Positions 1 to 64,000 of a DNA stretch of 64,000 bases are shown one piece after another. The position numbers were made by a program, and so were the translations under genes. Below the pieces are notes generated by a model. It worked only from the letters and a program-made list of their open reading frames with translations. It did not search any database and had not been told where the DNA came from. The stretch lies in the NCBI RefSeq assembly GCF_003611275.1, contig NZ_CP020694.1, positions 310,001 through 374,000 on the forward strand, read 5' to 3'. Positions within the stretch are counted from its first letter, which is position 1; each line of letters starts with the position of its first letter. The DNA comes from Sulfitobacter sp. D7. Lineage in GTDB: Bacteria; Pseudomonadota; Alphaproteobacteria; Rhodobacterales; Rhodobacteraceae.

Positions 1-293
1 TTCTGGTGGCCAGAGAGCAGACGCTCCCCGATCTGAACCTGACCGGTCTGGATCGCGCGTTTGATGTCGGCCCCAGCGAAAAGTGCGCCGCCCGGATGCA
101 CAGTGATCTCAATCTCGCCGCCGGTGGCTTCGGTCACGCATTCGGCGAATTGCATGCCGTTCTCGGAATGGAAGTTCGAGGCCGAATAGGCCATCGGCAT
201 GTCCCATTTCTCGGCCGCGAAGGCGGGCATGGCGGTGCCGAGTGTCAGGGCGGTCATCGCCGCGCCGGCCATCAGTCTTGCTGTCAGTGTCAT
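1..293 (-). CDS. TRAP transporter substrate-binding protein, DctP family (partial, N-terminus only)
   Basis: The gene runs off the left edge, so only about 97 N-terminal residues are visible. It begins with a clear Sec signal peptide ending in an AFA-A type cleavage site near residue 26, followed by the start of a mature periplasmic domain with the segment GGEIEITVHPGGALF, typical of DctP/TAXI-like solute receptors of tripartite ATP-independent transporters. The start at 293 is preceded by a good GGGAGAA ribosome site. The membrane subunits would lie beyond the window. It sits 38 bases after a D-amino-acid dehydrogenase-like gene on the same strand, so the transporter may import an amino acid or related organic acid. 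Substrate cannot be read from this fragment. Confidence 0.8.
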   Translation of the reverse strand, partial: MTLTARLMAGAAMTALTLGTAMPAFAAEKWDMPMAYSASNFHSENGMQFAECVTEATGGEIEITVHPGGALFAGADIKRAIQTGQVQIGERLLSGHQ

Positions 294-331
294 TTGGTTT
301 CTCCCTTGTTTATTTGCGTGCGCGCTTGGCG

Positions 332-1573
332 TTATCTGTCAAAGCGCTGGGGGTGATACGGGGTTAGATCCGTGTTTGGCGGCTGCCCCGTGATCAATCC
401 GGCGATCAGTCGGCCCGTTTTCGGCCCGCCCGTCAACCCGATGTGGTGATGCCCGAAGGCGGTATAGACCCGGCTCGTCCCGATCTGCCCGATCAGGGGC
501 AGCGAGTCGCTGGGGGCGGGTCGGTGCCCCAGCCATTCGATCTCTTCCTCGGCGGTGAGGTTGGGAAAGGCGGCCTTGGCCTGACGGCGCAGCAGCGCCA
601 GTGGCGCTTTGGATGCGCCCGCCTTCAGCCCGCCGAATTCGACGATCCCGGCGCAGCGCAGCCCCTCGGCCATCGGCGTGGCCACGAATTTGCCCGCTGC
701 CATCATGGTGGGGCGCGACGGGCCGCCCTCAGCATCCTTGAAGACGATGTGGTAGCCGCGTTCGGACTCCAGCGGCACATTGATCCCAAGCTTGCGCATC
801 AGCGGTTTCGACCAGACGCCGGTGGCCAGCAGCACGTCGTCGCAGGGCAGCGGGCCTTGGTCGGTTAGGACCGAAGTGACCTCTTCATCGAGGATCGTGA
901 TGTCCTCAACCTCGGCCCGTTTAATAGTGCCGCCCATCCCCTCAAACGCCTTGGCCAGCGCCCGGACATAGCCGCCGGGGTCGGCGATGAAACCGTGGTC
1001 GGCCAACCGGGCGACGCAGGTGATCTGCGGGCCGTAAGCTGGGTCGAATTCCTGCACCGCGTTGCCTTCGATGATCTCTGGCACAAAGCCCGCCTCGTGG
1101 CGCAGCGCCCAAGTGTAGCTCTCGGCTTCGAAGGCAGCGCGGCTGGTATAAGCAAAGCAGTAGTCACTGTCGTGAACCCAATCCTCCAGCCCCAAATCGG
1201 CGCAGAGGGCTTTGTGCTGGGCCACGCTGTCGCTGACGATAGGCGCGAGCCCGGCTGATATGCGGCGCGTGTCGGCATCATTGGCGTGGGCCATGTAGCG
1301 GCGCAGCCACGGCAGCAGGCGGGGCAGATAGGGCCAGCGCAGGAACAGCGGGAACTCGGGGTCGCGCAGCATGCCGGGCGATTTCCGCATCAGGCCCGGC
1401 CCGGTCACCGGCGCAACGCCCGCCGCCGCCAGCACGCCACCATTGCCATGCGAGGTGCCGCGCCCCGGCTCAGACCGGTCCAGCAGCGTCACCTCGGCCC
1501 CGGCGCGGCGCAGCCAGATTGCGGCAGAGACGCCGACAATCCCGGCACCGATAACGACAACATGCTGGCTCAT
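332..1573 (-). CDS. FAD-dependent D-amino-acid dehydrogenase-like oxidoreductase (DAO family)
   Basis: A 413-residue flavoprotein of the DAO/DadA family, which oxidises amino acids or N-methylated amines and passes electrons onward. Residues 6-14 (VVIGAGIVG) carry the Rossmann GxGxxG dinucleotide motif, followed by an acidic residue at the end of the second strand (LLDRSEPG). Near the C-terminus, GHRPAPSDSLPLIG and FGHHHIGLTGGPKTG match the substrate and FAD-binding ends of DadA proteins. The start at 1573 (MSQHVVV) is chosen because an upstream in-frame ATG at 1636 would add 21 non-conserved residues before the nucleotide-binding fold. It lies between a TRAP receptor gene and a divergently transcribed racemase-like gene, which suggests catabolism of an amino acid enantiomer. 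Exact substrate unknown. Confidence 0.85.
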   Translation of the reverse strand: MSQHVVVIGAGIVGVSAAIWLRRAGAEVTLLDRSEPGRGTSHGNGGVLAAAGVAPVTGPGLMRKSPGMLRDPEFPLFLRWPYLPRLLPWLRRYMAHANDADTRRISAGLAPIVSDSVAQHKALCADLGLEDWVHDSDYCFAYTSRAAFEAESYTWALRHEAGFVPEIIEGNAVQEFDPAYGPQITCVARLADHGFIADPGGYVRALAKAFEGMGGTIKRAEVEDITILDEEVTSVLTDQGPLPCDDVLLATGVWSKPLMRKLGINVPLESERGYHIVFKDAEGGPSRPTMMAAGKFVATPMAEGLRCAGIVEFGGLKAGASKAPLALLRRQAKAAFPNLTAEEEIEWLGHRPAPSDSLPLIGQIGTSRVYTAFGHHHIGLTGGPKTGRLIAGLITGQPPNTDLTPYHPQRFDR

Positions 1574-1736
1574 GGGTGGCGGCTTTCGATTTCGCGTTGG
1601 GTCATGGCTTGTTTCCTTTGGGGCATCTTTACACAAAAAATCACCACGTCAACAAAATGCTGATAAAATGTCATCGTCATGGTTTTGCTTGTCTCCCGCT
1701 GCCCGCAAAGGCACCCTGCGCCCAAACGGAGGGCAT

Positions 1737-2432
1737 ATGGCGAACGAGACAGGCGCGCGGCTGGGGATACTGATGCTCGACACGCGCTTCCCCCGCATTC
1801 TGGGCGATGTCGGCAATGCGGGGAGTTGGTCGTTTCCGGTGCGCTATGCTGTTGTGCCGGGGGCCACGCCCGAAGCCATCGTTTGCGATGATATCGAACC
1901 CTTTGTGCAGGCATTCATCGCGGTGGGGCGGGACTTGGTCGCCGAAGGCTGCTCCGGCATCGCCACCACCTGCGGGTTCTTGGCCCTGATCCGGCCCCGT
2001 CTGGCCGAGGCGTTGGACGTGCCCGTTGCGGCCTCGGCGTTAGAGCAGGCCGGGCAGATCGCGGCTTGCCTGCCGCCCGGGCGCAGGGTGGGGATTTTAA
2101 CGATCTCTGCCGCCACGCTTTCGCCCGCCCATCTGCGCGCGGCGGGCGTGCCCGAAGGCAGCCCGGTGATGGGGTTGGAAGGCAGCAGTTTCGCCCGGAC
2201 GATCCTTGGCAATTTGCCCGACCTTGAAGTGCCGCAGGCGCGGGCCGAGATGGTGCAGGCGGCGCAGCAGTTGGTGGAGGCCCAGGCAGATGTCGGCGCG
2301 ATCCTGTTGGAGTGCACTAATATGGTGCCATACGCCCCCGACATCGCGGCGGCGACCGGGCGGCCCGTGCATTCGATCCACAGTTATCTCAACTGGTTTC
2401 ACGCAGGGTTGCTGCCGCCCCGTTTCGCCTAA
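1737..2432 (+). CDS. Aspartate/glutamate racemase family protein
   Basis: A 231-residue cytosolic protein of the Asp/Glu/hydantoin racemase superfamily. Two cysteines expected to act as the acid/base pair are visible: Cys79 in the TTCGF context and Cys193 in LECTNM. These enzymes use paired cysteines to racemise amino acids, hydantoins or related acids. The start at 1737 is supported by a CGGAGGG ribosome site three bases upstream; the open frame extends further upstream but without a comparable site. It is divergent from the D-amino-acid dehydrogenase-like gene, so the two may share a control region. Its stop overlaps the stop of the convergent YcaQ-like gene by a few bases. The substrate is not identifiable from sequence alone. 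Confidence 0.8.
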   Translation: MANETGARLGILMLDTRFPRILGDVGNAGSWSFPVRYAVVPGATPEAIVCDDIEPFVQAFIAVGRDLVAEGCSGIATTCGFLALIRPRLAEALDVPVAASALEQAGQIAACLPPGRRVGILTISAATLSPAHLRAAGVPEGSPVMGLEGSSFARTILGNLPDLEVPQARAEMVQAAQQLVEAQADVGAILLECTNMVPYAPDIAAATGRPVHSIHSYLNWFHAGLLPPRFA

Positions 2433-3643
2433 AGCGGCGCGCGCAGCCAGCCGTCGACAAAGCGAACTTTGTTCACCCCGGCGAGGGGCAGGAGCCGGTG
2501 CACTTCCGCCTCAAACGCCGCCTGCCGCCCCTTGCCCCAGCGGATGCCACGCTCGGGCCACAGCGCAGTGATGCGCAGCTCATCCGCGTCTCGATGCGCT
2601 TTCATATCAACGCGGCCCACCAGCCGGTCGCCCTGTAGCAAGGGGAAAACATAGTAGCCGTATCTACGCTGCGCCTCGGGCACGAAGACCTCGATCCGGT
2701 AGTCAAACCCGAAAAGCCGTGCCGCGCGTTTGCGGTCGCGCAGGGCCGGGTCGAAGGGGCTGAGCACGCGCAGACGTTTGGGCGGGTCGCGGGTGAGGGC
2801 GGGGTCTTCGGCCCAACCGGGGCGGACAAAGGCAGGGCGCAGGCTGCCATCGGCGGCCTCGATATCGATCTCCTCCAACCGCCCGGCGGCCTGTTCGGCC
2901 GCGCACCATCCGCGCGCCACGGCGGGAGAGATATGGGCCCAAAAGGCGGCCAATTCCCCCGCCGTGGCAAAGCCCAAACGCGCCAGCGCCTGATCGCAGC
3001 ACCAGTCGATTGTCTGCCCCGTGCCGGGAGCATTGGCCGGATCGTGCAGCACGGCAGGCACCGCCCGTTCGGTCAGATCATAGCGCTTGCGAAACCCCTC
3101 GCGTCCGGTCACCGCCAGCGCGCCGCTGCGCCACAGATACTCCAGCGCGGTTTTCGACGGATGCCACTGCCACCAGCCTCCGCTGCTGCGCGGCTCGTCC
3201 CGGCCCACATCCGATGAGGTTACGCTGCCCTCCGCCCGGACCTGCGCCAGCACGTTTTGCATCTGCGCTTCGAAATCATGGCGCTGCCAGTCCTTCCAAC
3301 GGCCCAGCAGCTTTGCCGCATCGCGGGTGCGGCGCAGGTGCCACTGGGGGTAGAATTCCATCGGGATGACGGCGGCGTCATGGGTCCAATGCTCAAACAG
3401 CGCGCGGTCTTTTTCATAGAGCCGTTTCAGGGCGGCGGGGCGATACCGAGGACGCCGTGCAAAGAGGATCAGATCATGCGCCCGCGCCACGGTATTGATG
3501 CTGTCGAGCTGCACAAACCCCAAGTCATGGATCAACTTGAGCAGTGCCGCGCCCTTGGCCGGGCCCTGCGGCGGGTCGGACAGCAGGTGACGCGCCAAAA
3601 ACAACCGCCGCGCGGCGGCATTGGCGAGCCTTGGGCGGCTCAC
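2429..3643 (-). CDS. YcaQ/AlkX-like DNA glycosylase, winged helix-turn-helix family
   Basis: A 404-residue member of the HTH_42 (YcaQ/AlkZ) family. Known members remove bulky alkylated bases or unhook interstrand crosslinks using tandem winged-helix domains. Residues 45-47 (QLD in FVQLDSIN) match the QxD catalytic motif of the YcaQ/AlkX branch, rather than the QxQ of AlkZ. The segment FEHWTHDAAVIP is also characteristic. The GTG start at 3643 overlaps the TGA of the upstream LacI-type regulator (GTGA), implying translational coupling. The gene is of typical family length. It converges on the racemase-like gene with a few bases of overlap at the stops. Function in crosslink repair is inferred from family membership. 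Confidence 0.86.
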   Translation of the reverse strand: MSRPRLANAAARRLFLARHLLSDPPQGPAKGAALLKLIHDLGFVQLDSINTVARAHDLILFARRPRYRPAALKRLYEKDRALFEHWTHDAAVIPMEFYPQWHLRRTRDAAKLLGRWKDWQRHDFEAQMQNVLAQVRAEGSVTSSDVGRDEPRSSGGWWQWHPSKTALEYLWRSGALAVTGREGFRKRYDLTERAVPAVLHDPANAPGTGQTIDWCCDQALARLGFATAGELAAFWAHISPAVARGWCAAEQAAGRLEEIDIEAADGSLRPAFVRPGWAEDPALTRDPPKRLRVLSPFDPALRDRKRAARLFGFDYRIEVFVPEAQRRYGYYVFPLLQGDRLVGRVDMKAHRDADELRITALWPERGIRWGKGRQAAFEAEVHRLLPLAGVNKVRFVDGWLRAPL

Positions 3644-4704
3644 CCCTGACGGCGGCGGCGCAGGGTGTCGCCCAGCGACAGCGTCGGGGTCAGGGTGATC
3701 TGGGTCTGCATTTCCGGGTCCGGCTCGGGCTGGGTCTGGTTGAGGATGATCCGCGCCGCTGCCTGACCGATCTCGTTCCGGCAGGCATCCATCGTCGCCA
3801 ATTGACGCGGCAAACCTTGCAACAGTTCGACGTTGTTGAACCCCGCCAAACCGATCTGACCGGGGATATCGATGCCTTGATCGATCAGATGCAACAGCCC
3901 GCCTGCGCCAATCATGTCATTGGAGTAATACAGGAAATCGAGGTCGGGTGAGCGTTCCAACATTTCTTGCGTCATCTCACGACCCTTGGCCAGCGCGGAG
4001 CCGCCGGAGTAAAAGGCGCGGTCTTCGATCTCCACCCCTGCCTTAGCGAGCCCTTCGGTGAAACCTTCGAACCGTTTGCGGGCGCGGTGATCCAGCGGCA
4101 TTTTCGTGCCCATGAAACCGATCCGCTCATAGCCTTCGCGCAGGATCGCCTGCGCCATCTCGCGCCCCGCGCGACGGTGCGAAATACCCACCATCGCATC
4201 GACGGGTTTGCCGTCGGTGTCCATGATCTCGACCACCGGAATGCCGGCGTTGCGCAGCATGGCGCGGGTGGCGTCGGAATGTTCCAGCCCCGCGATGATC
4301 ACCCCCGAAGGCCGCCACGAGAGCATCTCATAGAGCACCCGCTCTTCCTTCTCGGGGAGGTAGTCCGTCACCCCCACGACCGGCTGCAGCGGGGTGTCTT
4401 CGAGCACCTGATTGATGCCGTTCAGGACTTCGGGAAACACCATATTGCCCAGTGACGGGATCACCACCGCCACAAGGTTCACGCGCTGGCTGGCCAGCGA
4501 TCCGGCGATCTGGTTGGGCACATAGCCAAGCGCCTTGGCGGCGGCGAGAACACGGTTGCGGGTGGCCTCTGACACGTCGCCGCGTTTGCGCAGGACACGG
4601 CTGACCGTCATCTCGGAAACGCCACAAGCATCGGACACATCGCGTAGGGTCAACGGGCGTTTGGGGGGTGTGGTCAATTTGGTTTTCCTGTTTGTCTCAC
4701 CCAT
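3640..4704 (-). CDS. LacI family transcriptional regulator
   Basis: A 354-residue repressor-type regulator. Residues about 18-65 form the LacI helix-turn-helix (LTLRDVSDACGVSEMTVSRV) and hinge, followed by a periplasmic-binding-protein-like sensor domain with the usual PNQIAGSLASQ and VAVVIPSLGN strands. Such proteins bind operator DNA as dimers and respond to sugars or sugar acids; the sequence resembles the GntR (gluconate) type. The chosen ATG at 4704 lacks a strong ribosome site, and a GTG at 4737 adding 11 residues is an alternative. It is followed by the YcaQ-like gene with a GTGA overlap. The regulated genes cannot be named; the divergent racemase/dehydrogenase pair nearby is one possibility. 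Confidence 0.88.
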   Translation of the reverse strand: MGETNRKTKLTTPPKRPLTLRDVSDACGVSEMTVSRVLRKRGDVSEATRNRVLAAAKALGYVPNQIAGSLASQRVNLVAVVIPSLGNMVFPEVLNGINQVLEDTPLQPVVGVTDYLPEKEERVLYEMLSWRPSGVIIAGLEHSDATRAMLRNAGIPVVEIMDTDGKPVDAMVGISHRRAGREMAQAILREGYERIGFMGTKMPLDHRARKRFEGFTEGLAKAGVEIEDRAFYSGGSALAKGREMTQEMLERSPDLDFLYYSNDMIGAGGLLHLIDQGIDIPGQIGLAGFNNVELLQGLPRQLATMDACRNEIGQAAARIILNQTQPEPDPEMQTQITLTPTLSLGDTLRRRRQG

Positions 4705-4849
4705 AGGTAGCGCGAAGCGGGACGCGCGATCAAGCACTGCCGCAGTCTGGCCGTGCAGTCAGGTCGTGCAGTCGGGCCGGGGCGCCGCACCAATCGGTGG
4801 CCATTCTGCCGATGACATCGCCCCCTGCTTGCGCTAAACCGCCCCTGTC

Positions 4850-4926
4850 GGCCCCGTGGCTCAACTGGATAGAGCAGCCCCCTCCTAAGGGGCAGGTTGC
4901 AGGTTCGAATCCTGCCGGGGTCGCCA
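4850..4926 (+). tRNA. tRNA-Arg (anticodon CCT)
   Basis: A full cloverleaf of 77 bases can be folded. The acceptor stem pairs GGCCCCG (4850-4856) with CGGGGTC, the D stem is GCTC/GAGC, and the anticodon stem GCCCC/GGGGC encloses the loop CTCCTAA with anticodon CCT at 4884-4886. The T arm is AGGTTCGAATCCT. The 3' CCA is encoded at 4924-4926. It reads the rare arginine codon AGG. Confidence 0.97.
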
Positions 4927-5035
4927 TGCGCCTTGCGCGATGCCAACATCTGCCCCATTCACCCCGTTGTTGCTTGAAATCCCCAACCGGTCTGTCAGAT
5001 TGCGCGGGATATAATCAGGAATGGCAGAGGCTTTG

Positions 5036-5308
5036 ATGAAAACTGGAACTTTTGTGATCGGGGCGGCCTTGCTGGCTGTTGCCGGATGTACGGTGCCCGC
5101 GACCGCGCCACAGGGCGGGTCGGCACGGGTGGGCAATCTGCCCGAGTCGGTGGTGCGCCTTGCCGCGCCGAACCAAGATCTGTCCACGGCGCGTTTGCTG
5201 CCCGAAGATGGCTGCTATTGGTATCAGCACAGCGGTCCGGTTGAGACGACGATGGTGCCGCTGCGGGCGGTGGGCGGCAATCCGATCTGCACCAAACGCC
5301 AAGCCTAA
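5036..5308 (+). CDS. Small putative lipoprotein of unknown function
   Basis: A 90-residue protein with a hydrophobic signal peptide and a lipobox (LLAVAGC) placing the lipidated cysteine at residue 18. It is therefore probably anchored in a membrane facing the periplasm. The mature part contains the short motif LLPEDGCYWYQHSGPVETT and a second cysteine pair near its end, but no domain is recognised. The ATG at 5036 is preferred because of an AGAGG ribosome site and the clean signal peptide; an ATG at 5021 would add five residues. It is followed by a strong hairpin and a convergent L,D-transpeptidase gene. Similar small lipoproteins are common in Rhodobacterales, but I do not know a function. 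Confidence 0.72.
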   Translation: MKTGTFVIGAALLAVAGCTVPATAPQGGSARVGNLPESVVRLAAPNQDLSTARLLPEDGCYWYQHSGPVETTMVPLRAVGGNPICTKRQA

Positions 5309-5315
5309 TGAGAAT

Positions 5316-5339
5316 GGGGACCGCCTGTTCGCGGTCCCC
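5316..5339. terminator. Hairpin between convergent genes
   Basis: A perfect 9-bp stem (GGGGACCGC / GCGGTCCCC) with a 6-base loop lies between the lipoprotein stop and the L,D-transpeptidase stop. There is no T run on either side, so it may act in both directions as a weak intrinsic or processing hairpin. Confidence 0.6.
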
Positions 5340-5354
5340 GTCCTGCGTCGCGGC

Positions 5355-6020
5355 TTAGCTGCGCGCGACGACGCTTTCTTCTGCCGAATAGAGATAGGCC
5401 GTCGAGCCGGTCCGCACATTCGGGTAGAGTTGGTTAATATGCGCCATAATCATCCGCACACAGCCAGAGCTGGCCCGCCCACCAATGCTGCGCGGCTCGG
5501 GTGTGCCGTGGATACGCAGATAGGTGTCACGGTTGCCTTCGAATAGATAAAGCGCCCGCGAGCCGAGGGGGTTCTCAGGGCCGGGGGGCACGCCGTCTTC
5601 GAGACCCGCGTAAAGCTCGGGATCGCGCTTGATCATGTTTTGAGTGGGGGTCCAATGCGGCCATTCCACCTTGCGCTTGATCGTATAGGTGCCCGGCTCA
5701 TAAAGGTTGCCGCGCGCAATCGCCACGCCGTAGCGCATCGCGGTGCCGCCTTCTTCGATATGGTAGACATAGCGTGCAACGGCATCGACGTGAACGTCAC
5801 CGACGCGCAGATTGTCGTTCGCCACAACCCGCTGAGGCAGGAAACGCGGGTGGACGCCCCAAGGGTTGCTGGTCGCAGGGTCAAACCCTGTCGGGGTGAT
5901 CCGCGCGTCCCATGCGGCTTTCTCCGCTTCGCTGGGGCGGGTGCGTGCCATCAAAGGAGTGGCAATCGCGCCGGAAAAAAGCGCTGTGGTGGTCTGGATG
6001 AAATGACGTCTTGTCAGCAT
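5355..6020 (-). CDS. L,D-transpeptidase (YkuD domain) with Tat-type signal
   Basis: A 221-residue exported protein of the ErfK/YbiS/YkuD family. These enzymes form 3-3 cross-links in peptidoglycan or attach proteins to it, using a catalytic cysteine. The motif HGTPEPRSIGGRASSGCVRM spans residues 171-190, giving His171 and Cys187 as the catalytic pair. The N-terminus MLTRRHFIQ has a twin-arginine-like motif followed by a hydrophobic stretch, so export may be by Tat or Sec. A GGAG ribosome site supports the start at 6020. It is probably monocistronic, lying downstream of queF but beyond the queF terminator hairpin. Confidence 0.92.
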   Translation of the reverse strand: MLTRRHFIQTTTALFSGAIATPLMARTRPSEAEKAAWDARITPTGFDPATSNPWGVHPRFLPQRVVANDNLRVGDVHVDAVARYVYHIEEGGTAMRYGVAIARGNLYEPGTYTIKRKVEWPHWTPTQNMIKRDPELYAGLEDGVPPGPENPLGSRALYLFEGNRDTYLRIHGTPEPRSIGGRASSGCVRMIMAHINQLYPNVRTGSTAYLYSAEESVVARS

Positions 6021-6081
6021 GTGGTCGCTCCGTGGTTGACCTCTCTGCGCAGGGCAGGGTCGTATGCGTGTATGAAAGACT

Positions 6082-6122
6082 AACGGCCTTTCCCCGCCGG
6101 AGGTTCAAGGAAGAAGGCCGTT
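6082..6122. repeat. Inverted repeat upstream of the L,D-transpeptidase gene
   Basis: AACGGCCTT at 6082-6090 and AAGGCCGTT at 6114-6122 form a perfect 9-bp stem around a 23-base loop. It sits about 60 bases upstream of the transpeptidase start on that gene's template. It could be an operator, part of a leader, or a second terminator after queF. Confidence 0.45.
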
Positions 6123-6166
6123 GCTAAAGAGAATGTGATCTAAAACACACGGTTTTCACGAAAACA

Positions 6167-6192
6167 GGGGCGCGCAGGGGGTCGCGCGCCCC
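6167..6192 (-). terminator. Intrinsic terminator of the queCDEF operon
   Basis: Read on the minus strand, a 9-bp stem GGGGCGCGC/GCGCGCCCC with an 8-base loop is followed by TGTTTTCG. It lies about 40 bases after the queF stop, which fits termination of the queuosine operon. Confidence 0.7.
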
Positions 6193-6231
6193 GAAGGCAC
6201 TGGGGGTGAGGGTGGGGTTGGCGGTGCCCGC

Positions 6232-6696
6232 TCAGCCACGGCCCCGGTAGGGCGGCACGCCCTGATCGGGGATCCAGACGCCTTCGGGCAGGGGGCCGGT
6301 CTGCCAGAACACATCGATGGGGATGCCGCCGCGCGGATACCAGTAGCCGCCGATCCGCAGCCATTGCGGATCAAGGAAATCGGCCAAGCGGCGCGCGATG
6401 GAGACCGTACAATCCTCATGGAAAGCGCCGTGATTGCGGAACGAGGTCAGGAAGAGTTTGAGCGATTTGGATTCCACCAGCCACGGGCCGGGCACATAGT
6501 CGATCACCAGATGCGCAAAGTCCGGCTGGCCGGTCATCGGACAGAGCGAGGTGAACTCGGGCGCGGTGAAACGCACGTTATAGGCGACATCGGCCTGCGG
6601 GTTCGGCACCCGCTCCAACTCGGCCTCTTCGGGGCTGGCGGGAATGCGGGTCTCACCGCCGAGTTGTTTGAGATTGCTGTAGATGTCTTCGGACAT
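6232..6696 (-). CDS. queF: NADPH-dependent 7-cyano-7-deazaguanine reductase QueF
   Basis: A 154-residue cytosolic enzyme of the short, unimodular QueF type. It reduces the nitrile preQ0 to the amine preQ1 in queuosine synthesis. The nucleophile is Cys52 in [12 protein letters not shown], Asp59 follows in the same motif, and His93-Glu94 in NHGAFHEDC complete the catalytic set; ESKSLKLF (residues 75-82) is the QueF signature. The start at 6696 is preceded by a GGAG ribosome site, whereas the in-frame ATG at 6708 has none. It is the last gene of a queC-queD-queE-queF operon, separated from queE by 15 bases. Confidence 0.96.
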
Positions 6697-6711
6697 AGGT
6701 GTCTCCATCGG

Positions 6712-7419
6712 TCAGACGCCGCGCTTGTTGCCCCAGATCAGGACATGAAGCTGCGGCAGGATGCGGGGGGCGAACCAGTGATCGGTCATGGCAAGGTCGG
6801 TCAGCCAACCCAGACGGTCGGCCAGCGCCTGCGGGTCAACCGGCGTGGCGGGGTCGACCTCGGGATTGCCGGGCTGGAGGTAGAGCGGGATATCGGGGTG
6901 ATGCGCATGCACTTCGCGGGCCCAGTGGTAGTCGATCTCATCGAAGATCACGATCTTCATCACCTGTTGGCGCGCCTGAGCGCCGAAGGCCCGGCAGGCG
7001 TCGAAGGCATCCCAATCGACAGTCTCACCGCTTGAGGGCGGTTTGGGAGAGAGCACCAGCGTATCAAGATCGGCAAACCATGGGCGCGCGATGGAGCCTT
7101 GGGTCTCGCAGGCGAAACGGTAGCCCGCGGCCTGCCCCATCCGGATCAGCGGGCCGAAATCCTGAATTGCCGGGTTGCCTCCGGAAAGGGAAACGGTCAG
7201 CGGTTGATCCTTGGAGAGTTTGCGGATCCGGCGCCAGATATCCTCGGTGGACATGGGGGCCCAGCTATGGCGGTATTGGCTGTCGACGGCGTGCAGGCTG
7301 TCGCACCAGCTACACCGATAGTCACAGCCGCCCGCGCGAACGAATACCGTCGGTTCCCCGATCAGCGCGCCTTCGCCCTGAATGGTGGGGCCGAAAATCT
7401 CGGCTATGCGCAGGCTCAT
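6712..7419 (-). CDS. queE: 7-carboxy-7-deazaguanine synthase QueE
   Basis: A 235-residue radical SAM enzyme that converts 6-carboxytetrahydropterin to 7-carboxy-7-deazaguanine. The N-terminus has [13 protein letters not shown], the QueE signature, and the cluster-binding cysteines Cys32, Cys36 and Cys39 (CxxxCxxC in [11 protein letters not shown]). The segment [11 protein letters not shown] is the substrate/SAM-binding GGNP motif. The start at 7419 overlaps the queD stop in an ATGA arrangement; a longer frame to 7497 is rejected because it would lie inside queD. The enzyme depends on the upstream QueD product and feeds QueC. Confidence 0.95.
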
Positions 7420-7769
7420 GGCCGGTATTCCGCCCATGTCTTGGGGGTCTCGCTGACCAGCACTGCGCAGGTTTCCGGCCAACGCGCCGCGCACCAATCG
7501 TGGAAATGCTTTGCCATATTCTCGGCCGTGGAGGGGCCGTCGAGAACATCGTTCAAATGTCGGTGGTCAAAGTGATCGTCGATATAGGTCTTCAGCGGCT
7601 TCAGGTCGTGATAATCGCGCACGAAACCGTCGGCATTGAGCGTCTCGGCGGCCAGTTCGACCACGACGATATAGTTGTGCCCATGCAGCCGCGCGCATTG
7701 GTGGTCGTCGGGCAGGTGGGTCAACTGGTGGCTGGCGGAGAAGTGGAATTCCTTGCGAATACGGAACAT
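7416..7769 (-). CDS. queD: 6-carboxytetrahydropterin synthase QueD
   Basis: A 117-residue 6-pyruvoyltetrahydropterin synthase-fold enzyme that turns dihydroneopterin triphosphate into 6-carboxytetrahydropterin. The zinc ligands are His14 (FSASHQL) and His29/His31 (LHGHNY), with Cys25 as the catalytic cysteine just before them. DHRHLND and PTAEN-type segments further on are conserved. The start ATG overlaps the queC stop by one base (TGATG), and its stop overlaps the queE start by four. This tight packing argues for one polycistronic message. Confidence 0.95.
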
Positions 7770-8470
7770 CAGCCTTCCCCTCGTGTGGCGAGTGCCGTGG
7801 TCCAATAGTCCGGGTCGGCATAGACCGTCGGGTCGGTGACCTCGGCCAAATGAAAGGCTTCGCGCCGCTCGACACAGGTGCCGCAGCGCCCGCAATGGAC
7901 CGCGCCGCCTTTGTAGCAAGACCACGTCTCGGCGAAAGGCGTGGTATGGCGCGCGCCTTGGCGGACGATCTCGGCCTTGCTTTGCTCGACGAAGGGCGTG
8001 CGCAGGCGCACATTGGCATAGCCGTCGAGTGCGGCCTGCTGCATTGCGTCGAAGGCGCGGGTGAAGCCGGGGCGGCAGTCAGGATAAATGAAGTGGTCGC
8101 CACCATGCACGGCGGTCGCCACGGCCTCATCGCCTTGCGCTGCCGCGATGCCAAAGCCGATCGACAGCATGATCGCATTGCGGTTTGGCACGACGGTGAT
8201 CTTCATCGTGTCTTCGGCGTAATGCCCATCGGGCACGTCGATATCATCGGTCAGGGCGGAGCCTGACAGCGCAGCACCGATGCCGCGCATGTCGATCAGG
8301 TGGAACGGCACGCCAAGCCGTTTGGCGGCGGCTTCGGCGAAGTCGACCTCCTTGCGGTGGCGTTGACCATAGTCAAAAGAGACAAGCCGGGTGAGGTGAT
8401 GCTCAGCGGCGGTGATATGCGCAAGCGACACGGAATCGAGTCCGCCTGAGCAGATGACAAGTGTTTTCAT
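7769..8470 (-). CDS. queC: 7-cyano-7-deazaguanine synthase QueC
   Basis: A 233-residue ATP-dependent enzyme making preQ0 from 7-carboxy-7-deazaguanine and ammonia. The PP-loop SGGLDS is at residues 8-13, and the C-terminal zinc knuckle is formed by Cys185, Cys193, Cys196 and Cys199. It is the first gene of the operon. The leader of about 200 bases before the divergent kinase gene was inspected for a preQ1 riboswitch, but none could be supported. Typical length for the family. Confidence 0.96.
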   Translation of the reverse strand: MKTLVICSGGLDSVSLAHITAAEHHLTRLVSFDYGQRHRKEVDFAEAAAKRLGVPFHLIDMRGIGAALSGSALTDDIDVPDGHYAEDTMKITVVPNRNAIMLSIGFGIAAAQGDEAVATAVHGGDHFIYPDCRPGFTRAFDAMQQAALDGYANVRLRTPFVEQSKAEIVRQGARHTTPFAETWSCYKGGAVHCGRCGTCVERREAFHLAEVTDPTVYADPDYWTTALATRGEG

Positions 8471-8645
8471 TCTGGGGCCCTTGTTTTGATGTCCGGGTAG
8501 GCTGCGACCGGATGGCGGGGCTTATTTCAGAATTTTCAGAGATTGCAAGCCTTCCGGGCAGCGGCGCCGGGTCGCAGGCATAAGGGCAGGAGGGGCGCTG
8601 TCGGAGCCCGTTAAAATAAGGGATTTGGCCTTAACGATTAAACCT

Positions 8646-8655
8646 AAGTTAACTT
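8646..8655. promoter_or_regulatory. Palindrome in the queC / histidine kinase divergent region
   Basis: The 10-base palindrome AAGTTAACTT lies in an AT-rich part of the divergent region, about 34 bases before the kinase start. It extends to CTAAGTTAACTTTAG with one extra base. It could be an operator or part of the kinase promoter. No regulator can be named. Confidence 0.3.
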
Positions 8656-8688
8656 TAGCCAGGTCCGAATCCGCGCTAAGGTGAGGAT

Positions 8689-10086
8689 ATGTTGAAAAGC
8701 AGCCAAAGCGTCACGCTTGACGCCAGCCATTATGAATTGATCGAGGCGATGACCGACGAAGTGGTCATCCTTGACGCCACCGGCGAGATTGTCGCGGTAA
8801 ATATGGCGTGGAAGATCTTTTGCGAAGAGAACGGCGGGGACGCCGGGTCGCATTATGTCGGGGCCAATTACTTTGACATCTGCAAAGCGGCGGTGATGGA
8901 TTCCGTGGTGCAGGCGGAAACCGTTCTGGACGGGCTGCGACAGGCATTGAGAACCGGTGCCGCCTTTGAGGGGGAATACCCCTGTGATGGGCCGGGCGTG
9001 CGGCGCTGGTTTCAGCTGAACGCCAACCGCATGACAATCCAAGGCGCGCCCTGTCTGCTTTTGCAGCACCGCAATGTCACCACGCGCCGCATGGCCCATG
9101 ACGATATCGAGCGTGCCCATGTGCGTGCTGAAACCTTTGCTGCCCTCGTCGCCACCACGGGCGAAGCGATCCTGACCTATGATATGGATGGCCGTATCAT
9201 CAGCTGGAACCCCGCCGCCGAGCGGCTTTATGGCTATACCGAAGAGGAGGCATTGGGCCGGTCGGTCGAGCTTTTGTATCCGCCGGATTGGCCGACACGG
9301 GTGCTTGAATATCGCGATCAGATTATGGCGGGTAAGCTGCGCCAGTTCGATGCGGTGCGGGTCGCCAAGGACGGCACCGAGCGGCATGTCACAATCGCCT
9401 GCACGCCCATCCGGACGCTGTCGGGGGATATCGTTTCAATCTCGAATATCCACCACGATGTGACCGCGACGCGCAAAGCCGAAGAGGTGCGCGATCTCGT
9501 CTCGCGCGAGGTCATCCACCGCGCCAAGAACATGCTGTCTTTGGTGACTGCGATGCAGCGTCAAACGGCGAGTTCGGCCGCCTCGCTGGCGGAGTTCAAC
9601 AAATCCTTCGGGGACCGTATTCAGGCGCTGGCCCGTTCAACCGATTTGCTGGTTGATGGTGGATGGTCCTCTGTGGACCTTGCACAACTGGTCCGGGCGC
9701 AATTGGACCCCTTCTTGCATTTGCAAGGCAAGGGGGTGGATGTGGCAGGCCCCACCGTCGCATTGGGGCCGCAGGCTTTGCAATTGATCGGCATGGCGCT
9801 GCATGAACTGGCGACGAATTCCACCAAATACGGTGTGATGAGCGGCGGGCGCGGCGATATCCGGTGCCATTGGTCGCACACCGAAAAGGGCGGTCTGCGT
9901 TTCCAGTGGGTCGAGACCGGCATCACATTTGATTCTTCCGCCAAAAAAGCGTCTGGCTTTGGCAGCAAGGTGCTTTCCGTATTGGCCCCCGCCATGGTCA
10001 ATGGCTCGGCGGATACGGTGACCAGTGAAGACGCGCTGACTTGGACCGTGACGATCCCCGCCGCGCATCTTGTCAAGGTGACCTGA
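8689..10086 (+). CDS. PAS domain-containing HWE-family sensor histidine kinase
   Basis: A 465-residue soluble kinase with no membrane segment. Two PAS-type sensor regions are visible, about residues 15-135 and 145-265; the second contains DGRIISWNPAAERLYGYTEEE. The phosphoacceptor is His277 in REVIHRAKNML, followed by an ATPase domain with ELATNSTKYG and the WVE motif (FQWVET) that defines HWE kinases. Such kinases in alphaproteobacteria often respond to light, oxygen or general stress. No response regulator is encoded next to it, so it is an orphan here. An AAGGTGAGG ribosome site precedes the ATG. It is divergent from queC. Confidence 0.9.
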   Translation: MLKSSQSVTLDASHYELIEAMTDEVVILDATGEIVAVNMAWKIFCEENGGDAGSHYVGANYFDICKAAVMDSVVQAETVLDGLRQALRTGAAFEGEYPCDGPGVRRWFQLNANRMTIQGAPCLLLQHRNVTTRRMAHDDIERAHVRAETFAALVATTGEAILTYDMDGRIISWNPAAERLYGYTEEEALGRSVELLYPPDWPTRVLEYRDQIMAGKLRQFDAVRVAKDGTERHVTIACTPIRTLSGDIVSISNIHHDVTATRKAEEVRDLVSREVIHRAKNMLSLVTAMQRQTASSAASLAEFNKSFGDRIQALARSTDLLVDGGWSSVDLAQLVRAQLDPFLHLQGKGVDVAGPTVALGPQALQLIGMALHELATNSTKYGVMSGGRGDIRCHWSHTEKGGLRFQWVETGITFDSSAKKASGFGSKVLSVLAPAMVNGSADTVTSEDALTWTVTIPAAHLVKVT

Positions 10087-10232
10087 AGGTCACGAAACCT
10101 TGCTCCTCGGGGGATGTATGCCCGCAAGGGCCGTTCCCGGTGGCGCAAAATGGCGCTTTTGCGGAACTCTCCTGCGCTGGAAACTTGTTCCTTCCCCAGA
10201 CACGTCGTTTGGAAAAGCAATAGGAGGCTAGG

Positions 10233-10991
10233 ATGGCCGAAGGACAGGACAAGACCGCAAAGCTTTACCGCATGGTGATGGAGCAGCACCTCTGTCCCTT
10301 TGGGTTGAAGTCTAAAGACCTGCTGGAGCGGCAGGGCTGTCACGTCGAAGATCACCACCTTACCACGCGCGAAGAGACCGACGCCTTCATGGCAAAAGAG
10401 GGTGTGGAAACCACGCCGCAGACCTTTATCGATGGTGAGCGGATAGGCGGCTACGACGATCTGCGTGTGCATTTCGGTCTGGACAAGCCCAAGGAAGAAC
10501 AGTCGGACACCAGCTATCAGCCCGTCATCGCCATTTTCGGCGTGGCCTTCCTGATGGCACTGGGCCTTTCTTGGTACGCCTTCGACAGCATCTTCACCCT
10601 GCGGGCATTTGAATGGTTCATCTCGATCTCGATGTGTTTCCTCGCCGTACAAAAATTGCAGGACATCGAGAGCTTTTCCACGATGTTCCTGAACTACGAC
10701 CTGCTGGCGCAGCGTTGGGTGCCCTATGGCAAGGTCTACCCCTTTGGCGAGGCGCTGGCCGGTATCCTGATGACAGCCGGCGCGCTGACATGGCTGTCGG
10801 CCCCCGTCGCGATTGTCATCGGCGCGATCGGCGCGGTGTCGGTGATCAAGGCGGTCTATGTCGACAAGCGCGAGCTGAAATGCGCCTGTGTGGGTGGCTC
10901 AAGCAATGTGCCGCTTGGGTTCGTCTCGCTCACCGAGAACGTCATGATGCTGGGCATGGGGATTTGGATGTTGATCAAGGTCTACGGCTAA
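10233..10991 (+). CDS. Glutaredoxin domain fused to a MauE/DoxX-like membrane domain
   Basis: A 252-residue two-part protein. Residues 1-85 are a glutaredoxin fold with active site Cys21-Pro-Phe-Gly24, a monothiol-like variant of CPYC, and the cis-proline segment [18 protein letters not shown]. From about residue 93 there are four hydrophobic segments resembling the MauE/DoxX redox-associated membrane family, with a conserved CAC (Cys217, Cys219) in LKCACVGG between the third and fourth. The arrangement suggests transfer of reducing equivalents across or at the inner membrane. An AGGAGG ribosome site precedes the start. The function is inferred; its partner is unknown. Confidence 0.82.
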
Positions 10992-11043
10992 GCGGATCGG
11001 GGCGCGCCGAGGTTTGGGCGTAGGCTGGTATCAGGGGGATATC

Positions 11044-11120
11044 TGGTCGGGCTGAGAGGATTCGAACCTCCGACCCCCTGCTCCCGAAGCAGGTGCGCTA
11101 CCAGGCTGCGCTACAGCCCG
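11044..11120 (-). tRNA. tRNA-Pro (anticodon CGG)
   Basis: Read on the minus strand, 77 bases fold into a cloverleaf. Acceptor CGGGCTG pairs with CAGCCCG, the anticodon stem CCTGC/GCAGG encloses TTCGGGA with anticodon CGG (plus-strand 11084-11086), and the T arm is GGAGGTTCGAATCCT. The discriminator A and CCA tail are encoded at 11044-11047. Confidence 0.97.
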
Positions 11121-11212
11121 ACCGATGTGCAGCGCATAGCGCAGCGTGGCGTAATTGGCAATTGGTCAGTTGTAGGGATTTTGCGGTGCGGATGGGGAGA
11201 TCGGGCGCAGTT

Positions 11213-11272
11213 GGGGGCGCTGCCCCCGCAGCCTTTGGCTGCTCCCCCGCGGGTATTTGAGAAAGAATGAAG
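11213..11272. repeat. Intergenic repeat element with GTATTTG...ATGAAG core, copy 1
   Basis: Starts with two back-to-back hairpins (GGGGGC/GCCCCC at 11213-11227 and GCAGCC/GGCTGC at 11228-11242), then a C run and the core GTATTTGAGAAAGAATGAAG at 11253-11272. A second copy of the core with 19 of 21 matching bases lies at 32670-32690. Both cores follow the terminator hairpin of a minus-strand gene. I regard this as a dispersed Rhodobacterales intergenic element from memory of similar strings; its role is unknown. Confidence 0.6.
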
Positions 11273-11278
11273 GGGGAA

Positions 11279-11302
11279 GCGGCGGGGCGTGAACCCCGCC
11301 GC
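11279..11302 (-). terminator. leuB terminator hairpin
   Basis: A perfect 9-bp stem (GCGGCGGGG/CCCCGCCGC, 6-base loop) lies seven bases after the leuB stop. On the minus strand it is followed by TTCCCC and then the pyrimidine-rich repeat core rather than by a plain T run. Confidence 0.7.
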
Positions 11303-11308
11303 GGTTCT

Positions 11309-12415
11309 TTAGAGGCTCGCGTCGAGCGCTTTGAGGATCGCGTTACCCATTTCTTCGGTCGTGATGGGAGTGCCGCCTTCGGGGCCCATCAGATCGGGGG
11401 TGCGGGCGCCGTCGGCCAGTGCCTGTTCGACGGCTTTTTCCAGGCGCGCGGCTTCTTCGCCTTGGTCGAAGGAATAGCGCAGCGCCATGGCGAAGCTGAG
11501 GATGCAGGCGATCGGGTTGGCTTTGCCTTGGCCCGCGATGTCGGGCGCGGAGCCGTGGACGGGCTCGTAGAGGGCTTTGGGCCGGCCATCGGCATTGGGC
11601 GCGCCGAGGCTGGCGGAGGGCAGCATGCCGAGGCTGCCCGTGAGCATGGCGGCGCAGTCGCTGAGGATGTCGCCGAAGAGGTTATCGGTGACGATGACGT
11701 CAAATTGTTTGGGGGCCCGGACCAGTTGCATGGCGCCGTTGTCGGCATACATGTGGCTAAGTTCGACATCGGGATATTCGGCGTCACGAACCCGTTGGGT
11801 GACTTCACGCCAGAGGATGCCGCTTTCCATGACATTGGCTTTTTCCATGGAGCAGACTTTGTTGCCCCGGCGGCGGGCGAGTTCAAAGGCGGAGCGGGCG
11901 ACGCGCTCAATCTCGCTTTCGGTGTAGCGCTGCGTGTTGATGCCGACGCGTTCGTTGCCTTCCTCGAAGATGCCGCGCGGTTCGCCGAAGTAGACGCCGG
12001 AGGTCAGTTCGCGCACAATCATGATGTCGAGGCCCGCGACGATGTCTTTTTTCAGCGAGGAGAAATCGGCCAGCGCGTCAAAGCATTGTGCCGGGCGCAG
12101 GTTGGAGAAGAGGTCCATTTCCTTGCGCAGGCGCAAAAGGCCGCGTTCGGGTTTGACCGAGAAGTCGAGGTCGTCGTATTTCGGGCCGCCGACGGCGCCC
12201 AGAAGCACCGCGTCGACTTCGAGGGCGCGGGCCATCGTGTCGTCGTGCAGGGGCGTGCCGTGTTTGTCATAGGCCGCACCGCCGACCAGATCATGCTCTA
12301 CGTCGAAGGCCAGATCGCGCTTTTCGCCGAACCAATCGATGATGCGCGTGACCTGGGCCATAACCTCGGGACCGATGCCGTCGCCGGGTAGGATGAGCAA
12401 GGATGGGTTGGCCAT
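11309..12415 (-). CDS. leuB: 3-isopropylmalate dehydrogenase LeuB
   Basis: A 368-residue cytosolic enzyme oxidising and decarboxylating 3-isopropylmalate to 2-ketoisocaproate in leucine synthesis. Residues 1-15 ([15 protein letters not shown]) have the GDGIG start, YFGEPRGI and the metal/substrate region [10 protein letters not shown] with [10 protein letters not shown] are diagnostic, and [14 protein letters not shown] binds the nucleotide. The length is as usual for LeuB. The start is supported by AGGAG a few bases upstream. Two unrelated genes separate it from leuD, so the leucine genes here are not one compact operon. Confidence 0.97.
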
Positions 12416-12485
12416 GGGAAACTCCTGAAAATACGGTTGGAGATTGGGTAGCCTGCGGGTTCCGAAGGGTCAAGATAGCGGCGCG

Positions 12486-13478
12486 TCAGCGGGTGAGGTC
12501 GACCCAGACCAGTGCATGGCGGCTGGCGTCTTCCCCCTCGGGCCAAATGAGGCCAGCGTCGAGCACCTGCCAGTCGCGGGAGGGCAGGATGTAGTCGACG
12601 CGCATCGGGCCGGTTTGCGACCAGTCGACTGTAGATTGGCCGGGCAGCGGGTCTTGCAAGGTGGGGTGAGCGAGCAGCCTGGCGATGGCGTCACCGCGTC
12701 CTTCACCGCGCGTAGGATCAAGGTTGGCATCGCCGAGGAGGATGAAAGCATCTTGGGGCGGGGTGCCGATCACTCCGGCAAGGTGGTGAGACCAGAAGGC
12801 TGTTTCATCGTGGTTGCGGCGGCCGTTGCGGTCTTCGGGGCCGTCGAAAACGGGTGGGGTGGCGTGGTAGGTCAGCAGGGTGATTGGGCCGTCGGGCAGC
12901 TGGACGGGCAGGGCCCAGTGGCTGTTGGACGACAGACGTTGCGTGGCGTGGGCCTCGGCTCCGGCGAAGGGCTTGCCGTCGATCATCGGGTAGAGCGAGC
13001 CGGGGAGGTCGCGCCAAATGAGGGTGCTGAAGTCCTGTAGGTCTTCTGTCAGGATCGGGTGGCGTGAGAGGAGCGCCATCGCGCCTTGGCCAAAGAAACG
13101 GCCATAGCCTTGGGCGTCGCGCGGGCCACCGAGCTTGCCGTCACCGTTCAGATCTACATCGCTTTGGCGGCCTGCATTGGGGGGTGCGGCAAAGCGGTGG
13201 GGGTAGGGCGCGCCTGCGGCGGTGAGGGCATCGGCGAGGGCATTAAGGGCGCTGCGTTCGAGATCGTAGTCAATGCCTTGGAGGGCGATGATATCGGGAT
13301 CGGCGGCGGCGATGGTCTGCACCACCGAAGCGATGCTTGGGTCATCGCCGCGCAGGATGTCGCGCAGCAGAATGCCCGGCCCTTTGCGTGACAATTCGGT
13401 GTTGAAGGTGGCGATGCGCAGCGGCTCGGCCTGTGCGAAACCAGTCAGCAGGAAAAACGCCAGCAGCAGTCTGATCAG
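12486..13478 (-). CDS. Endonuclease/exonuclease/phosphatase family protein, secreted
   Basis: About 330 residues with an N-terminal signal peptide (LIRLLLAFFLLTGFAQA) and an EEP-fold domain: RIATFNTELS near the start, DIIALQGIDYD for a metal ligand, LLGDANLDPTRGEG for the catalytic Asp-Asn pair, and VDYILPS and SRHALVWV at the end. Such exported enzymes cut nucleic acids or phosphodiesters. The start is unusual. The signal peptide begins at a CTG codon at 13478 that overlaps the upstream TGA by four bases (CTGA), while the next ATG, at 13592, would overlap the upstream gene by more than 100 bases. I prefer the CTG start, with low certainty. Confidence 0.75.
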   Translation of the reverse strand: MIRLLLAFFLLTGFAQAEPLRIATFNTELSRKGPGILLRDILRGDDPSIASVVQTIAAADPDIIALQGIDYDLERSALNALADALTAAGAPYPHRFAAPPNAGRQSDVDLNGDGKLGGPRDAQGYGRFFGQGAMALLSRHPILTEDLQDFSTLIWRDLPGSLYPMIDGKPFAGAEAHATQRLSSNSHWALPVQLPDGPITLLTYHATPPVFDGPEDRNGRRNHDETAFWSHHLAGVIGTPPQDAFILLGDANLDPTRGEGRGDAIARLLAHPTLQDPLPGQSTVDWSQTGPMRVDYILPSRDWQVLDAGLIWPEGEDASRHALVWVDLTR

Positions 13479-14305
13479 GCGGCCTGCATATGCGCTTCGG
13501 CGTAGGCGCGGCGGCGTTTGTCGTGGATCATCTCGGCCACGCGCCCCATGGCGATGCCCCGCATAATCATACTGGCCGGAAGGAATGCCCATGCGCTTAT
13601 TGTCCAGATCATGGTTTGCGGATTGCTGAGTGAGATCGGATCTAGCAGATCGGCAGTGGCTTTGACCACTGCGGGGATGATGAAGGGCAACAAGAACCCA
13701 AGCGCGATGTTGATCCGTGCATCGCGTTGCAGACGGTAAAGCACGTCGCCCCCGGCGGTTGGGTCAAAGAGCGGCAGATTCACCCAGACGTTAAAGGCGC
13801 CTTGGCGGGCGGGCCAGCCCATGACCCGCACCAGCACCACGAAGGTCGCCAATGCGATGAGCGAAACGAGGTAGGCCAGCCCCGCTGCCGTGCGGATCAG
13901 ATTGACCGCCTCATAGGGGGCATCGGCGGGCATCATCAGCACCACCAGCCGCACCGGGGAATAGGGGAAATCAAGCGCGTTGCCCAAGATCACGCCGAGC
14001 GAGGTCAGTGCGCCTGTCAGCAGGGTGGGGGCCGCTTGGCCCCGTGCGATCAGTGACAGAACGACGATGGTGAACAGCAGGCTGATGAAGCGCAGCCGAT
14101 TGAAGGGTGGCGCATCGCGAAATTCGACGATGCTCGGTTGGCGCGAGTTGTATTCCATGAAGGTCAAAATCGACGCGATACAGGCGAGGAGCAGGGTGAT
14201 CTGGCTCGATTCCGCATCGGCGCCCGGCAAAAGGAGCGCAGGTGTGGCTATCAATAGCGCCACCAATAGGCCACGCGTCGCCGCGCCTGTCATTCGTCCG
14301 ATCAC
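13475..14305 (-). CDS. Multi-pass membrane protein of unknown function
   Basis: A 276-residue protein with about six hydrophobic segments spread along its length (for example GLLVALLIATPALLLPGA, LLFTIVVLSLIARG, VSLIALATFVVLV and LGFLLPFIIPAVV), and a basic C-terminal tail rich in Arg. I recognise no enzyme motif; similar hypothetical membrane proteins occur in Rhodobacterales. A GTG at 14305 follows a GGAAGG ribosome site at good distance and is preferred over the ATG at 14293. It is followed, with stop/start overlap, by the EEP-family gene, so the two are probably co-transcribed. Function unknown. Confidence 0.72.
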   Translation of the reverse strand: MIGRMTGAATRGLLVALLIATPALLLPGADAESSQITLLLACIASILTFMEYNSRQPSIVEFRDAPPFNRLRFISLLFTIVVLSLIARGQAAPTLLTGALTSLGVILGNALDFPYSPVRLVVLMMPADAPYEAVNLIRTAAGLAYLVSLIALATFVVLVRVMGWPARQGAFNVWVNLPLFDPTAGGDVLYRLQRDARINIALGFLLPFIIPAVVKATADLLDPISLSNPQTMIWTISAWAFLPASMIMRGIAMGRVAEMIHDKRRRAYAEAHMQAA

Positions 14306-14533
14306 TGCTCTGCCCTTCCAAACTGGCCAGACGCGATACATTGCCGCGTGCTTGTTCCAACTTGATGGCCCCGGTTGCTGGGGCTCGCCTCATTATTGTC
14401 CAATTTTTGCCTTCTTTCCGCGCGCGCCTCAAGGCTCCGCGTGGAGAAGAGCAGGGTTCTGGGGTATTTTGAGGGAAAGGGTGGTGCGTTCTTGCATCAA
14501 TTTCGTGGCAGGTTGATGGCAGGCCGCAACATC

Positions 14534-14560
14534 TTGTGGGCGCTGGATTTACGCCCACAA
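14534..14560 (-). terminator. leuD terminator hairpin
   Basis: A perfect 9-bp stem TTGTGGGCG/CGCCCACAA with a 9-base loop lies about 20 bases after the leuD stop. It has no clear T run on the minus strand, so it is a probable rather than textbook terminator. Confidence 0.5.
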
Positions 14561-14580
14561 TTTGAGTTTGGAAATGGCCC

Positions 14581-15186
14581 TTAGACCCAAGGACGGCTCT
14601 GGTTGAGCGAATCCTCATAGGTGTCGATCGCCGTGCCCTTTTCAAGCGTCAGGCCGATGTCGTCCAGACCGTTGAGCAGGCAATGCTTTTTGAAAGCGTC
14701 CACTTCGAAGGGGAACTTCTCACCGTCCGAAGTGGTGACAGTCTGGCCTTCCAAATCAATGGTCATCCGCGCGTTGGAGCCCTTCTCGGCGTCCTTCATC
14801 AGCACGTCGACTTGCTCTTGCGGGAGAACGATCGGCAGGATGCCGTTCTTGAAGCAGTTGTTGTGAAAGATGTCCGCAAAGCTGGGCGCGATGACGCAGC
14901 GGATGCCGAAATCTTTGATCGCCCAGGGCGCATGCTCGCGCGAGGAGCCGCAGCCGAAGTTGTCGCCTGCGACAAGGATTTGCGCGTCGCGGTATTGTGG
15001 TTGGTTCAGCACGAAATCGGGGATTTCGTTGCCTTCGCGGTCATAGCGCATTTCGTCGAACAGGTTCACGCCAAGGCCCGAGCGTTTGATCGTTTTGAGA
15101 AAGACCTTGGGGATGATCATGTCGGTGTCGATGTTCACCAGCGGCATGGGAGCCGCGGTGCCGGTGATTTCTGTAAACTTTTCCAT
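14581..15186 (-). CDS. leuD: 3-isopropylmalate dehydratase small subunit LeuD
   Basis: A 201-residue swivel subunit that with LeuC isomerises 2- to 3-isopropylmalate. The start [24 protein letters not shown] has the NIDTD motif, and [13 protein letters not shown] and [16 protein letters not shown] are the active-site loops of the small subunit. The start at 15186 is preceded by AAGGA and gives the standard family length; an upstream extension to 15243 is rejected. leuC is the next minus-strand gene upstream but is separated by a small plus-strand gene at 15267-15482. Confidence 0.96.
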
Positions 15187-15266
15187 CGGGTTATCCTTCG
15201 GAGATTGCGGGAACCGCGCCGCTGACCGGCGCGTTCTAGGCAAATGGGGTATCAGGAGGGCATGGC

Positions 15267-15482
15267 ATGTCGTACCAAACCGGCACGAAAGTGGAATGGG
15301 ACTGGGGCAATGGCACCGGGACCGGCAAGATCGTCAAGAAATACACGCAGAAGATCACGCTGAAGCTGCAGGGCAGCGAGGTGACCCGCAAAGCGAGCGA
15401 TGACGAACCGGCCTATAAGATCGAACAGGACGACGGCAGCGAAGTGCTGAAGTCTGGCAGCGAGTTGCGCAAGGCCAACTGA
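15267..15482 (+). CDS. DUF2945 / HVA1 TUDOR-like small protein
   Basis: A 71-residue cytosolic protein of the DUF2945 (hypervirulence-associated, TUDOR-like) family. The pattern is visible as [17 protein letters not shown] at the start, a basic repeated strand region, then [17 protein letters not shown]. It folds as a small beta barrel in known relatives; its ligand is not known. An AGGAGGG ribosome site lies a few bases before ATG 15267. It is encoded on the strand opposite to leuC and leuD and sits exactly between them, which is odd for a gene pair encoding two subunits of one enzyme. Confidence 0.82.
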
Positions 15483-15520
15483 GCCCCGCGCAACGCGCCC
15501 GGTATCCACGCCCCGGTCGG

Positions 15521-16927
15521 TCACGCCAATTCGCGCACGTCGGTCAAATGACCGGTGAGAGCAGCCGCCGCGGCCATGCCGGGCGATACGAGATGCGTGC
15601 GCCCTTTATAGCCCTGACGCCCCTCGAAGTTGCGGTTCGATGTGGCCGCGCAGCGTTCGCCGGGGGCAAGCTGGTCGGGGTTCATCGCCAGACACATCGA
15701 ACAGCCCGCAAGACGCCATTCGAAACCGGCCTCGCGGAAGATGTCCGCCAGACCTTCTTCTTCGGCCTGCGCACGCACGAGGCCTGAGCCGGGTACGACC
15801 ATGGCCCGCAAACCGTCTTTGATCTTCTTGCCTTTCAGCACGGCGGCAGCGGCGCGCAGGTCTTCGATGCGGCCATTGGTGCAGGAGCCGATAAAGACGG
15901 TGTCGATCTGGATGTCGGTCAGTTTCTGGCCCGGTGTCAGGTCCATATACTCCAGCGCGCGTTTCACCGCGTCGACCTTGCCGCCTTTAAAATCCTCGGG
16001 CGCAGGAACGACCGAAGTGATCGGCAGCACGTCCTCGGGCGAGGTGCCCCACGTGACGACCGGCGCGATGTCTTCGCCTTTCAGCGTCACGACCTTGTCC
16101 CAATGAGCGTCTTCGTCAGAGAAGAGCGTTTTCCACCAGTCCATCGCCGCTTCCCATTGTGCGCCTTTCGGGGCGTGGGGGCGGCCTTTGCAATACTCAA
16201 AGGTCTTTTCGTCCGGCGCGATCAGCCCCGCGCGCGCGCCGCCCTCGATCGCCATGTTGCAGACGGTCATGCGGCCTTCCATCGACAGGTCGCGGATCGC
16301 TTCGCCGCAATATTCGATGACATAGCCGGTGCCGCCTGCCGTTCCGGTGGCGCCGATGACGGAAAGGGTGATGTCCTTGGCCGTGACGCCGGGGCGCAGC
16401 TTGCCAGTGATCTCGACCTTCATGTTCTTGCCCTTGCGCTGGATCAGCGTCTGGGTGGCAAGGACGTGCTCAACCTCCGATGTACCGATGCCATGGGCCA
16501 AAGCGCCGAAAGCGCCGTGGGTCGCGGTGTGGCTGTCGCCGCAGACGACGGTCATGCCGGGCAGGGTCCAGCCCTGCTCGGGGCCGACGATATGCACGAT
16601 GCCTTGGCGCACGTCCGAGACAGGGTAGTAATGCACGCCGAATTCACGCGCGTTTTTATCGAGGGCGGAGACCTGAATGCGGCTGTCTTCGGTCATCGCC
16701 TCGGGGTCTTCGCGGCCTTCGGTGGTGGGCACGTTGTGGTCCGGCACGGCGATGGTCTTGTCCGGTGCACGGACGGTGCGGCCCGACATGCGCAGTCCTT
16801 CAAAGGCCTGCGGGCTGGTCACTTCGTGGACGAGGTGACGGTCGATATAAAGCAAGCAGGTACCGTCATCGGCTTCGTGGACGACATGGGCGTCCCAGAT
16901 TTTATCGTAAAGCGTCTTGGGGGACAT
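15521..16927 (-). CDS. leuC: 3-isopropylmalate dehydratase large subunit LeuC
   Basis: A 468-residue aconitase-family subunit carrying the [4Fe-4S] cluster. Diagnostic stretches are [19 protein letters not shown] near the N-terminus, [27 protein letters not shown], the cluster cysteines in [12 protein letters not shown] and in [13 protein letters not shown], and the C-terminal [11 protein letters not shown]. Full family length. It works with LeuD. The 278-base divergent region upstream, shared with an mscS gene, contains a possible 28-codon minus-strand leader ORF. Confidence 0.97.
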
Positions 16928-16981
16928 GATGGTCCTCTCCCGTGGTTTGGAATGGCTATGGGTGTGGCTGAGAGGGCTGGC

Positions 16982-17068
16982 TTATAGTCGGGCCAGAACG
17001 CTATGCGTCGCGCCGAAAAAGCGTTCGCGCAGACGCGCACGGTCGCAAAGATCAAACACCAGTATCAT
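16982..17068 (-). CDS. Possible short leader ORF upstream of leuC
   Basis: An ATG at 17068 preceded by AAGG opens a 28-codon frame (MILVFDLCDRARLRERFF at its start) that ends with TAA 54 bases before the leuC start. It has several Leu, Arg and Phe residues but no run of leucine codons, so a classical leucine attenuator is not evident. It may be chance. Confidence 0.2.
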   Translation of the reverse strand: MILVFDLCDRARLRERFFGATHSVLARL

Positions 17069-17205
17069 GGGGCCTTGGATATAGACCCTGAGCGAGTCTC
17101 GCAAGGTGGCATCGTGGGGCGGTGTGCGGGGCCGGTCGCGCGGCGGTTCTTGCTCTGGCGAGGAGCCTGTGCAACCGTGATCTTCCTGAGTTGCAAAGGC
17201 CGTAC

Positions 17206-18561
17206 ATGATCCCTGAGTCCCACCCTTTCTCGAACTTCCTTCTATCGCTTCAGGCTTTGTTCGATGGGGTGCTCGGCTTTGGTGAGAGCGTCCTAAGCCC
17301 CGGTTGGCGGCAGAACCAGATTTTGATCTTGCTGGCCTTGGTTGCGCTGGCGTGGATCCTGCATCGGGTCACCGGTGTGATGCTGCAAAACTGGGTCCGC
17401 TCGCGCGAAGGGTGGTCCAAGTGGCAACTGCGGGTGGTGGTGCAGGTCAAGCGGCGGCTGGGGCTGATGTGGTTCGCGCTGCTGGCGGGGCTGTTGTATC
17501 AGGTGATGCAGAACGTCACTTGGCCATCGCGGTCTTATCTTATCGGCTTGGCGGCGACATTGGCGGCGATCTATGTCGGCATCGCCTTTGCCGCGCGTCT
17601 GGTGCGCAACCGCCCCCTACGGCGCATGGTGACATGGGGGCTGTGGATCTATGCCACGCTCTACATGCTGAATGTCGCGGACGATGTGGCGGTGTTTCTG
17701 GATGACGTGGCGCTGACGATTGGGGAGTTCCGGCTGTCGGTATTGACCGTCCTGACGGCTTTGGTGGTGGTCGGCGCGTTGCTGACCATGGCGCGGCTTG
17801 CCAGCACGACAACTGCTGCGACGATCCGTAAGAACGAAGACATCAGCCCGTCGATGCAGGTGCTGGCGGTGAAGGGCGTGCAGATCCTGCTTTATGGATT
17901 GGCGTTCTTTATCGGCGTGCGGGCCGTGGGGATTGATCTGACGGGGCTGGCGGTGCTCTCGGGTGCGATCGGTGTGGGCCTTGGTTTTGGTCTGCAAAAG
18001 GTCGTGTCGAACCTCGTCTCGGGCGTGATCATTCTGCTCGATAAGTCGATCAAACCGGGCGACGTGATCAGTCTGGGGGAGACCTTTGGCTGGATCCAGA
18101 CACTGGGCGCGCGCTATGCCTCTGTGGTGACGCGGGACGGCAAAGAATACCTGATCCCGAACGAAGACCTGATCACCGGACAAGTGGTGAACTGGTCGCA
18201 TTCCAATGACTTTGTGCGCCTCGATATCTATTTCGGCACAGCCTATTCGGATGATCCGCATGTGGTGCGCAAACTGGCGGTCGATGCGGCCAAGGGCGTC
18301 GACCGGGTGTTAAGCTACAAGGCGCCCGTTTGCCATATCGTCGGGTTTGGCGATTCGTCGGTGGATTACATCCTGCGCTTCTGGATCAAGGATCCGACCG
18401 GCGGGCTGACCAACATTCGCGGCAATGTCTATCTGGCGCTTTGGGATGCGTTCAAGGAAAACGACATTTCCATCCCCTTCCCGCAGCGCGAGGTGAAAGT
18501 CATCGAAGACAGTCAATTGGCGCTCTCAAGGGTGGCGGCGGCGGAGAATTTGCCTGACTAG
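17206..18561 (+). CDS. MscS-family mechanosensitive ion channel (large type)
   Basis: A 451-residue inner-membrane protein. The N-terminal half has about five hydrophobic segments, followed by the pore-lining helix and beta domain of MscS: VLSGAIGVGLGFGLQKVVSNLVSGVIILLDK-type region near residues 255-290, then KPGDVISLGETFGWIQTLGARY and YLIPNEDLITGQVVNWS. The C-terminal region matches the MscS alpha/beta vestibule. Such channels release solutes on hypo-osmotic shock. ATG 17206 is chosen because of an AAAGG site; the open frame extends upstream without a good signal. Longer than E. coli MscS because of extra N-terminal helices. A second, shorter MscS is encoded at 50620. Confidence 0.9.
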   Translation: MIPESHPFSNFLLSLQALFDGVLGFGESVLSPGWRQNQILILLALVALAWILHRVTGVMLQNWVRSREGWSKWQLRVVVQVKRRLGLMWFALLAGLLYQVMQNVTWPSRSYLIGLAATLAAIYVGIAFAARLVRNRPLRRMVTWGLWIYATLYMLNVADDVAVFLDDVALTIGEFRLSVLTVLTALVVVGALLTMARLASTTTAATIRKNEDISPSMQVLAVKGVQILLYGLAFFIGVRAVGIDLTGLAVLSGAIGVGLGFGLQKVVSNLVSGVIILLDKSIKPGDVISLGETFGWIQTLGARYASVVTRDGKEYLIPNEDLITGQVVNWSHSNDFVRLDIYFGTAYSDDPHVVRKLAVDAAKGVDRVLSYKAPVCHIVGFGDSSVDYILRFWIKDPTGGLTNIRGNVYLALWDAFKENDISIPFPQREVKVIEDSQLALSRVAAAENLPD

Positions 18562-18692
18562 GCGGGGATTTGCGCCCCGGTTCACGCGGAGCGCATAGGG
18601 TCCATTGAAAAATCTGGCCTATATCGCTAAATTAGGGGGGCTCGGCACCGGGGCAAGCGTTCAGCATTGGCGGTGCATTACGAAGGAGGACA

Positions 18693-18749
18693 ATGTCCTG
18701 TCTCTTAACGTTGACGCAGCGCAGGCTGCTGACCATGGGGCCGCAATGA
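18693..18749 (+). CDS. Putative leader peptide overlapping the rsfS start
   Basis: An 18-codon frame, MSCLLTLTQRRLLTMGPQ, begins two bases after a perfect AAGGAGGA ribosome site and ends with TGA overlapping the rsfS ATG (ATGA). It contains rare codons for a GC-rich genome, namely a TTA leucine and an AGG arginine. The rsfS start itself has no Shine-Dalgarno sequence of its own, so rsfS translation probably depends on ribosomes finishing this leader. It is too short for standard gene calling. Confidence 0.5.
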   Translation: MSCLLTLTQRRLLTMGPQ

Positions 18750-19117
18750 CTGCCGCCTCGCAAATCGCAACCAGCGACGACCTGCTGGCGCTTATCCTTT
18801 CCTCGCTGAATGACGACAAGGCCGAAGACATCGTGCAGATCGATCTGCGCGGCAAAACGGCCATCGGCGACTATATGGTGATCTGCTCGGGCCGCTCCTC
18901 GCGGCAAGTTTCGGCGATCGCGGAAAAGCTGGCGCAGGCCGTCAAAGACGCCACCGGGCGTACGTCCAAGATGGAAGGCCGCGAAACCGGCGACTGGGTC
19001 TTGATCGACACAGGCGACGTTGTTGTGCATGTCTTCCGCCCCGAAGTGCGTGAGTTCTACCAGCTCGAAAAGATGTGGCTGGGCGGCGAAGACGCGGCTG
19101 CGGTCATGCCGCACTGA
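18746..19117 (+). CDS. rsfS: Ribosome silencing factor RsfS
   Basis: A 123-residue protein of the RsfS/Iojap family, which binds uL14 on the large ribosomal subunit and blocks subunit joining during starvation. The conserved core is KAEDIVQIDLRGKTAIGDYMVICSGRSSRQV, followed by EGRETGDWVLIDTGDVVVHVF and REFYQLEKMW; these fit the family end to end. The start at 18746 is preferred over the longer frame from 18605, whose first 47 residues are not conserved and overlap a leader ORF. Translation is probably coupled to that leader. rlmH follows after 23 bases, a common pairing. Confidence 0.93.
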   Translation: MTAASQIATSDDLLALILSSLNDDKAEDIVQIDLRGKTAIGDYMVICSGRSSRQVSAIAEKLAQAVKDATGRTSKMEGRETGDWVLIDTGDVVVHVFRPEVREFYQLEKMWLGGEDAAAVMPH

Positions 19118-19140
19118 TCCTGCTTTTGCGGGACTAAGCC

Positions 19141-19611
19141 ATGCGGGTACATCTCTGCGCCATGGGCCGGCTTCGCGCCGGTCCCGAAAAAACTCTTGTC
19201 GATGATTATCTCACCCGGTTCGACCGGACCGGGCGCGGGCTGGGCCTTGGTCCTGCGCGTGTGGTCGAGATGGAAGATAAAAAGGGCGGCGGCATGGCTG
19301 CCGAGGCCGTCCTGTTGCAACGCGCGATTCCGCAAGGTGCGGTGATTTGCGTGTTGGATGAGCGCGGCAAAGTCGAAACCTCCCCTGCTTTTGCTGAACG
19401 GCTTGGCACTTGGCGTGATGCCGGGCGGGGTGATTTGGCCTTTGTTATAGGCGGTGCGGATGGCATCGACCCCAGCCTGCGCGCGCAGGCGGATCATGCG
19501 CTGTCTTTTGGCAAGATGGTCTGGCCGCATATGCTGGTGCGGGTCATGCTGGCCGAACAGCTCTACCGCGCGGCGGCGATTCTATCGGGCGGGCCTTACC
19601 ACCGGGTCTGA
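19141..19611 (+). CDS. rlmH: 23S rRNA (pseudouridine1915-N3)-methyltransferase RlmH
   Basis: A 156-residue SPOUT-class methyltransferase that modifies pseudouridine 1915 of helix 69 in 23S rRNA. The knot region is visible: [45 protein letters not shown], ending in the invariant YHR. The length matches the family. It is translated just after rsfS, and both proteins act on the large ribosomal subunit, so this is a functional operon. It converges with a small secreted-protein gene. Confidence 0.96.
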
Positions 19612-19622
19612 GGGGATCTCGG

Positions 19623-19979
19623 TTAGGGCAGCGGGATCGTGACAACCTCGGAAGACCAGCCATCCAAACTGTCGCGCGCTTGGATGCTCACCTCAGCCAC
19701 CCCATCAGGGATACGCACACCGGACAGTGACCGGGTGAACGGCTGCTCTTTGATATGAGGGTGGGCCAGATTGCGCGTGCCCAGAGGCTCCCCATCGGGA
19801 TCAAGAACGCGCCAAGCATCGGCGTAGTGGTCCCATCCGCTGTCGTCATGGCGAATGGTGACATCAAATTTCCAGAGGTCACCAAGCTGCTCAACCGTGA
19901 CATTCACAATAGATGGCGGGTCGGCCAAAGCCGGTGTGGCAAAAGCCAGCGAGGCGAGGATGAGGCTGCGTTTGAACAT
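19623..19979 (-). CDS. Small secreted protein of unknown function
   Basis: A 118-residue protein with a signal peptide (MFKRSLILASLAFATPALA) and a mature beta-rich region containing the motif DVTIRHDDSGWDHYADAWRV and ending PLP. The pattern resembles small periplasmic immunoglobulin-like proteins seen as hypotheticals in Rhodobacterales, but no function is known to me. The ATG at 19979 has an AGGTGG site; an upstream in-frame ATG at 20033 lacks a signal-peptide-like start. It is convergent with rlmH and separated from it by 11 bases. Confidence 0.72.
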   Translation of the reverse strand: MFKRSLILASLAFATPALADPPSIVNVTVEQLGDLWKFDVTIRHDDSGWDHYADAWRVLDPDGEPLGTRNLAHPHIKEQPFTRSLSGVRIPDGVAEVSIQARDSLDGWSSEVVTIPLP

Positions 19980-20084
19980 GTAAGACCACCTAAAATAACA
20001 GACTGAATATAGCGCATCTGGCGGCGGTTCCAAGGTGAGCAGATGTCGGTCTCACGCAATTCGCCGTGATGCTGCGAATTAGTG

Positions 20085-20096
20085 GTGCAATTGCAC
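20085..20096. promoter_or_regulatory. Perfect 12-base palindrome upstream of glcD
   Basis: GTGCAATTGCAC lies 69 bases before the glcD start, in the region expected to hold its promoter. Glycolate operons are often controlled by GntR/FCD-type regulators that bind short palindromes, so an operator is plausible. No such regulator is encoded nearby. Confidence 0.4.
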
Positions 20097-20164
20097 AATC
20101 CGCGCGGCAAACTGGCCAAACCCGCAGCGCAAGGCCTATGCTGCACGGTAAGAGGAGGATCGCC

Positions 20165-21616
20165 ATGCAGATGCCAACACCCGACGCCGGGATCATTGCG
20201 CGCAAGGCGCGTGTCGTTGCACGGCTGCGCGCGGCCCTGCCAGAGAATACCGTGATCGACGATGTGCATGAGACCCGCGCCTATGAATGCGACGCGCTGA
20301 CCGCCTATAAATGTCCGCCCCTTGCCGTGACCCTGCCTGCCAATACCGAAGAAGTCTCGACCGTTCTGCGCATCTGCCATGAGGAAGGCGTTCCGGTCGT
20401 GCCGCGCGGGTCGGGCACCTCGCTCGCAGGGGGCGCGCTGCCGACGGCGGATAGTGTGGTGCTGGGTGTGGCACGGATGGCCGAGGTGCTTGAGGTCGAT
20501 TATGACAACCGCCTGATGCGGGTGCAGACCGGGCGCACCAATCTCAGCGTGACCGGCGCGGTAGAGGAGGATGGCTTCTTCTACGCGCCAGACCCTTCCA
20601 GCCAGTTGGCCTGCGCCATCGCGGGCAATATCGCGATGAATTCAGGCGGGGCGCATTGTCTGAAATACGGGGTCACCACGAACAACCTGCTGGGCGTCAC
20701 GATGGTGATGATGGATGGCGACGTGGTTGAAATCGGTGGGGGCTATATGGATGCAGGCGGGCTGGACCTTCTGGGGCTGGTCTGCGGCTCCGAAGGTCAG
20801 CTGGGCGTGGTGACAGAGGCAACGCTGCGGATTCTGCCCAAGCCCGAAGGCGCGCGGCCCGTGCTGATGGGCTTTGACGATAACGCCGTGGCGGGGGCCT
20901 GTGTCAGCGACATCATCAAGGCCGGGGTGCTGCCGGTGGCGATCGAATTCATGGACCGCCCCTGTATCGAGGCAACGGAGGCTTTCGCCCATGCAGGCTA
21001 CCCGATGTGCGAGGCGCTGCTGATCGTCGAGGTCGAAGGCTCCGACGCCGAGATCGATCACCAGCTTGCCCTGATCACCGAGATCGCCCGCCGCCACAAC
21101 CCGGTGGAACTGCGCGAAAGCACCAGCGCCGAAGAAAGCGCGGCGATCTGGCTGGGGCGCAAATCGGCCTTCGGTGCGATGGGGCAGATCAACGACTACA
21201 TGTGTCTGGATGGCACGATCCCGGTGAACGAGCTGCCGATGGTGCTACGGCGCATTGGCGAGATGTCGGACAGCTATGGCCTTAAAGTCGGCAACGTCTT
21301 TCACGCAGGCGACGGCAATATGCACCCGCTGATTCTGTTTGATGCCAACAAACCCGGCGATCTGGAAAAATGCGAAGCCTTCGGCGCGGATATCCTGCGG
21401 CTTTGTGTTGAGGCGGGCGGCTGTCTGACCGGAGAGCATGGCGTCGGCATCGAAAAGCGCGATCTGATGCATGTGCAATATGCCCCGGCGGATCTGGAGG
21501 CGCAGTTGGCTGTGAAAGACGTGTTTGATCCGGCGTGGCTGTTGAACCCGGCCAAGGTCTTTCCTTTGGATGTCACGGAAGGGCGGCGCGGCAGCGGCGC
21601 ATCGGTGGCCGCGTGA
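20165..21616 (+). CDS. glcD: Glycolate oxidase FAD-binding subunit GlcD
   Basis: A 483-residue FAD-linked oxidase (PCMH-type FAD fold plus C-terminal cap). The FAD-binding loop is VVPRGSGTSLAGGA, followed by SSQLACAIAGNIAMNSGGAHCLKYG and LVCGSEGQLGVVTEATL; the C-terminal metal/substrate region is GNVFHAGDGNMHPLI and GEHGVGIEKR. It oxidises glycolate to glyoxylate in complex with GlcE and GlcF, passing electrons to the membrane. A strong GAGGAGG site precedes ATG 20165. Its stop overlaps glcE (GTGA). Members acting on D-lactate are similar, but the glcE/glcF context favours glycolate. Confidence 0.94.
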   Translation: MQMPTPDAGIIARKARVVARLRAALPENTVIDDVHETRAYECDALTAYKCPPLAVTLPANTEEVSTVLRICHEEGVPVVPRGSGTSLAGGALPTADSVVLGVARMAEVLEVDYDNRLMRVQTGRTNLSVTGAVEEDGFFYAPDPSSQLACAIAGNIAMNSGGAHCLKYGVTTNNLLGVTMVMMDGDVVEIGGGYMDAGGLDLLGLVCGSEGQLGVVTEATLRILPKPEGARPVLMGFDDNAVAGACVSDIIKAGVLPVAIEFMDRPCIEATEAFAHAGYPMCEALLIVEVEGSDAEIDHQLALITEIARRHNPVELRESTSAEESAAIWLGRKSAFGAMGQINDYMCLDGTIPVNELPMVLRRIGEMSDSYGLKVGNVFHAGDGNMHPLILFDANKPGDLEKCEAFGADILRLCVEAGGCLTGEHGVGIEKRDLMHVQYAPADLEAQLAVKDVFDPAWLLNPAKVFPLDVTEGRRGSGASVAA

Positions 21617-22731
21617 CGGTAACGACTGAAGCAGAAGTGGTCGAGGCGATCCGATCCGCGCAGGCGCCCTTGTCCCTGCGGGGTGGCAATACGCGCGGCA
21701 TGGCCGGGCCGGGGGCGGACCTGTCGCTTGCCGGATTGCGGGGCATCAGCCTCTATGAGCCGGGCGCGCTGACGCTGGTGGCGCAGGCGGGGACGCCAGT
21801 CTCCGAGATTGAGACGACATTGGCCGCCGAAGGGCAGCGGCTGGCCTTTGAACCGATGGACCACCGCGCGCTTATGGGCCGCAGCGGCACGCCGACCATC
21901 GGCGGGATCTTTGCGGCCAACGTAAGCGGCCCGCGGCGGCTTGCCATCGGCGCAGCGCGGGATTTCCTTCTGGGCGTGCGCTTTGTCGATGGGCAGGGGA
22001 GCGTTATCAAAAACGGGGGCCGGGTGATGAAGAACGTCACCGGCTATGATCTGGTCAAGCTGATGGCCGGGTCGCGCGGAACCTTGGGGGCCGTGACCGA
22101 GGTGTCGCTAAAGGTGCTGCCCACCCCGGAAACCAGCGCAACGCTCGTGCTTTCGGGGCTGGACGACGCCGCTGCCATCGCCGCCATGGCGCTGGCCATG
22201 CGCAGCCCCTTTGAGGTTACCGGCGCGGCACATGATCCGGCGCAGGGGCGGTCGTTTCTGCGGTTGGAGGGGTTTGAGACCTCGGTCTCCTACCGGACGG
22301 GGCGGCTGAAGGATTTGCTGGCCGCAACGGGGGCCGAGCTTGAGGTGCTGGACGCAGAGCCCTCCGCGACCCTCTGGCGCGATTTGCGCGATGTTGCGGC
22401 CTTTCATGGGGCGGCGGGGGATGTCTGGCGGGTGCACTGCCGCCCGACCGAGGCCCCCGCGCTGGCGGCAAAAGCCGGGGCCGAGGCACATCTTTATGAC
22501 TGGGCCGGGGGGCTGATCTGGCTGCGCATGGCGCCCGGCACCGACCTGCGCGCGCGGTTGGGGCGGTATGACGGTCACGCGACCCTATTGCGGGCCGAAA
22601 GCGCGGCGCAGACTCTGCTGCCCCGGCAGGAACCCGAAGCGCCGGGCGTGGCGCGGTTGACGGCGGGGCTGAGGGCCAAGTTCGACCCGCGCGGCATCTT
22701 CAACGCCGAAGCCTTGGCGCTGACCCCATGA
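21613..22731 (+). CDS. glcE: Glycolate oxidase subunit GlcE
   Basis: A 372-residue second FAD-binding subunit, shorter than GlcD. It has LSLRGGNTRGMAGPGADLSL, RSGTPTIGGIFAANVSGPRR, and the diagnostic VIKNGGRVMKNVTGYDLVKLMAGSRGTLG. The GTG start at 21613 overlaps the glcD stop by four bases, so translation is coupled. It is followed by a small membrane gene whose ATG overlaps its TGA, and then by glcF. GlcE is required for glycolate oxidase activity in known systems. Confidence 0.93.
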   Translation: MTVTTEAEVVEAIRSAQAPLSLRGGNTRGMAGPGADLSLAGLRGISLYEPGALTLVAQAGTPVSEIETTLAAEGQRLAFEPMDHRALMGRSGTPTIGGIFAANVSGPRRLAIGAARDFLLGVRFVDGQGSVIKNGGRVMKNVTGYDLVKLMAGSRGTLGAVTEVSLKVLPTPETSATLVLSGLDDAAAIAAMALAMRSPFEVTGAAHDPAQGRSFLRLEGFETSVSYRTGRLKDLLAATGAELEVLDAEPSATLWRDLRDVAAFHGAAGDVWRVHCRPTEAPALAAKAGAEAHLYDWAGGLIWLRMAPGTDLRARLGRYDGHATLLRAESAAQTLLPRQEPEAPGVARLTAGLRAKFDPRGIFNAEALALTP

Positions 22732-23096
22732 CATTGATGCTGGTCTTTCTCATCGTTTTTCTGATCGGCCCGTTTCTGTTTAAGGCGTTGATCGCCGTGC
22801 CGCCTTCCCTGCGGGCCGTCCGCACCTTGGGGGCGATGGTCTTGGCCGCCTTTTTATTCGCCACCGGCCTGCGTTATGGACTGCTGCGCTATTGGAGCGA
22901 CAGCCCGTGGTTGCTGGGGGTCATCGCCCTCACCCTCTGGGCCGCTTGGATCGGGGTGATCGCGCTGGTGGTCCAAGCACTGCGCCGCGCCGATCCGCGC
23001 CCCGCCATGCGCCGGTGGAGCGGGGTTTTGGGGGCCGTAGGCACGACGGTTCCTTGGTTCGGCCTTGTCCTCGCCAATCTGATGCGCAGCACATAG
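22728..23096 (+). CDS. Four-helix membrane protein inserted between glcE and glcF
   Basis: A 122-residue protein with about four hydrophobic segments (residues ~1-22, 34-50, 62-86 and 100-118) joined by short basic loops such as RRADPRPAMRRW. No domain is recognised. Its ATG overlaps the glcE stop (ATGA) and glcF begins 13 bases after its end, so it is firmly part of the glycolate oxidase transcript. A role in anchoring the GlcDEF complex or passing electrons to the membrane is a reasonable inference, not shown by the sequence. Confidence 0.82.
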   Translation: MTLMLVFLIVFLIGPFLFKALIAVPPSLRAVRTLGAMVLAAFLFATGLRYGLLRYWSDSPWLLGVIALTLWAAWIGVIALVVQALRRADPRPAMRRWSGVLGAVGTTVPWFGLVLANLMRST

Positions 23097-23109
23097 TAAC
23101 GGAGCATCC

Positions 23110-24438
23110 ATGCAAACCACCTTTACCCCCGAGCAATTGCAGGATCCTGACACGCAGCGCAGCAACGACATTCTGCGCGCCTGTGTGCACTGCGGTTTCT
23201 GCACGGCGACCTGCCCGACCTATCAGGTCTTGGGCGATGAGTTGGACAGCCCGCGCGGGCGTATTTACCTGATCAAGGACATGCTTGAGAATGACCGTGA
23301 TCCTGACCCAAAGACGGTCCAGCACATCGACCGCTGCCTGTCCTGCCTTGCCTGTATGACGACCTGCCCCTCGGGCGTGCATTACATGCATCTGGTCGAT
23401 CACGCCCGCAGCTATATCGAGGAACGGTATAAACGGCCCCTAGGCGAACGCGCGCTGCGCTGGATGCTGGCGCGGATCCTGCCCTATCCGACACGCTTTC
23501 GACTGGCGCTATTGGGGGCCAAGATCGGGCGGCCTTTCGCGCGGCTGATGCCCGACGCCCGGCTGCGCGCAATGCTTGAGATGGCGCCAAAAACGATCCC
23601 TCCGGTCAGCCGCAATGACGATCCGCAAAGCTTCCCGGCAAAGGGCAAACCGCTGCGGCGTGTGGCCCTGATGACCGGCTGCGCGCAAAAGGCCCTGAAC
23701 ACCGATATTAATGACGCCACGATCCGGTTACTGACCCGCGCGGGTTGCGAGGTGGTGGTGGCCGAAGGCGCGGGCTGTTGCGGCGCGCTGACCCATCACA
23801 TGGGCAAGACCGATGAAAGCCACGCCCATGCCGCACGCAATATCCGGGCATGGCGTGCTGAGATGGATGGCGAGGGGCTGGATGCCATCGTGATCAACAC
23901 CTCGGGCTGCGGCACCACGGTCAAGGACTACGGCCATATGTTCCGCAATGACCCGCTGGCAGAGGATGCCGCGCGGGTCTCGGCCTTGGCAAAGGATGTG
24001 ACGGAGCTGCTCGCGGAGTTGGACCTGCCCTTTGTCGAACCGGCTGAGCAGGGCATGGTCGTCGCCTATCACGCGGCCTGTTCGCTGCAACATGGGCAAC
24101 AGATCAAGGCCACGCCGAAGACGCTGCTAAAACAGGCGGGATTTACGGTGGTAGAACCGGCGGACAGTCACCTCTGCTGCGGCTCGGCGGGCACCTATAA
24201 CCTGATGCAGCCCGAGATTTCGGCAAAGCTGAAAGAACGCAAGATCAAGACGCTAGAGGCGAAATCCCCAGACGTCATCGCGGCGGGCAACATCGGCTGC
24301 ATGATGCAGATCGGATCGGGCACCGGGGTGCCTGTGGTGCATAGCGTCGAACTGCTCGATTGGGCCTGCGGTGGGCCAAAACCGCCCGCGCTCAGCCGTG
24401 ATCCCGATGCGCCCGCGCAGGTGCCGCGTTTGCGTTAA
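23110..24438 (+). CDS. glcF: Glycolate oxidase iron-sulfur subunit GlcF
   Basis: A 442-residue subunit with two [4Fe-4S] ferredoxin motifs, Cys25/28/31/35 (CVHCGFCTATCPTY) and Cys76/79/82/86 (CLSCLACMTTCPSG), and two CCG domains, seen as GAGCCGALTHHMG and HLCCGSAGTYNLM, which bind further cofactor in this family. It carries electrons from the GlcD/GlcE flavins to the respiratory chain at the inner membrane. Length and domain order are normal. It closes the glc operon; a protease gene starts 49 bases later. Confidence 0.95.
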   Translation: MQTTFTPEQLQDPDTQRSNDILRACVHCGFCTATCPTYQVLGDELDSPRGRIYLIKDMLENDRDPDPKTVQHIDRCLSCLACMTTCPSGVHYMHLVDHARSYIEERYKRPLGERALRWMLARILPYPTRFRLALLGAKIGRPFARLMPDARLRAMLEMAPKTIPPVSRNDDPQSFPAKGKPLRRVALMTGCAQKALNTDINDATIRLLTRAGCEVVVAEGAGCCGALTHHMGKTDESHAHAARNIRAWRAEMDGEGLDAIVINTSGCGTTVKDYGHMFRNDPLAEDAARVSALAKDVTELLAELDLPFVEPAEQGMVVAYHAACSLQHGQQIKATPKTLLKQAGFTVVEPADSHLCCGSAGTYNLMQPEISAKLKERKIKTLEAKSPDVIAAGNIGCMMQIGSGTGVPVVHSVELLDWACGGPKPPALSRDPDAPAQVPRLR

Positions 24439-24487
24439 GCCTACGCCGTATTTTCGCCGCAACTCCCCTATATCCGCCAAAGTGGAC

Positions 24488-25318
24488 ATGGTTTTGAGGT
24501 GCATTTTGCGACAATTGTTGGCGGCTATTCTCGGCGTATTTACCCTCGCCACGGCGGCGCTGGCCCAAGACAGCGCGCTCAAGGCGCTCGACAACGGTGT
24601 GGACGCCGCCGCTTGGGAGGCCGTGGGCCGTCTCGACATCGGCGGCACCGGGTTTTGCACCGGCACGTTGATCGCTCCGCGTCTGGTGCTGACCGCCGCG
24701 CATTGCCTGTTTGACCGCGAAACCAAGGCCCGGATCGACCATGGCGAGGTGCAATTCCTTGCCGGTTGGCGCAATGGCCGCGCCGGTGCCTACCGCGATA
24801 TCCGCCGCGCCGTGGTGCACCCCGACTACGTCTATGATGGTGAGGTCTCCTCGGGCCGGGTGCGCAACGATCTGGCGCTCTTGGAACTCTCCCGCCCCAT
24901 CCGCAACACGACGATCCGGCCCTTTGGCACCGCCGCGCGCCCCCGTCCCGGCGACAGCGTGGGCGTGGTCAGCTATGCCCGCGACCGGGCCGAGGCGCCG
25001 TCCCTGCAAGAGGTCTGCAAGGTGCTGGCCCAGCAGGAAGGGGTTCTGGTGACCTCCTGCGCGGTCGATTTCGGCTCCAGCGGCGCGCCGATCTTTAGCA
25101 TTGTCGCAGGTGAGGCGCATATCGTCTCAGTCGTTTCGGCCAAGGCCGAGGTCGAGGGCACGCAGGTATCCCTTGGCACCGCTCTGGGCGCGCCCTTGGC
25201 GTTGCTGCAAGCGGAACTGGTGGCGGGCAAAGGTGTGTTTCTGGATTCCAACCCGGCAGGCAAACGCATCCGGGTCGGAGAAGAGCGTGGCACCGGGGCG
25301 AAATTCATCCGCCCGTAA
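24488..25318 (+). CDS. Trypsin-like serine protease, secreted
   Basis: A 276-residue exported S1-family protease. A signal peptide ends near residue 27 (TAALAQ). The triad is visible as His72 (LTAAHC), Asp128 (NDLALLEL) and Ser198 (DFGSSGAP, in place of the usual GDSGGP). The variation around the serine (GSSGA) is common in bacterial V8/trypsin-like proteins. Cysteine pairs 57/73 and 177/191 could form disulfides. ATG 24488 is taken as start; a TTG closer to the signal peptide is possible. Substrate unknown. Confidence 0.85.
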   Translation: MVLRCILRQLLAAILGVFTLATAALAQDSALKALDNGVDAAAWEAVGRLDIGGTGFCTGTLIAPRLVLTAAHCLFDRETKARIDHGEVQFLAGWRNGRAGAYRDIRRAVVHPDYVYDGEVSSGRVRNDLALLELSRPIRNTTIRPFGTAARPRPGDSVGVVSYARDRAEAPSLQEVCKVLAQQEGVLVTSCAVDFGSSGAPIFSIVAGEAHIVSVVSAKAEVEGTQVSLGTALGAPLALLQAELVAGKGVFLDSNPAGKRIRVGEERGTGAKFIRP

Positions 25319-25333
25319 ATCTGTGGCCCAAGA

Positions 25334-25362
25334 CTTGAAAGCGCGCAAAACCCTTCCCACAT
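25334..25362 (+). promoter_or_regulatory. RpoH-like heat shock promoter of hsp20
   Basis: CTTGAAA at 25334-25340 and CCCACAT at 25356-25362, spaced by 15 bases, resemble the sigma-32 -35 (CTTGAAA) and -10 (CCCCATnT) elements. Transcription would begin close to 25370, exactly where the first hairpin of the leader starts. Confidence 0.55.
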
Positions 25363-25369
25363 GAGCTTT

Positions 25370-25467
25370 GCCGAAGTGCCTCTATAGGGCTTCGGCGCTT
25401 GAAAAACCGGGTCTGTCCAATGGTGGAAGGCCCGATATGTCAATCGCTCACTGATGAGGATGAACAC
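25370..25467 (+). promoter_or_regulatory. ROSE-like RNA thermometer in the hsp20 leader
   Basis: The leader folds into three consecutive hairpins. Hairpin 1: GCCGAAG/CTTCGGC (25370-25396). Hairpin 2: CGGGUCU-g-UCCA with UGGA-AGGCCCG (25408-25434), 11 pairs with one bulge. Hairpin 3: UCGCU at 25444-25448 pairs with the Shine-Dalgarno AGGA at 25457-25460, leaving one bulged G, extended by CA/UG and closed by a CUGA loop. The UYGCU:AGGA pairing is the hallmark of ROSE elements, which hide the ribosome site of small heat shock genes at low temperature. The SD is seven bases before the ATG. Confidence 0.68.
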
Positions 25468-25938
25468 ATGCGTAGTTTTGATTTCGCACCCCTTTACCGC
25501 TCCAGCGTTGGTTTTGACCAGATCGCCAACATGATGGACCGGGTTCTGACAAATGATGGGGCCACCCCCAGCTATCCCCCGTATAATATCGAAAAGCTTG
25601 ATAACGATGCCTACCGCATCTCGATCGCCGTGGCTGGTTTCTCCGACAGCGACCTGAGCGTCGAAGTCCGTGAGAAGGCGCTGATCGTTTCGGCCCGCAA
25701 GGCTGATGAGGATGAGGCCAAGTCCTACCTGCACCGTGGCATCGCCACCCGCGCCTTTGAACGCCGCTTCCATTTGGCGGACCACGTTCAGGTGATCGGC
25801 GCGGCCCATGCCAACGGCATGCTGCATATCGAGCTTGAGCGTCAGGTGCCTGAGGCCCTGAAACCACGTCAGATCGCCATCTCTTCCGAGGTGAAGTCGA
25901 TCGACAAGGACGTGGTTGACGCCAAATCCGTGAACTAA
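25468..25938 (+). CDS. Small heat shock protein, Hsp20/IbpA family
   Basis: A 156-residue alpha-crystallin-type chaperone that holds unfolding proteins during heat stress. The core spans about residues 30-130: YPPYNIEKLDNDAYRISIAVAGF, the second strand with LIVSARK, RGIATRAFERRFHLADHVQV and GMLHIELERQVPE. The N-terminal MRSFDFAPLYRSSVGFD is the typical IbpA-like start. ATG 25468 is preceded by AGGA, which sits inside a ROSE-like hairpin, so control by temperature at both transcription and translation is likely. A strong terminator follows. Confidence 0.93.
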   Translation: MRSFDFAPLYRSSVGFDQIANMMDRVLTNDGATPSYPPYNIEKLDNDAYRISIAVAGFSDSDLSVEVREKALIVSARKADEDEAKSYLHRGIATRAFERRFHLADHVQVIGAAHANGMLHIELERQVPEALKPRQIAISSEVKSIDKDVVDAKSVN

Positions 25939-25963
25939 GCACGGTTCCATGCCGAGCTTTATG

Positions 25964-25992
25964 AAGGCCCGCTATCCAGCGGGCCTTTTTTT
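25964..25992 (+). terminator. hsp20 intrinsic terminator
   Basis: A 10-bp stem AAGGCCCGCT/AGCGGGCCTT with a 4-base loop is followed by an uninterrupted T run to 25992. This is a textbook Rho-independent terminator 25 bases after the hsp20 stop. Confidence 0.9.
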
Positions 25993-26185
25993 GTTGGCAA
26001 CGGCGCTTGAGGGGGCCCCTTCGTGGGAGAATATCTGCCGAAGGTGGGGCGCGAAAACGGCGGCTTTCTGCTGCGCAGCAGGGCGGGGGAAACCATGCGA
26101 AAGCTGTCGGGTTGAGTGGGGGACCGGGCAGGCGTGCTCGGGCAACAGCGTGCAGAGTACCGCACGCGCAATGAAAGGAAGAACC

Positions 26186-26740
26186 ATGACTAACTATGCA
26201 AATTCCCTACGCAAGCTGACCCTGACCACGGCTGTCACGGCGCTTTTGGCCGCCCCGATTGCTGCACAGGCTCAGACCGCCGATGTCGGCGTTGGCGCTG
26301 ATGTGAATGCCGAAGCAAACGCCGGTGTAGGCGCCGATATGGCCGACACTGCGACCGGTGCTGATGTCGCGGCGGGCGCCGATAGCGCCATCTCGGCCGA
26401 CACCGATCTGAACGTCGAAGACCGGGTCGCTGAGACCATGCCGAGCGAGAGCGACACGGATGTCGATATCGCGCTGGATGGCAGCACCGTGGCCGTCGCG
26501 TCGGACGACACTGTCATTGGCACGATTTCCAATGCGGAACCACAGGCCGATGGCTCTGTGCGCTATTCCATCGATCTGGCCAATGATTTCGCTGCCGATA
26601 GCGACCGCGCAGTCGTGCAGATCGACCAAGATGTTGACGCCGAAGGCCAACTTGTCATCGGCATGACAGGCGAAGAATTCGCCGCAGCCCTGACCCAGCA
26701 AGTGAATGCGGGCAGCGCGGCGCAGACCCGGACCAACTAA
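26186..26740 (+). CDS. Acidic secreted protein of unknown function
   Basis: A 184-residue protein with a signal peptide cleaved after AAPIAAQA (near residue 30). The mature part is strongly acidic and rich in Ala, Asp and Val, with irregular repeats of the type GADV/GADMA/GADSA between about residues 35 and 75, then a more ordered region (SDDTVIGTISNAEPQADG, YSIDLANDF) ending in a polar tail. No domain is recognised. A GGAAG ribosome site precedes ATG 26186. It lies between the hsp20 terminator and its own terminator, so it is transcribed alone. Possibly envelope-associated or calcium-binding, but this is only a guess from composition. Confidence 0.75.
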   Translation: MTNYANSLRKLTLTTAVTALLAAPIAAQAQTADVGVGADVNAEANAGVGADMADTATGADVAAGADSAISADTDLNVEDRVAETMPSESDTDVDIALDGSTVAVASDDTVIGTISNAEPQADGSVRYSIDLANDFAADSDRAVVQIDQDVDAEGQLVIGMTGEEFAAALTQQVNAGSAAQTRTN

Positions 26741-26780
26741 GACGGGTCACTCCCAGGGCGTTTCTCTCCCCCGCCCGGAG

Positions 26781-26812
26781 GCCGGCAGCACGAAAGTGCT
26801 GTCGGCTTTTTT
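26781..26812 (+). terminator. Intrinsic terminator after the acidic secreted protein gene
   Basis: GCCGGCAGCAC and GTGCTGTCGGC form an 11-bp stem (one G-T pair) with a GAAA tetraloop, followed by TTTTTT. A strong Rho-independent terminator. Confidence 0.92.
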
Positions 26813-26859
26813 ATGTGCCGGGGGGCGGGGCCGTTACCTCACACCTGACTTTCACTGTG

Positions 26860-26893
26860 AAGAAAGGGCCGCGCGGGGTGATCCCGGCGGCCC
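26860..26893 (-). terminator. Terminator of the succinate-semialdehyde dehydrogenase gene
   Basis: On the minus strand GGGCCGC/GCGGCCC with an inner GGG/CCC stem is followed by TTTCTTC. It begins 28 bases after the stop codon of the dehydrogenase gene. Confidence 0.75.
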
Positions 26894-26920
26894 TAGATCG
26901 TTTCAGCTGGTCTTTAAGTT

Positions 26921-28396
26921 TTAGACCGACAGGCAGACGTATTTCATCTCAAGGTAGTCTTCGATCCCGTGGTGGCTGCCTTCGCGGCCAAGGCCGGATT
27001 GCTTGACCCCGCCGAAGGGTGCAAGCTCGGTCGAGATGATGCCAGTGTTCACGCCGACGATGCCATATTCCAGCGCCTCGGCGACCTTGTACACACGGCT
27101 GAGGTCTTTGGCATAGAAGTAGGAGGCAAGGCCAAAGATCGTGTCGTTCGCCATGGCGATCACGTCGTCCACATTGTCGAACTTGAACAGCGGCGCGAGG
27201 GGGCCGAATGTCTCTTCCTTGGCGACCTTCATGTCCTGCGTCACGCCGGTCACGATGGTCGGGCCGAAGAAGTTGCCGCCCATGTCGTCCTTAGCATTGC
27301 CCAGAATGATTTCGGCCCCGTTATCGACCGCATCCTTGATGTGCTCGCGCACCTTGTCCGAGGCTTCGGGGTTGATGAGCGGGCCAAGGTCAGTGCCTTC
27401 CTCGAGGCCGTCGCCGACCTTCATCTTGCTCACCCGGTCCTTCAGCTTGGCCGCGAATTCGTCATAGACGCCCGCCTGCACATAGATCCGGTTGGCGCAG
27501 ACGCAGGTCTGGCCATTGTTGCGGAACTTGCACATGATCGCGCCTTCGACGGCGGCATCAAGATCGGCGTCGTCAAAGACGATGAACGGCGCGTTGCCGC
27601 CCAGTTCCATGGAGCATTTCATCACCTGATCGGCAGCCTGCTTCAGCAGGATGCGCCCAACTTCGGTGGAGCCGGTGAAGGTCAGCTTGCGCACGGCGGG
27701 GTTCTCGCAGAACTCCTTGCCCACGGCAGACGACGATGACGACGGCAGCACGTTGAACACGCCCGCCGGAATGCCCGCACGTTCGGCCAGCACACCCATG
27801 ACGATGGCCGAGAGCGGAGTCTCAGCCGCCGGGCGCGCCACGAAGGAACAGCCCGCCGCCAACGCGGGGGCCGCCTTGCGGGTGATCATCGCATTGGGGA
27901 AGTTCCACGGCGTGATCGAAGCGGCAACGCCGATGGGCTGCTTCATCACCATAATGCGCTTGTCGCGCTGGTGGCCGGGGATCATCTCGCCGTAGACGCG
28001 CTTGGCTTCTTCACCGAAGAACTCGATGAAGGAGGCGCCATAGGCGATCTCGCCCTTGGCTTCGGCCAGCGGTTTGCCCTGTTCGGCGGTGAGGATGGTG
28101 CCCAGATCGTCTTGGTTCTCCATCATCAGGTCGAACCATTTGCGCATCACTGCGGCGCGTTCCTTGCCGGTCCAGCTGGCCCAGTCTTTTTGCGCCTTTT
28201 CGGCTTGGGCAATCGCACCCGCGACCTGTGCACGGCTGAGGTCGGCGACCTGTGCGATGACATCGCCCCGCGCGGGATTGGTCACGTCAAAGGTGCCGTC
28301 TTCACCGTCGACCCATTGGCCACCGATATAGGCGCGGGTTTCAAGCAGGCTGGGGTCTTTCAGCAGTGATTTCAGATCCGTCTTAGCATCAGTCAT
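26921..28396 (-). CDS. gabD: Succinate-semialdehyde dehydrogenase, GabD-type
   Basis: A 491-residue aldehyde dehydrogenase. It would oxidise succinate semialdehyde to succinate in the GABA shunt. The motifs ITPWNFPNAMITRK, the catalytic base Glu264 in MELGGNAPFIV, and the nucleophile Cys298 in NNGQTCVCANR are typical of the GabD branch, including the ENPAVRKLTFTGSTEVG segment. A second cysteine at 300 could form a redox-sensitive disulfide as described for other SSADHs. The usual lysine of the KP motif near residue 188 is replaced by Arg (ARPAAETP), which may affect cofactor choice. GGAGAG precedes the start. No GABA transaminase lies adjacent. Confidence 0.9.
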   Translation of the reverse strand: MTDAKTDLKSLLKDPSLLETRAYIGGQWVDGEDGTFDVTNPARGDVIAQVADLSRAQVAGAIAQAEKAQKDWASWTGKERAAVMRKWFDLMMENQDDLGTILTAEQGKPLAEAKGEIAYGASFIEFFGEEAKRVYGEMIPGHQRDKRIMVMKQPIGVAASITPWNFPNAMITRKAAPALAAGCSFVARPAAETPLSAIVMGVLAERAGIPAGVFNVLPSSSSSAVGKEFCENPAVRKLTFTGSTEVGRILLKQAADQVMKCSMELGGNAPFIVFDDADLDAAVEGAIMCKFRNNGQTCVCANRIYVQAGVYDEFAAKLKDRVSKMKVGDGLEEGTDLGPLINPEASDKVREHIKDAVDNGAEIILGNAKDDMGGNFFGPTIVTGVTQDMKVAKEETFGPLAPLFKFDNVDDVIAMANDTIFGLASYFYAKDLSRVYKVAEALEYGIVGVNTGIISTELAPFGGVKQSGLGREGSHHGIEDYLEMKYVCLSV

Positions 28397-28487
28397 GTCA
28401 TCTCTCCGCTATTCTCTATAGCCTCCAAAGCAACAACGAGTATGATTGTCCAGTTCAGTTTGATCAAATCCGGGGTGGGAGACCCAA

Positions 28488-29276
28488 ATGATGCTAGATG
28501 ACGCCTATGCAAATGCTGCCTATATCGACGGGGCCGACGGCTTTCCGCCCCGCTGGGAAAAGGAGGCGGAGGCATTCCGCGCATCATTGGGGGCGCGGGC
28601 GCAGTTGAATGTGCGCTACGGCCCCTCGGACCGTCAGAAGTTCGATTTCTTCCAGCCCGAGGGCGTCTCGCGCGGCACGGTGGTTTTCGTGCATGGCGGC
28701 TATTGGAAGGCCTTCGACAAGAGCTATTGGTCGCATCTGGCCGCCGGTCCGCTGGCGCGGGGCTATGCCGTGGCGATGCCGTCTTATGACCTTTGCCCCG
28801 ATGTGCGTATCTCTGAGATCTCCACGCAGATCGCCGCTGCGCTGACCGAAGTGGCGAACCGCACACAGGGCACCATCGTTCTGTCGGGCCATTCGGCGGG
28901 CGGGCATTTGGTGGCGCGCATGACCGACCCCCTGCTGCTCGGGGCCGAGGTGCGCGACCGGATCACGCGGATCTTGCCAATCTCGCCCGTGGCTGACCTT
29001 GCCCCGCTGCTACAGACCCAGATGAACGACACCCTGCGGCTGGACGAGGCCGAGGCCGAGGCCGAAAGCCCGATGAACATGACCCCGCCGCACGGCGTTG
29101 ATGTCACCGTCTGGGTGGGCGCTCAGGAGCGGCCCGCCTTCCTTGAACAGGCCGAGAATTTCGCCCGCAGTTGGGGTGCGAAACAGGTCGTGGCCGAGGG
29201 CAAGCACCATTTTGACGTGATCGACCCGCTGGCTGAGCCGGACAGCGACCTGACCAAAGCGCTATTGGGCAGCTAA
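28488..29276 (+). CDS. Alpha/beta hydrolase, kynurenine formamidase-like
   Basis: A 262-residue alpha/beta hydrolase. It has the oxyanion motif HGGYW at residues 69-73, the nucleophile Ser136 in GHSAGGH, and a C-terminal histidine in GKHHFDVID (about His241). The HGGxW motif is shared by kynurenine formamidases and related carboxylesterases such as the BD-FAE family. No other tryptophan-degradation gene is nearby, so the substrate remains open. It is divergent from the gabD gene and followed by an inverted repeat. Confidence 0.8.
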   Translation: MMLDDAYANAAYIDGADGFPPRWEKEAEAFRASLGARAQLNVRYGPSDRQKFDFFQPEGVSRGTVVFVHGGYWKAFDKSYWSHLAAGPLARGYAVAMPSYDLCPDVRISEISTQIAAALTEVANRTQGTIVLSGHSAGGHLVARMTDPLLLGAEVRDRITRILPISPVADLAPLLQTQMNDTLRLDEAEAEAESPMNMTPPHGVDVTVWVGAQERPAFLEQAENFARSWGAKQVVAEGKHHFDVIDPLAEPDSDLTKALLGS

Positions 29277-29289
29277 GCCCCAAATTTTA

Positions 29290-29329
29290 CGGCAGATGCC
29301 CTGCGTTAATGCACGTAAGGCATTTGCCG
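29290..29329. terminator. Inverted repeat after the hydrolase gene
   Basis: CGGCAGATGCC (29290-29300) pairs with GGCATTTGCCG (29319-29329) with a single mismatch and an 18-base loop. It lies just after the hydrolase stop. There is no T run, so it may be a terminator, a processing site or an operator of the next gene. Confidence 0.45.
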
Positions 29330-29404
29330 CAGTGCCGCAGAAACACTATGTCAGAGGGGCAAAGGCCCCTGTTCGGCCACGCGACGCAATTGAAAGGGCC
29401 GAAG

Positions 29405-30034
29405 ATGAGAATCGTTAAATGGGTGTTCTGGGTGACCGTCTGGGTGCTGGTGGCGGCGTTCTTCCATTATACCCTGCCGCAGACCGATATCGTCCGCGTC
29501 ACGGACACCTATGAAAAGCGGATCGACTTCGGCAACAGTTCGATCTTCTGGGCCGGCTCTGCGACGGATAGTGCCGGGCTAGCGGTCAACCGCGATGTCT
29601 TTTTCATCCAGACCCGCCGCGCCAAGGGCGATGTCATGGTTTACCGCAACGAAGACACCGGCTGGGGCTGGCCGCCCTATTTCAAATTCGACACCGCCAA
29701 CCTTCAGGCCGAGGCGGCGGATGCCCGCAGCACCACCGGCGCGCCGCAGTATTATGCGCTGAAACATTACGGTTGGCGCAGTGAGCTTTTGTCGATCTAC
29801 CCCAATGCCATCTCGCTCCGCGCGGTCGAGGGGCCGGAGGCGAGCAAGGGTATCCCCTTTGTGACCATCATCGTGCTGACCCTCGTGGCGGCCCTGTTCT
29901 ATGCCATCTGGGTGCGCTGGCGGCGGTTCCGCCGCGCGCGGTTGGACCCAAGGATCGAGGCGATCGAGGATGACTTCGCCGCGCGCCGAGGGCGCTTTGC
30001 CCGGTGGCGTGCCGAACGACGCGCGCGGAAGTAA
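29405..30034 (+). CDS. DUF1523 family membrane protein
   Basis: A 209-residue protein with an N-terminal membrane segment (VKWVFWVTVWVLVAAFFHY), a periplasmic region with TLPQTDIVRVTDTYEKRID, and a second membrane helix near residues 150-170 (VTIIVLTLVAALFYAIWV), ending in a highly basic cytoplasmic tail (RRGRFARWRAERRARK). The family is widespread in Rhodobacterales but without known function. ATG 29405 is preferred because translation from upstream ATGs would place non-conserved residues before the membrane anchor. Next gene is an antiporter 76 bases downstream. Confidence 0.82.
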   Translation: MRIVKWVFWVTVWVLVAAFFHYTLPQTDIVRVTDTYEKRIDFGNSSIFWAGSATDSAGLAVNRDVFFIQTRRAKGDVMVYRNEDTGWGWPPYFKFDTANLQAEAADARSTTGAPQYYALKHYGWRSELLSIYPNAISLRAVEGPEASKGIPFVTIIVLTLVAALFYAIWVRWRRFRRARLDPRIEAIEDDFAARRGRFARWRAERRARK

Positions 30035-30110
30035 CCTCACCAAGAACTGTAAACGCTGAGCGGGGCAGGTAGCGTCCCGCATTCAGCTAAATTCTGGTAT
30101 TCCATCCTAT

Positions 30111-32621
30111 ATGGACATCATCCTCGTCACCACAATCATTGCGTCGCTCTTTGTCGTTATCGGCTTGGCGGAACCCTTTGCCGCGCGGTTGCAACTGCCA
30201 TTCAGCGTGATCCTTGCGGTCGTGGGGATCCTCATCGGGGCCTCGGCGATCTTTTTCCTGCGCACCGATCTGACGGATGCGCTGAATCCAATGGCGGCGG
30301 CCATTCTGGGGCTGCCGATCCGGTCTAACGTCTTCCTGTATGTCTTCCTGCCGACGCTTTTGTTTCAGGCGACGCTGGGGATGAACCTGCGGCGCATGGT
30401 GGATGACTGGGTGCCCATTCTCGTGCTGGCCGTGGTGGCCGTGGTGGTGGCAACCGTTAGCATTGGCTATGCGCTGTTTTGGGTCAGTGCCATTCCGCTG
30501 GCGGCCTGTCTGCTGATCGGGGCGATCGTTTCGACCACGGACCCTTCGGCCGTGGTCTCGATCTTTCGCTCGATCTCGGCCCCGCGGCGGTTGGCGCGGA
30601 TCATTGAGGGTGAGAGCCTGCTGAACGACGCCGCCGCCATCGCGCTGTTCGGTCTGTTCATGGGCTATGTCATGCTGGGCATTCCCGACCCGGAACTGGG
30701 CAGCGCACTTGCGCAATTTCCGATGTTGATCGCGGGCGGGGCACTGGTGGGCTGGCTGGGCGCGCGGATCGCGGTTTGGGTCATGGCGCTGTTCGCACGG
30801 CATGAATTGGCGCAGCAGTCGATCTCGGTCGCGTTGCCCTATCTGGCCTATATCGTGGCGGAGCAAAGCGTTGGTGCGTCTGGGGTGATCGCCGTGGTCG
30901 CGGCAGGGCTGACGCTGAACCTGACCGCACCGGGGCGGTTGCCACCGCAGGCGCTGACCAACCTGCGTGAGCTTTGGGATGTGTTGGCCCATTGGGCGGG
31001 GGCGCTCATCTTTATCCTCGCTGCCCTGCTGATCCCGCGTCTGCTGGAGGAAGTCCGGCTAGAGGACTTTTTCCTCATTGCCGTGGTTGTGATGGCTGCC
31101 ATCTTCGCACGCGCGGTGATCCTTTTTGGTCTGCTACCCTTGCTGACCGCGGCAAAGCTTTCTCCGCCAGTTGAGCGGCCGTACCGCGCGGCGATCCTTT
31201 GGGGTGGGCTGCGCGGGGCGGTCACGCTGGCGCTGGCGCTGGCGGTGACGGAAAGCGTGCGGGTGCCGGATGATATCCAGCGGATCGTGGGTATCTTGGC
31301 CACCGGTTTCACCCTCTTTACCCTGCTGGCCCAAGGTACGACGCTGCGCTGGATCATCGGGCGGCTGGGGCTGGATCAACTGTCGCCCATCGACCACGCG
31401 CTGTCGCGGCAGGTGATCGCCGTGGCCCTGCAGACCGTGCGCGAAGACGTGGCCCAAACGACCGAGAATTATGATCTGAACCGGGATATCGTGCGCTCCG
31501 AAGCCAAACGCTTTGGCGAACGGCTTGAGACGGCGGTCAAGACCGCGGAGGAGGCGACCGATATCCTTGACCGGGACCGGATCGCGCTTGGTCTCATCGC
31601 GCTGGCAGGGCACGAGCGCGACACGATCCTCGCGCGGGTGCGGGAGCGGACGATCTCGGCCCGGATGGCTGATCTGGTGCTCTCGGATGCGGACCGGCTG
31701 ATCGAAGGGGCGCGGACCCAAGGCCGCAGCGGGTACCAGCGCGCGGCGCGGCGCAGCGTGGCCTATGGGCGCACCTTTCGCGCGGCGGCGGTGCTGCACG
31801 GGCGTTACGGCGTTTCGGGGCCCTTGGCGCGGATGACGGCGGACCGCTTTGAAATGCTGCTGTCGCAGCGGCTGATCCTGCGCGATCTGGGCACCTTTAT
31901 CGATGGGCGTATTCGCCGCATTCACGGGCGGCGGGTGGCGGAATTGCTGCACGATCTGCTGGCGCGCCGCATCGAAGGCATCGAAACCGCGCTAGAGGGG
32001 CTGCGGCTGCAGTATCCGGGCTATGCCGAGGAACTTGAGCGGCGTTTCATCCGCCGTACAGCGCTGCGGCTGGAAGAACGTGAATACACGTTGATGCGCG
32101 AAGACGGGCTGTTCGGGGCTGAGGTCTATACCGCGCTGATGCAGGAATTGGCCACGCGGCGCACGGCGGCAGAGGGGCGTCCGGGCCTTGACCTTGCCGT
32201 GCGGCGCGGCGCTTTTATCGAACAGTTTCCGCTGTTTACGGATCTGGGTGAGGGCGCGCTCAAACGGCTCGGTCGGGTGCTCAAAACCCGCTATGTAGAT
32301 ATCGGCGATGTGGTTTTGCACAAGGAAAGCCCTGCACGCAGCGTGTTTTTCATCGCCTCGGGCGCGGTCGAGTTGGAAAGTGCAGGTCAGACTTGGCGAT
32401 TGGGTCGGGGGGAGATGTTTGGCCAGATGGCGATCCTAACGAACCGTGTGCGCCGGGTGGACGTCCGCGCCATCGCACCGACAACGCTTTTGGTGCTGGA
32501 CGAAGACCGCTTTCGCCGCCTGCTGGAACGGAGTGCGGCACTGCGCGACGCGGTGCGGGCCAGCGCAGAAAAACGCGGCATCGATCCGGTGGATTTGCTC
32601 TCGGGGGGCGGGGCTGGATAG
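30111..32621 (+). CDS. CPA1-type Na+/H+ antiporter with C-terminal cyclic-nucleotide-binding domain
   Basis: An 836-residue membrane protein. Residues 1 to about 420 form a NhaP/SOS1-like exchanger with twelve or so membrane segments; the transport motifs TTDPSA (143-148) and ESLLNDAAAI with Asn172-Asp173 are visible. A long cytoplasmic region follows, and residues about 700-815 form a cyclic-nucleotide-binding domain (ALKRLGRVLKTRYVDIGDVV, FFIASGAVELE, GEMFGQMAIL, VDVRAIAPTTLLVL). The architecture matches bacterial relatives of plant SOS1. It would export Na+ or K+ in exchange for protons, perhaps gated by a nucleotide. No Shine-Dalgarno is evident. Confidence 0.9.
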   Translation: MDIILVTTIIASLFVVIGLAEPFAARLQLPFSVILAVVGILIGASAIFFLRTDLTDALNPMAAAILGLPIRSNVFLYVFLPTLLFQATLGMNLRRMVDDWVPILVLAVVAVVVATVSIGYALFWVSAIPLAACLLIGAIVSTTDPSAVVSIFRSISAPRRLARIIEGESLLNDAAAIALFGLFMGYVMLGIPDPELGSALAQFPMLIAGGALVGWLGARIAVWVMALFARHELAQQSISVALPYLAYIVAEQSVGASGVIAVVAAGLTLNLTAPGRLPPQALTNLRELWDVLAHWAGALIFILAALLIPRLLEEVRLEDFFLIAVVVMAAIFARAVILFGLLPLLTAAKLSPPVERPYRAAILWGGLRGAVTLALALAVTESVRVPDDIQRIVGILATGFTLFTLLAQGTTLRWIIGRLGLDQLSPIDHALSRQVIAVALQTVREDVAQTTENYDLNRDIVRSEAKRFGERLETAVKTAEEATDILDRDRIALGLIALAGHERDTILARVRERTISARMADLVLSDADRLIEGARTQGRSGYQRAARRSVAYGRTFRAAAVLHGRYGVSGPLARMTADRFEMLLSQRLILRDLGTFIDGRIRRIHGRRVAELLHDLLARRIEGIETALEGLRLQYPGYAEELERRFIRRTALRLEEREYTLMREDGLFGAEVYTALMQELATRRTAAEGRPGLDLAVRRGAFIEQFPLFTDLGEGALKRLGRVLKTRYVDIGDVVLHKESPARSVFFIASGAVELESAGQTWRLGRGEMFGQMAILTNRVRRVDVRAIAPTTLLVLDEDRFRRLLERSAALRDAVRASAEKRGIDPVDLLSGGGAG

Positions 32622-32669
32622 GCTGCTTGGCAATCGCGGACGGGGTGTTAGCGGCCGGTGTTGCGCAGC

Positions 32670-32690
32670 GGTATTTGAAAAAGGATGAAG
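32670..32690. repeat. Intergenic repeat core, copy 2
   Basis: A second copy of the GTATTTG...GATGAAG core, 19 of 21 bases identical with 11252-11272. It lies 10 bases beyond the terminator hairpin of the PepSY gene on the minus strand, the same geometry as copy 1 behind leuB. Confidence 0.6.
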
Positions 32691-32699
32691 ATAGGGGGG

Positions 32700-32724
32700 G
32701 TGCGGCCGGTAGGGGCGGCCGCAC
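32700..32724 (-). terminator. Terminator hairpin of the PepSY gene
   Basis: A 9-bp GTGCGGCCG/CGGCCGCAC stem with a 7-base loop lies 12 bases after the PepSY stop. On the minus strand it is followed by a C run and the repeat core rather than by Ts. Confidence 0.65.
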
Positions 32725-32736
32725 CTTGGGGTGAGG

Positions 32737-33249
32737 TTAGTCGTCTGGGGTGATTTCGCCGGTGGAGGCGTCAATCAGCACCTCGCGTTCGCCTGTCGCA
32801 TCGGTCAGTTCGACCTCATAGACCATGCGGTCATCTTCATCGTCGAGCGAGAGTTCCTCGATCCTCGTGCCGTCTTGGCCTTCGAGTTCGGCCAGCGCTT
32901 TCATCAGCACATCGCGGGAGGTGCCAGCGGCGCGCAGTTCATCTTCTTGGAAGAGGCCGCTGAGGAAGCTGGTGAGCTGTTCTTCGGATTGCGAGATCAC
33001 CTCGCCGGTGGCGGCGTTGACGGTGATTTCGTAGACAGCCTCGCCGCGGACAAGGTCAATTTCATAGACCAGCGCGTCGCCTTCGGTTTCGATCTCGGCT
33101 TCCAGTACGCCGCCGTCGATGCTGCTTTGTGCGGCTTTGATGGCTTGGGACATGCTGACGCGCTCGGCCTCTGGGGCGGTCTCTTGGGCGAAGAGCGCAG
33201 CGGGGGCGATCAGGAGAGATGCGGCAAGGGCGGTGAACTTATGTGGCAT
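32737..33249 (-). CDS. Secreted PepSY-domain protein with two PepSY repeats
   Basis: A 170-residue exported protein with a signal peptide (MPHKFTALAASLLIAPAALFA). Two PepSY-like units are visible. The first runs from SMSQAIKAAQSSIDGGVLEAE to ITVNAATGEVIS, and the second from RDVLMKALAELEGQDGTRIEEL to VLIDASTGEITPDD. Each has the basic pattern helix, strand, VYE(I/V), and a D-A-x-TGE-I end. PepSY domains inhibit peptidases or bind metals at the cell surface. The protein is very acidic. ATG 33249 has a GAGG site. Its role is not known. Confidence 0.85.
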   Translation of the reverse strand: MPHKFTALAASLLIAPAALFAQETAPEAERVSMSQAIKAAQSSIDGGVLEAEIETEGDALVYEIDLVRGEAVYEITVNAATGEVISQSEEQLTSFLSGLFQEDELRAAGTSRDVLMKALAELEGQDGTRIEELSLDDEDDRMVYEVELTDATGEREVLIDASTGEITPDD

Positions 33250-33357
33250 AGGAAACCTCATGAAATGTGTTGCGGTTTGCCGGCCCCAATTAGGGGACGG
33301 CGTTCGCGGTTCAACGCTTGGCAAAGCGGGGTGTTCCATGGGGCAGGGAGGCCTGCG

Positions 33358-34935
33358 TTAATCCGCGAAGAGGTTGTCGCTCTGGGCGATTGCGCGGGCC
33401 TTGTCCTCGCTCACGTTGAGAAAGCGCGCGAGGGCTGCGGCGTTCGTTTCGGTGTCGGCGTATTCAGAGAGGCGCGTATAATTTTCAAACTGTGCGTCAC
33501 GGATCTGGTCGACCTCATGCAGCATGTTCCCCCGGATCGTAGGCAGCAGGCGCGAGAGGTTTTCCTGCGAGGTCTGTTCCCCGGTTAGGCCAATGCGCAG
33601 GGCGTGGCCGGTGAGATAGGCATCTGTCAGCTTGCATTCGACTTCGAGCATGCGCACCTGTGCGCGATCTGAGGCGAAATCGCGCAGCAGGTCGAGGTTG
33701 GATGTATCAATGCAGACGATCAGCCGCCTGCTGTCGTAGTAGTCATAAAGCATCCGCATCAAGGCGCGCCGGTGGCGGGTGCGTTTTTCCAGCGAGGTTT
33801 GAATGCCGCCGAGATCGGGCAGGGGGGTGTCTTCTTCGTTGAAGAGGAAATCCACTGCCGGGAGGCCGGTTTCCTGACGTATCCGACCGACGAGCCGTTT
33901 GGCGACATGCCATTTCTTGGCGAGGATGATCAGCAATTCACGCTCGCGGCCAAGGCTGGCTTCGGTCTCCCAAAAGCGGGGGGCGAAGCGGCGGCCGATG
34001 CGGCCCCTTGCGGTGAGGAAGTCGAATAGGCTGCGGCCTTCGTCGCTGATCTGAAATTGCACGCCTTGGGCGGCATAGAGCAGGCCGAGGCGGCGTTTGA
34101 GGTCCAGCGCTTCGGGGCTGATTTTGCGCGCGAAAAGGTGGTTTTGACCGAGCAGCAGATCGTAGTGATCGTTGTAGAATGTGACCGGCATGCCGTAGTC
34201 GGAGAACAGCAGGAAGGTCAGGCTGCGGTTGGAGATTCCGGCCTCGGGGACCAGATGGCGCACGAGGGTTTGAAAGAAGGTCTCATCCGGGATCCATGTG
34301 CTGCGGAAAAAGCGCATCACGTCGCTGCGGCGATGGGTGAATGCCATCAGCGCCTCGATGGTGCGGCGGCGCAGGCACCACCATTGGCTGCCGATTTGCA
34401 CCTGAAGGTCGGCGGGGATTTTGCGGGTGAGGCCAAGGCGTTTCTGGGCCTCGAACATCGCGTAGAACCGCTTGCGCTGTGTGCGCTCGTTGAACCAGTG
34501 GCGATAGATCAGCCGCTCTTCTTTCCAGCCGGTCTTGATCCAATCGCTGTCGAAATAATCCACGCTTTCGATGAAGTCGGTGTCATTCTCATCAAGAAAC
34601 TGATGCGCGTATTCTGCCGATTTGATCGCCATGCAATCGCCGGACATCAGGTAGAAATGCGTGGCGCGGGGGAAGCTTTGCAGTGCGGCGGTGAGCGTAT
34701 CCAGCGTGGCCTGCACCAAAGACCATTCACCCCAGCCGCAGCGGGTGCGTTTGCGCGGGAAGGTGACGCTGGGGTTGTCGCCAAGGGCGGCGGTGATCTG
34801 GGCGTAATCCTCGGCACTGGCGGAAGCGTCAAAGTGGATCGCCATATAGTCGCCCACGGCGGTCAGCCGCTCGGCCTGCCGGATAACAGCCTCCGGATCC
34901 TTGTGGCACAGCAGGATATAGGCAATTTTCGCCAT
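33358..34935 (-). CDS. GT14-type beta-1,6-N-acetylglucosaminyltransferase-like protein with DUF5928
   Basis: A 525-residue protein. The first ~280 residues match the Core-2/I-branching (GT14) glycosyltransferase fold: AYILLCHKDPEAVIRQAERL, IHFDASASAED, HFYLMSGDCMAIKS, GSQWWCLRR and PDETFFQTLV. The remaining half resembles the DUF5928 extension of Rhodobacterales, rich in Arg and Leu, without a known fold. It would transfer GlcNAc onto a surface glycan; bacterial substrates are not known. It is divergent from a sulfotransferase gene across 169 bases, suggesting joint modification of a surface polysaccharide. No signal peptide; probably cytoplasmic or membrane-peripheral. Confidence 0.82.
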   Translation of the reverse strand: MAKIAYILLCHKDPEAVIRQAERLTAVGDYMAIHFDASASAEDYAQITAALGDNPSVTFPRKRTRCGWGEWSLVQATLDTLTAALQSFPRATHFYLMSGDCMAIKSAEYAHQFLDENDTDFIESVDYFDSDWIKTGWKEERLIYRHWFNERTQRKRFYAMFEAQKRLGLTRKIPADLQVQIGSQWWCLRRRTIEALMAFTHRRSDVMRFFRSTWIPDETFFQTLVRHLVPEAGISNRSLTFLLFSDYGMPVTFYNDHYDLLLGQNHLFARKISPEALDLKRRLGLLYAAQGVQFQISDEGRSLFDFLTARGRIGRRFAPRFWETEASLGRERELLIILAKKWHVAKRLVGRIRQETGLPAVDFLFNEEDTPLPDLGGIQTSLEKRTRHRRALMRMLYDYYDSRRLIVCIDTSNLDLLRDFASDRAQVRMLEVECKLTDAYLTGHALRIGLTGEQTSQENLSRLLPTIRGNMLHEVDQIRDAQFENYTRLSEYADTETNAAALARFLNVSEDKARAIAQSDNLFAD

Positions 34936-35104
34936 GCAGGATACCGAATGTCCTTGTCGCGGCCCGCTTGCATCGGCCTTTTGTCGTGGATCACTTACCT
35001 AGTTAATCGTGAAGACCGATTGAATAAACAGCATTTCTTTGCTTTTTTGCGCGAAGGCCAGATTGTTGCTTAAAACAGTCAGCGCCAGCAGGAGGCGAGT
35101 GAGC

Positions 35105-35923
35105 ATGGGTTTTCCCGGAACATGGATGACGGAGAGCGAGAGCATGGTGTACCGGGTGGTGCCCAAATGCGCCTGTTCGACCATCGGGCAGATCATGTTT
35201 TATTCCGATCATGGCGAATTCTTTGACGGCGACATCCATGATGCCAAGGCAGGCATCCACAAATGGGCCTTGGATGCATCGCAGGGGCCGATCACCGATA
35301 ATGTGACGGCGCGCAAGTCCTATGCCTTTACCTGCGTGCGCAATCCCTACACGCGGGTCCTGTCGTCCTTTTTTGACAAGATTTGCGGCATCCAGCGCAA
35401 TGGGCGGCGGTATCGCGGCAATTTGGTGCCGCTGCTGGTTCAGAAATACGGGATCGACGTGGGCGGCGATGACGGCAAGCAGGAGTTTGACCAGATCGCG
35501 AGTTTCCGGCGTTTCTTGCTGTTTGCGCGTGATACCATTCGTTGGCGGCGGCCGATGGACCCGGACATTCACTGGTCTGCGGTGTCGGGGCACGTCAGCA
35601 CCTTCATCATCAACGGTGGCACCTACGATAATATCTTTTGGACCGAGCAGTTTAACGACGGCATGCAGCAGGTGCTCGATGCCGTGGACACGCCGCATCG
35701 GGTTGATCTGGCGGCGATCCCCCGGTTCAACGAAAGCGAGGGCCACGGGCCCAAGCGGGCGCATCCGGTCGAGGATTACTTTGACGATCTGTCGATGCAT
35801 CTGATGCGCGAGATCTATAAGCGCGACTTCGATCTGTTCAAATATGACTTCGACAATCCGGGGAACAAGCTGCCCGTGGGTGAGATTGATCTTGATGAGG
35901 TGCACGCCAAACTGGGTGACTGA
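35105..35923 (+). CDS. Sulfotransferase family protein (Sulfotransfer_2)
   Basis: A 272-residue cytosolic enzyme using PAPS. The 5'-phosphosulfate loop is [11 protein letters not shown] (residues 18-28) and the 3'-phosphate motif is [14 protein letters not shown], with Arg79 and Ser87/88. The family includes HNK-1-like and heparan 2-O-sulfotransferases acting on sugars. ATG 35105 has an AGGAGG site. The divergent gene encodes a GT14-like transferase, so sulfation of a surface glycan is a good inference. Followed by smpB on the same strand. Confidence 0.83.
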
Positions 35924-35970
35924 GCGGCTGCATCTTGCACCGGGGCGGGGGGCGCTCTACATGCTTTGGC

Positions 35971-36459
35971 ATGTCACAGGTCAAATCCAGCTCCAAATCC
36001 GATCCGAACTACAAGGTGATCGCCGAAAACCGCCGTGCGCGGTTTGATTACGCTATCGAAGAAGACATCGAATGCGGCATCATCCTTGAAGGGTCCGAGG
36101 TGAAATCTCTGCGCGAAGGCGGGGCGAATATCGCCGAGAGTTACGCCGCCGTGGAGGATGGCGAGCTGTGGTTGGTGAACTCTTACGTGGCGCCCTATAA
36201 GCAGGCCAAGACCTTTCAGCATGAGGAACGCCGCCGCCGTAAGCTGCTAGTCAGCCGCAAGCAATTGGCCGACCTGTGGAACGCGACGCAGCGCAAGGGG
36301 ATGACGCTGGTGCCGCTGGTGATGTATTTTAACCATCGCGGCATGGCGAAGATCAAGATCGGCGTGGCCAAGGGTAAGAAGCTGCATGACAAGCGCGAGA
36401 CGGCGGCCAAGCGCGATTGGTCGCGGCAGAAGCAGCGGTTGTTGAAAGACCACGGGTAA
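35971..36459 (+). CDS. smpB: SsrA-binding protein SmpB
   Basis: A 162-residue RNA-binding protein that works with tmRNA to rescue stalled ribosomes. The signature is seen in [50 protein letters not shown], and [10 protein letters not shown]; the C-terminal basic tail [18 protein letters not shown] is the part that enters the ribosome A site. ATG 35971 gives the usual length. No tmRNA gene (ssrA) is seen in the window. A long hairpin-rich element lies directly after the stop. Confidence 0.96.
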
Positions 36460-36461
36460 GA

Positions 36462-36548
36462 AGCACGCCCTAGCCCGGAATCAAGCCGCAGGCGCCGGGC
36501 CATCGCCTGCCCCTCCCCGGGGTAGGCGATTTGGCGAGGCTGGGTGCT
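36462..36548. repeat. Multi-hairpin palindromic element after smpB
   Basis: Begins two bases after the smpB stop. An imperfect outer stem pairs AGCAC...AGCC (36462-36475) with GGCTGGGTGCT (36538-36548). Inside are a 12-bp perfect hairpin ATCGCCTGCCCC/GGGGTAGGCGAT (36502-36530, loop TCCCC) and a weaker stem CCCGG/CCGGG (36474-36499). There is no T run. It may serve as a terminator or be a dispersed palindromic repeat. Confidence 0.5.
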
Positions 36549-36709
36549 CCTTCGCAAGCACACATCAAACCTGAACTATAAAGTGGCATGAATACCCCAT
36601 AGCATCGCCAACCCAGGGGCAGGCAACGCCCCTCACCAGCCCCCTTCCACTTGCCAGCACCCCCTGCCGGTTATAGTCAGAGGCAACGCCCGCGACGAAG
36701 GAGGCCCCA

Positions 36710-37564
36710 ATGGCCGACGATCCCAAGACATTGGTTTCAACCGACTGGTTGGCTCAGCACCTGAAAGACCCTGACCTGCGCATCCTTGATGCCTCGTGGT
36801 ATCTGCCCGACGCCGGGCGCGATCCGAAGGCCGAGTATGACGCCGCCCATATTCCCGGCGCGCGGTTCTTTGACATTGATGACATCTCTGACGCGCGGTC
36901 GGACCTGCCGCATATGGCCCCCCCGATCGAGAAATTCATGTCGCGCCTGCGCGCCATGGGCGTGGGTGATGGGCATCAGGTGGTGGTCTATGACGGTGCC
37001 GGACTAATGTCGGCGGCGCGTGTCTGGTGGCTCTTCCGCCTGATGGGGCAGGAGAACGTCGCCGTGCTGGATGGTGGTTTGCCGAAATGGCAGGCCGAAG
37101 ACCGCCCGACCGAGGACATGCCCCCCGTGCCGCGTGACCGCCATATGACCGTGCGCTTCCAAAACCAACTGGTCCGCGATGTGACGCAGGTGGCGCATGC
37201 CTCGAAGCTCGGTGATCCGCAGATCGTCGACGCCCGTGCCGCCGCCCGCTTCCGTGGTGACGCGCCCGAGCCGCGTGCGGGGCTGCGTGCGGGGCATATC
37301 CCCGGCGCACGCAATGTGCCCTTCACCGAGCTACTGAACGACGACAAGACGATGAAGACCCCCGAGCAGACCCGCGCCATCTTTGAGGCCGCAGGCATTA
37401 ACCTGTCCAAACCCGTCATCACCTCTTGCGGGTCGGGCATCACCGCCGCCGTGCTGGCGCTGGCGCTGGAGCGGGTGGGTCACCGCAAATGGTCGCTCTA
37501 TGATGGCTCATGGGCTGAGTGGGGCATGTTCCCCACCGTGCCCGTCGCCACCGGCGCGGCTTAA
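36710..37564 (+). CDS. sseA: 3-mercaptopyruvate sulfurtransferase
   Basis: A 284-residue rhodanese-type enzyme with two rhodanese domains; only the second is catalytic. The active-site cysteine is Cys240 in TSCGSGITA, the CG[S/T]G[V/I]T loop that marks mercaptopyruvate rather than thiosulfate preference. The first domain shows YDAAHIPGARFFDIDDISD. It transfers sulfur from mercaptopyruvate to thiols. GAAGGAGG precedes the start. An aromatic aminotransferase gene follows after 33 bases, and the two probably form an operon, which is sensible because aminotransferases can make mercaptopyruvate from cysteine. Confidence 0.93.
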   Translation: MADDPKTLVSTDWLAQHLKDPDLRILDASWYLPDAGRDPKAEYDAAHIPGARFFDIDDISDARSDLPHMAPPIEKFMSRLRAMGVGDGHQVVVYDGAGLMSAARVWWLFRLMGQENVAVLDGGLPKWQAEDRPTEDMPPVPRDRHMTVRFQNQLVRDVTQVAHASKLGDPQIVDARAAARFRGDAPEPRAGLRAGHIPGARNVPFTELLNDDKTMKTPEQTRAIFEAAGINLSKPVITSCGSGITAAVLALALERVGHRKWSLYDGSWAEWGMFPTVPVATGAA

Positions 37565-37597
37565 CCCTTTTTAGTTACCTTCCAACCGGAGAACCCC

Positions 37598-38779
37598 ATG
37601 TTCGAGACGCTCAAGGCGCAACCCGCTGACAAGATCCTCGCCCTTGTACAGGCCTACCGCGAAGACCCGCGTGACACGAAGATCGACCTCGGTGTCGGTG
37701 TCTATAAAGACGCCAGCGGCAACACCCCGGTGATGCGCGCCGTCAAAGCCGCCGAGCAGCGCATCTGGGAAAACCAAGACACCAAGGTCTACACCGGTTT
37801 GGCTGGTGATCCGGCCTATACCAACGCGATGGCCGCGCTTGTGCTGGGCGATGCCGTGCCGCGCGGTGCGATTGCCGCCGCCGCCACCCCCGGCGGGACC
37901 GGTGCGGTGCGTCAGGCGTTTGAACTGGTGCGTATGGCCAACCCCGAAGCGCGGGTGTTCGTGTCTGACCCGACATGGCCGAACCACCTGTCGATCCTGT
38001 CCTATCTGGGCATGGAAGTGGTGAATTACCGCTATTTCGACAGTGAAACCGGCGGCGTGAACTTCGATGGGATGATCGAAGATCTCAAAACCGCCAAAAA
38101 GGGCGATGTGGTGCTGCTGCATGGCTGCTGCCACAACCCAACCGGGGCGAACCTTAACAGCAGTGAATGGGACGCGGTGATCGAAGTGCTGCAAAGCACC
38201 GGTGCCGTGCCGATGATCGACATCGCCTATCAGGGCTTTGGCGACGGGCTGGAAGCCGATGCCGCCGCGACCCGCAAAGTGGCGTCTTCGGTGCCCGAAT
38301 GCCTGATCGCGGCAAGCTGTTCCAAGAACTTCGGTATCTACCGAGAGCGGACCGGCATCCTGATGCTGGTCGCTTCTGAGGCGGCCCAAGGGCTGAACCA
38401 AGCCACCTTGGCCTTTCTCAACCGCCAGAACTACAGCTTCCCGCCCGACCACGGCGCGCGGATCGTTTCGACCATCCTGACCGATGACGCGCTCAAGGCC
38501 GACTGGCAGGCCGAGTTGGAAGACGTGCGCAACGCCATGCTTGCCCTGCGTGAGCAGCTCGCCGGTGAATTGCAGCGCCTGTCCGGGTCGGACCGCTTTG
38601 GGTTCCTCGCCCAGCACCGGGGCATGTTCTCGCGCCTTGGCACCACCCCGGACAAGGTCGAAGCGCTGCGTGAAAAGCATGGCATCTACATGGTTGGTGA
38701 CAGCCGTATCAACATCGCAGGGTTGAACCAAAACAGCGTGCCAATTCTGGCCCGCGCGATCATCGACGTAGGCATCTAA
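37598..38779 (+). CDS. Aromatic/aspartate aminotransferase, class I (TyrB/AspC-like)
   Basis: A 393-residue PLP enzyme of the AspC/TyrB subgroup Ialpha. Recognised by KIDLGVGVYKDASGNTPVM, the substrate segment PTWPNH, HGCCHNPTGANL, and the PLP lysine Lys243 in SCSKNFGIYRERTG; the C-terminal end GDSRINIAGL carries the carboxylate-binding arginine. It exchanges amino groups between aspartate or aromatic amino acids and 2-oxoglutarate. GGAG site present. Specificity between aspartate and aromatic substrates cannot be decided from sequence. A strong hairpin follows. Confidence 0.93.
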   Translation: MFETLKAQPADKILALVQAYREDPRDTKIDLGVGVYKDASGNTPVMRAVKAAEQRIWENQDTKVYTGLAGDPAYTNAMAALVLGDAVPRGAIAAAATPGGTGAVRQAFELVRMANPEARVFVSDPTWPNHLSILSYLGMEVVNYRYFDSETGGVNFDGMIEDLKTAKKGDVVLLHGCCHNPTGANLNSSEWDAVIEVLQSTGAVPMIDIAYQGFGDGLEADAAATRKVASSVPECLIAASCSKNFGIYRERTGILMLVASEAAQGLNQATLAFLNRQNYSFPPDHGARIVSTILTDDALKADWQAELEDVRNAMLALREQLAGELQRLSGSDRFGFLAQHRGMFSRLGTTPDKVEALREKHGIYMVGDSRINIAGLNQNSVPILARAIIDVGI

Positions 38780-38785
38780 CGCTAT

Positions 38786-38812
38786 TTCGGGCCGCGCCTG
38801 CCGCGGCCCGAA
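38786..38812 (+). terminator. Hairpin after the aminotransferase gene
   Basis: An 11-bp perfect stem TTCGGGCCGCG/CGCGGCCCGAA with a 5-base loop, six bases after the stop codon. It has no T run and may be Rho-independent only weakly. Confidence 0.65.
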
Positions 38813-38861
38813 CATCCTGCCGACCCAAGCGTTGATAACATAACTGGGCACTATGCCCCCG

Positions 38862-38875
38862 TAATGTCTACATTA
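38862..38875. promoter_or_regulatory. Inverted repeats upstream of the 7TM kinase gene
   Basis: TAATGT-CT-ACATTA at 38862-38875 is a perfect 6-bp inverted repeat with a 2-base spacer. A second perfect repeat, GGGCA-cta-TGCCC, lies just upstream at 38846-38858. Both are in the AT-richer region before the kinase start, and could be operator sites. Confidence 0.3.
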
Positions 38876-38979
38876 AAACAGAACTTGGTCCGATTGCCCG
38901 GATTGAGTACCTTGAGCGAAAACTTAAGGTCAGGCAAATTTTAGAATCAATTTTTCAATGCATTCGGTTGGATGTTGGC

Positions 38980-40704
38980 ATGCCAGCCGTACAGCTCGTG
39001 ATTGTGACAGCATCGGTTGTCACCGTCTTGGGCTATTGGGTGCGTGGCCACAGCAGTCTGCCCGGCAAACATTGGTTCTTGCTGGCGATCTTGGCCATGG
39101 ACATGTGGCTTCTTTCAGTCGGGGTCGAGCTTTCGGCCACCACGGCGGCCTGTGCCTTTGGAGTGAGCCGTTGGGCATGGATCGGCTTTGTGCTGCTGCC
39201 GACCTTCTGGGCCTTTTTCCTCTACGAATATGCGCTCGGGGCCAAGGTGCCGCGGTATCTGGTGCCGATCTGCGCCGGGGTTGCGCCGGCGCTGATCACC
39301 CTCGCGGCAGTGACAAGCGGCTGGCATGAGAAATTCTACGGGCCGGAAACCAAGTGGATTTTGAGCGAAGAGGGGGCCTACGTCCAATCTGACCATGGCC
39401 CGCTCTTTTTCATCGCGATTGCCTATCTTTACATGGTCATCGTGGCTGCGGCGGTGGTGGCGGGCCGTGCCGTACGGACGGCCAACCCCGCGGTGCGCAG
39501 CTTTTTCCTAAAGCTCTTCGCCGCGACGCTGATCCCCATGGTGGCCAATCTGGGCTATATTCTGGGCGGGATCACGCTGTTTCACACCGATCCGACGCCC
39601 TTTTCCTTTGCGCTTTCGCTGACGCTGGTGGTTTGGCTGGTGGCTGACAACCGCTGGATCGATGTCAACGCGATCGCGCGGGAGCTGTTGTTCTACAACA
39701 GCACCGACCCGGTATTCGTGGTCGACCCATCAGGGGTTGCGATTGAGACGAACCCGGCTGCGGCCGACCTGTTGCGCCGCGGCGCAGAGCCCGAAGCACC
39801 GCTGAGCGAGTTCGGAGAGCTGGGGCCAGTCATTCGCCATCTCGCGGCCCACGGTAGCCTGCCGGACGTGACCGATATCCAGTTGGGCCACCGCCATTTC
39901 GCCGTGCGCGCTCATGCGATTTCCTTGGGTGTCGGGCAAAAACAGGTCGGTTGGGCGGTGGCGCTCTTGGATGTGACGGTGCAAAAGATCGCCGCTCAGA
40001 AAGCGATCGCCGCCGAGCAGATGCAGATGCAGTTCCTTGCCACGGTGAGCCATGAGTTGCGGACCCCGCTGACGGTGATCAACGGCGCGCTTGGCCTGCT
40101 GTCACAGGGCGGCGCAAAGCTGAGCGATGCGCAAAAGGCCCGTTTGCTTGGAAAGGCCACAGACGGTTCCGAGACGCTGACGACGCTGGTTAACGATCTG
40201 ATCGACACGCAAAGCCTGAGCAGTGCGGCGTTCAGCATTGACCTTCAATCTGTGGCACTTGGCCCGCTGGTGCAGGGCGCTGTGGCGCGCGCGGAAAGCC
40301 TGCAACCCGACAAGGATATCCGTTTCACCTGCGCGTTGTCTGATGCCCCCCTGACCGTGCAGGCGGATGCAGAGCGGTTGGGTCAGGTTTTTGGCAATGT
40401 GCTCTCGAACGCGGTGAAGTTCTCTTTGCCCGGCGGTTTGGTAGAAGTCAGCCTTGAGCAAGCCGAAGGCATGGCGCTGGTGCAGGTAAGCGATAGCGGC
40501 TGCGGCATTCCTCCGGGGGCGGAAGAGCAGGTCTTTGCCCGTTTCTCGCAGCTTGACGGCTCCGACACGAAAACTGCCTATGGCAGCGGTCTGGGGATGC
40601 ATATCACGCGGCAAATTCTGGACCGGCACGGCGGCAGTATCCGCTATGTCAGCGCGCCGGGTGTCGGCACGACCTTTACGATTTCTTTACCCTTGGTGGC
40701 CTAA
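38980..40704 (+). CDS. Hybrid-less sensor histidine kinase with N-terminal 7TM region
   Basis: A 574-residue membrane kinase. The first ~220 residues have about seven hydrophobic segments and resemble the histidine kinase N-terminal 7TM region. A PAS-like segment (FVVDPSGVAIETNPAAADLL, about residues 245-265) follows, then the phosphoacceptor His358 in FLATVSHELRTPLTV, and an ATPase domain with NAVKFS, DSGCGIP and GSGLGMHI. There is no receiver domain in the protein and no regulator gene beside it. The ATG at 38980 is used; a TTG four codons upstream is an alternative. Signal unknown. Confidence 0.87.
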   Translation: MPAVQLVIVTASVVTVLGYWVRGHSSLPGKHWFLLAILAMDMWLLSVGVELSATTAACAFGVSRWAWIGFVLLPTFWAFFLYEYALGAKVPRYLVPICAGVAPALITLAAVTSGWHEKFYGPETKWILSEEGAYVQSDHGPLFFIAIAYLYMVIVAAAVVAGRAVRTANPAVRSFFLKLFAATLIPMVANLGYILGGITLFHTDPTPFSFALSLTLVVWLVADNRWIDVNAIARELLFYNSTDPVFVVDPSGVAIETNPAAADLLRRGAEPEAPLSEFGELGPVIRHLAAHGSLPDVTDIQLGHRHFAVRAHAISLGVGQKQVGWAVALLDVTVQKIAAQKAIAAEQMQMQFLATVSHELRTPLTVINGALGLLSQGGAKLSDAQKARLLGKATDGSETLTTLVNDLIDTQSLSSAAFSIDLQSVALGPLVQGAVARAESLQPDKDIRFTCALSDAPLTVQADAERLGQVFGNVLSNAVKFSLPGGLVEVSLEQAEGMALVQVSDSGCGIPPGAEEQVFARFSQLDGSDTKTAYGSGLGMHITRQILDRHGGSIRYVSAPGVGTTFTISLPLVA

Positions 40705-40710
40705 CGCAAA

Positions 40711-40736
40711 CCGCCCGGCCATTGCTGGCCGGGCGG
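40711..40736. terminator. Bidirectional hairpin between kinase and ammonium transporter genes
   Basis: A perfect 10-bp stem CCGCCCGGCC/GGCCGGGCGG with a 6-base loop lies between two convergent genes and probably ends both transcripts. No T run on either strand. Confidence 0.6.
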
Positions 40737-40763
40737 TCAATTGCTTGGCGATGTGGCTAGGGC

Positions 40764-42071
40764 TTAGCCCTTGGCGAACTCAGGATAGGCTTCCATCCCC
40801 AGTTCGGACATGTCCAAACCGGTGATCTCGGCTTCTTCGCTGACGCGGATGCCACCGGCAGCTTTCAGGATCAGCCAGACAACGAAGCTGACGACGAAGA
40901 CAAAGAGGCCAACCGCGGCAAAGCCGATGATCTGTGTGACGAAAGATGTGCCCTCGGTATAGACTGGCACAACCAGCGTGCCCCAGAAGCCAGCGATCAG
41001 GTGAACCGGGATCGCGCCGACCACGTCATCGATCTTGAACTTGTCGAGCATGGGCACGGTGAAGACCACGATGACACCACCCACGGCACCGATCCAAAGC
41101 GCGCCGAACAATGTCGGGTCAAGCGGCCCGGCAGTGATCGAGACGAGGCCCGCCAGCGCGCCGTTCAGCACCATGGTCAGGTCGACCTTTTTGTACATCA
41201 CCTGTGTCAGGATCAGCGCAGCAACAGCACCGGCGGCAGCGGCCATATTGGTGTTGGCAAAGATCTGCGCCACGGCGTCGACATCTTCGATTGTGCCCAT
41301 GGCAAGCTGCGACGCACCGTTAAAGCCGAACCAGCCCATCCACAGGATGAACGTGCCCAAAGTGGCGAGCGCAAGGTTGGAACCCGGCATCGGCACAACG
41401 CGGCCATCTTTGCCGTATTTGCCCAAGCGCGGCCCCAGTACGATGGCACCAGCGAGGGCGGCAAAGCCACCAGCGGCGTGCACAAGGGTCGACCCGGCAA
41501 AGTCGCTAAAGCCCATTGCGGAAAGGAAACCGCCGCCCCACTGCCAAGATGCTTCGATCGGGTAGATGAAGCCGGTCAGCACGACCACGAAGATCAGGAA
41601 GGGCCAGAGTTTGATCCGCTCGGCCAGCGCGCCGGACACGATGGAGGCGGTGGTGGCGCAGAACATCAACTGAAAGAAGAAGTCGGAAGCGTTGGAATAG
41701 CCGCCTGCGTCAATCTCGGATTTGATGTCTTTGGTGGCGAAGGTGCCAAAGACGCCTTCCATGATCCAATTGCCGTCACCGGGGTACATGATGTTGTAGC
41801 CCACCAGCCAATACATGACCGCCGCAATGGCAAAGAGGCCCATGTTCTTGGTCAACTGCGTTGTGACGTTCTTGGAGCGGACAAGTCCGGCTTCCAGCAT
41901 GGCGAAACCCGCCGCCATCCAAAAGACGAGGAAACCGCCGATCAGGAAAAGCAGGGTGTTGAAGATGAAGGTCGTATCCGCCAGCGTCGCGTATTCCGCG
42001 TCCTGTGCCAGCGCCAGCCCGGGCAGGGCGATGACCGCCGCTGCGAGGGGAAGTATTAAGGTGGGTTTCAT
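40764..42071 (-). CDS. Ammonium transporter, Amt family
   Basis: A 435-residue inner-membrane channel for ammonium. A cleavable signal peptide (MKPTLILPLAAAVIALPGLALA) precedes eleven predicted membrane segments. Characteristic stretches include AMLEAGLVRSKNV, DFAGSTLVHAAGGFAAL, which carries the first pore histidine, FILWMGWFGFNGAS and AIPVHLIAGFWGTL, which carries the second. ATG 42071 is preferred over upstream in-frame ATGs on the basis of the signal peptide and an AGGA site. The regulatory partner GlnK is not adjacent, which differs from the common glnK-amtB pair. Confidence 0.94.
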   Translation of the reverse strand: MKPTLILPLAAAVIALPGLALAQDAEYATLADTTFIFNTLLFLIGGFLVFWMAAGFAMLEAGLVRSKNVTTQLTKNMGLFAIAAVMYWLVGYNIMYPGDGNWIMEGVFGTFATKDIKSEIDAGGYSNASDFFFQLMFCATTASIVSGALAERIKLWPFLIFVVVLTGFIYPIEASWQWGGGFLSAMGFSDFAGSTLVHAAGGFAALAGAIVLGPRLGKYGKDGRVVPMPGSNLALATLGTFILWMGWFGFNGASQLAMGTIEDVDAVAQIFANTNMAAAAGAVAALILTQVMYKKVDLTMVLNGALAGLVSITAGPLDPTLFGALWIGAVGGVIVVFTVPMLDKFKIDDVVGAIPVHLIAGFWGTLVVPVYTEGTSFVTQIIGFAAVGLFVFVVSFVVWLILKAAGGIRVSEEAEITGLDMSELGMEAYPEFAKG

Positions 42072-42257
42072 ATGGTCGTTTCCTGTCTGCGGGTCCGAAT
42101 GCGTGCTTACCGAAGCGGGCGGCTGCCCGTGCAGCATGAGAAAACCGGATATCGGGCGCTCTTGGACAGGTTTGCTTGCCATATTTGCGCCATTGCTTGG
42201 CAGTGCTGCCTAAAAAGCGGGCGCCGGCTGGAATCTGCCTATAAATTAATCAGACAT

Positions 42258-42287
42258 TTGACGCCGATTGGACCTTGCAGCGCTAAA
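42258..42287 (+). promoter_or_regulatory. Possible sigma-70 promoter of the PBP1A gene
   Basis: TTGACG at 42258-42263 and GCTAAA at 42282-42287 with an 18-base spacer lie 56 bases before the PBP start. The -10 match is weak. Confidence 0.3.
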
Positions 42288-42342
42288 CAAACCGCTGCAG
42301 TCAGGCTAAAGTGGCGAAAAATAGGGCCGAGCAGGCGATTTT

Positions 42343-44598
42343 ATGACTGACAAGAACAAGCGCAAACGCCCTCTGGTCGCCGACAGGCGGTATCCGGGCA
42401 AGGCCAAACCCAAGCCCAAGACCTCTGCGCGGGCCAAACCGGCCACGCGCAAGGCAGCACCGGCCCGCCGCAAGGCCGCGCGCACCAAACGCCCTCGGCG
42501 CGGGGGAATCATTGGTTTCTTTGCTGGCTTGGCCCGTTGGATTTGGCGTTTGATCTGGACGATCACATGGCGCGTGAGCCTTGTGGCCTTCCTCGTTCTC
42601 GCCTTGGCTGTCGGCTATATCTATACCACCATTCCGCCGCTCGAAGCGCTGTTGGATGGCCGCGCGCGCGGCTCTGTCACCATGCTCGACCGGGAGGGAG
42701 AGGTCTTTGCCTGGCGCGGCGACCAGTTTGGCGGCGTGGTCTCGGCAGACTCGGTGTCCAAACATCTGCGAAACGCGGTCATCGCCACCGAAGACAAGCG
42801 ATTCTACAACCATCTCGGGGTCAGCCCGCGGGGTATCGCCTCGGCGGTGCGGATCAACCTAAGCGAGGGGCGTGGCCCGCTTTCAGGCCATGGCGGTTCG
42901 ACCATCACCCAGCAGACGGCCAAACTGCTTTGTCTGGGCGAGCCCTATGACCCCAGCAGCGGCATGACGGAAAAGGAATATGAGGCGGAATGCCGTCGCT
43001 CTTCCTTGGGCCGCAAAGCCAAAGAAGCGCTTTTTGCCGTCGCGATGGAGATTAAATACTCCAAGAGCGACATCCTTTCGATCTATCTGAACCGTGCCTA
43101 CATGGGCGGCGGTGCCTTTGGCGCAGAGGCCGCGGCGCAGCGATTCTTTGGCAAGCCCGCCGCGGCGCTTTCGCCGTCTGAGGGCGCGATGCTGGCCGGT
43201 CTTTTGACCGCGCCCACAACCCTATCGCCCACCAACAATCTGGATCGCTCGCAAAGCCGTGCCGCCACGGTGATCCGCCTGATGGAAGATCAGGGCTATC
43301 TGACCGCAGCCGAGGCTGACGAAGCCATCGCCAATCCCGCGCAACTGTCCGAGGCGGCAGAGGCCGAGGCGGGCGGCTATTTCGCCGATTGGGTCATGTC
43401 CTCGGGGCCGGAATTCTTTACCCGCAACACCACCGAAGATGTCATCATCAAAACCACCCTCGACCAGCGCATCCAGCGCGCGGCAGAGGAGGGGCTGAAA
43501 TGGGTCTTCGAAAACAAGGTGCGTGACACCTCCAAAGCACAGGCGGCCATTGTGGTGATGTCCTCTGATGGGGCGGTGCGGGCGCTGGTCGGCGGGCGCA
43601 AGACCAAGGTCGCGGGCGCGTTCAACCGTGCCACGCAGGCGATGCGCCAGACCGGGTCGGCGTTCAAACCCTTCATCTATGCCGCGGCGCTTGATCTGGG
43701 CTATTCGCCCGAAGACATCATCGTGGACGAACCCTACTGCCTGAACATCCCCGGTTCGGGTGAGTGGTGCCCCAAGAACTACACCAAGAACTTCAAAGGC
43801 CCGGTCTCCCTGACAGACGCGCTGAAAGACTCGTTGAATATCCCGGCGGTCAAAGTCTCGGAAAGCGTAGGTCGCGAGACGGTGAGTGCGGTCGCCACGC
43901 AGTTCGGCATCAAAAGCGATCTGGCCGCAGGCCCGGCGCTGGCACTTGGCGCATCGGAAAGCACCCTGCTTGAAATGACGGGCGCCTACGCGGGCATCCT
44001 GAACGGCGGCTCTTCGGTGACCCCCTACGGGCTGGTCGATCTGCGCCTCTTGGGCGAGACGGAGCCGCTGATGGGCACCGGCGGCGGTATCAACGAACGG
44101 GTCATCCAAGAAGATGCCGCGCGCCAGTTGGTCTATATGATGGAGAAAGTGATCTCGGAGGGGACCGGCCAGCGCGCCCAGTTTGGCGACCGTCAACTGG
44201 CAGGCAAGACCGGCACCACCTCGGCCAACAAAGACGCTTGGTTCGTCGGCTTTTCGGCGGATTATGTGGCCGGGGTCTGGATGGGCTATGATGACAACAC
44301 GCCGCTCACCGGGGTCACAGGCGGTGGCCTGCCCGCAGAGATTTGGCGCGAAACCATGAGCCGCGTGCATGATGGGCTGCCCCTCAAGGAGTTGCCGATG
44401 CAGGCGCCCGCCCCGCCCAGCAACCTGAGCGAAGCGCAGCCCGAACCGCAGCCACAGCCGCGGCAACCGCAGGGCGGGGGCAATCAGGGGGGTGGCGGCG
44501 CGGACAATGTGATCGACCGCGTTCTGCGTGACATCTTCGGCGGCGGCAGCAGCGGCAGTGGCGCCAGCGCGCCTGCACCCAGTTTCCTCGACCGCTAA
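42343..44598 (+). CDS. Penicillin-binding protein 1A family bifunctional murein synthase
   Basis: A 751-residue class A PBP. The first 55 residues are very basic and cytosolic, followed by a membrane anchor (about 70-95). The glycosyltransferase domain has its catalytic Glu150 in IATEDKRFYNHLG and the STITQQTAKLL motif; the transpeptidase domain has Ser439-x-x-Lys442 (SAFKP), Ser497-x-Asn499 (SLN) and Lys622-Thr-Gly (KTGTT). The C-terminus is a Pro/Gln-rich tail (QPEPQPQP) with a Gly-rich end. It polymerises and cross-links peptidoglycan in the periplasm. Transcribed alone. Confidence 0.95.
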   Translation: MTDKNKRKRPLVADRRYPGKAKPKPKTSARAKPATRKAAPARRKAARTKRPRRGGIIGFFAGLARWIWRLIWTITWRVSLVAFLVLALAVGYIYTTIPPLEALLDGRARGSVTMLDREGEVFAWRGDQFGGVVSADSVSKHLRNAVIATEDKRFYNHLGVSPRGIASAVRINLSEGRGPLSGHGGSTITQQTAKLLCLGEPYDPSSGMTEKEYEAECRRSSLGRKAKEALFAVAMEIKYSKSDILSIYLNRAYMGGGAFGAEAAAQRFFGKPAAALSPSEGAMLAGLLTAPTTLSPTNNLDRSQSRAATVIRLMEDQGYLTAAEADEAIANPAQLSEAAEAEAGGYFADWVMSSGPEFFTRNTTEDVIIKTTLDQRIQRAAEEGLKWVFENKVRDTSKAQAAIVVMSSDGAVRALVGGRKTKVAGAFNRATQAMRQTGSAFKPFIYAAALDLGYSPEDIIVDEPYCLNIPGSGEWCPKNYTKNFKGPVSLTDALKDSLNIPAVKVSESVGRETVSAVATQFGIKSDLAAGPALALGASESTLLEMTGAYAGILNGGSSVTPYGLVDLRLLGETEPLMGTGGGINERVIQEDAARQLVYMMEKVISEGTGQRAQFGDRQLAGKTGTTSANKDAWFVGFSADYVAGVWMGYDDNTPLTGVTGGGLPAEIWRETMSRVHDGLPLKELPMQAPAPPSNLSEAQPEPQPQPRQPQGGGNQGGGGADNVIDRVLRDIFGGGSSGSGASAPAPSFLDR

Positions 44599-44641
44599 GG
44601 CGGTCGGGGCGGCGGCCCGAGAAAAAAATGGCACTGGGTTA

Positions 44642-44656
44642 TCAAAATCATTATCA
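44642..44656. promoter_or_regulatory. Fur-box-like site upstream of the type I secretion genes
   Basis: TCAAAATCATTATCA matches the 7-1-7 Fur consensus TGATAAT-n-ATTATCA at 13 of 15 positions, with the right half perfect. It lies 58 bases before the ABC transporter start, in a promoter-compatible place. In Rhodobacterales the Fur homologue is often a manganese regulator (Mur), so the metal cannot be decided. Confidence 0.45.
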
Positions 44657-44713
44657 TTTCCCCATAAGCGGGAAGCGTGTCGGGTTCTGTGTGGGCAGCT
44701 TCGAAAGGGATTG

Positions 44714-46450
44714 ATGCAAAGCGATGTGGTGAACAGGGGGCTGTCCGAACTGCGTCGCGTGCGCGGGCGCAGCCGTGGGCTTTATTGGGCTGTGGCCTTG
44801 TTCAGCCTATTCGCCAATATGCTCATGCTTACCGGCCCGCTGTATATGTTGCAGGTCTATGACCGGGTGCTCGGCTCCGGCTCCGAAGAGACGCTGATCG
44901 CCCTCTCGGTTCTTGTGGTCTTTCTCTATGCGGTGATGGGGCTCTTGGATTACACGCGCGGCCGGATCATGGCGCGGGTGGGCGCGCGGTTTCAATCCGA
45001 TCTCGACCGGCGGGTGTTCGACGCGGTGGTGCGCAAATCCGCCGTGGCCCCGGATGTGAAGACCAACGCGGGCCTTGCCGATCTTGAAGCCGTGCAACGG
45101 CTGATGACATCGCCGGTTCTGATGGCCGCCTTCGATGCACCTTGGACGCCGATCTTTTTCGCGGCGATCTTTCTGTTCCACCCGATGCTGGGGTGGCTGG
45201 CGGTGAGCGGCGCGGCGGTGCTGGTGGTGATCACCATTGCCAACCAGTTGCTGTCGCGCGAAAGCCAAGCGCGTGCAAACCTCTCGGGGCAGGCAGCGAA
45301 CGCAATGTCGGACCAGATCAGGGTCGAGGCTGAGATGGTGCAAGCGATGGGGATGCGTGACGCGGCATTCTCGCGCTGGCAACAGGCCCGTGGTCAGGCG
45401 TTGGAGCAGCAGGTCAAATCGACCGACGTGGGCGGCACGTTCACCGCGATGACCAAGACGCTGCGGTTGTTTCTGCAGTCCGCCATGCTGGGGCTCGGCG
45501 CGTGGTTGGTCTTGAAAAACCAGATGACGCCGGGCGCGATGATCGCAGGCTCGATCCTGCTGGGCCGGGCGCTGGCGCCGGTCGAACTGGCATTGAACCA
45601 ATGGCCGGTGGTGCAGCGGGGGCGGGCCGGTTGGGCCAATCTGGCGCAGCTTCTCGGCGCCGTGAGCGAAGAACCTCCGCGCACCGCGCTGCCGCAGCCC
45701 AAAGCGCGGCTGGTCGCCAAGGCGCTGACCGTCGTGGCACCGGGCGAGAAACAGGCGGCGCTCAAGTCGATCAATTTTACCGTCGAGCCGGGGCAGGCGG
45801 TGGGCGTGATCGGCCCGTCGGGGGCGGGGAAGTCGACATTGGCGCGCACCCTCACCGGGGTCTGGCCGCCTGCGGGCGGGTCGATCCGGCTGGATGGGGC
45901 CGCCCTTGAGCATTACGGGAGCGAAACCTTGGGGCGGCATATCGGATACCTGCCGCAGCGCGTCCAATTGTTCGATGGCACCATCGCCGAGAATATCGCC
46001 CGGCTGTGCCCCGACCCCGACGATGCCAAAGTGATCAAGGCCGCCAAATTGGCGGCGGCGCATGAGATGATCCTCGAATTCCCCCAAGGCTATGACACGC
46101 CCATTCGCGCGGGGCAGGTGCGGCTTTCTGGCGGACAGATGCAGCGCATCGGGCTGGCACGGGCGCTTTATGATGACCCGGTGATCGTGGTGCTGGATGA
46201 GCCGAATTCGAACCTCGACAATACCGGTTCTCAGGCGTTGAACCACGCAATCCGGCAGATGAAGGCGAGCGGGCGGTCGGTGCTGATCATGGCGCATCGT
46301 CCTGCGGCCATTCAGGAATGTGACACGCTGCTGGTTCTCGATAACGGCATCCGCAAAGCCTTTGGTCCCAAGGATGAGGTGCTTGCCGGGATGGTGCAAA
46401 ACCACCGCGAGATTCAGCAGGCCCCCCCGCGGTCGGGGGGCGTGGTATGA
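44714..46450 (+). CDS. Type I secretion system permease/ATPase (PrtD-like)
   Basis: A 578-residue ABC exporter half-transporter. The membrane domain (about residues 22-310) has six segments, including ALFSLFANMLMLTGPLYMLQVYDRVLGSGSEETL, typical of PrtD/HasD exporters. The ATPase domain has Walker A GPSGAGKST (367-375), signature LSGGQ (471-475) and Walker B IVVLDEP (491-497). Such proteins secrete proteases, haemophores or RTX proteins with an HlyD-type adaptor and TolC. ATG 44714 has an AAAGGGA site. The next gene encodes the adaptor and overlaps by ATGA; no substrate or TolC gene is adjacent. Confidence 0.92.
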   Translation: MQSDVVNRGLSELRRVRGRSRGLYWAVALFSLFANMLMLTGPLYMLQVYDRVLGSGSEETLIALSVLVVFLYAVMGLLDYTRGRIMARVGARFQSDLDRRVFDAVVRKSAVAPDVKTNAGLADLEAVQRLMTSPVLMAAFDAPWTPIFFAAIFLFHPMLGWLAVSGAAVLVVITIANQLLSRESQARANLSGQAANAMSDQIRVEAEMVQAMGMRDAAFSRWQQARGQALEQQVKSTDVGGTFTAMTKTLRLFLQSAMLGLGAWLVLKNQMTPGAMIAGSILLGRALAPVELALNQWPVVQRGRAGWANLAQLLGAVSEEPPRTALPQPKARLVAKALTVVAPGEKQAALKSINFTVEPGQAVGVIGPSGAGKSTLARTLTGVWPPAGGSIRLDGAALEHYGSETLGRHIGYLPQRVQLFDGTIAENIARLCPDPDDAKVIKAAKLAAAHEMILEFPQGYDTPIRAGQVRLSGGQMQRIGLARALYDDPVIVVLDEPNSNLDNTGSQALNHAIRQMKASGRSVLIMAHRPAAIQECDTLLVLDNGIRKAFGPKDEVLAGMVQNHREIQQAPPRSGGVV

Positions 46451-47757
46451 CCGATCACGGCGACAAACGCTGGTCGGCAACCCGGCCCCTGATCCTTGGG
46501 TTCTTCGGGCTGATCTTGCTTTTCGGCGGTTTTGGGACTTGGGCCGTGACCAGCCAAATCGCCGGGGCGGTGGTGGCTTCGGGCCGGATCGAAGTCGACC
46601 GCAACCGGCAGATCGTCCAGCATGAAACCGGTGGTGTGGTGGCCGAAATCTTTGTGGATGAGGGCGACAGTGTCGCCGCCGGTGACGCTTTGCTGCGTCT
46701 GGATGCAGAGCAGCTGACCTCGCAATTGGCCATCGTCGAGGGCCAGCTTTATGAGCTTATGGCCCGCCGCAGCCGTCTGGAAGCGCAGCGCGATGAGGTG
46801 GAGGCGGTCACCTTTGACGAAGAGTTGCGAACCGCCGCCTCCGAAAATCCCGACGTGCAGGAACTGGTGGACGGCCAGCGCAACCTGTTTGACGCGCGCC
46901 GCGTCAGCGTGGCCCAAGAGCTTGATCAATTGGGCAAACGCCGGGCGCAGATCAACGCGCAAATTCGCGGGGTCGATGCGCAAGAGGCCGCGCTATCGCG
47001 CCAGTTGGAGCTGATCGAAGAGGAGTTGGGTAATCAGCAGTCGCTGCTGGACCGTGGCCTGACGCAGGCCTCTGCCGTCTTGACGTTGATGCGCGAGCAG
47101 GCCCGTCTGCGCGGCCAGATCGGCGAGTTGTCGGCGCAAAAGGCGCAATCCCAAGAGCGGGTGACAGAGATTGACATCGAGCGGCTGAAACTGCGCTCCG
47201 CCGGGCGGGAAGAGGCGATCACCCAGTTGCGCGACCTGCGCTACCGCGAGTTGGAGATGGCCGAACAGCGCCGCGCGCTCAGGGCCGAGATTGACCGGCT
47301 TGATATTCGCGCGCCGGTGTCGGGGGTGATCTATGGGATGCAGATCCAAACCCCGCGGTCGGTCGTGCGCGCGGCGGAGCCGTTGATGTACCTCGTCCCC
47401 CAAGATCGCCCGCTGGTCATCGCCGCGCGGGTCCAGACCATCCACATCGATCAGGTCGCCGTGGGCCAAGAGGTCAATCTGCGTCTTTCGGCGTTGAACC
47501 AGCGCACCACGCCGGAACTGGTGGGCAAGGTCTTGCAGGTCTCTGCCGATTCCATTGACGACGACGCGACCGGGCAAACCTATTACCGGGCCGAGATTGC
47601 GCTTAACCCCGGCGAGATCGACAAGCTGGAAGAGGGCACGATCTTGCTGCCCGGCATGCCGGTTGAGGCGTTTATCCGCACCGGCGAACGCTCTCCGATG
47701 GCCTATCTGCTGAAACCCATGGCCGACTATTTCGCACGCGCGTTCCGCGAAAGCTGA
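46447..47757 (+). CDS. HlyD-family type I secretion periplasmic adaptor
   Basis: A 436-residue membrane-fusion protein. One N-terminal membrane segment (LILGFFGLILLFGGFGTWAVTS) is followed by a lipoyl-like strand region (NRQIVQHETGGVVAEIFVDEGDSV), a long coiled-coil hairpin (roughly 95-270, rich in Glu, Leu, Gln and Arg), and the C-terminal beta domain with LDIRAPVSGVIYGMQIQTPR and EGTILLPGMPVEAFIRTG. It bridges the ABC exporter to an outer-membrane TolC channel. Start overlaps the exporter stop (ATGA). Confidence 0.94.
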   Translation: MTDHGDKRWSATRPLILGFFGLILLFGGFGTWAVTSQIAGAVVASGRIEVDRNRQIVQHETGGVVAEIFVDEGDSVAAGDALLRLDAEQLTSQLAIVEGQLYELMARRSRLEAQRDEVEAVTFDEELRTAASENPDVQELVDGQRNLFDARRVSVAQELDQLGKRRAQINAQIRGVDAQEAALSRQLELIEEELGNQQSLLDRGLTQASAVLTLMREQARLRGQIGELSAQKAQSQERVTEIDIERLKLRSAGREEAITQLRDLRYRELEMAEQRRALRAEIDRLDIRAPVSGVIYGMQIQTPRSVVRAAEPLMYLVPQDRPLVIAARVQTIHIDQVAVGQEVNLRLSALNQRTTPELVGKVLQVSADSIDDDATGQTYYRAEIALNPGEIDKLEEGTILLPGMPVEAFIRTGERSPMAYLLKPMADYFARAFRES

Positions 47758-47849
47758 GCGCGGCGGGCGAGACAGGTGGCAAAGGGGCTTTTCCTCGGCG
47801 CGGCGGGTCGTTAGCGTCCGCCCAGAACCGCAACCAAAGGAAGCCCGTC

Positions 47850-48308
47850 ATGTCCCTGACCGCCCGCCTTGCCGATCTCGGCATCACCCTGCCCGACGCG
47901 CCCGCACCGGCCGCGAACTATGTGCCCTTTGTGGTCACCGGCAATACCGTCTATGTTTCGGGCCAAATCTCCAACGGGCCGGATGGGTTGATCACCGGGC
48001 GTTTGGGCGACGGTATGGATGTCGACGCCGGGGCCGCCGCCGCGCGCAGCTGTGCGCTGAGCCTTTTGGCGCAGGTCCGCGCTGCTTGCGGAGGCGATCT
48101 GGACCGTCTCAAACGGGTTGTGAAACTGACGGGCTTCGTGAACTCAACCGCCGATTTCACTGACCAGCCCAAGGTCATCAACGGGGCCTCCGACTTCATG
48201 GTCGAGGCTTTGGGCGACGCGGGCCGCCACGCCCGCTCGGCGGTCTCTGCCGCATCACTGCCACTGGGTGTCGCCGTCGAAATCGAAGGCATTTTTGAGA
48301 TCGAATGA
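47850..48308 (+). CDS. RidA family protein
   Basis: A 152-residue protein of the RidA/YjgF superfamily, which hydrolyses reactive enamines and imines. The pattern YVPFVVTGNTVYVSGQIS near the start, AARSCALSLLAQVRAACG, VKLTGFVNSTADF, and RSAVSAASLPLGVAVEIEGIFEIE matches the longer RidA subgroup found in many alphaproteobacteria, with VAVE replacing the usual R-x-A-V-x-V-A-x-L-P spacing slightly. AAAGGAAG site before the ATG. It overlaps the downstream phosphodiesterase gene by ATGA. Confidence 0.9.
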   Translation: MSLTARLADLGITLPDAPAPAANYVPFVVTGNTVYVSGQISNGPDGLITGRLGDGMDVDAGAAAARSCALSLLAQVRAACGGDLDRLKRVVKLTGFVNSTADFTDQPKVINGASDFMVEALGDAGRHARSAVSAASLPLGVAVEIEGIFEIE

Positions 48309-49066
48309 CCCTTCCCGCCGCCTTTCTGGACATTCCGCTGGCGCATCGCGCGCTGCATGATCTCTCTGCCGGGCGGCCCGAGAACAGCCGCGCCGCCGTG
48401 CGGGCGGCTGTCGATGCAGGTGTCGGCATCGAGATTGATGTACAACTCAGCGCCGATAACAAGGCGATGGTGTTCCATGACTATGCTTTGGAGCGGCTGA
48501 CACCAGAGCGCGGCGCGGTCCGGCTGCGTGAGGCCAGCGCCCTTGCCGCCATCCCGCTAAAGGGCGGCGACGAGGGGATTCCAACGCTTGAGGAAATCCT
48601 CGACCTCATCGCTGGGCGCGTGCCGCTTTTGGTGGAGTTCAAGGATCAAGACGGCGCCATGGGGCCGAACGGGGGGCCGCTTGAGACCGCCGCCGCCGAA
48701 CTGCTTGGCCGCTACCGGGGCGATTTGGCGGTCATGTCGTTCAATCCGCATTCGGTCCGCGCACTTGCCCATCTTTTGCCCGACGTGCCACGCGGTCTGA
48801 CCACCAGCGCCTACCGCCCCGATGAATGGCCGCTGCCCGCAGCCACCTGCGATCGGCTGCGGGGCATACCCGACTATGCCGACACCGGCTCCTGTTTCAT
48901 CAGCCATGAGGCCGATGACCTGAACCGCCCGCGTGTGGCTGAGCTAAAGGCCGAAGGGGCGGCGGTGCTCTGTTGGACGATCCGCAGCCAAGCTGAGGAA
49001 GACATCGCGCGTCAGGTGGCGCAGAACGTGACCTTTGAGGGGTATCTGCCGCGTCCGCGCTCTTGA
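48305..49066 (+). CDS. Glycerophosphodiester phosphodiesterase family protein
   Basis: A 253-residue cytosolic GDPD/TIM-barrel enzyme. It has AHRALHDLSAGRPENSRAAV (the H-R and E-N-S catalytic start), GIEIDVQLSADNKAMVFHDYALERLT (metal ligands E-x-D and second catalytic histidine), and LVEFKD in the barrel. These enzymes release glycerol-3-phosphate from glycerophosphodiesters. No signal peptide. It overlaps ridA, and a DUF482 gene follows after 48 bases. Confidence 0.92.
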   Translation: MTLPAAFLDIPLAHRALHDLSAGRPENSRAAVRAAVDAGVGIEIDVQLSADNKAMVFHDYALERLTPERGAVRLREASALAAIPLKGGDEGIPTLEEILDLIAGRVPLLVEFKDQDGAMGPNGGPLETAAAELLGRYRGDLAVMSFNPHSVRALAHLLPDVPRGLTTSAYRPDEWPLPAATCDRLRGIPDYADTGSCFISHEADDLNRPRVAELKAEGAAVLCWTIRSQAEEDIARQVAQNVTFEGYLPRPRS

Positions 49067-49114
49067 TCTGCGAGGCCGAGGCCACACATAGGACGCAAGA
49101 CAGGCAAGGCTCAG

Positions 49115-50302
49115 ATGAACGCGCAGGAAATCGAGATTACCGTGGTGCCAGAACTGGCACAGATCGGCCAAAAGGACTGGGACGCCTGCGCCTGTCCCGA
49201 GGCCGCGGGCGGGGGCCGTCCGCGTGACCCGTTCACGACCTATCGTTTCCTGTCGGCGCTAGAGCAGAGCGGATCGGTCGGCCCCGGCACGGGCTGGCAG
49301 CCGCAGTATCTGGCCGCGCGGATTGCGGGCCAAGTGATCGCCGTGGCGCCGATGTATGCCAAATCGCACAGCCAAGGCGAATATATATTCGACCACAACT
49401 GGGCCCATGCCTATGAGCGCGCGGGCGGGCGGTATTACCCCAAACTGCAGATCGCCGTGCCCCACACCCCCGCCACCGGGCGGCGCTTTTTGGTGCGGCC
49501 CGAGTTTGAAGAGGCGGGCACCGCCGCGCTGGTTCAAGGCGCGGTGCAGCTGACCGATAATAACGCGCTGTCGTCGCTCCATGTGACCTTTTGCACCGAG
49601 CAGGAGGTCGCCCGGGCCGAAGCACTGGGCCTGATGAGCCGCAAAAGCCAGCAGTTTCACTGGCACAACCGCGACTATGCGGATTTCGACGGTTTCCTCG
49701 CCAGCCTGTCTTCGCGCAAGCGCAAGAACATCCGCAAAGAACGCGCACAGGCGCAGGATTTTGGCGGCACGATCCACACCTTCACCGGCGACCAGATCGC
49801 GCCCGAGCATTGGGATGCCTTTTGGCAGTTCTACCAAGACACCGGCGCGCGGAAATGGGGCTCGCCTTACCTCACGCGGGAATTCTTTGACCACGCGCAA
49901 GAAAACCTGCGCGACGATATCGCGCTGGTGCTGGCCGAACGAGAGGGGCGTTGGGTTGCAGGGGCGCTGAACTTCATCGGGGCAGAAACGCTCTTTGGCC
50001 GCTACTGGGGCTGTACCGAGCATCACCCCTTTTTGCATTTCGAACTGTGCTATTATCGCGCCATGGATTTCGCCATCGCCCATGGGCTTTCCCGTGTCGA
50101 GGCGGGTGCGCAGGGCGAACACAAGCTCGCACGCGGCTATCTGCCGTCACCCACATGGTCGCTGCATTGGATGCGCGATCCGGGCTTTGCCTCTGCCGTG
50201 GGGGAGTATCTGCAGGCCGAACGCGACGCCGTGGACGAAGAGATTAGCGTGCTGACCGACTACGGCCCCTTCAAAAAGACGACGATCGAGGAACAAGAAT
50301 GA
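49115..50302 (+). CDS. DUF482/FemAB-like GNAT-fold protein
   Basis: A 395-residue protein of the DUF482 family, called peptidoglycan biosynthesis/recognition or FemAB-like. Recognisable stretches are [58 protein letters not shown], and [24 protein letters not shown], followed by [16 protein letters not shown]. Related proteins carry a double GNAT fold and may use aminoacyl-tRNA or acyl donors; the acceptor is unknown. The gene overlaps phhB by ATGA. Confidence 0.88.
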
Positions 50303-50607
50303 CCGAGAGATTAAGCATCGAGACCCGCAAGACGCTGCTGCAGCCGCTGTTCAATACCGGCTGGGAAATGGTCGAAAGCCGGGATGCGATCCACAAGACG
50401 TTCAAGTTCAAGGATTTCGCCGACGCCTTTGGCTGGATGACAAGGGTGGCTATTTGGGCGGAAAAGTGGAATCACCATCCCGAATGGAGCAATGTTTACA
50501 ACCGCGTGGAGGTGACGTTGATCACCCATGACGTGGATGGGCTAAGCTCGCTCGACGCGAAATTGGCGCGCAAGATGGATGGTCTCTTTGGGGCCGGGAA
50601 AGACTGA
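50299..50607 (+). CDS. phhB: 4a-hydroxytetrahydrobiopterin dehydratase (pterin-4a-carbinolamine dehydratase)
   Basis: A 102-residue enzyme of the PhhB/DCoH family that recycles the pterin cofactor of aromatic amino acid hydroxylases. The signature [24 protein letters not shown] carries the catalytic HHP, and [17 protein letters not shown] precedes it. No phenylalanine hydroxylase lies nearby, so the pterin it serves is unknown. The start overlaps the DUF482 gene stop, and an mscS gene follows after 12 bases. Confidence 0.93.
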
Positions 50608-50619
50608 CGGAGAGAGCGG

Positions 50620-51465
50620 ATGCAAGATTTTTTTGAAATGGAACTGTGGCAGGGCAAGACGATTGCCGATCTGCTGACACTGGAGTTTCTTGCCAGCGCG
50701 GCAGGCTCGGTGATCGGCGCGATTGTGATCCTGTTGCTGGGGTGGGTCATCTCAAGTTGGCTGCAACACCGTGTCGAAAACCTTGGCAAGCGGAACAAGC
50801 ACCTCGACGAGATGCTGTTCGAATTTCTGGCTTCCATCGTGCGCTATGTGGTGCTGGGCTTTACCGTTTTGTTCGTGCTCAACACTTTCGGGGTCAAGAC
50901 GACCTCGGTCGTGGCGGTTATCGGTGCGGCGGGTCTGGCGATTGGTCTGGCCCTGCAGGGCACCCTGTCGAACGTGGCCGCCGGGGTCATGCTTATCCTC
51001 TTTCGTCCGATCAAGATCGGCGATTTCGTGGTGATCGCGGGCGAGATGGGCACGGTCAAACAGATCAACCTGAACTACACTGTGCTGGCCGACCTCAGCA
51101 ATGTGCAGGTCATCGTGCCGAACTCTGAGGTTTGGGGCAATGTCATCACCAACTATTCCGTCAACCCGACCCGCCGCGCGGAATGGACCTTTGGCGTGGG
51201 CTATGGCGCGAACCTCAAGACCGCCGAAGAGATCATTCGCAGCACGATCATGGCGGATGAACGCGCCCATGCCGATCCTGAGCCCTTCATTCAGGTGAAC
51301 AATCTCAACGACAGTTCGGTCGATTTCCTTGTGCGGGTCTGGTGCAGCGCGGGGGATTATTTTGCCTTCAAGGCCGATATGACCCGCAAGGTCAAAGAGG
51401 CGTTGGATGAAGGCGGGGTGGATATTCCGTTCCCCACACGCACCATCGTGCAGGCTGCGGAATAG
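50620..51465 (+). CDS. mscS: Small-conductance mechanosensitive channel (MscS)
   Basis: A 281-residue inner-membrane channel close to E. coli MscS in size. It has three membrane segments, with the pore helix AAGLAIGLALQGTLSNVAAGVML, then RPIKIGDFVVIAGEMGTVKQINLNYTVL and IVPNSEVWGNVITNYSVNPTRR of the beta and vestibule domains. It releases solutes under membrane tension. GGAGAGAG ribosome site. Distinct from the longer channel at 17206. Confidence 0.93.
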   Translation: MQDFFEMELWQGKTIADLLTLEFLASAAGSVIGAIVILLLGWVISSWLQHRVENLGKRNKHLDEMLFEFLASIVRYVVLGFTVLFVLNTFGVKTTSVVAVIGAAGLAIGLALQGTLSNVAAGVMLILFRPIKIGDFVVIAGEMGTVKQINLNYTVLADLSNVQVIVPNSEVWGNVITNYSVNPTRRAEWTFGVGYGANLKTAEEIIRSTIMADERAHADPEPFIQVNNLNDSSVDFLVRVWCSAGDYFAFKADMTRKVKEALDEGGVDIPFPTRTIVQAAE

Positions 51466-51508
51466 GCCTTCGCGTCTGTGGCCCTTCACGGGGCACCCCC
51501 ATCAGTAA

Positions 51509-51535
51509 AACGCCCGGCCAATCTGGCCGGGCGTT
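51509..51535. terminator. Bidirectional terminator between mscS and the peroxiredoxin gene
   Basis: A perfect 12-bp stem AACGCCCGGCCA/TGGCCGGGCGTT with a 3-base loop. On the minus strand it is followed by TTTTAC just after the peroxiredoxin stop; on the plus strand it follows mscS. Confidence 0.8.
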
Positions 51536-51541
51536 CGCATT

Positions 51542-52030
51542 TTACATATTGTCCAGCAGTGCTTCGCCGCCGGAAATCTCGCAGGTGCCGGGGCTTTCCT
51601 CGGGCTGCCACAGTGTCACCTTGCCGTCTTCGACGAGCATCGCATAGCGTTTGGACCGGCCGACCAGCCCGGCACCTTCGGCGTCGAACTCCATGCCGAT
51701 GGCGCGGGTGAATGCGCTGCTGGCGTCGGCCAACATGGTGATCCCGGCCTCACTCGCGCCGGTCGCTTCGCCCCACGCTTTCATCACGAAAGGGTCGTTG
51801 CAGGAGACGCAGATCACCTCATCCACGCCTTTGGCGTCGAACTGATCTTTGGTGCGCACGAAGCTCGGCACATGGGCAGAGTGGCAGGTGGGCGTGAACG
51901 CACCCGGCACGGCAAAGATCACCACTTTGCGGCCCTTGAGCTTGTCGGCCATCTGTACCGGCTCGGGCCCATCCGCGCCCATCTGAACCAGTTTCGCGTC
52001 CGGCAGCGTCGAACCTTGAGAAATCGTCAT
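51542..52030 (-). CDS. Peroxiredoxin, Prx5-type
   Basis: A 162-residue thiol peroxidase of the AhpC/TSA Prx5 subgroup. The peroxidatic cysteine is Cys49 in PGAFTPTCHSAHVPSF, the P-x-x-x-T-x-x-C motif. Cysteines also occur in VICVSCNDPF and in SPGTCEISGG, the latter a candidate resolving residue. It reduces hydrogen peroxide and alkyl peroxides, typically using glutaredoxin or thioredoxin. AGGAGAGG precedes ATG 52030. It is divergent from a ferredoxin reductase gene. Confidence 0.94.
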   Translation of the reverse strand: MTISQGSTLPDAKLVQMGADGPEPVQMADKLKGRKVVIFAVPGAFTPTCHSAHVPSFVRTKDQFDAKGVDEVICVSCNDPFVMKAWGEATGASEAGITMLADASSAFTRAIGMEFDAEGAGLVGRSKRYAMLVEDGKVTLWQPEESPGTCEISGGEALLDNM

Positions 52031-52118
52031 GGGATAGCCTCTCCTGTCATTGCGGTTGTCTTGGGGCCAGATATAGGCTTTGACCGCGACTGAGACCAGA
52101 TCAATCGGGGGGTGGCAA

Positions 52119-53324
52119 ATGCAGCATGTGGTGGTGATCGGAGCCGGGCAGGCGGGGGCCTCTTGCGTGGCCAAACTGCGCAATGGCGGGTTTGAGGGCA
52201 AGATCACCCTGATCGGGGCCGAGCCTTGCCCGCCCTACCAACGGCCACCGCTGTCCAAAGGGTATCTGCTGGGCGATATGACACTGGAGCGGCTGTTTCT
52301 GCGGCCCGAGGCGTTCTATGCCGACCAAGGGATCGCGCTCAAGACCGATTGCCGCGTTACCGCGATTGACCCCGAGGCGCGCGTTCTGAGCACGACCGAG
52401 GGCGAGGTCGCCTATGACGAACTGGTGTTCGCTACCGGCTCCCTCCCGCGTCGGCTGCCAGCGGCGATTGGCGGGGATCTGAAAGGCGTCTTTACCGTGC
52501 GTGATCTGGCGGATGTGGATGCCATGGCGCCGCGTTTCGTGAAGGGCGCGAAGGTTCTGATCGTCGGCGGTGGCTACATCGGGCTGGAAGCCGCGGCTGT
52601 CGCGGCCAAGCTGGGGCTTGAGGTCACGCTGGTGGAAATGGCCGACCGCATCCTGCAGCGCGTCGCAGCGCCCGAGACCAGTGATTATTTCCGCGCCCTG
52701 CATGAAGGCCACGGCGTGACCCTGCGCGAAGGCGTGGGGCTGGAGCGGCTGTTGGGCGAAGGCCACGTCACCGGCGCACGGCTGAGCGAAGGGACAGAGA
52801 TTGCCGCCGATTTCGTCATCACCGGCGTGGGCATCGAGCCCGACATCGCGTTGGCCAAAGCAGCAGGGATCGAGATCGACAACGGCATCAAGGTCGACGC
52901 GCAGGGCCGCACGAGTGTGCCGGGCATCTGGGCGGCGGGGGATTGCACCTCTTTCCCCTATCGCGGCGGGCGTATCCGGCTGGAAAGCGTGCCCAATGCC
53001 ATCGATCAGGCCGAGGTGGTCGCTGAAAATATCCTCGGCGCGGGTAAGGAATACATCGCCAAACCGTGGTTCTGGTCGGACCAATATGACGTGAAACTGC
53101 AAATCGCCGGGCTGAACGCAGGCTATGACCGCGTGATCACCCGCCTTGGCGAAGGCAGCGCGTCGTTCTGGTACTACCTTGGCGAAACGTTGCTGGCCGT
53201 CGATGCCGCGAACGATCCGCGCGGCTATATGGTGGGCAAACGGCTGATCGAAGCGGGAAAATCGCCAGACCCGGCTTTGGTCGCGGACTCTCAGACAGAC
53301 CTAAAGGCATTGCTGAAACCATGA
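52119..53324 (+). CDS. NAD(P)/FAD-dependent ferredoxin (rubredoxin) reductase-like oxidoreductase
   Basis: A 401-residue flavoprotein like BphA4/putidaredoxin reductase. The FAD motif is VVVIGAGQAGASC (residues 4-16), the NAD motif is VLIVGGGYIGLEAA (about 147-160), the second FAD motif is GIWAAGDCTSF, and the C-terminal dimerisation domain with WFWSDQYDVKLQIAGL is diagnostic. It passes electrons from NAD(P)H to a ferredoxin; the partner is not adjacent. The start at 52119 follows a GGGGGTGG site. It overlaps rsmD by ATGA. Confidence 0.9.
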   Translation: MQHVVVIGAGQAGASCVAKLRNGGFEGKITLIGAEPCPPYQRPPLSKGYLLGDMTLERLFLRPEAFYADQGIALKTDCRVTAIDPEARVLSTTEGEVAYDELVFATGSLPRRLPAAIGGDLKGVFTVRDLADVDAMAPRFVKGAKVLIVGGGYIGLEAAAVAAKLGLEVTLVEMADRILQRVAAPETSDYFRALHEGHGVTLREGVGLERLLGEGHVTGARLSEGTEIAADFVITGVGIEPDIALAKAAGIEIDNGIKVDAQGRTSVPGIWAAGDCTSFPYRGGRIRLESVPNAIDQAEVVAENILGAGKEYIAKPWFWSDQYDVKLQIAGLNAGYDRVITRLGEGSASFWYYLGETLLAVDAANDPRGYMVGKRLIEAGKSPDPALVADSQTDLKALLKP

Positions 53325-53878
53325 GGATTATCGCTGGGAAATACCGTGGCCGACCGCTTGCCGCGCTTGGCAAGGGCGACGCCGGGGCGCATCTGCGACC
53401 GACCTCCGACCGGGTGCGCGAGAGCCTTTTTTCGATGTTGACCCATCACGATGTGATCGAGGGCGCGCGGGTGTTGGACCTGTTCGCAGGCACCGGCGCG
53501 CTTGGGTTCGAGGCCCTGTCGCGCGGTGCTGTGTCGGTCTGCTTTGTTGAGAATGGCCGGACAGGCCAGCAGTTGATCGGGGAGAATGTGCGCAAACTGG
53601 AGGCGGAGGCGGAAACGCGGCTGCTGCGCAATGACGCGACGCGGCTGGGGCCATGCGCGCAGGACCCTTTCGATCTGGTCTTCCTTGACCCGCCCTATGG
53701 CAAATCCTTGGGGCAAAAGGCGCTTGTTGCGGCAGCCGAAGGCGGCTGGCTTGCACCCGGCGCGATGATCGTTTGGGAGGAAAGCGCACCCATACACGCG
53801 CCCGTGGGATTCGCCCGGATCGACACGCGCAAATACGGCGATACCCATGTGACGCTGCTGCAAAGGGCTGCAAGCTAA
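53321..53878 (+). CDS. rsmD: 16S rRNA (guanine966-N2)-methyltransferase RsmD
   Basis: A 185-residue SAM-dependent enzyme modifying G966 of 16S rRNA. It has the start MRIIAGKYRGRPLA, LRPTSDRVRESLFSML, the SAM loop VLDLFAGTGALGFEALSRGA, and the catalytic DPPYGKSL (in place of NPPY). Length is usual. The start overlaps the stop of the reductase gene. The next gene, of the iron locus, begins 130 bases later and likely has its own promoter. Confidence 0.95.
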   Translation: MRIIAGKYRGRPLAALGKGDAGAHLRPTSDRVRESLFSMLTHHDVIEGARVLDLFAGTGALGFEALSRGAVSVCFVENGRTGQQLIGENVRKLEAEAETRLLRNDATRLGPCAQDPFDLVFLDPPYGKSLGQKALVAAAEGGWLAPGAMIVWEESAPIHAPVGFARIDTRKYGDTHVTLLQRAAS

Positions 53879-54008
53879 CGGCTTTTTGCCGAGCGCTATC
53901 CCCTCTCAGGTTGATCCTTGTCTTTTCCGACAGAATAAGTCACCTATTGCCCGAAGGCCCGGCGCGCCCTGCGTCGGGACCAAGGTGATTTTCCAGGAAG
54001 GACATTCG

Positions 54009-55271
54009 ATGCGCCTCAAAGCGACCACGGCCATTGCGCTGATCACATGCGCCGCCGCTCCGGCATTTGCACAAGACAAGGCCGAGGTGCTTGGCACCTA
54101 TGCCAACATCGCGCAGGCGGGCTACGAAGACAGCCTGACCACCGCGCAGACGCTGCAAACCGCCGTCGAGACGCTGATCGCCACCCCCTCGGCCGAAGCG
54201 CTTCAGGCTGCGAAAACCGCATGGCTGGCCGCCCGCGTGCCCTACCAGCAGACCGAGGTCTTCCGCTTTGGCAACGCCATCGTCGATGACTGGGAAGGCA
54301 AGGTAAACGCTTGGCCGCTGGACGAAGGTCTGATCGACTATGTCGACGCCTCCTATGGCGGCGAGACGGATGAAAACCAATTGGCGGTTCTGAACGTCAT
54401 CGCCAACCCGACCTTCACGCTGGGCGGGGAAGAGGTGGACGCCGCCGAGATCACGCCTGCGCTCCTCGAAGGGCAGTTGCATGAGGCGGGCGCGGTCGAA
54501 GCCAATGTCGCCACCGGCTACCACGCCATCGAATTCCTACTCTGGGGCCAAGACCTGAACGGGACTGAGCATGGCGCGGGCAACCGCCCTTGGACCGACT
54601 ACGCAACCGGCGAAGACTGCACCGGCGACAACTGCGACCGCCGTGGGCAATACCTGAAAGCCGCGACCGATCTGCTGGTCAGCGATCTGGAATGGATGGC
54701 CGGTCAATGGGCCGATGGCGGTGAGGCACGCGCCGCCGTGCTGGCAGACGACGATGCCGGGATCGACGCGATCCTGACTGGCATGGGCTCGCTCTCCTAC
54801 GGTGAGCAGGCGGGTGAGCGGATGAAGCTGGGCGTCATGCTTAACGACCCCGAAGAAGAGCACGACTGCTTCTCGGACAACACGCACAACAGCCACTATT
54901 ACGACGGTTTGGGCGTGCGGAACGTCTATCTGGGCGAATACCTGCGCGTCGATGGCCGCGTGGTCTCCGGCGCATCGCTGTCTGACCTCGTGGCCAGCGC
55001 CGATGCCAGCGTCGACGAAGACCTGCGCGCCAAGCTGAACGCCTCCATGGTGGAACTGGGCCAGATCAAAACCGCCGCCGAAGCGGGTTTCAGCTATGAC
55101 ATGATGCTTGAGCGCGGCAATGCCGAAGGCGAAGCGCTGATCATGGGCGCGGTCGATGCGCTGGTGAACCAGACCCGCGCCATCGAGCGTGCCGTGACGG
55201 TTCTGGGCGGTGACGAAATCGCCTTTGAAGGCTCCGACAGCCTCGACGCGCCGGAGGCGGTCTTCCAGTAA
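54009..55271 (+). CDS. Imelysin family protein (iron-related, periplasmic), first copy
   Basis: A 420-residue exported imelysin-domain protein (M75-like) with signal peptide MRLKATTAIALITCAAAPAFA. The family motif GxHxxE is present as GYHAIEFLLWG, followed by NRPWTDYATGEDCTGDNCDRRG with cysteines. Such proteins bind iron or haem in the periplasm or at the outer membrane, and are induced by iron limitation. A GGAAGGA site precedes ATG 54009. It heads a six-gene cluster with bacterioferritin, its ferredoxin, a di-haem DUF1111 protein, a second imelysin and DUF1513, a strong sign of iron uptake and storage. Confidence 0.92.
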   Translation: MRLKATTAIALITCAAAPAFAQDKAEVLGTYANIAQAGYEDSLTTAQTLQTAVETLIATPSAEALQAAKTAWLAARVPYQQTEVFRFGNAIVDDWEGKVNAWPLDEGLIDYVDASYGGETDENQLAVLNVIANPTFTLGGEEVDAAEITPALLEGQLHEAGAVEANVATGYHAIEFLLWGQDLNGTEHGAGNRPWTDYATGEDCTGDNCDRRGQYLKAATDLLVSDLEWMAGQWADGGEARAAVLADDDAGIDAILTGMGSLSYGEQAGERMKLGVMLNDPEEEHDCFSDNTHNSHYYDGLGVRNVYLGEYLRVDGRVVSGASLSDLVASADASVDEDLRAKLNASMVELGQIKTAAEAGFSYDMMLERGNAEGEALIMGAVDALVNQTRAIERAVTVLGGDEIAFEGSDSLDAPEAVFQ

Positions 55272-55332
55272 TCCTAACCCTTCCTCTGGGCCGCTGCGGC
55301 GGCCCGGGGCCAGCCAAGGAATACGCAAAACC

Positions 55333-55581
55333 ATGATTGTTTGTCACTGTCAGAACATCACCGATCGCGACATCAACAATGCCATCGACTGGATGCGCGC
55401 CTCTGATGCGCGCACGGTCATTACTGCGGGCAAAATCTACCGTGCCTTGGGCAAAGCAGCCGATTGTGGCGGTTGCATGCCTCTGTTCTTGTCTACCATG
55501 CGCGGAAATGGCAACTTTTCCGTGCCTGTGCTGACAACCACTCTAAGTCAGGCAAAACCAAACAAGGAGACAGGTTCATGA
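55333..55581 (+). CDS. bfd: Bacterioferritin-associated ferredoxin Bfd
   Basis: An 82-residue [2Fe-2S] protein. The four cluster cysteines appear as CxC at the start ([14 protein letters not shown]) and CxxC further on (AADCGGCMP), the BFD-type pattern. It delivers electrons to bacterioferritin so that stored iron can be released. Its stop overlaps the bfr start (ATGA), which fits joint production. The C-terminal tail after the cluster is polar and may be flexible. Confidence 0.95.
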
Positions 55582-56063
55582 AGGGCGACGACAAGGTCAT
55601 CGAATATCTCAACGCGGCATTGCGCAGCGAATTGACAGCCGTGAGCCAGTACTGGCTGCATTACCGGCTGCAAGAAGACTGGGGCTATGGTCGGCTTGCC
55701 GATAAATCGCGCGAGGAAAGCATCGAAGAGATGAACCACGCCGACAAGCTGATCGAACGGATCATCTTCCTTGAAGGGCACCCCAACCTGCAAAAGCTGG
55801 ACGCGCTGCGCATCGGTGAAACGGTCAAGGAATGTCTTGAGTCCGATCTAGCCGCCGAACATGAGGCCCGCACCCTGTACATTGAGGCGCGCAATCACTG
55901 CGATCAGGTGGGCGATTACGTCTCAAAGAACCTGTTCGAGGAATTGATTGCCGACGAGGAAGGGCATATCGACTTCCTCGAAACTCAATTGTCGCTTCAG
56001 GCCGAACTGGGCGAGGCCGTCTACGGCCAGCTTCAAGCCAAGCCGACAGACGACAGCAAGTAA
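55578..56063 (+). CDS. bfr: Bacterioferritin
   Basis: A 161-residue iron-storage subunit. The ferroxidase glutamates and histidines are in [41 protein letters not shown] and [14 protein letters not shown]; the methionine in EEMNHAD is the haem ligand of the two-subunit site. Twenty-four subunits form a shell storing ferric iron. Translation is coupled with bfd. A hairpin lies between it and the next gene. Confidence 0.96.
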
Positions 56064-56071
56064 CTTCGACT

Positions 56072-56095
56072 GGCAGGCCCGGTTTTGGGCCTGCC
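56072..56095 (+). terminator. Hairpin between bfr and the DUF1111 gene
   Basis: A perfect 9-bp stem GGCAGGCCC/GGGCCTGCC with a 6-base loop begins nine bases after the bfr stop and 20 bases before the next start. No T run follows, so it may attenuate or stabilise rather than fully end transcription. Confidence 0.55.
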
Positions 56096-56114
56096 GCTAT
56101 CCAAGGCATTCCCC

Positions 56115-57656
56115 ATGCGATTCCTCATTCCGATGCTCACGGCGGCCGCCGCGAGCATGGCCGCCGCCGCCCCGCAAGCACTGGAGGAACCGCATCTCAA
56201 GGTGATCCCCCGCACCGCAGAAGAGACCGCCCGGATCGCCAAGGTCATCGCCCCCGCGAAAGAGTTTGATAAGCCCGAGCCGTTTGAGATTAATCCTGCA
56301 GGCGCCGCCACGGTCAGCCCGCGCGGCAATGCCGATGCGTTCTCGCTGCCCTCGGGCAACATTCCCTTTGAGCGTGAGTTGGATTTCAAGGTCGGCAATG
56401 GGCTGTTCAAAAAGCTCTGGGTGTCGTCGCCGTCTTCGACGCTGGCCTCTGACGGGCTGGGGCCGCTCTTTAACGCGCGCTCTTGCCAACGCTGCCACCT
56501 GAAAGACGGGCGCGGCCATCCCCCCGAGGGGCCGGAGGATGACGCGGTGTCGATGTTTCTGCGCATCTCGGTCCCCACCGCCCCCGAAGAGGCAATGAAC
56601 GAGATCGAGGCGTTCCTGCTTTCGGTGGGCGATACCACCCCCCGCACGCGGCCCGATCCGGTCTATGGCGGGCAATTGCAGGATTTCGGGGTGGCGGGGC
56701 ATCCGGCGGAATACCGGCTGGGCCTGCGCTATGAAGAGGTGGAGGTCGCGCTCTCCGAGGGAGAGACCGCCAGCCTGCGCCGCCCGACCTACAGTGCCGA
56801 AGACCTCGGGTATGGCCCCTTGGCCGAGGGCGCGATGCTCAGCCCCCGTGTAGCCCCGCCGATGATCGGTTTGGGCCTGCTCGAAGCGATCCCAGCCGCA
56901 GATATCTTGGCCCTCGCGGACCCCGAAGACGCCGACGGCGATGGTATCTCTGGTCGGGCGCAGATCGTCTGGTCCTTTGAGCACGCGCGCCCGATGTTGG
57001 GCCGTTTCGGCTGGAAATCCGGCGCACCGACGATCCGCGAACAATCCGCCAGCGCCTTTGCAGGCGACATCGGCATTTCCTCCCTCATCTTCGATGCGGC
57101 ATGGGGCGATTGCACCACCGAGCAAACCGCCTGCCGCGATGCCCCGCATGGGAACGGTGACGCGCGCGGGGCAGAGATCGACGCCGAAGGGCTGGATCTG
57201 GTGACCTTTTACAGCCGCAACCTTGCCGTGCCCGCCCGCCGCGATGTCGGCGCACCTGAGGTGCTGCGCGGCAAGGCGGTGTTCCATGAGGTCGGCTGCA
57301 CCTCCTGTCACCAGCCGAAATTCGTGACCGAACGACTGGAGGATCAGCCCGAGCAAAGCTTTCAACTGATCTGGCCGATGACCGATCTTTTGCTCCATAA
57401 CATGGGCGAAGGGCTGGCCGACAACCGCCCCGAGGGCCGCGCGAATGGGCGCGAATGGCGCACCGCGCCGCTTTGGGGCATCGGCTTGACCGAACAGGTT
57501 AACGGGCATACCCAATTCCTGCACGACGGGCGCGCGCGGTCGCTGCTCGAAGCGGTGCTCTGGCACGGCGGCGAAGCCCAGCCCGCCCGTGATGCCGTGG
57601 CGGAGATGCCCAAAGCCGACCGTGACGCCCTGATCCGCTATCTGGAGAGCCTCTGA
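56115..57656 (+). CDS. Di-haem c-type cytochrome, DUF1111 family thiol oxidoreductase-like
   Basis: A 513-residue exported protein with signal peptide MRFLIPMLTAAAASMAAAAP. Two CxxCH haem-binding motifs are seen, CQRCH near residue 130 and CTSCH near residue 395, in the MauG/CcpA-like di-haem arrangement of DUF1111. In iron loci the family often accompanies imelysins and may oxidise iron or move electrons in the periplasm. Its stop overlaps the next start (TGATG). AAGG precedes the start. Confidence 0.9.
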   Translation: MRFLIPMLTAAAASMAAAAPQALEEPHLKVIPRTAEETARIAKVIAPAKEFDKPEPFEINPAGAATVSPRGNADAFSLPSGNIPFERELDFKVGNGLFKKLWVSSPSSTLASDGLGPLFNARSCQRCHLKDGRGHPPEGPEDDAVSMFLRISVPTAPEEAMNEIEAFLLSVGDTTPRTRPDPVYGGQLQDFGVAGHPAEYRLGLRYEEVEVALSEGETASLRRPTYSAEDLGYGPLAEGAMLSPRVAPPMIGLGLLEAIPAADILALADPEDADGDGISGRAQIVWSFEHARPMLGRFGWKSGAPTIREQSASAFAGDIGISSLIFDAAWGDCTTEQTACRDAPHGNGDARGAEIDAEGLDLVTFYSRNLAVPARRDVGAPEVLRGKAVFHEVGCTSCHQPKFVTERLEDQPEQSFQLIWPMTDLLLHNMGEGLADNRPEGRANGREWRTAPLWGIGLTEQVNGHTQFLHDGRARSLLEAVLWHGGEAQPARDAVAEMPKADRDALIRYLESL

Positions 57657-58642
57657 TGCGCAGCCTGCTTACCGCCACATTCCTTCTGACCGCCGCCCCC
57701 GCCCTCGCCGGGGTGGAGGAGGTGATCCAAGACCACGCGCTGCCCGGCACCGCCCGTTTCGCCTCTGCCACTGCGGCGCTCGACGCTGCAGCGCAGGCCA
57801 ATTGCACCGACACGGCCCTGCGCCCGGCCTATCAAGAGGCTTTCGACGCATGGCTCGGCATCGCGCATCTGACTCTTGGCCCGCTAGAGGAAGACGGGCG
57901 CGGGCTGGCCATCGCCTTTTGGCCCGACACGCGCGGCATGGTGGGGCGCAGCGTGGCGCGACTGGTGGCCGAAGAAGACCCGATCGCGACAAGCGGGGAT
58001 TACGCCGAAGTCTCCATCGCCGCGCGGGGGCTCTTTGCGCTGGAACGGCTGCTTTATGACGATGACTTCGCAGGCTACGGGGCCGAGAGCTATAGCTGCG
58101 CATTGGCCCGCGCGATGGCGGTCGACCTGGCCAATTTGGGCCGCGAGGTCGACACCGCTTGGCGAGAGGATTTCGCCGCCGCGCTCCGCAGCGCCGGGGA
58201 GGTGGGCAATGACCGTTTCCTCAGCCCGCGCGAGGCATCGCAGGCGCTTTACACGGCTTTGGCAACCGGGCTCGAATTTGTCGCGGACCAACGTCTAGGC
58301 CGCCCGATGGGCAGTTTTGATGCGCCGAAGCCGCAGGTGGCCGAGGCGCGCCGTTCGGGCCGCAGCCTGCGCAATGTGGTGTTGTCACTCGAAGCATTGC
58401 AGGGTCTAGCCGACACGCTGTCGGACGCCGCTACCCCCAAAACCGACGCCACATTCGACCGCGCCTTGAGCGCCGCGCGCGTGTTGGAGGACCCCGTCTT
58501 TGCCGGGGTGGCCGACCCGATAAGCCGTATCCGGGTCGAGGCGCTGCAAAATGATGTGCGGGCCATTGCCGAGGCCGTGAGCGCTGAGATCGCCCCGGCG
58601 CTTGGCGTTTCCGTCGGGTTCAACTCGGCGGACGGCGATTGA
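57656..58642 (+). CDS. Imelysin family protein, second divergent copy
   Basis: A 328-residue exported protein with signal peptide MRSLLTATFLLTAAPALA and the helical imelysin fold seen as AYQEAFDAWLGIAHLTLGPL, LAIAFWPDTRGMVGRSVARL and FAALERLLYDD-type segments. It lacks a clear GxHxxE motif, so its metal site, if any, differs from that of the first copy. Located between the di-haem and DUF1513 genes with one-base overlaps on both sides. Probably periplasmic and iron-related; its precise role is unknown. Confidence 0.85.
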   Translation: MRSLLTATFLLTAAPALAGVEEVIQDHALPGTARFASATAALDAAAQANCTDTALRPAYQEAFDAWLGIAHLTLGPLEEDGRGLAIAFWPDTRGMVGRSVARLVAEEDPIATSGDYAEVSIAARGLFALERLLYDDDFAGYGAESYSCALARAMAVDLANLGREVDTAWREDFAAALRSAGEVGNDRFLSPREASQALYTALATGLEFVADQRLGRPMGSFDAPKPQVAEARRSGRSLRNVVLSLEALQGLADTLSDAATPKTDATFDRALSAARVLEDPVFAGVADPISRIRVEALQNDVRAIAEAVSAEIAPALGVSVGFNSADGD

Positions 58643-59718
58643 TGCCCTCGCGCCGCCACTTCCTTGCGGGTCTCGCCGCCGCGTCGAGCTTGCCGGCGAT
58701 GGGTTGGGCCGCCGCTGGCAGCCCTGCCTACCTTGCCGCCGCGCGTGACCCTTCGGGGGCCTATGCGCTTTTCGGGCTGGACGGGACGGGCCACGACATT
58801 TTCCGGATTCCGTTGCCCGACCGGGGCCATGCCGCCGCCGCGCATCCCACGGCGCCCGAGGCCGTGGCCTTTGCCCGCCGCCCGGGGCGGTTTGCACTGG
58901 TGATCGACTGCGTGAAGGGCCGTGTCGCCCATCGCCTCGACGCGCCGGAGGGGCGGCATTTCTACGGACATGGGGCGTTTTTGCAGGGCGGGGCCATCCT
59001 CGCCACCAGCGAGAATGAGATCGACACGGGCGAAGGGCGCATCGGCCTGTGGTCCCGTGCCGAGGGCTATGCCCGGATCGGAGAGATCGCCTCAGGCGGG
59101 GTCGGCCCGCATGAAATCCGCCGCTTGGCCGAGGATGTGCTGGTGGTGGCCAATGGCGGCATCCGCACCCATCCCGACAGCGGCCGGGAGAAGCTGAACA
59201 TCGACGATATGCGGCCCAATCTGTCCTATGTCAGCCTCTCGGGCGAGATGCTGGAGCAGGTCGAACTGCCGGATGACCTGCACAAGAACTCGATCCGCCA
59301 TCTGGCCTTGGCGCCGGACGGGCAGGTGGCTTTTGCGATGCAATGGCAGGGGGAGCCGAACGACGCCGTGCCGTTGTTGGGCCTCCACCGGCGCGGGCAA
59401 AACCCGGTATTGGCCGAGGCCGATCTGGCCGAGCAAATCGCGATGCAGGGCTACGCGGGCAGCGTGGCATTCGCGGCAGATGGCGGGGCGGTCGGTATCA
59501 CCTCCCCCCGGGGCGGGCGGCTGCATCTGTTTGACAGCAAAGGTGATTTCCTTGCCAGCCACCGCCGTGCTGATGTCTGCGGGTTGGCGCCGGGGCGGGG
59601 CGGTTTCGTCGCCACGGATGGGCTGGGCGGTATCCTGTCGCTGCAAGAGGCGGCGCTGTCGCGGCTCACTACCGCCGCGCGGGCGTGGGACAACCATCTG
59701 GTTGCCATCGACGGATAG
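58642..59718 (+). CDS. DUF1513 family protein, Tat-exported
   Basis: A 358-residue protein of the DUF1513 family. The N-terminus MPSRRHFLAGLAAASSLPAMG is a twin-arginine signal. The mature part is a series of short strands such as GHGAFLQGGAILATSENEID and SGGVGPHEIRRLAEDVLVVANGGI, consistent with a beta-propeller. The Tat signal implies folding with a cofactor before export. It closes the iron cluster. Its biochemistry is unknown; by position it should aid iron handling. Confidence 0.88.
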   Translation: MPSRRHFLAGLAAASSLPAMGWAAAGSPAYLAAARDPSGAYALFGLDGTGHDIFRIPLPDRGHAAAAHPTAPEAVAFARRPGRFALVIDCVKGRVAHRLDAPEGRHFYGHGAFLQGGAILATSENEIDTGEGRIGLWSRAEGYARIGEIASGGVGPHEIRRLAEDVLVVANGGIRTHPDSGREKLNIDDMRPNLSYVSLSGEMLEQVELPDDLHKNSIRHLALAPDGQVAFAMQWQGEPNDAVPLLGLHRRGQNPVLAEADLAEQIAMQGYAGSVAFAADGGAVGITSPRGGRLHLFDSKGDFLASHRRADVCGLAPGRGGFVATDGLGGILSLQEAALSRLTTAARAWDNHLVAIDG

Positions 59719-59725
59719 GCGGGCG

Positions 59726-59750
59726 GGGGCACTGCCCCCACCGGGTTTTA
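59726..59750 (-). terminator. Hairpin between convergent DUF1513 and map genes
   Basis: GGGGGC-act-GCCCCC is followed by ACCGGGTTTTAG. The first hairpin resembles the opening of the intergenic element at 11213, but the GTATTTG core is not present. Confidence 0.55.
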
Positions 59751-60578
59751 GTCGGTCTTATACGTCGGGTGGAACAGCCCGCCCGGCGAGAGGGTGAAGA
59801 TCTCAACCCCGTCTTCGGTCACGCCGACCGAATGCTCAAACTGCGCCGACAGGGATTTGTCGCGGGTCACGGCGGTCCAATCGTCGGCGAGTGTCTTGGT
59901 CTCGGCCCGGCCAAGGTTCACCATCGGCTCAATGGTAAAGAACATGCCCGGCTCAAGCACAGCACCCGTGCCGGGGCGGCCATAGTGCAGCACGTTGGGC
60001 GGCGCGTGAAACACCTGCCCCAGTCCGTGACCGCAGAAATCGGTCACGACGGACATGCGGTGGCCTTCGACAAATGTCTGGATGGCATGGCCGATGTCGC
60101 CAAAGGTATTGCCCGGCTTCACCGCCTCGATCCCGTGCATCAGGCTGTCGTGGGTCACGTTGATCAACCGCTCGGCCTTGCGCGAAAGCTTGCCCGCCAC
60201 ATACATGCGGCTGGTGTCGCCGAACCAGCCATCGACGATCACGGTCACGTCGATGTTCAGGATGTCGCCGTCTTTCAGCTTCTTATCGCTGGGGATCCCG
60301 TGGCAGACCACATGGTTCACCGAGATGCAGCTGGCGTGCTGATAGCCTTTGTAGCCGATCGTCGCGGATTTCGCGCCGGCGGCGTTGACCTTCTCTTCGA
60401 TCAGGCGGTCAAGCTCTCCGGTGGTCTGACCGGGGAAGACATGCTCTGCGATCTCGTCGAGGATCGTGGCGGCCAGACGGCCCGCCGCTTGCATCCCGGC
60501 GTGATCCGAAGGCTCGTAAATGCGAATGCCGTCGCGTGTCTGGCGGCCTCGGTGTGCGTTGTTCACCGCTCTCTCCAT
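59748..60578 (-). CDS. map: Methionine aminopeptidase, type I
   Basis: A 276-residue metalloprotease that removes initiator methionines. The five metal ligands lie in NIDVTVIVDGWFGDTSRM (two Asp), CGHGLGQVFH (His), FTIEPMVNLG (Glu) and QFEHSVGVT (Glu). GYQHASCISVNHVVCHGIP is the usual substrate-pocket segment. ATG 60578 has an AGGAG site 11 bases upstream; a GTG at 60566 preceded by GGAGAG is an alternative. sfsA follows upstream on the same strand. Confidence 0.96.
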   Translation of the reverse strand: MERAVNNAHRGRQTRDGIRIYEPSDHAGMQAAGRLAATILDEIAEHVFPGQTTGELDRLIEEKVNAAGAKSATIGYKGYQHASCISVNHVVCHGIPSDKKLKDGDILNIDVTVIVDGWFGDTSRMYVAGKLSRKAERLINVTHDSLMHGIEAVKPGNTFGDIGHAIQTFVEGHRMSVVTDFCGHGLGQVFHAPPNVLHYGRPGTGAVLEPGMFFTIEPMVNLGRAETKTLADDWTAVTRDKSLSAQFEHSVGVTEDGVEIFTLSPGGLFHPTYKTD

Positions 60579-60629
60579 CCTTTTGTTCGCTCCTATTTAG
60601 CGTGGCTTTCCGGCAAGGGCCAGTGCAGC

Positions 60630-61337
60630 TCAGCCCGTAAAGGGGATCGGTTGCGCCAGTGTGACGGCTTGGGGCGTGATATGAGTGCCGATGGCGTAGA
60701 TTTCCAGCCCCGCCGCCCGCGCGGCTTGGGACGCGGCGGCATAGGTCGGGTCGATATCGGCGGCGAGGGTCATCTGCGTGCAGTCGGTGCGCTGCACCAG
60801 ATACAGCAGCACGGCGCGGTGCCCGGCCTCAGCCATCCGCGCCAGTTCGCCAAGGTGCTTCGCGCCGCGCGCGGTTACGCTGTCGGGAAACTCCGCCAGA
60901 CCTGTTTGGCGCGAGAGGGTAACTGATTTCACCTCGACATAGGCATCAGGCAGCCCTTCGCCGCGCAGCAGGAAATCAATGCGGGAGTTTTCACCGTATT
61001 TCACCTCTGGCCGCACCTCAGTATAGGCGGCCAGTGGCGTCACCTCACCCGCGACCAGCGCCGCTTTCATCGCGCGGTTGGGCAGGGCGGTGTCGACCCC
61101 GGTGAAATGGCCATTTTCATGATCAACTAGCCGCCAGCCGTAGTTCAGCTTTTTCTTCGGATCGTCGTTCGGCTCGAGCCAAATCCGGCTGCCCGGTTCC
61201 GCCAGCCCCATCATCGAGCCGGGGTTGGCGCAATGGGCGATCACTTCCTCGCCCGTTTCCTCAAGCGTGCAATCGGCCAGAAAGCGTTTGTAGCGGCGGA
61301 TCAGCCGGGCGGGGACAAGTTGGGTTTGAAAGCGCAT
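60630..61337 (-). CDS. sfsA: SfsA family DNA-binding / nuclease-like protein
   Basis: A 235-residue protein of the SfsA family, once called sugar fermentation stimulation protein. It shows RRYKRFLADCTLEE, the NPGSMMGLAEPGSRIWL segment, and a nuclease-like core with SRIDFLLRGEGLPDAYVEVKSVTL and FPDSVTARGAKHL (PD-x-E-x-K pattern). Its role is uncertain in most bacteria. ATG 61337 lacks a strong ribosome site. It is divergent from a CinA-like gene. Confidence 0.93.
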   Translation of the reverse strand: MRFQTQLVPARLIRRYKRFLADCTLEETGEEVIAHCANPGSMMGLAEPGSRIWLEPNDDPKKKLNYGWRLVDHENGHFTGVDTALPNRAMKAALVAGEVTPLAAYTEVRPEVKYGENSRIDFLLRGEGLPDAYVEVKSVTLSRQTGLAEFPDSVTARGAKHLGELARMAEAGHRAVLLYLVQRTDCTQMTLAADIDPTYAAASQAARAAGLEIYAIGTHITPQAVTLAQPIPFTG

Positions 61338-61385
61338 GAGGCGCGGCCTATACCGAAGGGACGCCATCCTCAAGGAGCCGCCCCC

Positions 61386-62105
61386 ATGTCAAACCCCACC
61401 GCCGCGATGATCGTCATCGGCGACGAAATCCTTTCGGGCCGGACCCGCGACAGCAATATGCATCACCTTGCGGGGGAGTTGACGAAAGTGGGGATCGACC
61501 TCAAGGAGGTGCGCGTGGTGTCGGACGATCATGGCGCGATCATCGCCGCCGTGCAGGCGCTCTCAGGTGCCTATGCCCATGTGTTTACCTCGGGCGGCAT
61601 CGGGCCCACGCATGATGACATTACCGCCGATTGCATCGCCGCCGCCTTTAACCGTGATATCGACGTGCGCGACGATGCGCGCGAGATTTTGGCCGAACAC
61701 TACGCCCGCGCGGGCACCCAGATGAACGACGCCCGCCTGCGCATGGCGCGCATTCCCGAGGGCGCCGCGCTGATCGAAAACCCGGTCTCTGCCGCGCCGG
61801 GCTTTGTGGTTGAGAACGTGCATGTCATGGCCGGGGTGCCGACGGTCTTTCAGGCGATGGTTGCCAGCGTCCTGCCGGGGCTCACAGGCGGCCAACCCCT
61901 GATCAGTGAGACGCTGCGCATCGACCGGGGCGAGGGCGATATCGCCGGACCACTGGGCGCGCTGGCCGAGGAATATCCGCATCTGTCGATGGGCAGCTAC
62001 CCGTTTCAGAAAGACGGCATTTTTGGCGCGCATGTGGTGATCCGGGGCAGCGATCCGGGGATGGTCGAAGCGGCGATGGTCAAGCTCAAGGCCGCCTTCG
62101 CATGA
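61386..62105 (+). CDS. CinA-like molybdopterin-binding (MoCF) domain protein
   Basis: A 239-residue protein of the MoCF_biosynth/CinA N-terminal family: GDEILSGRTRDSNMHHLAGEL at the start and VFTSGGIGPTHDDITADCIAAAF. The C-terminal nicotinamide-amidase part of full CinA is absent, so it is the short form. ADP-ribose-type pyrophosphatase activity has been reported in related proteins. AAGGAG site before ATG. It overlaps a GNAT gene by ATGA. Confidence 0.92.
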   Translation: MSNPTAAMIVIGDEILSGRTRDSNMHHLAGELTKVGIDLKEVRVVSDDHGAIIAAVQALSGAYAHVFTSGGIGPTHDDITADCIAAAFNRDIDVRDDAREILAEHYARAGTQMNDARLRMARIPEGAALIENPVSAAPGFVVENVHVMAGVPTVFQAMVASVLPGLTGGQPLISETLRIDRGEGDIAGPLGALAEEYPHLSMGSYPFQKDGIFGAHVVIRGSDPGMVEAAMVKLKAAFA

Positions 62106-62818
62106 GCGAGGCGCAGGCGTTTTTCGACGCGGGCGACGCGACATGGCCCGCCGCGCGGCGGTTTGATCACGGGCCATGGACCCTGCGCGAAGGGCAGGGC
62201 GGCGGGAAACGGGTCTCGGTGGCGACAGCGCGTGGGGCGATAACCGACGCCGACATTCCGACCGCCGAAGCGGCGATGCGCAAGATGGAGCAGCGCCCGC
62301 TTTTCATGGTGCGTGCGGGCGAAGATGATCTCGACGCGCTGCTGGCCGCGCGGGGCTACGGCGTGGTCGATCCGGTCACGGTGCTGAGCGCGCCGATTAC
62401 CCGGCTGACAGATGTGCCGATGCCCCCGGTCACCGCCTTTTGCATCTGGGAGCCGCTGGCGATCATGGCCGAGGTCTGGGCCGCCGGCGGGGTCGGCCCT
62501 GCGCGTCTTGCCGTGATGGACCGCGCGGCGACCAAAACAGGCATCCTTGCGCGCTGGAACGAGAAACCGGCGGGCGTGGCCTTTGCCGGGGTGCACGAGG
62601 ACATCTGCATGGTGCACGCCGTCGAAGTGCTGCCGCATCAACAGCGCCAAGGTGTGGCCACTTGGATCATGCGCGCCGCCGCCCATTGGGGGCAGGCCCA
62701 AGGGGCTAAGCGGCTTTCGGTGCTCTGCGTGGATACGAATGTCCGCGCGCAGGCGCTTTACGCCAAACTGGGCTTTGCCCCGGTGGGGCACTATCATTAC
62801 CGTCAAAACACCGAGTGA
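62102..62818 (+). CDS. GNAT family N-acetyltransferase
   Basis: A 238-residue acetyltransferase. The conserved GNAT core lies in the C-terminal half: CMVHAVEVLPHQQRQGVATWIMRAA (acetyl-CoA pyrophosphate loop Q-x-x-G-x-A) and VLCVDTNVRAQALYAKLGFAPVGHYHY. The N-terminal half is a second, degenerate GNAT-like unit. The acceptor is unknown. Start overlaps the CinA-like stop. Confidence 0.88.
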   Translation: MSEAQAFFDAGDATWPAARRFDHGPWTLREGQGGGKRVSVATARGAITDADIPTAEAAMRKMEQRPLFMVRAGEDDLDALLAARGYGVVDPVTVLSAPITRLTDVPMPPVTAFCIWEPLAIMAEVWAAGGVGPARLAVMDRAATKTGILARWNEKPAGVAFAGVHEDICMVHAVEVLPHQQRQGVATWIMRAAAHWGQAQGAKRLSVLCVDTNVRAQALYAKLGFAPVGHYHYRQNTE

Positions 62819-62829
62819 AGGATAAGACC

Positions 62830-63399
62830 ATGGCCAACGACATGCCCACCGCCCTTGATCTGCCGATGGTCGATCCGCTGCCCGAAGCGACGCAGAAGTA
62901 TTTCGACATCTGTCAGGAAAAGCTCGGGATGGTGCCGAATGTTCTGCGGGCCTATGCCTTTGACATCGACAAGCTGAACGCTTTTGCGGGCATGTATAAC
63001 GATCTGATGCTGGGCGATAGCGCGCTCAGCAAGCTTGAGCGTGAGATGATCGCGGTGGCGGTGTCCTCGGTCAACAAATGCTACTACTGCCTTGTGGCCC
63101 ATGGGGCTGCAGTACGCGAAATGTCGGGCGATCCGCAATTGGGCGAGGCGCTGGTGATGAACTACCGCGTGGCCAAGATTACGGCCAAACAACGGGCCAT
63201 GCTGGATTTCGCGGTAAAGCTGACCGAGGCCAGCGCCAAGGTCGAGGAGGCCGACCGTCAGGCGCTGCGCGATGCGGGTTTCACTGACCGGGATATCTTT
63301 GACATCGCCAGTGTGGCCGGGTTCTTCAACATGACCAACCGGGTGGCCAGTGCCACCGACATGCGCCCGAACGACGATTACCACGCGCAGGCGCGATGA
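62830..63399 (+). CDS. Peroxidase-related AhpD-like / carboxymuconolactone decarboxylase-fold enzyme
   Basis: A 189-residue protein of the peroxidase-related CMD/AhpD superfamily. The catalytic pattern is visible in EREMIAVAVSSVNKCYYCLVAHG (acidic residue, CxxC and histidine of the proton relay). Such proteins reduce peroxides or quench radicals with thiols. ATG 62830 with an AAGGAT site is preferred over GTG 62815. It overlaps an OmpA-family gene by ATGA. Confidence 0.9.
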   Translation: MANDMPTALDLPMVDPLPEATQKYFDICQEKLGMVPNVLRAYAFDIDKLNAFAGMYNDLMLGDSALSKLEREMIAVAVSSVNKCYYCLVAHGAAVREMSGDPQLGEALVMNYRVAKITAKQRAMLDFAVKLTEASAKVEEADRQALRDAGFTDRDIFDIASVAGFFNMTNRVASATDMRPNDDYHAQAR

Positions 63400-64000
63400 G
63401 CCGGGCGCGGGTTGCTGCGGCTCTGCTCGGGGTGCTGCTGGCGGCTCCCGCGGCGGCGCTTGAATTGGCGCTGCCCAGCACCGCGCGCCTGACGGCAGAG
63501 CGTAACACCGCGCCGGACCGCTATGCCGCGCCCGTGGGTGTCTATGCCGAAGGGCAGGTGGCGCGGGTCAATGTGGATGGCAGCGTGCGCCGCGCTGCGT
63601 GGCGGATGGACACGCCGGGGCTGACCGCCTTGCAGGTGATGCGCCCGCTGCGGCGGCAGCTGGGCGAGGCGGGCTTTGACGTCGTGCTCGACTGTGCTGC
63701 GCGGGAATGCGGCGGCTTTGATTTTCGCTTTGCGGTGGAGGTGCTGCCGGGGCCGAACATGTATGTGAACCTGCGGGCTTTCCACTTCATCACCGCCCTG
63801 CGCCGGGGCGAGGACGGAACGCCGACCGAGGCGATCAGCATCCTTGCCAGCACGGCGGCGACCTCGGCCTATGTGCAGATCATCCAAGCCCGCAGCGGCG
63901 ACGCGCCCGAAGGGGAAAGCACCCCCATCACGCCAGAGGCGACTGCCGAGGTGCCGCTTGCCACTGCGACGGGCGATTTCGCAGAAACCCTGAAGGTCGA
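63396..64000 (+). CDS. OmpA family protein (partial, N-terminal part)
   Basis: The gene runs off the right edge; about 201 residues are visible. A signal peptide (VAAALLGVLLAAPAAALE) is followed by an N-terminal region typical of Rhodobacterales OmpA-like proteins: LTAERNTAPDRYAAPVGVYAEG, WRMDTPGLTALQVMRPLRRQLGEAGF, and CAARECGGFDFRFAVEVLPGP. The peptidoglycan-binding OmpA domain would lie beyond the window, so the call rests on the N-terminus. The start overlaps the AhpD-like stop. Confidence 0.75.
   Translation, partial: MSRARVAAALLGVLLAAPAAALELALPSTARLTAERNTAPDRYAAPVGVYAEGQVARVNVDGSVRRAAWRMDTPGLTALQVMRPLRRQLGEAGFDVVLDCAARECGGFDFRFAVEVLPGPNMYVNLRAFHFITALRRGEDGTPTEAISILASTAATSAYVQIIQARSGDAPEGESTPITPEATAEVPLATATGDFAETLKV

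Follow-up and report, generated by a model that had tools for sequence, protein, structure and literature searches.

A probable ROSE-type RNA thermometer in the hsp20 leader of Sulfitobacter sp. D7 and its relatives in Rhodobacteraceae

Genomic context of hsp20

The 64,000-nt stretch of the Sulfitobacter sp. D7 genome that was analyzed here (the window; contig NZ_CP020694.1, positions 310,001 to 374,000) harbors a small heat-shock gene of the hsp20/ibpA type, which is preceded by a heat-shock-type promoter and a leader with three hairpins (Table 1). The top NCBIfam match of its product is IbpA (PRK10743), with 156.6 bits (E 3.8e-46) where the equivalog cut-off is 212, and an identity of 99% at the Hsp20 protein marks Sulfitobacter dubius as close to the genome of the window. 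The likely terminator downstream of hsp20 suggests a single-gene transcript. On the 3' side follows an ORF of 210 aa (26108-26740) that is rich in Ala, Asp and Val and had no match in the NCBIfam search. The upstream region (21535-25318) contains glycolate oxidase genes, with glcF over its cut-off and a glcE-like gene just below its own; between these genes and the leader, a trypsin-like protein is encoded (24371-25318) that shows an LTAAHC motif by eye and has no NCBIfam match. At gathering thresholds, the Rfam scan of the window returned only two tRNAs. Below threshold, the interval 25867-26001 gave matches to snoTBR5, Trp_leader, Leu_leader, RyhB, suhB and a toxic sRNA, and another match was obtained at 24929; these were regarded as chance matches to coding sequence and the terminator.

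Table 1. Features of the hsp20 locus, in the numbering of the window.
Feature	Position	Strand	Basis or remark
-35 element CTTGAAA, RpoH-type promoter	25334-25340	+	sequence; conserved phasing
-10 element CCCACAT	25356-25362	+	A-12 and T-9 in R. sphaeroides RpoH numbering (as given in PMC3441632)
Predicted transcription start, foot of hairpin 1	25370-25371	+	promoter spacing
Hairpin 1, 8+3 bp, unpaired G25378	25370-25396	+	fold at 37 °C; double changes in 9 of 11 pairs
Hairpin 2, 7+4 bp, unpaired G25415	25408-25434	+	fold; double changes in 10 of 11 pairs
Hairpin 3, presumed thermosensor, AUC-G-CUC pairing with GAG-GAU, unpaired G25446	25443-25461	+	fold; covariation
Shine-Dalgarno sequence AGGA inside the stem of hairpin 3	25457-25460	+	sequence; 7 nt before ATG
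hsp20 (ibpA-type small heat-shock gene), 156 aa	25468-25938	+	NCBIfam match; start codon ATG at 25468
Likely intrinsic terminator, GGCCCGC-TATCCA-GCGGGCC and seven T	25966-25992	+	read from the sequence

The promoter combines TTG at -36 to -34 with A-12, T-9 and a suitable spacing of 15 nt between CTTGAAA and CCCACAT, which are the sequence characteristics of an RpoH promoter, and the R. sphaeroides RpoH numbering places +1 at about 25371. It fits the RpoHI logo of this species except for position -11, which is C here; in a mutant RpoHI promoter of R. sphaeroides, the change from T to C at -11 is reported to lower activity (PMC3441632). The phasing of promoter and leader was compared in 52 loci, namely, the window and 51 named relatives, taking in each locus the TTGA closest to 35 nt before hairpin 1. 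In all 52 loci, this tetranucleotide is located 32-36 nt ahead of the first paired base of hairpin 1, and the base just before it is C in 49 of them. A preliminary description of this DNA had placed the start of transcription at the first hairpin on the basis of the same two elements, which agrees with the start predicted here. The genome encodes two rpoH-like genes that score 368 bits (over the cut-off of 323.1) and 266.7 bits (under it). Judging from validated relatives, transcription of hsp20 is probably RpoH-dependent.

Structure of the leader and masking of the Shine-Dalgarno sequence

Provided that transcription starts at 25370, the leader comprises 98 nt (25370-25467). ROSE-like elements are characterized by a U(U/C)GCU motif and two to four hairpins, according to the descriptions in PMC3669281, PMC4166951 and PMC10474464. 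With three hairpins in 98 nt, counted from the predicted start of the UTR, the leader lies within the size range of the class (two to four hairpins, 60 to more than 100 nt), and it directly precedes a small heat-shock gene, as its members do. UCGCU, which contains the unpaired G of hairpin 3, imperfectly masks AGGA. The segment 25370-25470 folds with a minimum free energy (MFE) of -39.6 kcal/mol, compared to a mean of -27.1 for shuffled sequences (z = -3.75), and none of the 200 shuffles was as low. A pattern derived from hairpin 3 of the window and the start codon, with up to two mismatches allowed, had its own site as sole match at a chance expectation of 0.01.

The isolated hairpins differ in stability, with -14.5, -14.7 and -3.6 kcal/mol at 37 °C for hairpins 1, 2 and 3. 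The third is about as weak as hairpin 3 of E. coli ibpA alone (-4.1 kcal/mol at 37 °C). Without its unpaired G it would reach -7.4 kcal/mol, so that the G costs 3.8 kcal/mol and, in the model, sets the lability of hairpin 3. When the leaders are folded from the start of hairpin 1 up to the ATG, 50 of the 52 at 25 °C and 49 at 37 °C contain the core of hairpin 3 in their MFE structure; longer stretches gave other MFE structures in some relatives. The extent of masking was compared with 42 control ORFs of the window, whose Shine-Dalgarno sequences are unpaired to a median of 27%. At 20 °C the predicted value for hsp20 is 12%, and eight of the 42 controls are masked equally or better, five of them with less than 5% unpaired. 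The predicted masking in this one leader is thus only mildly unusual and weak evidence by itself.

Folding at 20-45 °C had been proposed in the preliminary description as a check on melting, and nearest-neighbor calculations predict no opening of the window leader (12% unpaired at 20 °C, 8% at 45 °C). The medians of the 51 relatives hardly change over the same range (16% to 20%), and in 16 of them the unpaired fraction of the Shine-Dalgarno sequence amounts to 30% or more even at 20 °C (112-nt stretches). The same procedure applied to the validated thermometer of E. coli ibpA yields a decrease from 46% to 30%, and since this control likewise shows no opening, the temperature folding is without power to decide about melting.

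Conservation and covariation among relatives

The core comparison set consists of the window and the 51 named relatives, to which the leader of E. coli ibpA was added as the 53rd. TTGA, TCGCT and AGGA are each found at the expected place in all 52 leaders of the core set. Pairing and double changes were determined in three alignments. The first, a plain MAFFT alignment of 19 leaders that is not structure-fitted, was tested against a structure written from the window's own fold: 97.0% of the cells pair, compared to 36-53% in slid controls, and 11 of the 28 pairs show double changes. In the alignment of 53 leaders, 94.8% of the cells pair (slid controls 39-55%) and 21 of the 28 pairs show compensatory double changes; the corresponding values for 100 wider matches are 91.0%, 44-52% and 25 of 28. 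The latter two alignments were fitted to the structure and hence lean toward pairing, and shuffle controls ignore kinship. Compensatory changes in related genomes, which the preliminary description had called for, are accordingly present in each of the three sets, and its picture of three consecutive hairpins in a 98-base leader, the last of them pairing UCGCU with AGGA around one bulged G, is supported by the fold, the covariation and the motif shared by 52 of 52 leaders.

All cells of hairpin 3 pair in the 53 leaders, four of its six pairs never vary in this set and two show double changes, which increases to four of six among the 100 wider matches. G-U pairs are kept as well (at single pairs, UG in 33 and GU in 14 sequences of the 53 leaders). 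RNAalifold, applied to an unfitted alignment of 51 of the 52 leaders (omitting L075), predicted hairpins 1 and 3 only, with 11 pairs and double changes in four of them; the loss of hairpin 2 in this 51-row alignment is attributed to gaps, which displace it in the more distant sequences. It is the comparative evidence, and not the masking of a single Shine-Dalgarno sequence, that shows the leader to be more than a product of chance.

Distribution in Rhodobacteraceae and relation to Rfam families

A covariance model (model 1) was built from 19 Sulfitobacter-type leaders, that is, the window and 18 relatives. Among 54 sources searched, it recovers these 19 leaders and those of the 33 other relatives, which were not used in building it, and its one miss is the second hsp20 gene of the window's own genome. 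The model also locates the leader of E. coli ibpA correctly, with 19.8 bits (E 0.018), a likeness that points to common descent.

A second model (R2) was built from the 53 leaders and matches 138 of 149 genomes of the family, taken as Rhodobacteraceae from its named relatives, and 45 of 190 genomes of the class; some of the searched genomes may represent species whose leaders had gone into R2. The window's own genome has one significant match. We opened 58 of the 140 matches in the family (30 from the top and 28 from the bottom of the ranking) as well as all 49 in the class; the two sets share two and amount to 105 distinct places. An hsp20 ORF is present in the locus in 98 cases, one match precedes dnaK and six weak ones lie elsewhere. 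In 99 realigned loci (96 of the 98 and three others), the end of the match coincides with the start of hsp20 without exception; one further weak match (L120) does not end there. The six weak matches without hsp20 (E 0.003-0.08) were taken as chance. Two are located inside ORFs (L169, L171) and three precede no clear start (L185, L187, L189). The sixth is the least certain case, with AUC-G-CUC-AAGA-GAG-GAA before an alcohol-dehydrogenase-like ORF (L190, genome G245; E 0.069). Nine of the 11 family genomes without an R2 match encode some hsp20, only three of them a close one (51-66% identity), and individual searches of these three revealed the element there, too (32.9-38.9 bits).

The preliminary description had proposed a scan with the Rfam ROSE models. 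RF01832 (ROSE_2) has a full-length match in the window that, with 27.3 bits (E 0.0025 for 1.2 kb), stays far below the gathering cut-off of 65, and this cut-off is exceeded in none of 100 genomes of the family. RF00435 (ROSE, gathering cut-off 45 bits) has no match in the window's own genome and none over the cut-off in 61 family genomes; 14 of these 61 have subthreshold matches, and 12 of the 15 matches coincide with sites detected by R2. No Rfam family scored over its cut-off in the 20 of the 51 named loci that were scanned. The leader, for which the ROSE type had been claimed, is nearer to the E. coli-type ROSE_2 than to RF00435. The subthreshold matches of both models and their overlap with R2 suggest that the two Rfam families may belong together. 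The element is part of a ROSE-like thermometer clade left out by the Rfam cut-offs and not a new class. ROSE control of hsp20 gets a comparative footing in Rhodobacteraceae, where both Rfam ROSE models score below their cut-offs in the sampled genomes.

ROSE-like leaders at dnaK

The lead to dnaK was one strong R2 match away from hsp20 (genome G324, E 1.3e-5). The lineage concerned is a single alphaproteobacterial family (f55) with genomes of about 1 Mb (loci L206-L212, L256-L280). R2 gave 15 matches in 40 genomes of f55, seven before dnaK and eight weak ones elsewhere (E 0.012-0.76). A model built from five of these dnaK leaders (R3) matches 33 of the 40 genomes, its five sources included, and weakly two of nine others of the order. 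Loci were fetched for 31 of the 33 matched genomes (32 loci, of which L257 and L212 are one place), and all 31 matches run into the DnaK start; the products of three loci were searched against NCBIfam and all proved to be DnaK. In an alignment fitted to the structure, which leans toward pairing, 94.0% of the cells are paired (slid controls 37-69%) and 18 of the 28 pairs show double changes. The anti-Shine-Dalgarno sequence is mostly UUUGCCU and departs from the strict U(U/C)GCU rule, and we regard the dnaK leaders, from their sequences, as a ROSE-like variant. No Rfam RNA family exceeded its cut-off at the 20 dnaK leaders scanned. All 16 tested f55 genomes also encode hsp20. At its start codon the element was seen in none of the 15 of these genomes assessed by eye and with a loose pattern (the start of L243 is unclear), and the loose-pattern matches at these loci fall within the ORF or well upstream.

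Unpaired guanines and competing explanations

Each of the three hairpins has one unpaired G in its 5' arm (G25378, G25415, G25446), and each of these is invariant in 51 of 51 leaders. This count was taken from the unfitted alignment, because a parse with fixed sizes places many bulges of hairpin 2 and some of hairpin 1 one base off and is ambiguous for hairpin 1 of E. coli. In the wider fitted set, the unpaired bases of hairpins 1, 2 and 3 are G in 99, 95 and 99 of 100 sequences, and in the 31 dnaK leaders in 31, 29 and 31. The two or three pairs right above the G of hairpins 1 and 2 are nearly invariant, and the outer stem varies often, mostly still pairing. The role of the 5' hairpins in ROSE elements has been called not fully understood (PMC3669281), and the three near-invariant guanines provide a testable handle on it.

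One conceivable role is protein recognition. The leader could be a thermometer and at the same time a binding site for translational self-repression by IbpA, of the kind described for E. coli, with the guanines and hairpins 1 and 2 serving to be read by the protein. According to PMC10474464, E. coli IbpA represses its own mRNA via the 5' UTR in a manner that needs R93, and alphaproteobacteria conserve this residue as well as Y34. The equivalent residues in the alignment with the Hsp20 of the window are Y36 and R95, and the matching positions are kept in all 52 proteins (the window and 51 relatives). Furthermore, the guanines of hairpins 1 and 2 are invariant although masking of the Shine-Dalgarno sequence needs neither of them. 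However, R97 is conserved equally (52 of 52), so that chaperone function may explain the conservation of the residues, and the same guanines are present at the dnaK leaders, where self-control by IbpA would make less sense. Their retention at dnaK argues rather for folding or tertiary contacts than for reading by IbpA, and a second function of this kind remains a tentative proposal, to which we give about one chance in three.

The other alternatives do without a thermometer. If the hairpins only protected the mRNA or masked the Shine-Dalgarno sequence statically, heat control would be left to RpoH transcription alone. A hairpin at the 5' end can stabilize mRNA, as discussed for Pseudomonas (PMC3669281), folding predicts no melting at 20-45 °C, and the controls mentioned above document that masking to this degree is not rare. 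All 52 leaders, however, retain a weak hairpin 3 with the ROSE anti-Shine-Dalgarno motif. A static mask would need no conserved unpaired G at a predicted cost of 3.8 kcal/mol, and the relatives in E. coli and Pseudomonas are described as working thermometers (PMC3669281), which leaves this explanation very improbable. It would be extremely surprising if the inverted repeats instead served as the DNA operator of a repressor. The earliest ROSE sequences had at one time been interpreted along these lines (history in PMC4166951), but the repeats of the window lie downstream of the predicted start, the changes among relatives keep RNA pairing including G-U, and the unpaired guanines are on one strand only. 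Practically no weight attaches to the idea that the leader encodes an N-terminal extension or a leader peptide: a TTG-started frame is open from 25399 in the window, but 36 of the 52 leaders have an in-frame stop and the leader lengths are spread over all three frames (27, 13 and 12 of 52).

Taken as a whole, the leader of hsp20 is very probably a ROSE-type RNA thermometer. This is in agreement with the central claim of the preliminary description, a ROSE-type thermometer combined with an RpoH-like promoter, which is the best reading and is supported by the covariation. An RpoH-family sigma factor would start transcription at the foot of hairpin 1. Under cool conditions hairpin 3 would cover the Shine-Dalgarno sequence and keep ribosomes off, with the unpaired G making it the weak point of the leader. 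At heat-shock temperature hairpin 3 would open, the G+C-rich hairpins 1 and 2 would remain folded and the small heat-shock protein would be made.

Relation to known ROSE elements

A ROSE-type leader of hsp20 is of a kind already known, including the Roseobacter clade. By 2005, more than 40 ROSE candidates were on record from alpha- and gammaproteobacteria, according to PMC4166951, and in 2011 ROSE-like motifs were reported upstream of ibpA and hspD in Nautella sp. R11 of the Roseobacter clade (PMC3230580). The suggestion that this control is wider than the rhizobia is therefore true, but not new. Nautella sp. R11 shares the clade and the two kinds of gene with the window's genome, a likeness drawn from the published statement and not from sequence. 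The element of E. coli ibpA (ROSE_2, RF01832) has three hairpins before the same type of gene and was found by a model built from Sulfitobacter-type leaders only; further points of likeness are CCUGUCC...GGAAGG in hairpin 2 and the anti-Shine-Dalgarno sequence CUCGCUG, which pairs with CAGGAG. It differs in its spacers, either G or C can be drawn as the unpaired base of its hairpin 1, and the ROSE_2 score of the window leader is 27.3 bits versus the 65 required. Rhizobial ROSE (RF00435; ROSE1 of B. japonicum hspA) is of the same mechanistic type and shares the anti-Shine-Dalgarno motif, but ROSE1 has a hairpin IV according to PMC3669281, in contrast to the three hairpins of this leader. The short ROSE-like element of Pseudomonas ibpA is described in the same source with U(U/C)GCU, a weak 3' hairpin and a stable 5' hairpin, and differs by its two hairpins in about 62 nt. 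ROSE-like and ROSE-G elements at ABC transporter genes, as presented in PMC11342760 and PMC12857270, resemble the leader in the unpaired G of the stem that masks the Shine-Dalgarno sequence; their target genes are different, they are later than the 2005 candidates, and ROSE-G has two opposed unpaired guanines and CUGCU.

Two aspects go beyond the literature that we found: the near-invariant G in all three hairpins and the same architecture before dnaK in f55. A report of ROSE at dnaK was not found among the open PMC papers listed. We lean toward the view that ROSE, instead of consisting of one bulged hairpin and spacers, is a module used three times over, each with a near-invariant G in the 5' arm, in Rhodobacteraceae and other sampled Alphaproteobacteria, and that the whole device was also recruited to dnaK of f55. 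If this is true, the main Hsp70 of this lineage would be tuned directly by temperature at the level of translation.

The second hsp20 gene of the window's own genome (L079, C1:2817392-2817802, minus strand) is hspD-like and 43% identical to the first, so that the two genes match the ibpA/hspD pair of Nautella sp. R11. Its leader appears to be a two-hairpin ROSE-like element in which GUC-G-CUU masks AAG-GAC, and a CTTG...CCCATATT promoter is recognizable by eye. A single ROSE-like hairpin, UUC-G-CUC-AAU-GAG-GAA, is located just before the ATG of a gene that by eye resembles prolyl-tRNA synthetase (L233/L143, C1:2558379-2558401, minus strand); it may be due to chance, with 12.9 bits in R2 and 20 pattern matches in the genome versus six for the reversed pattern.
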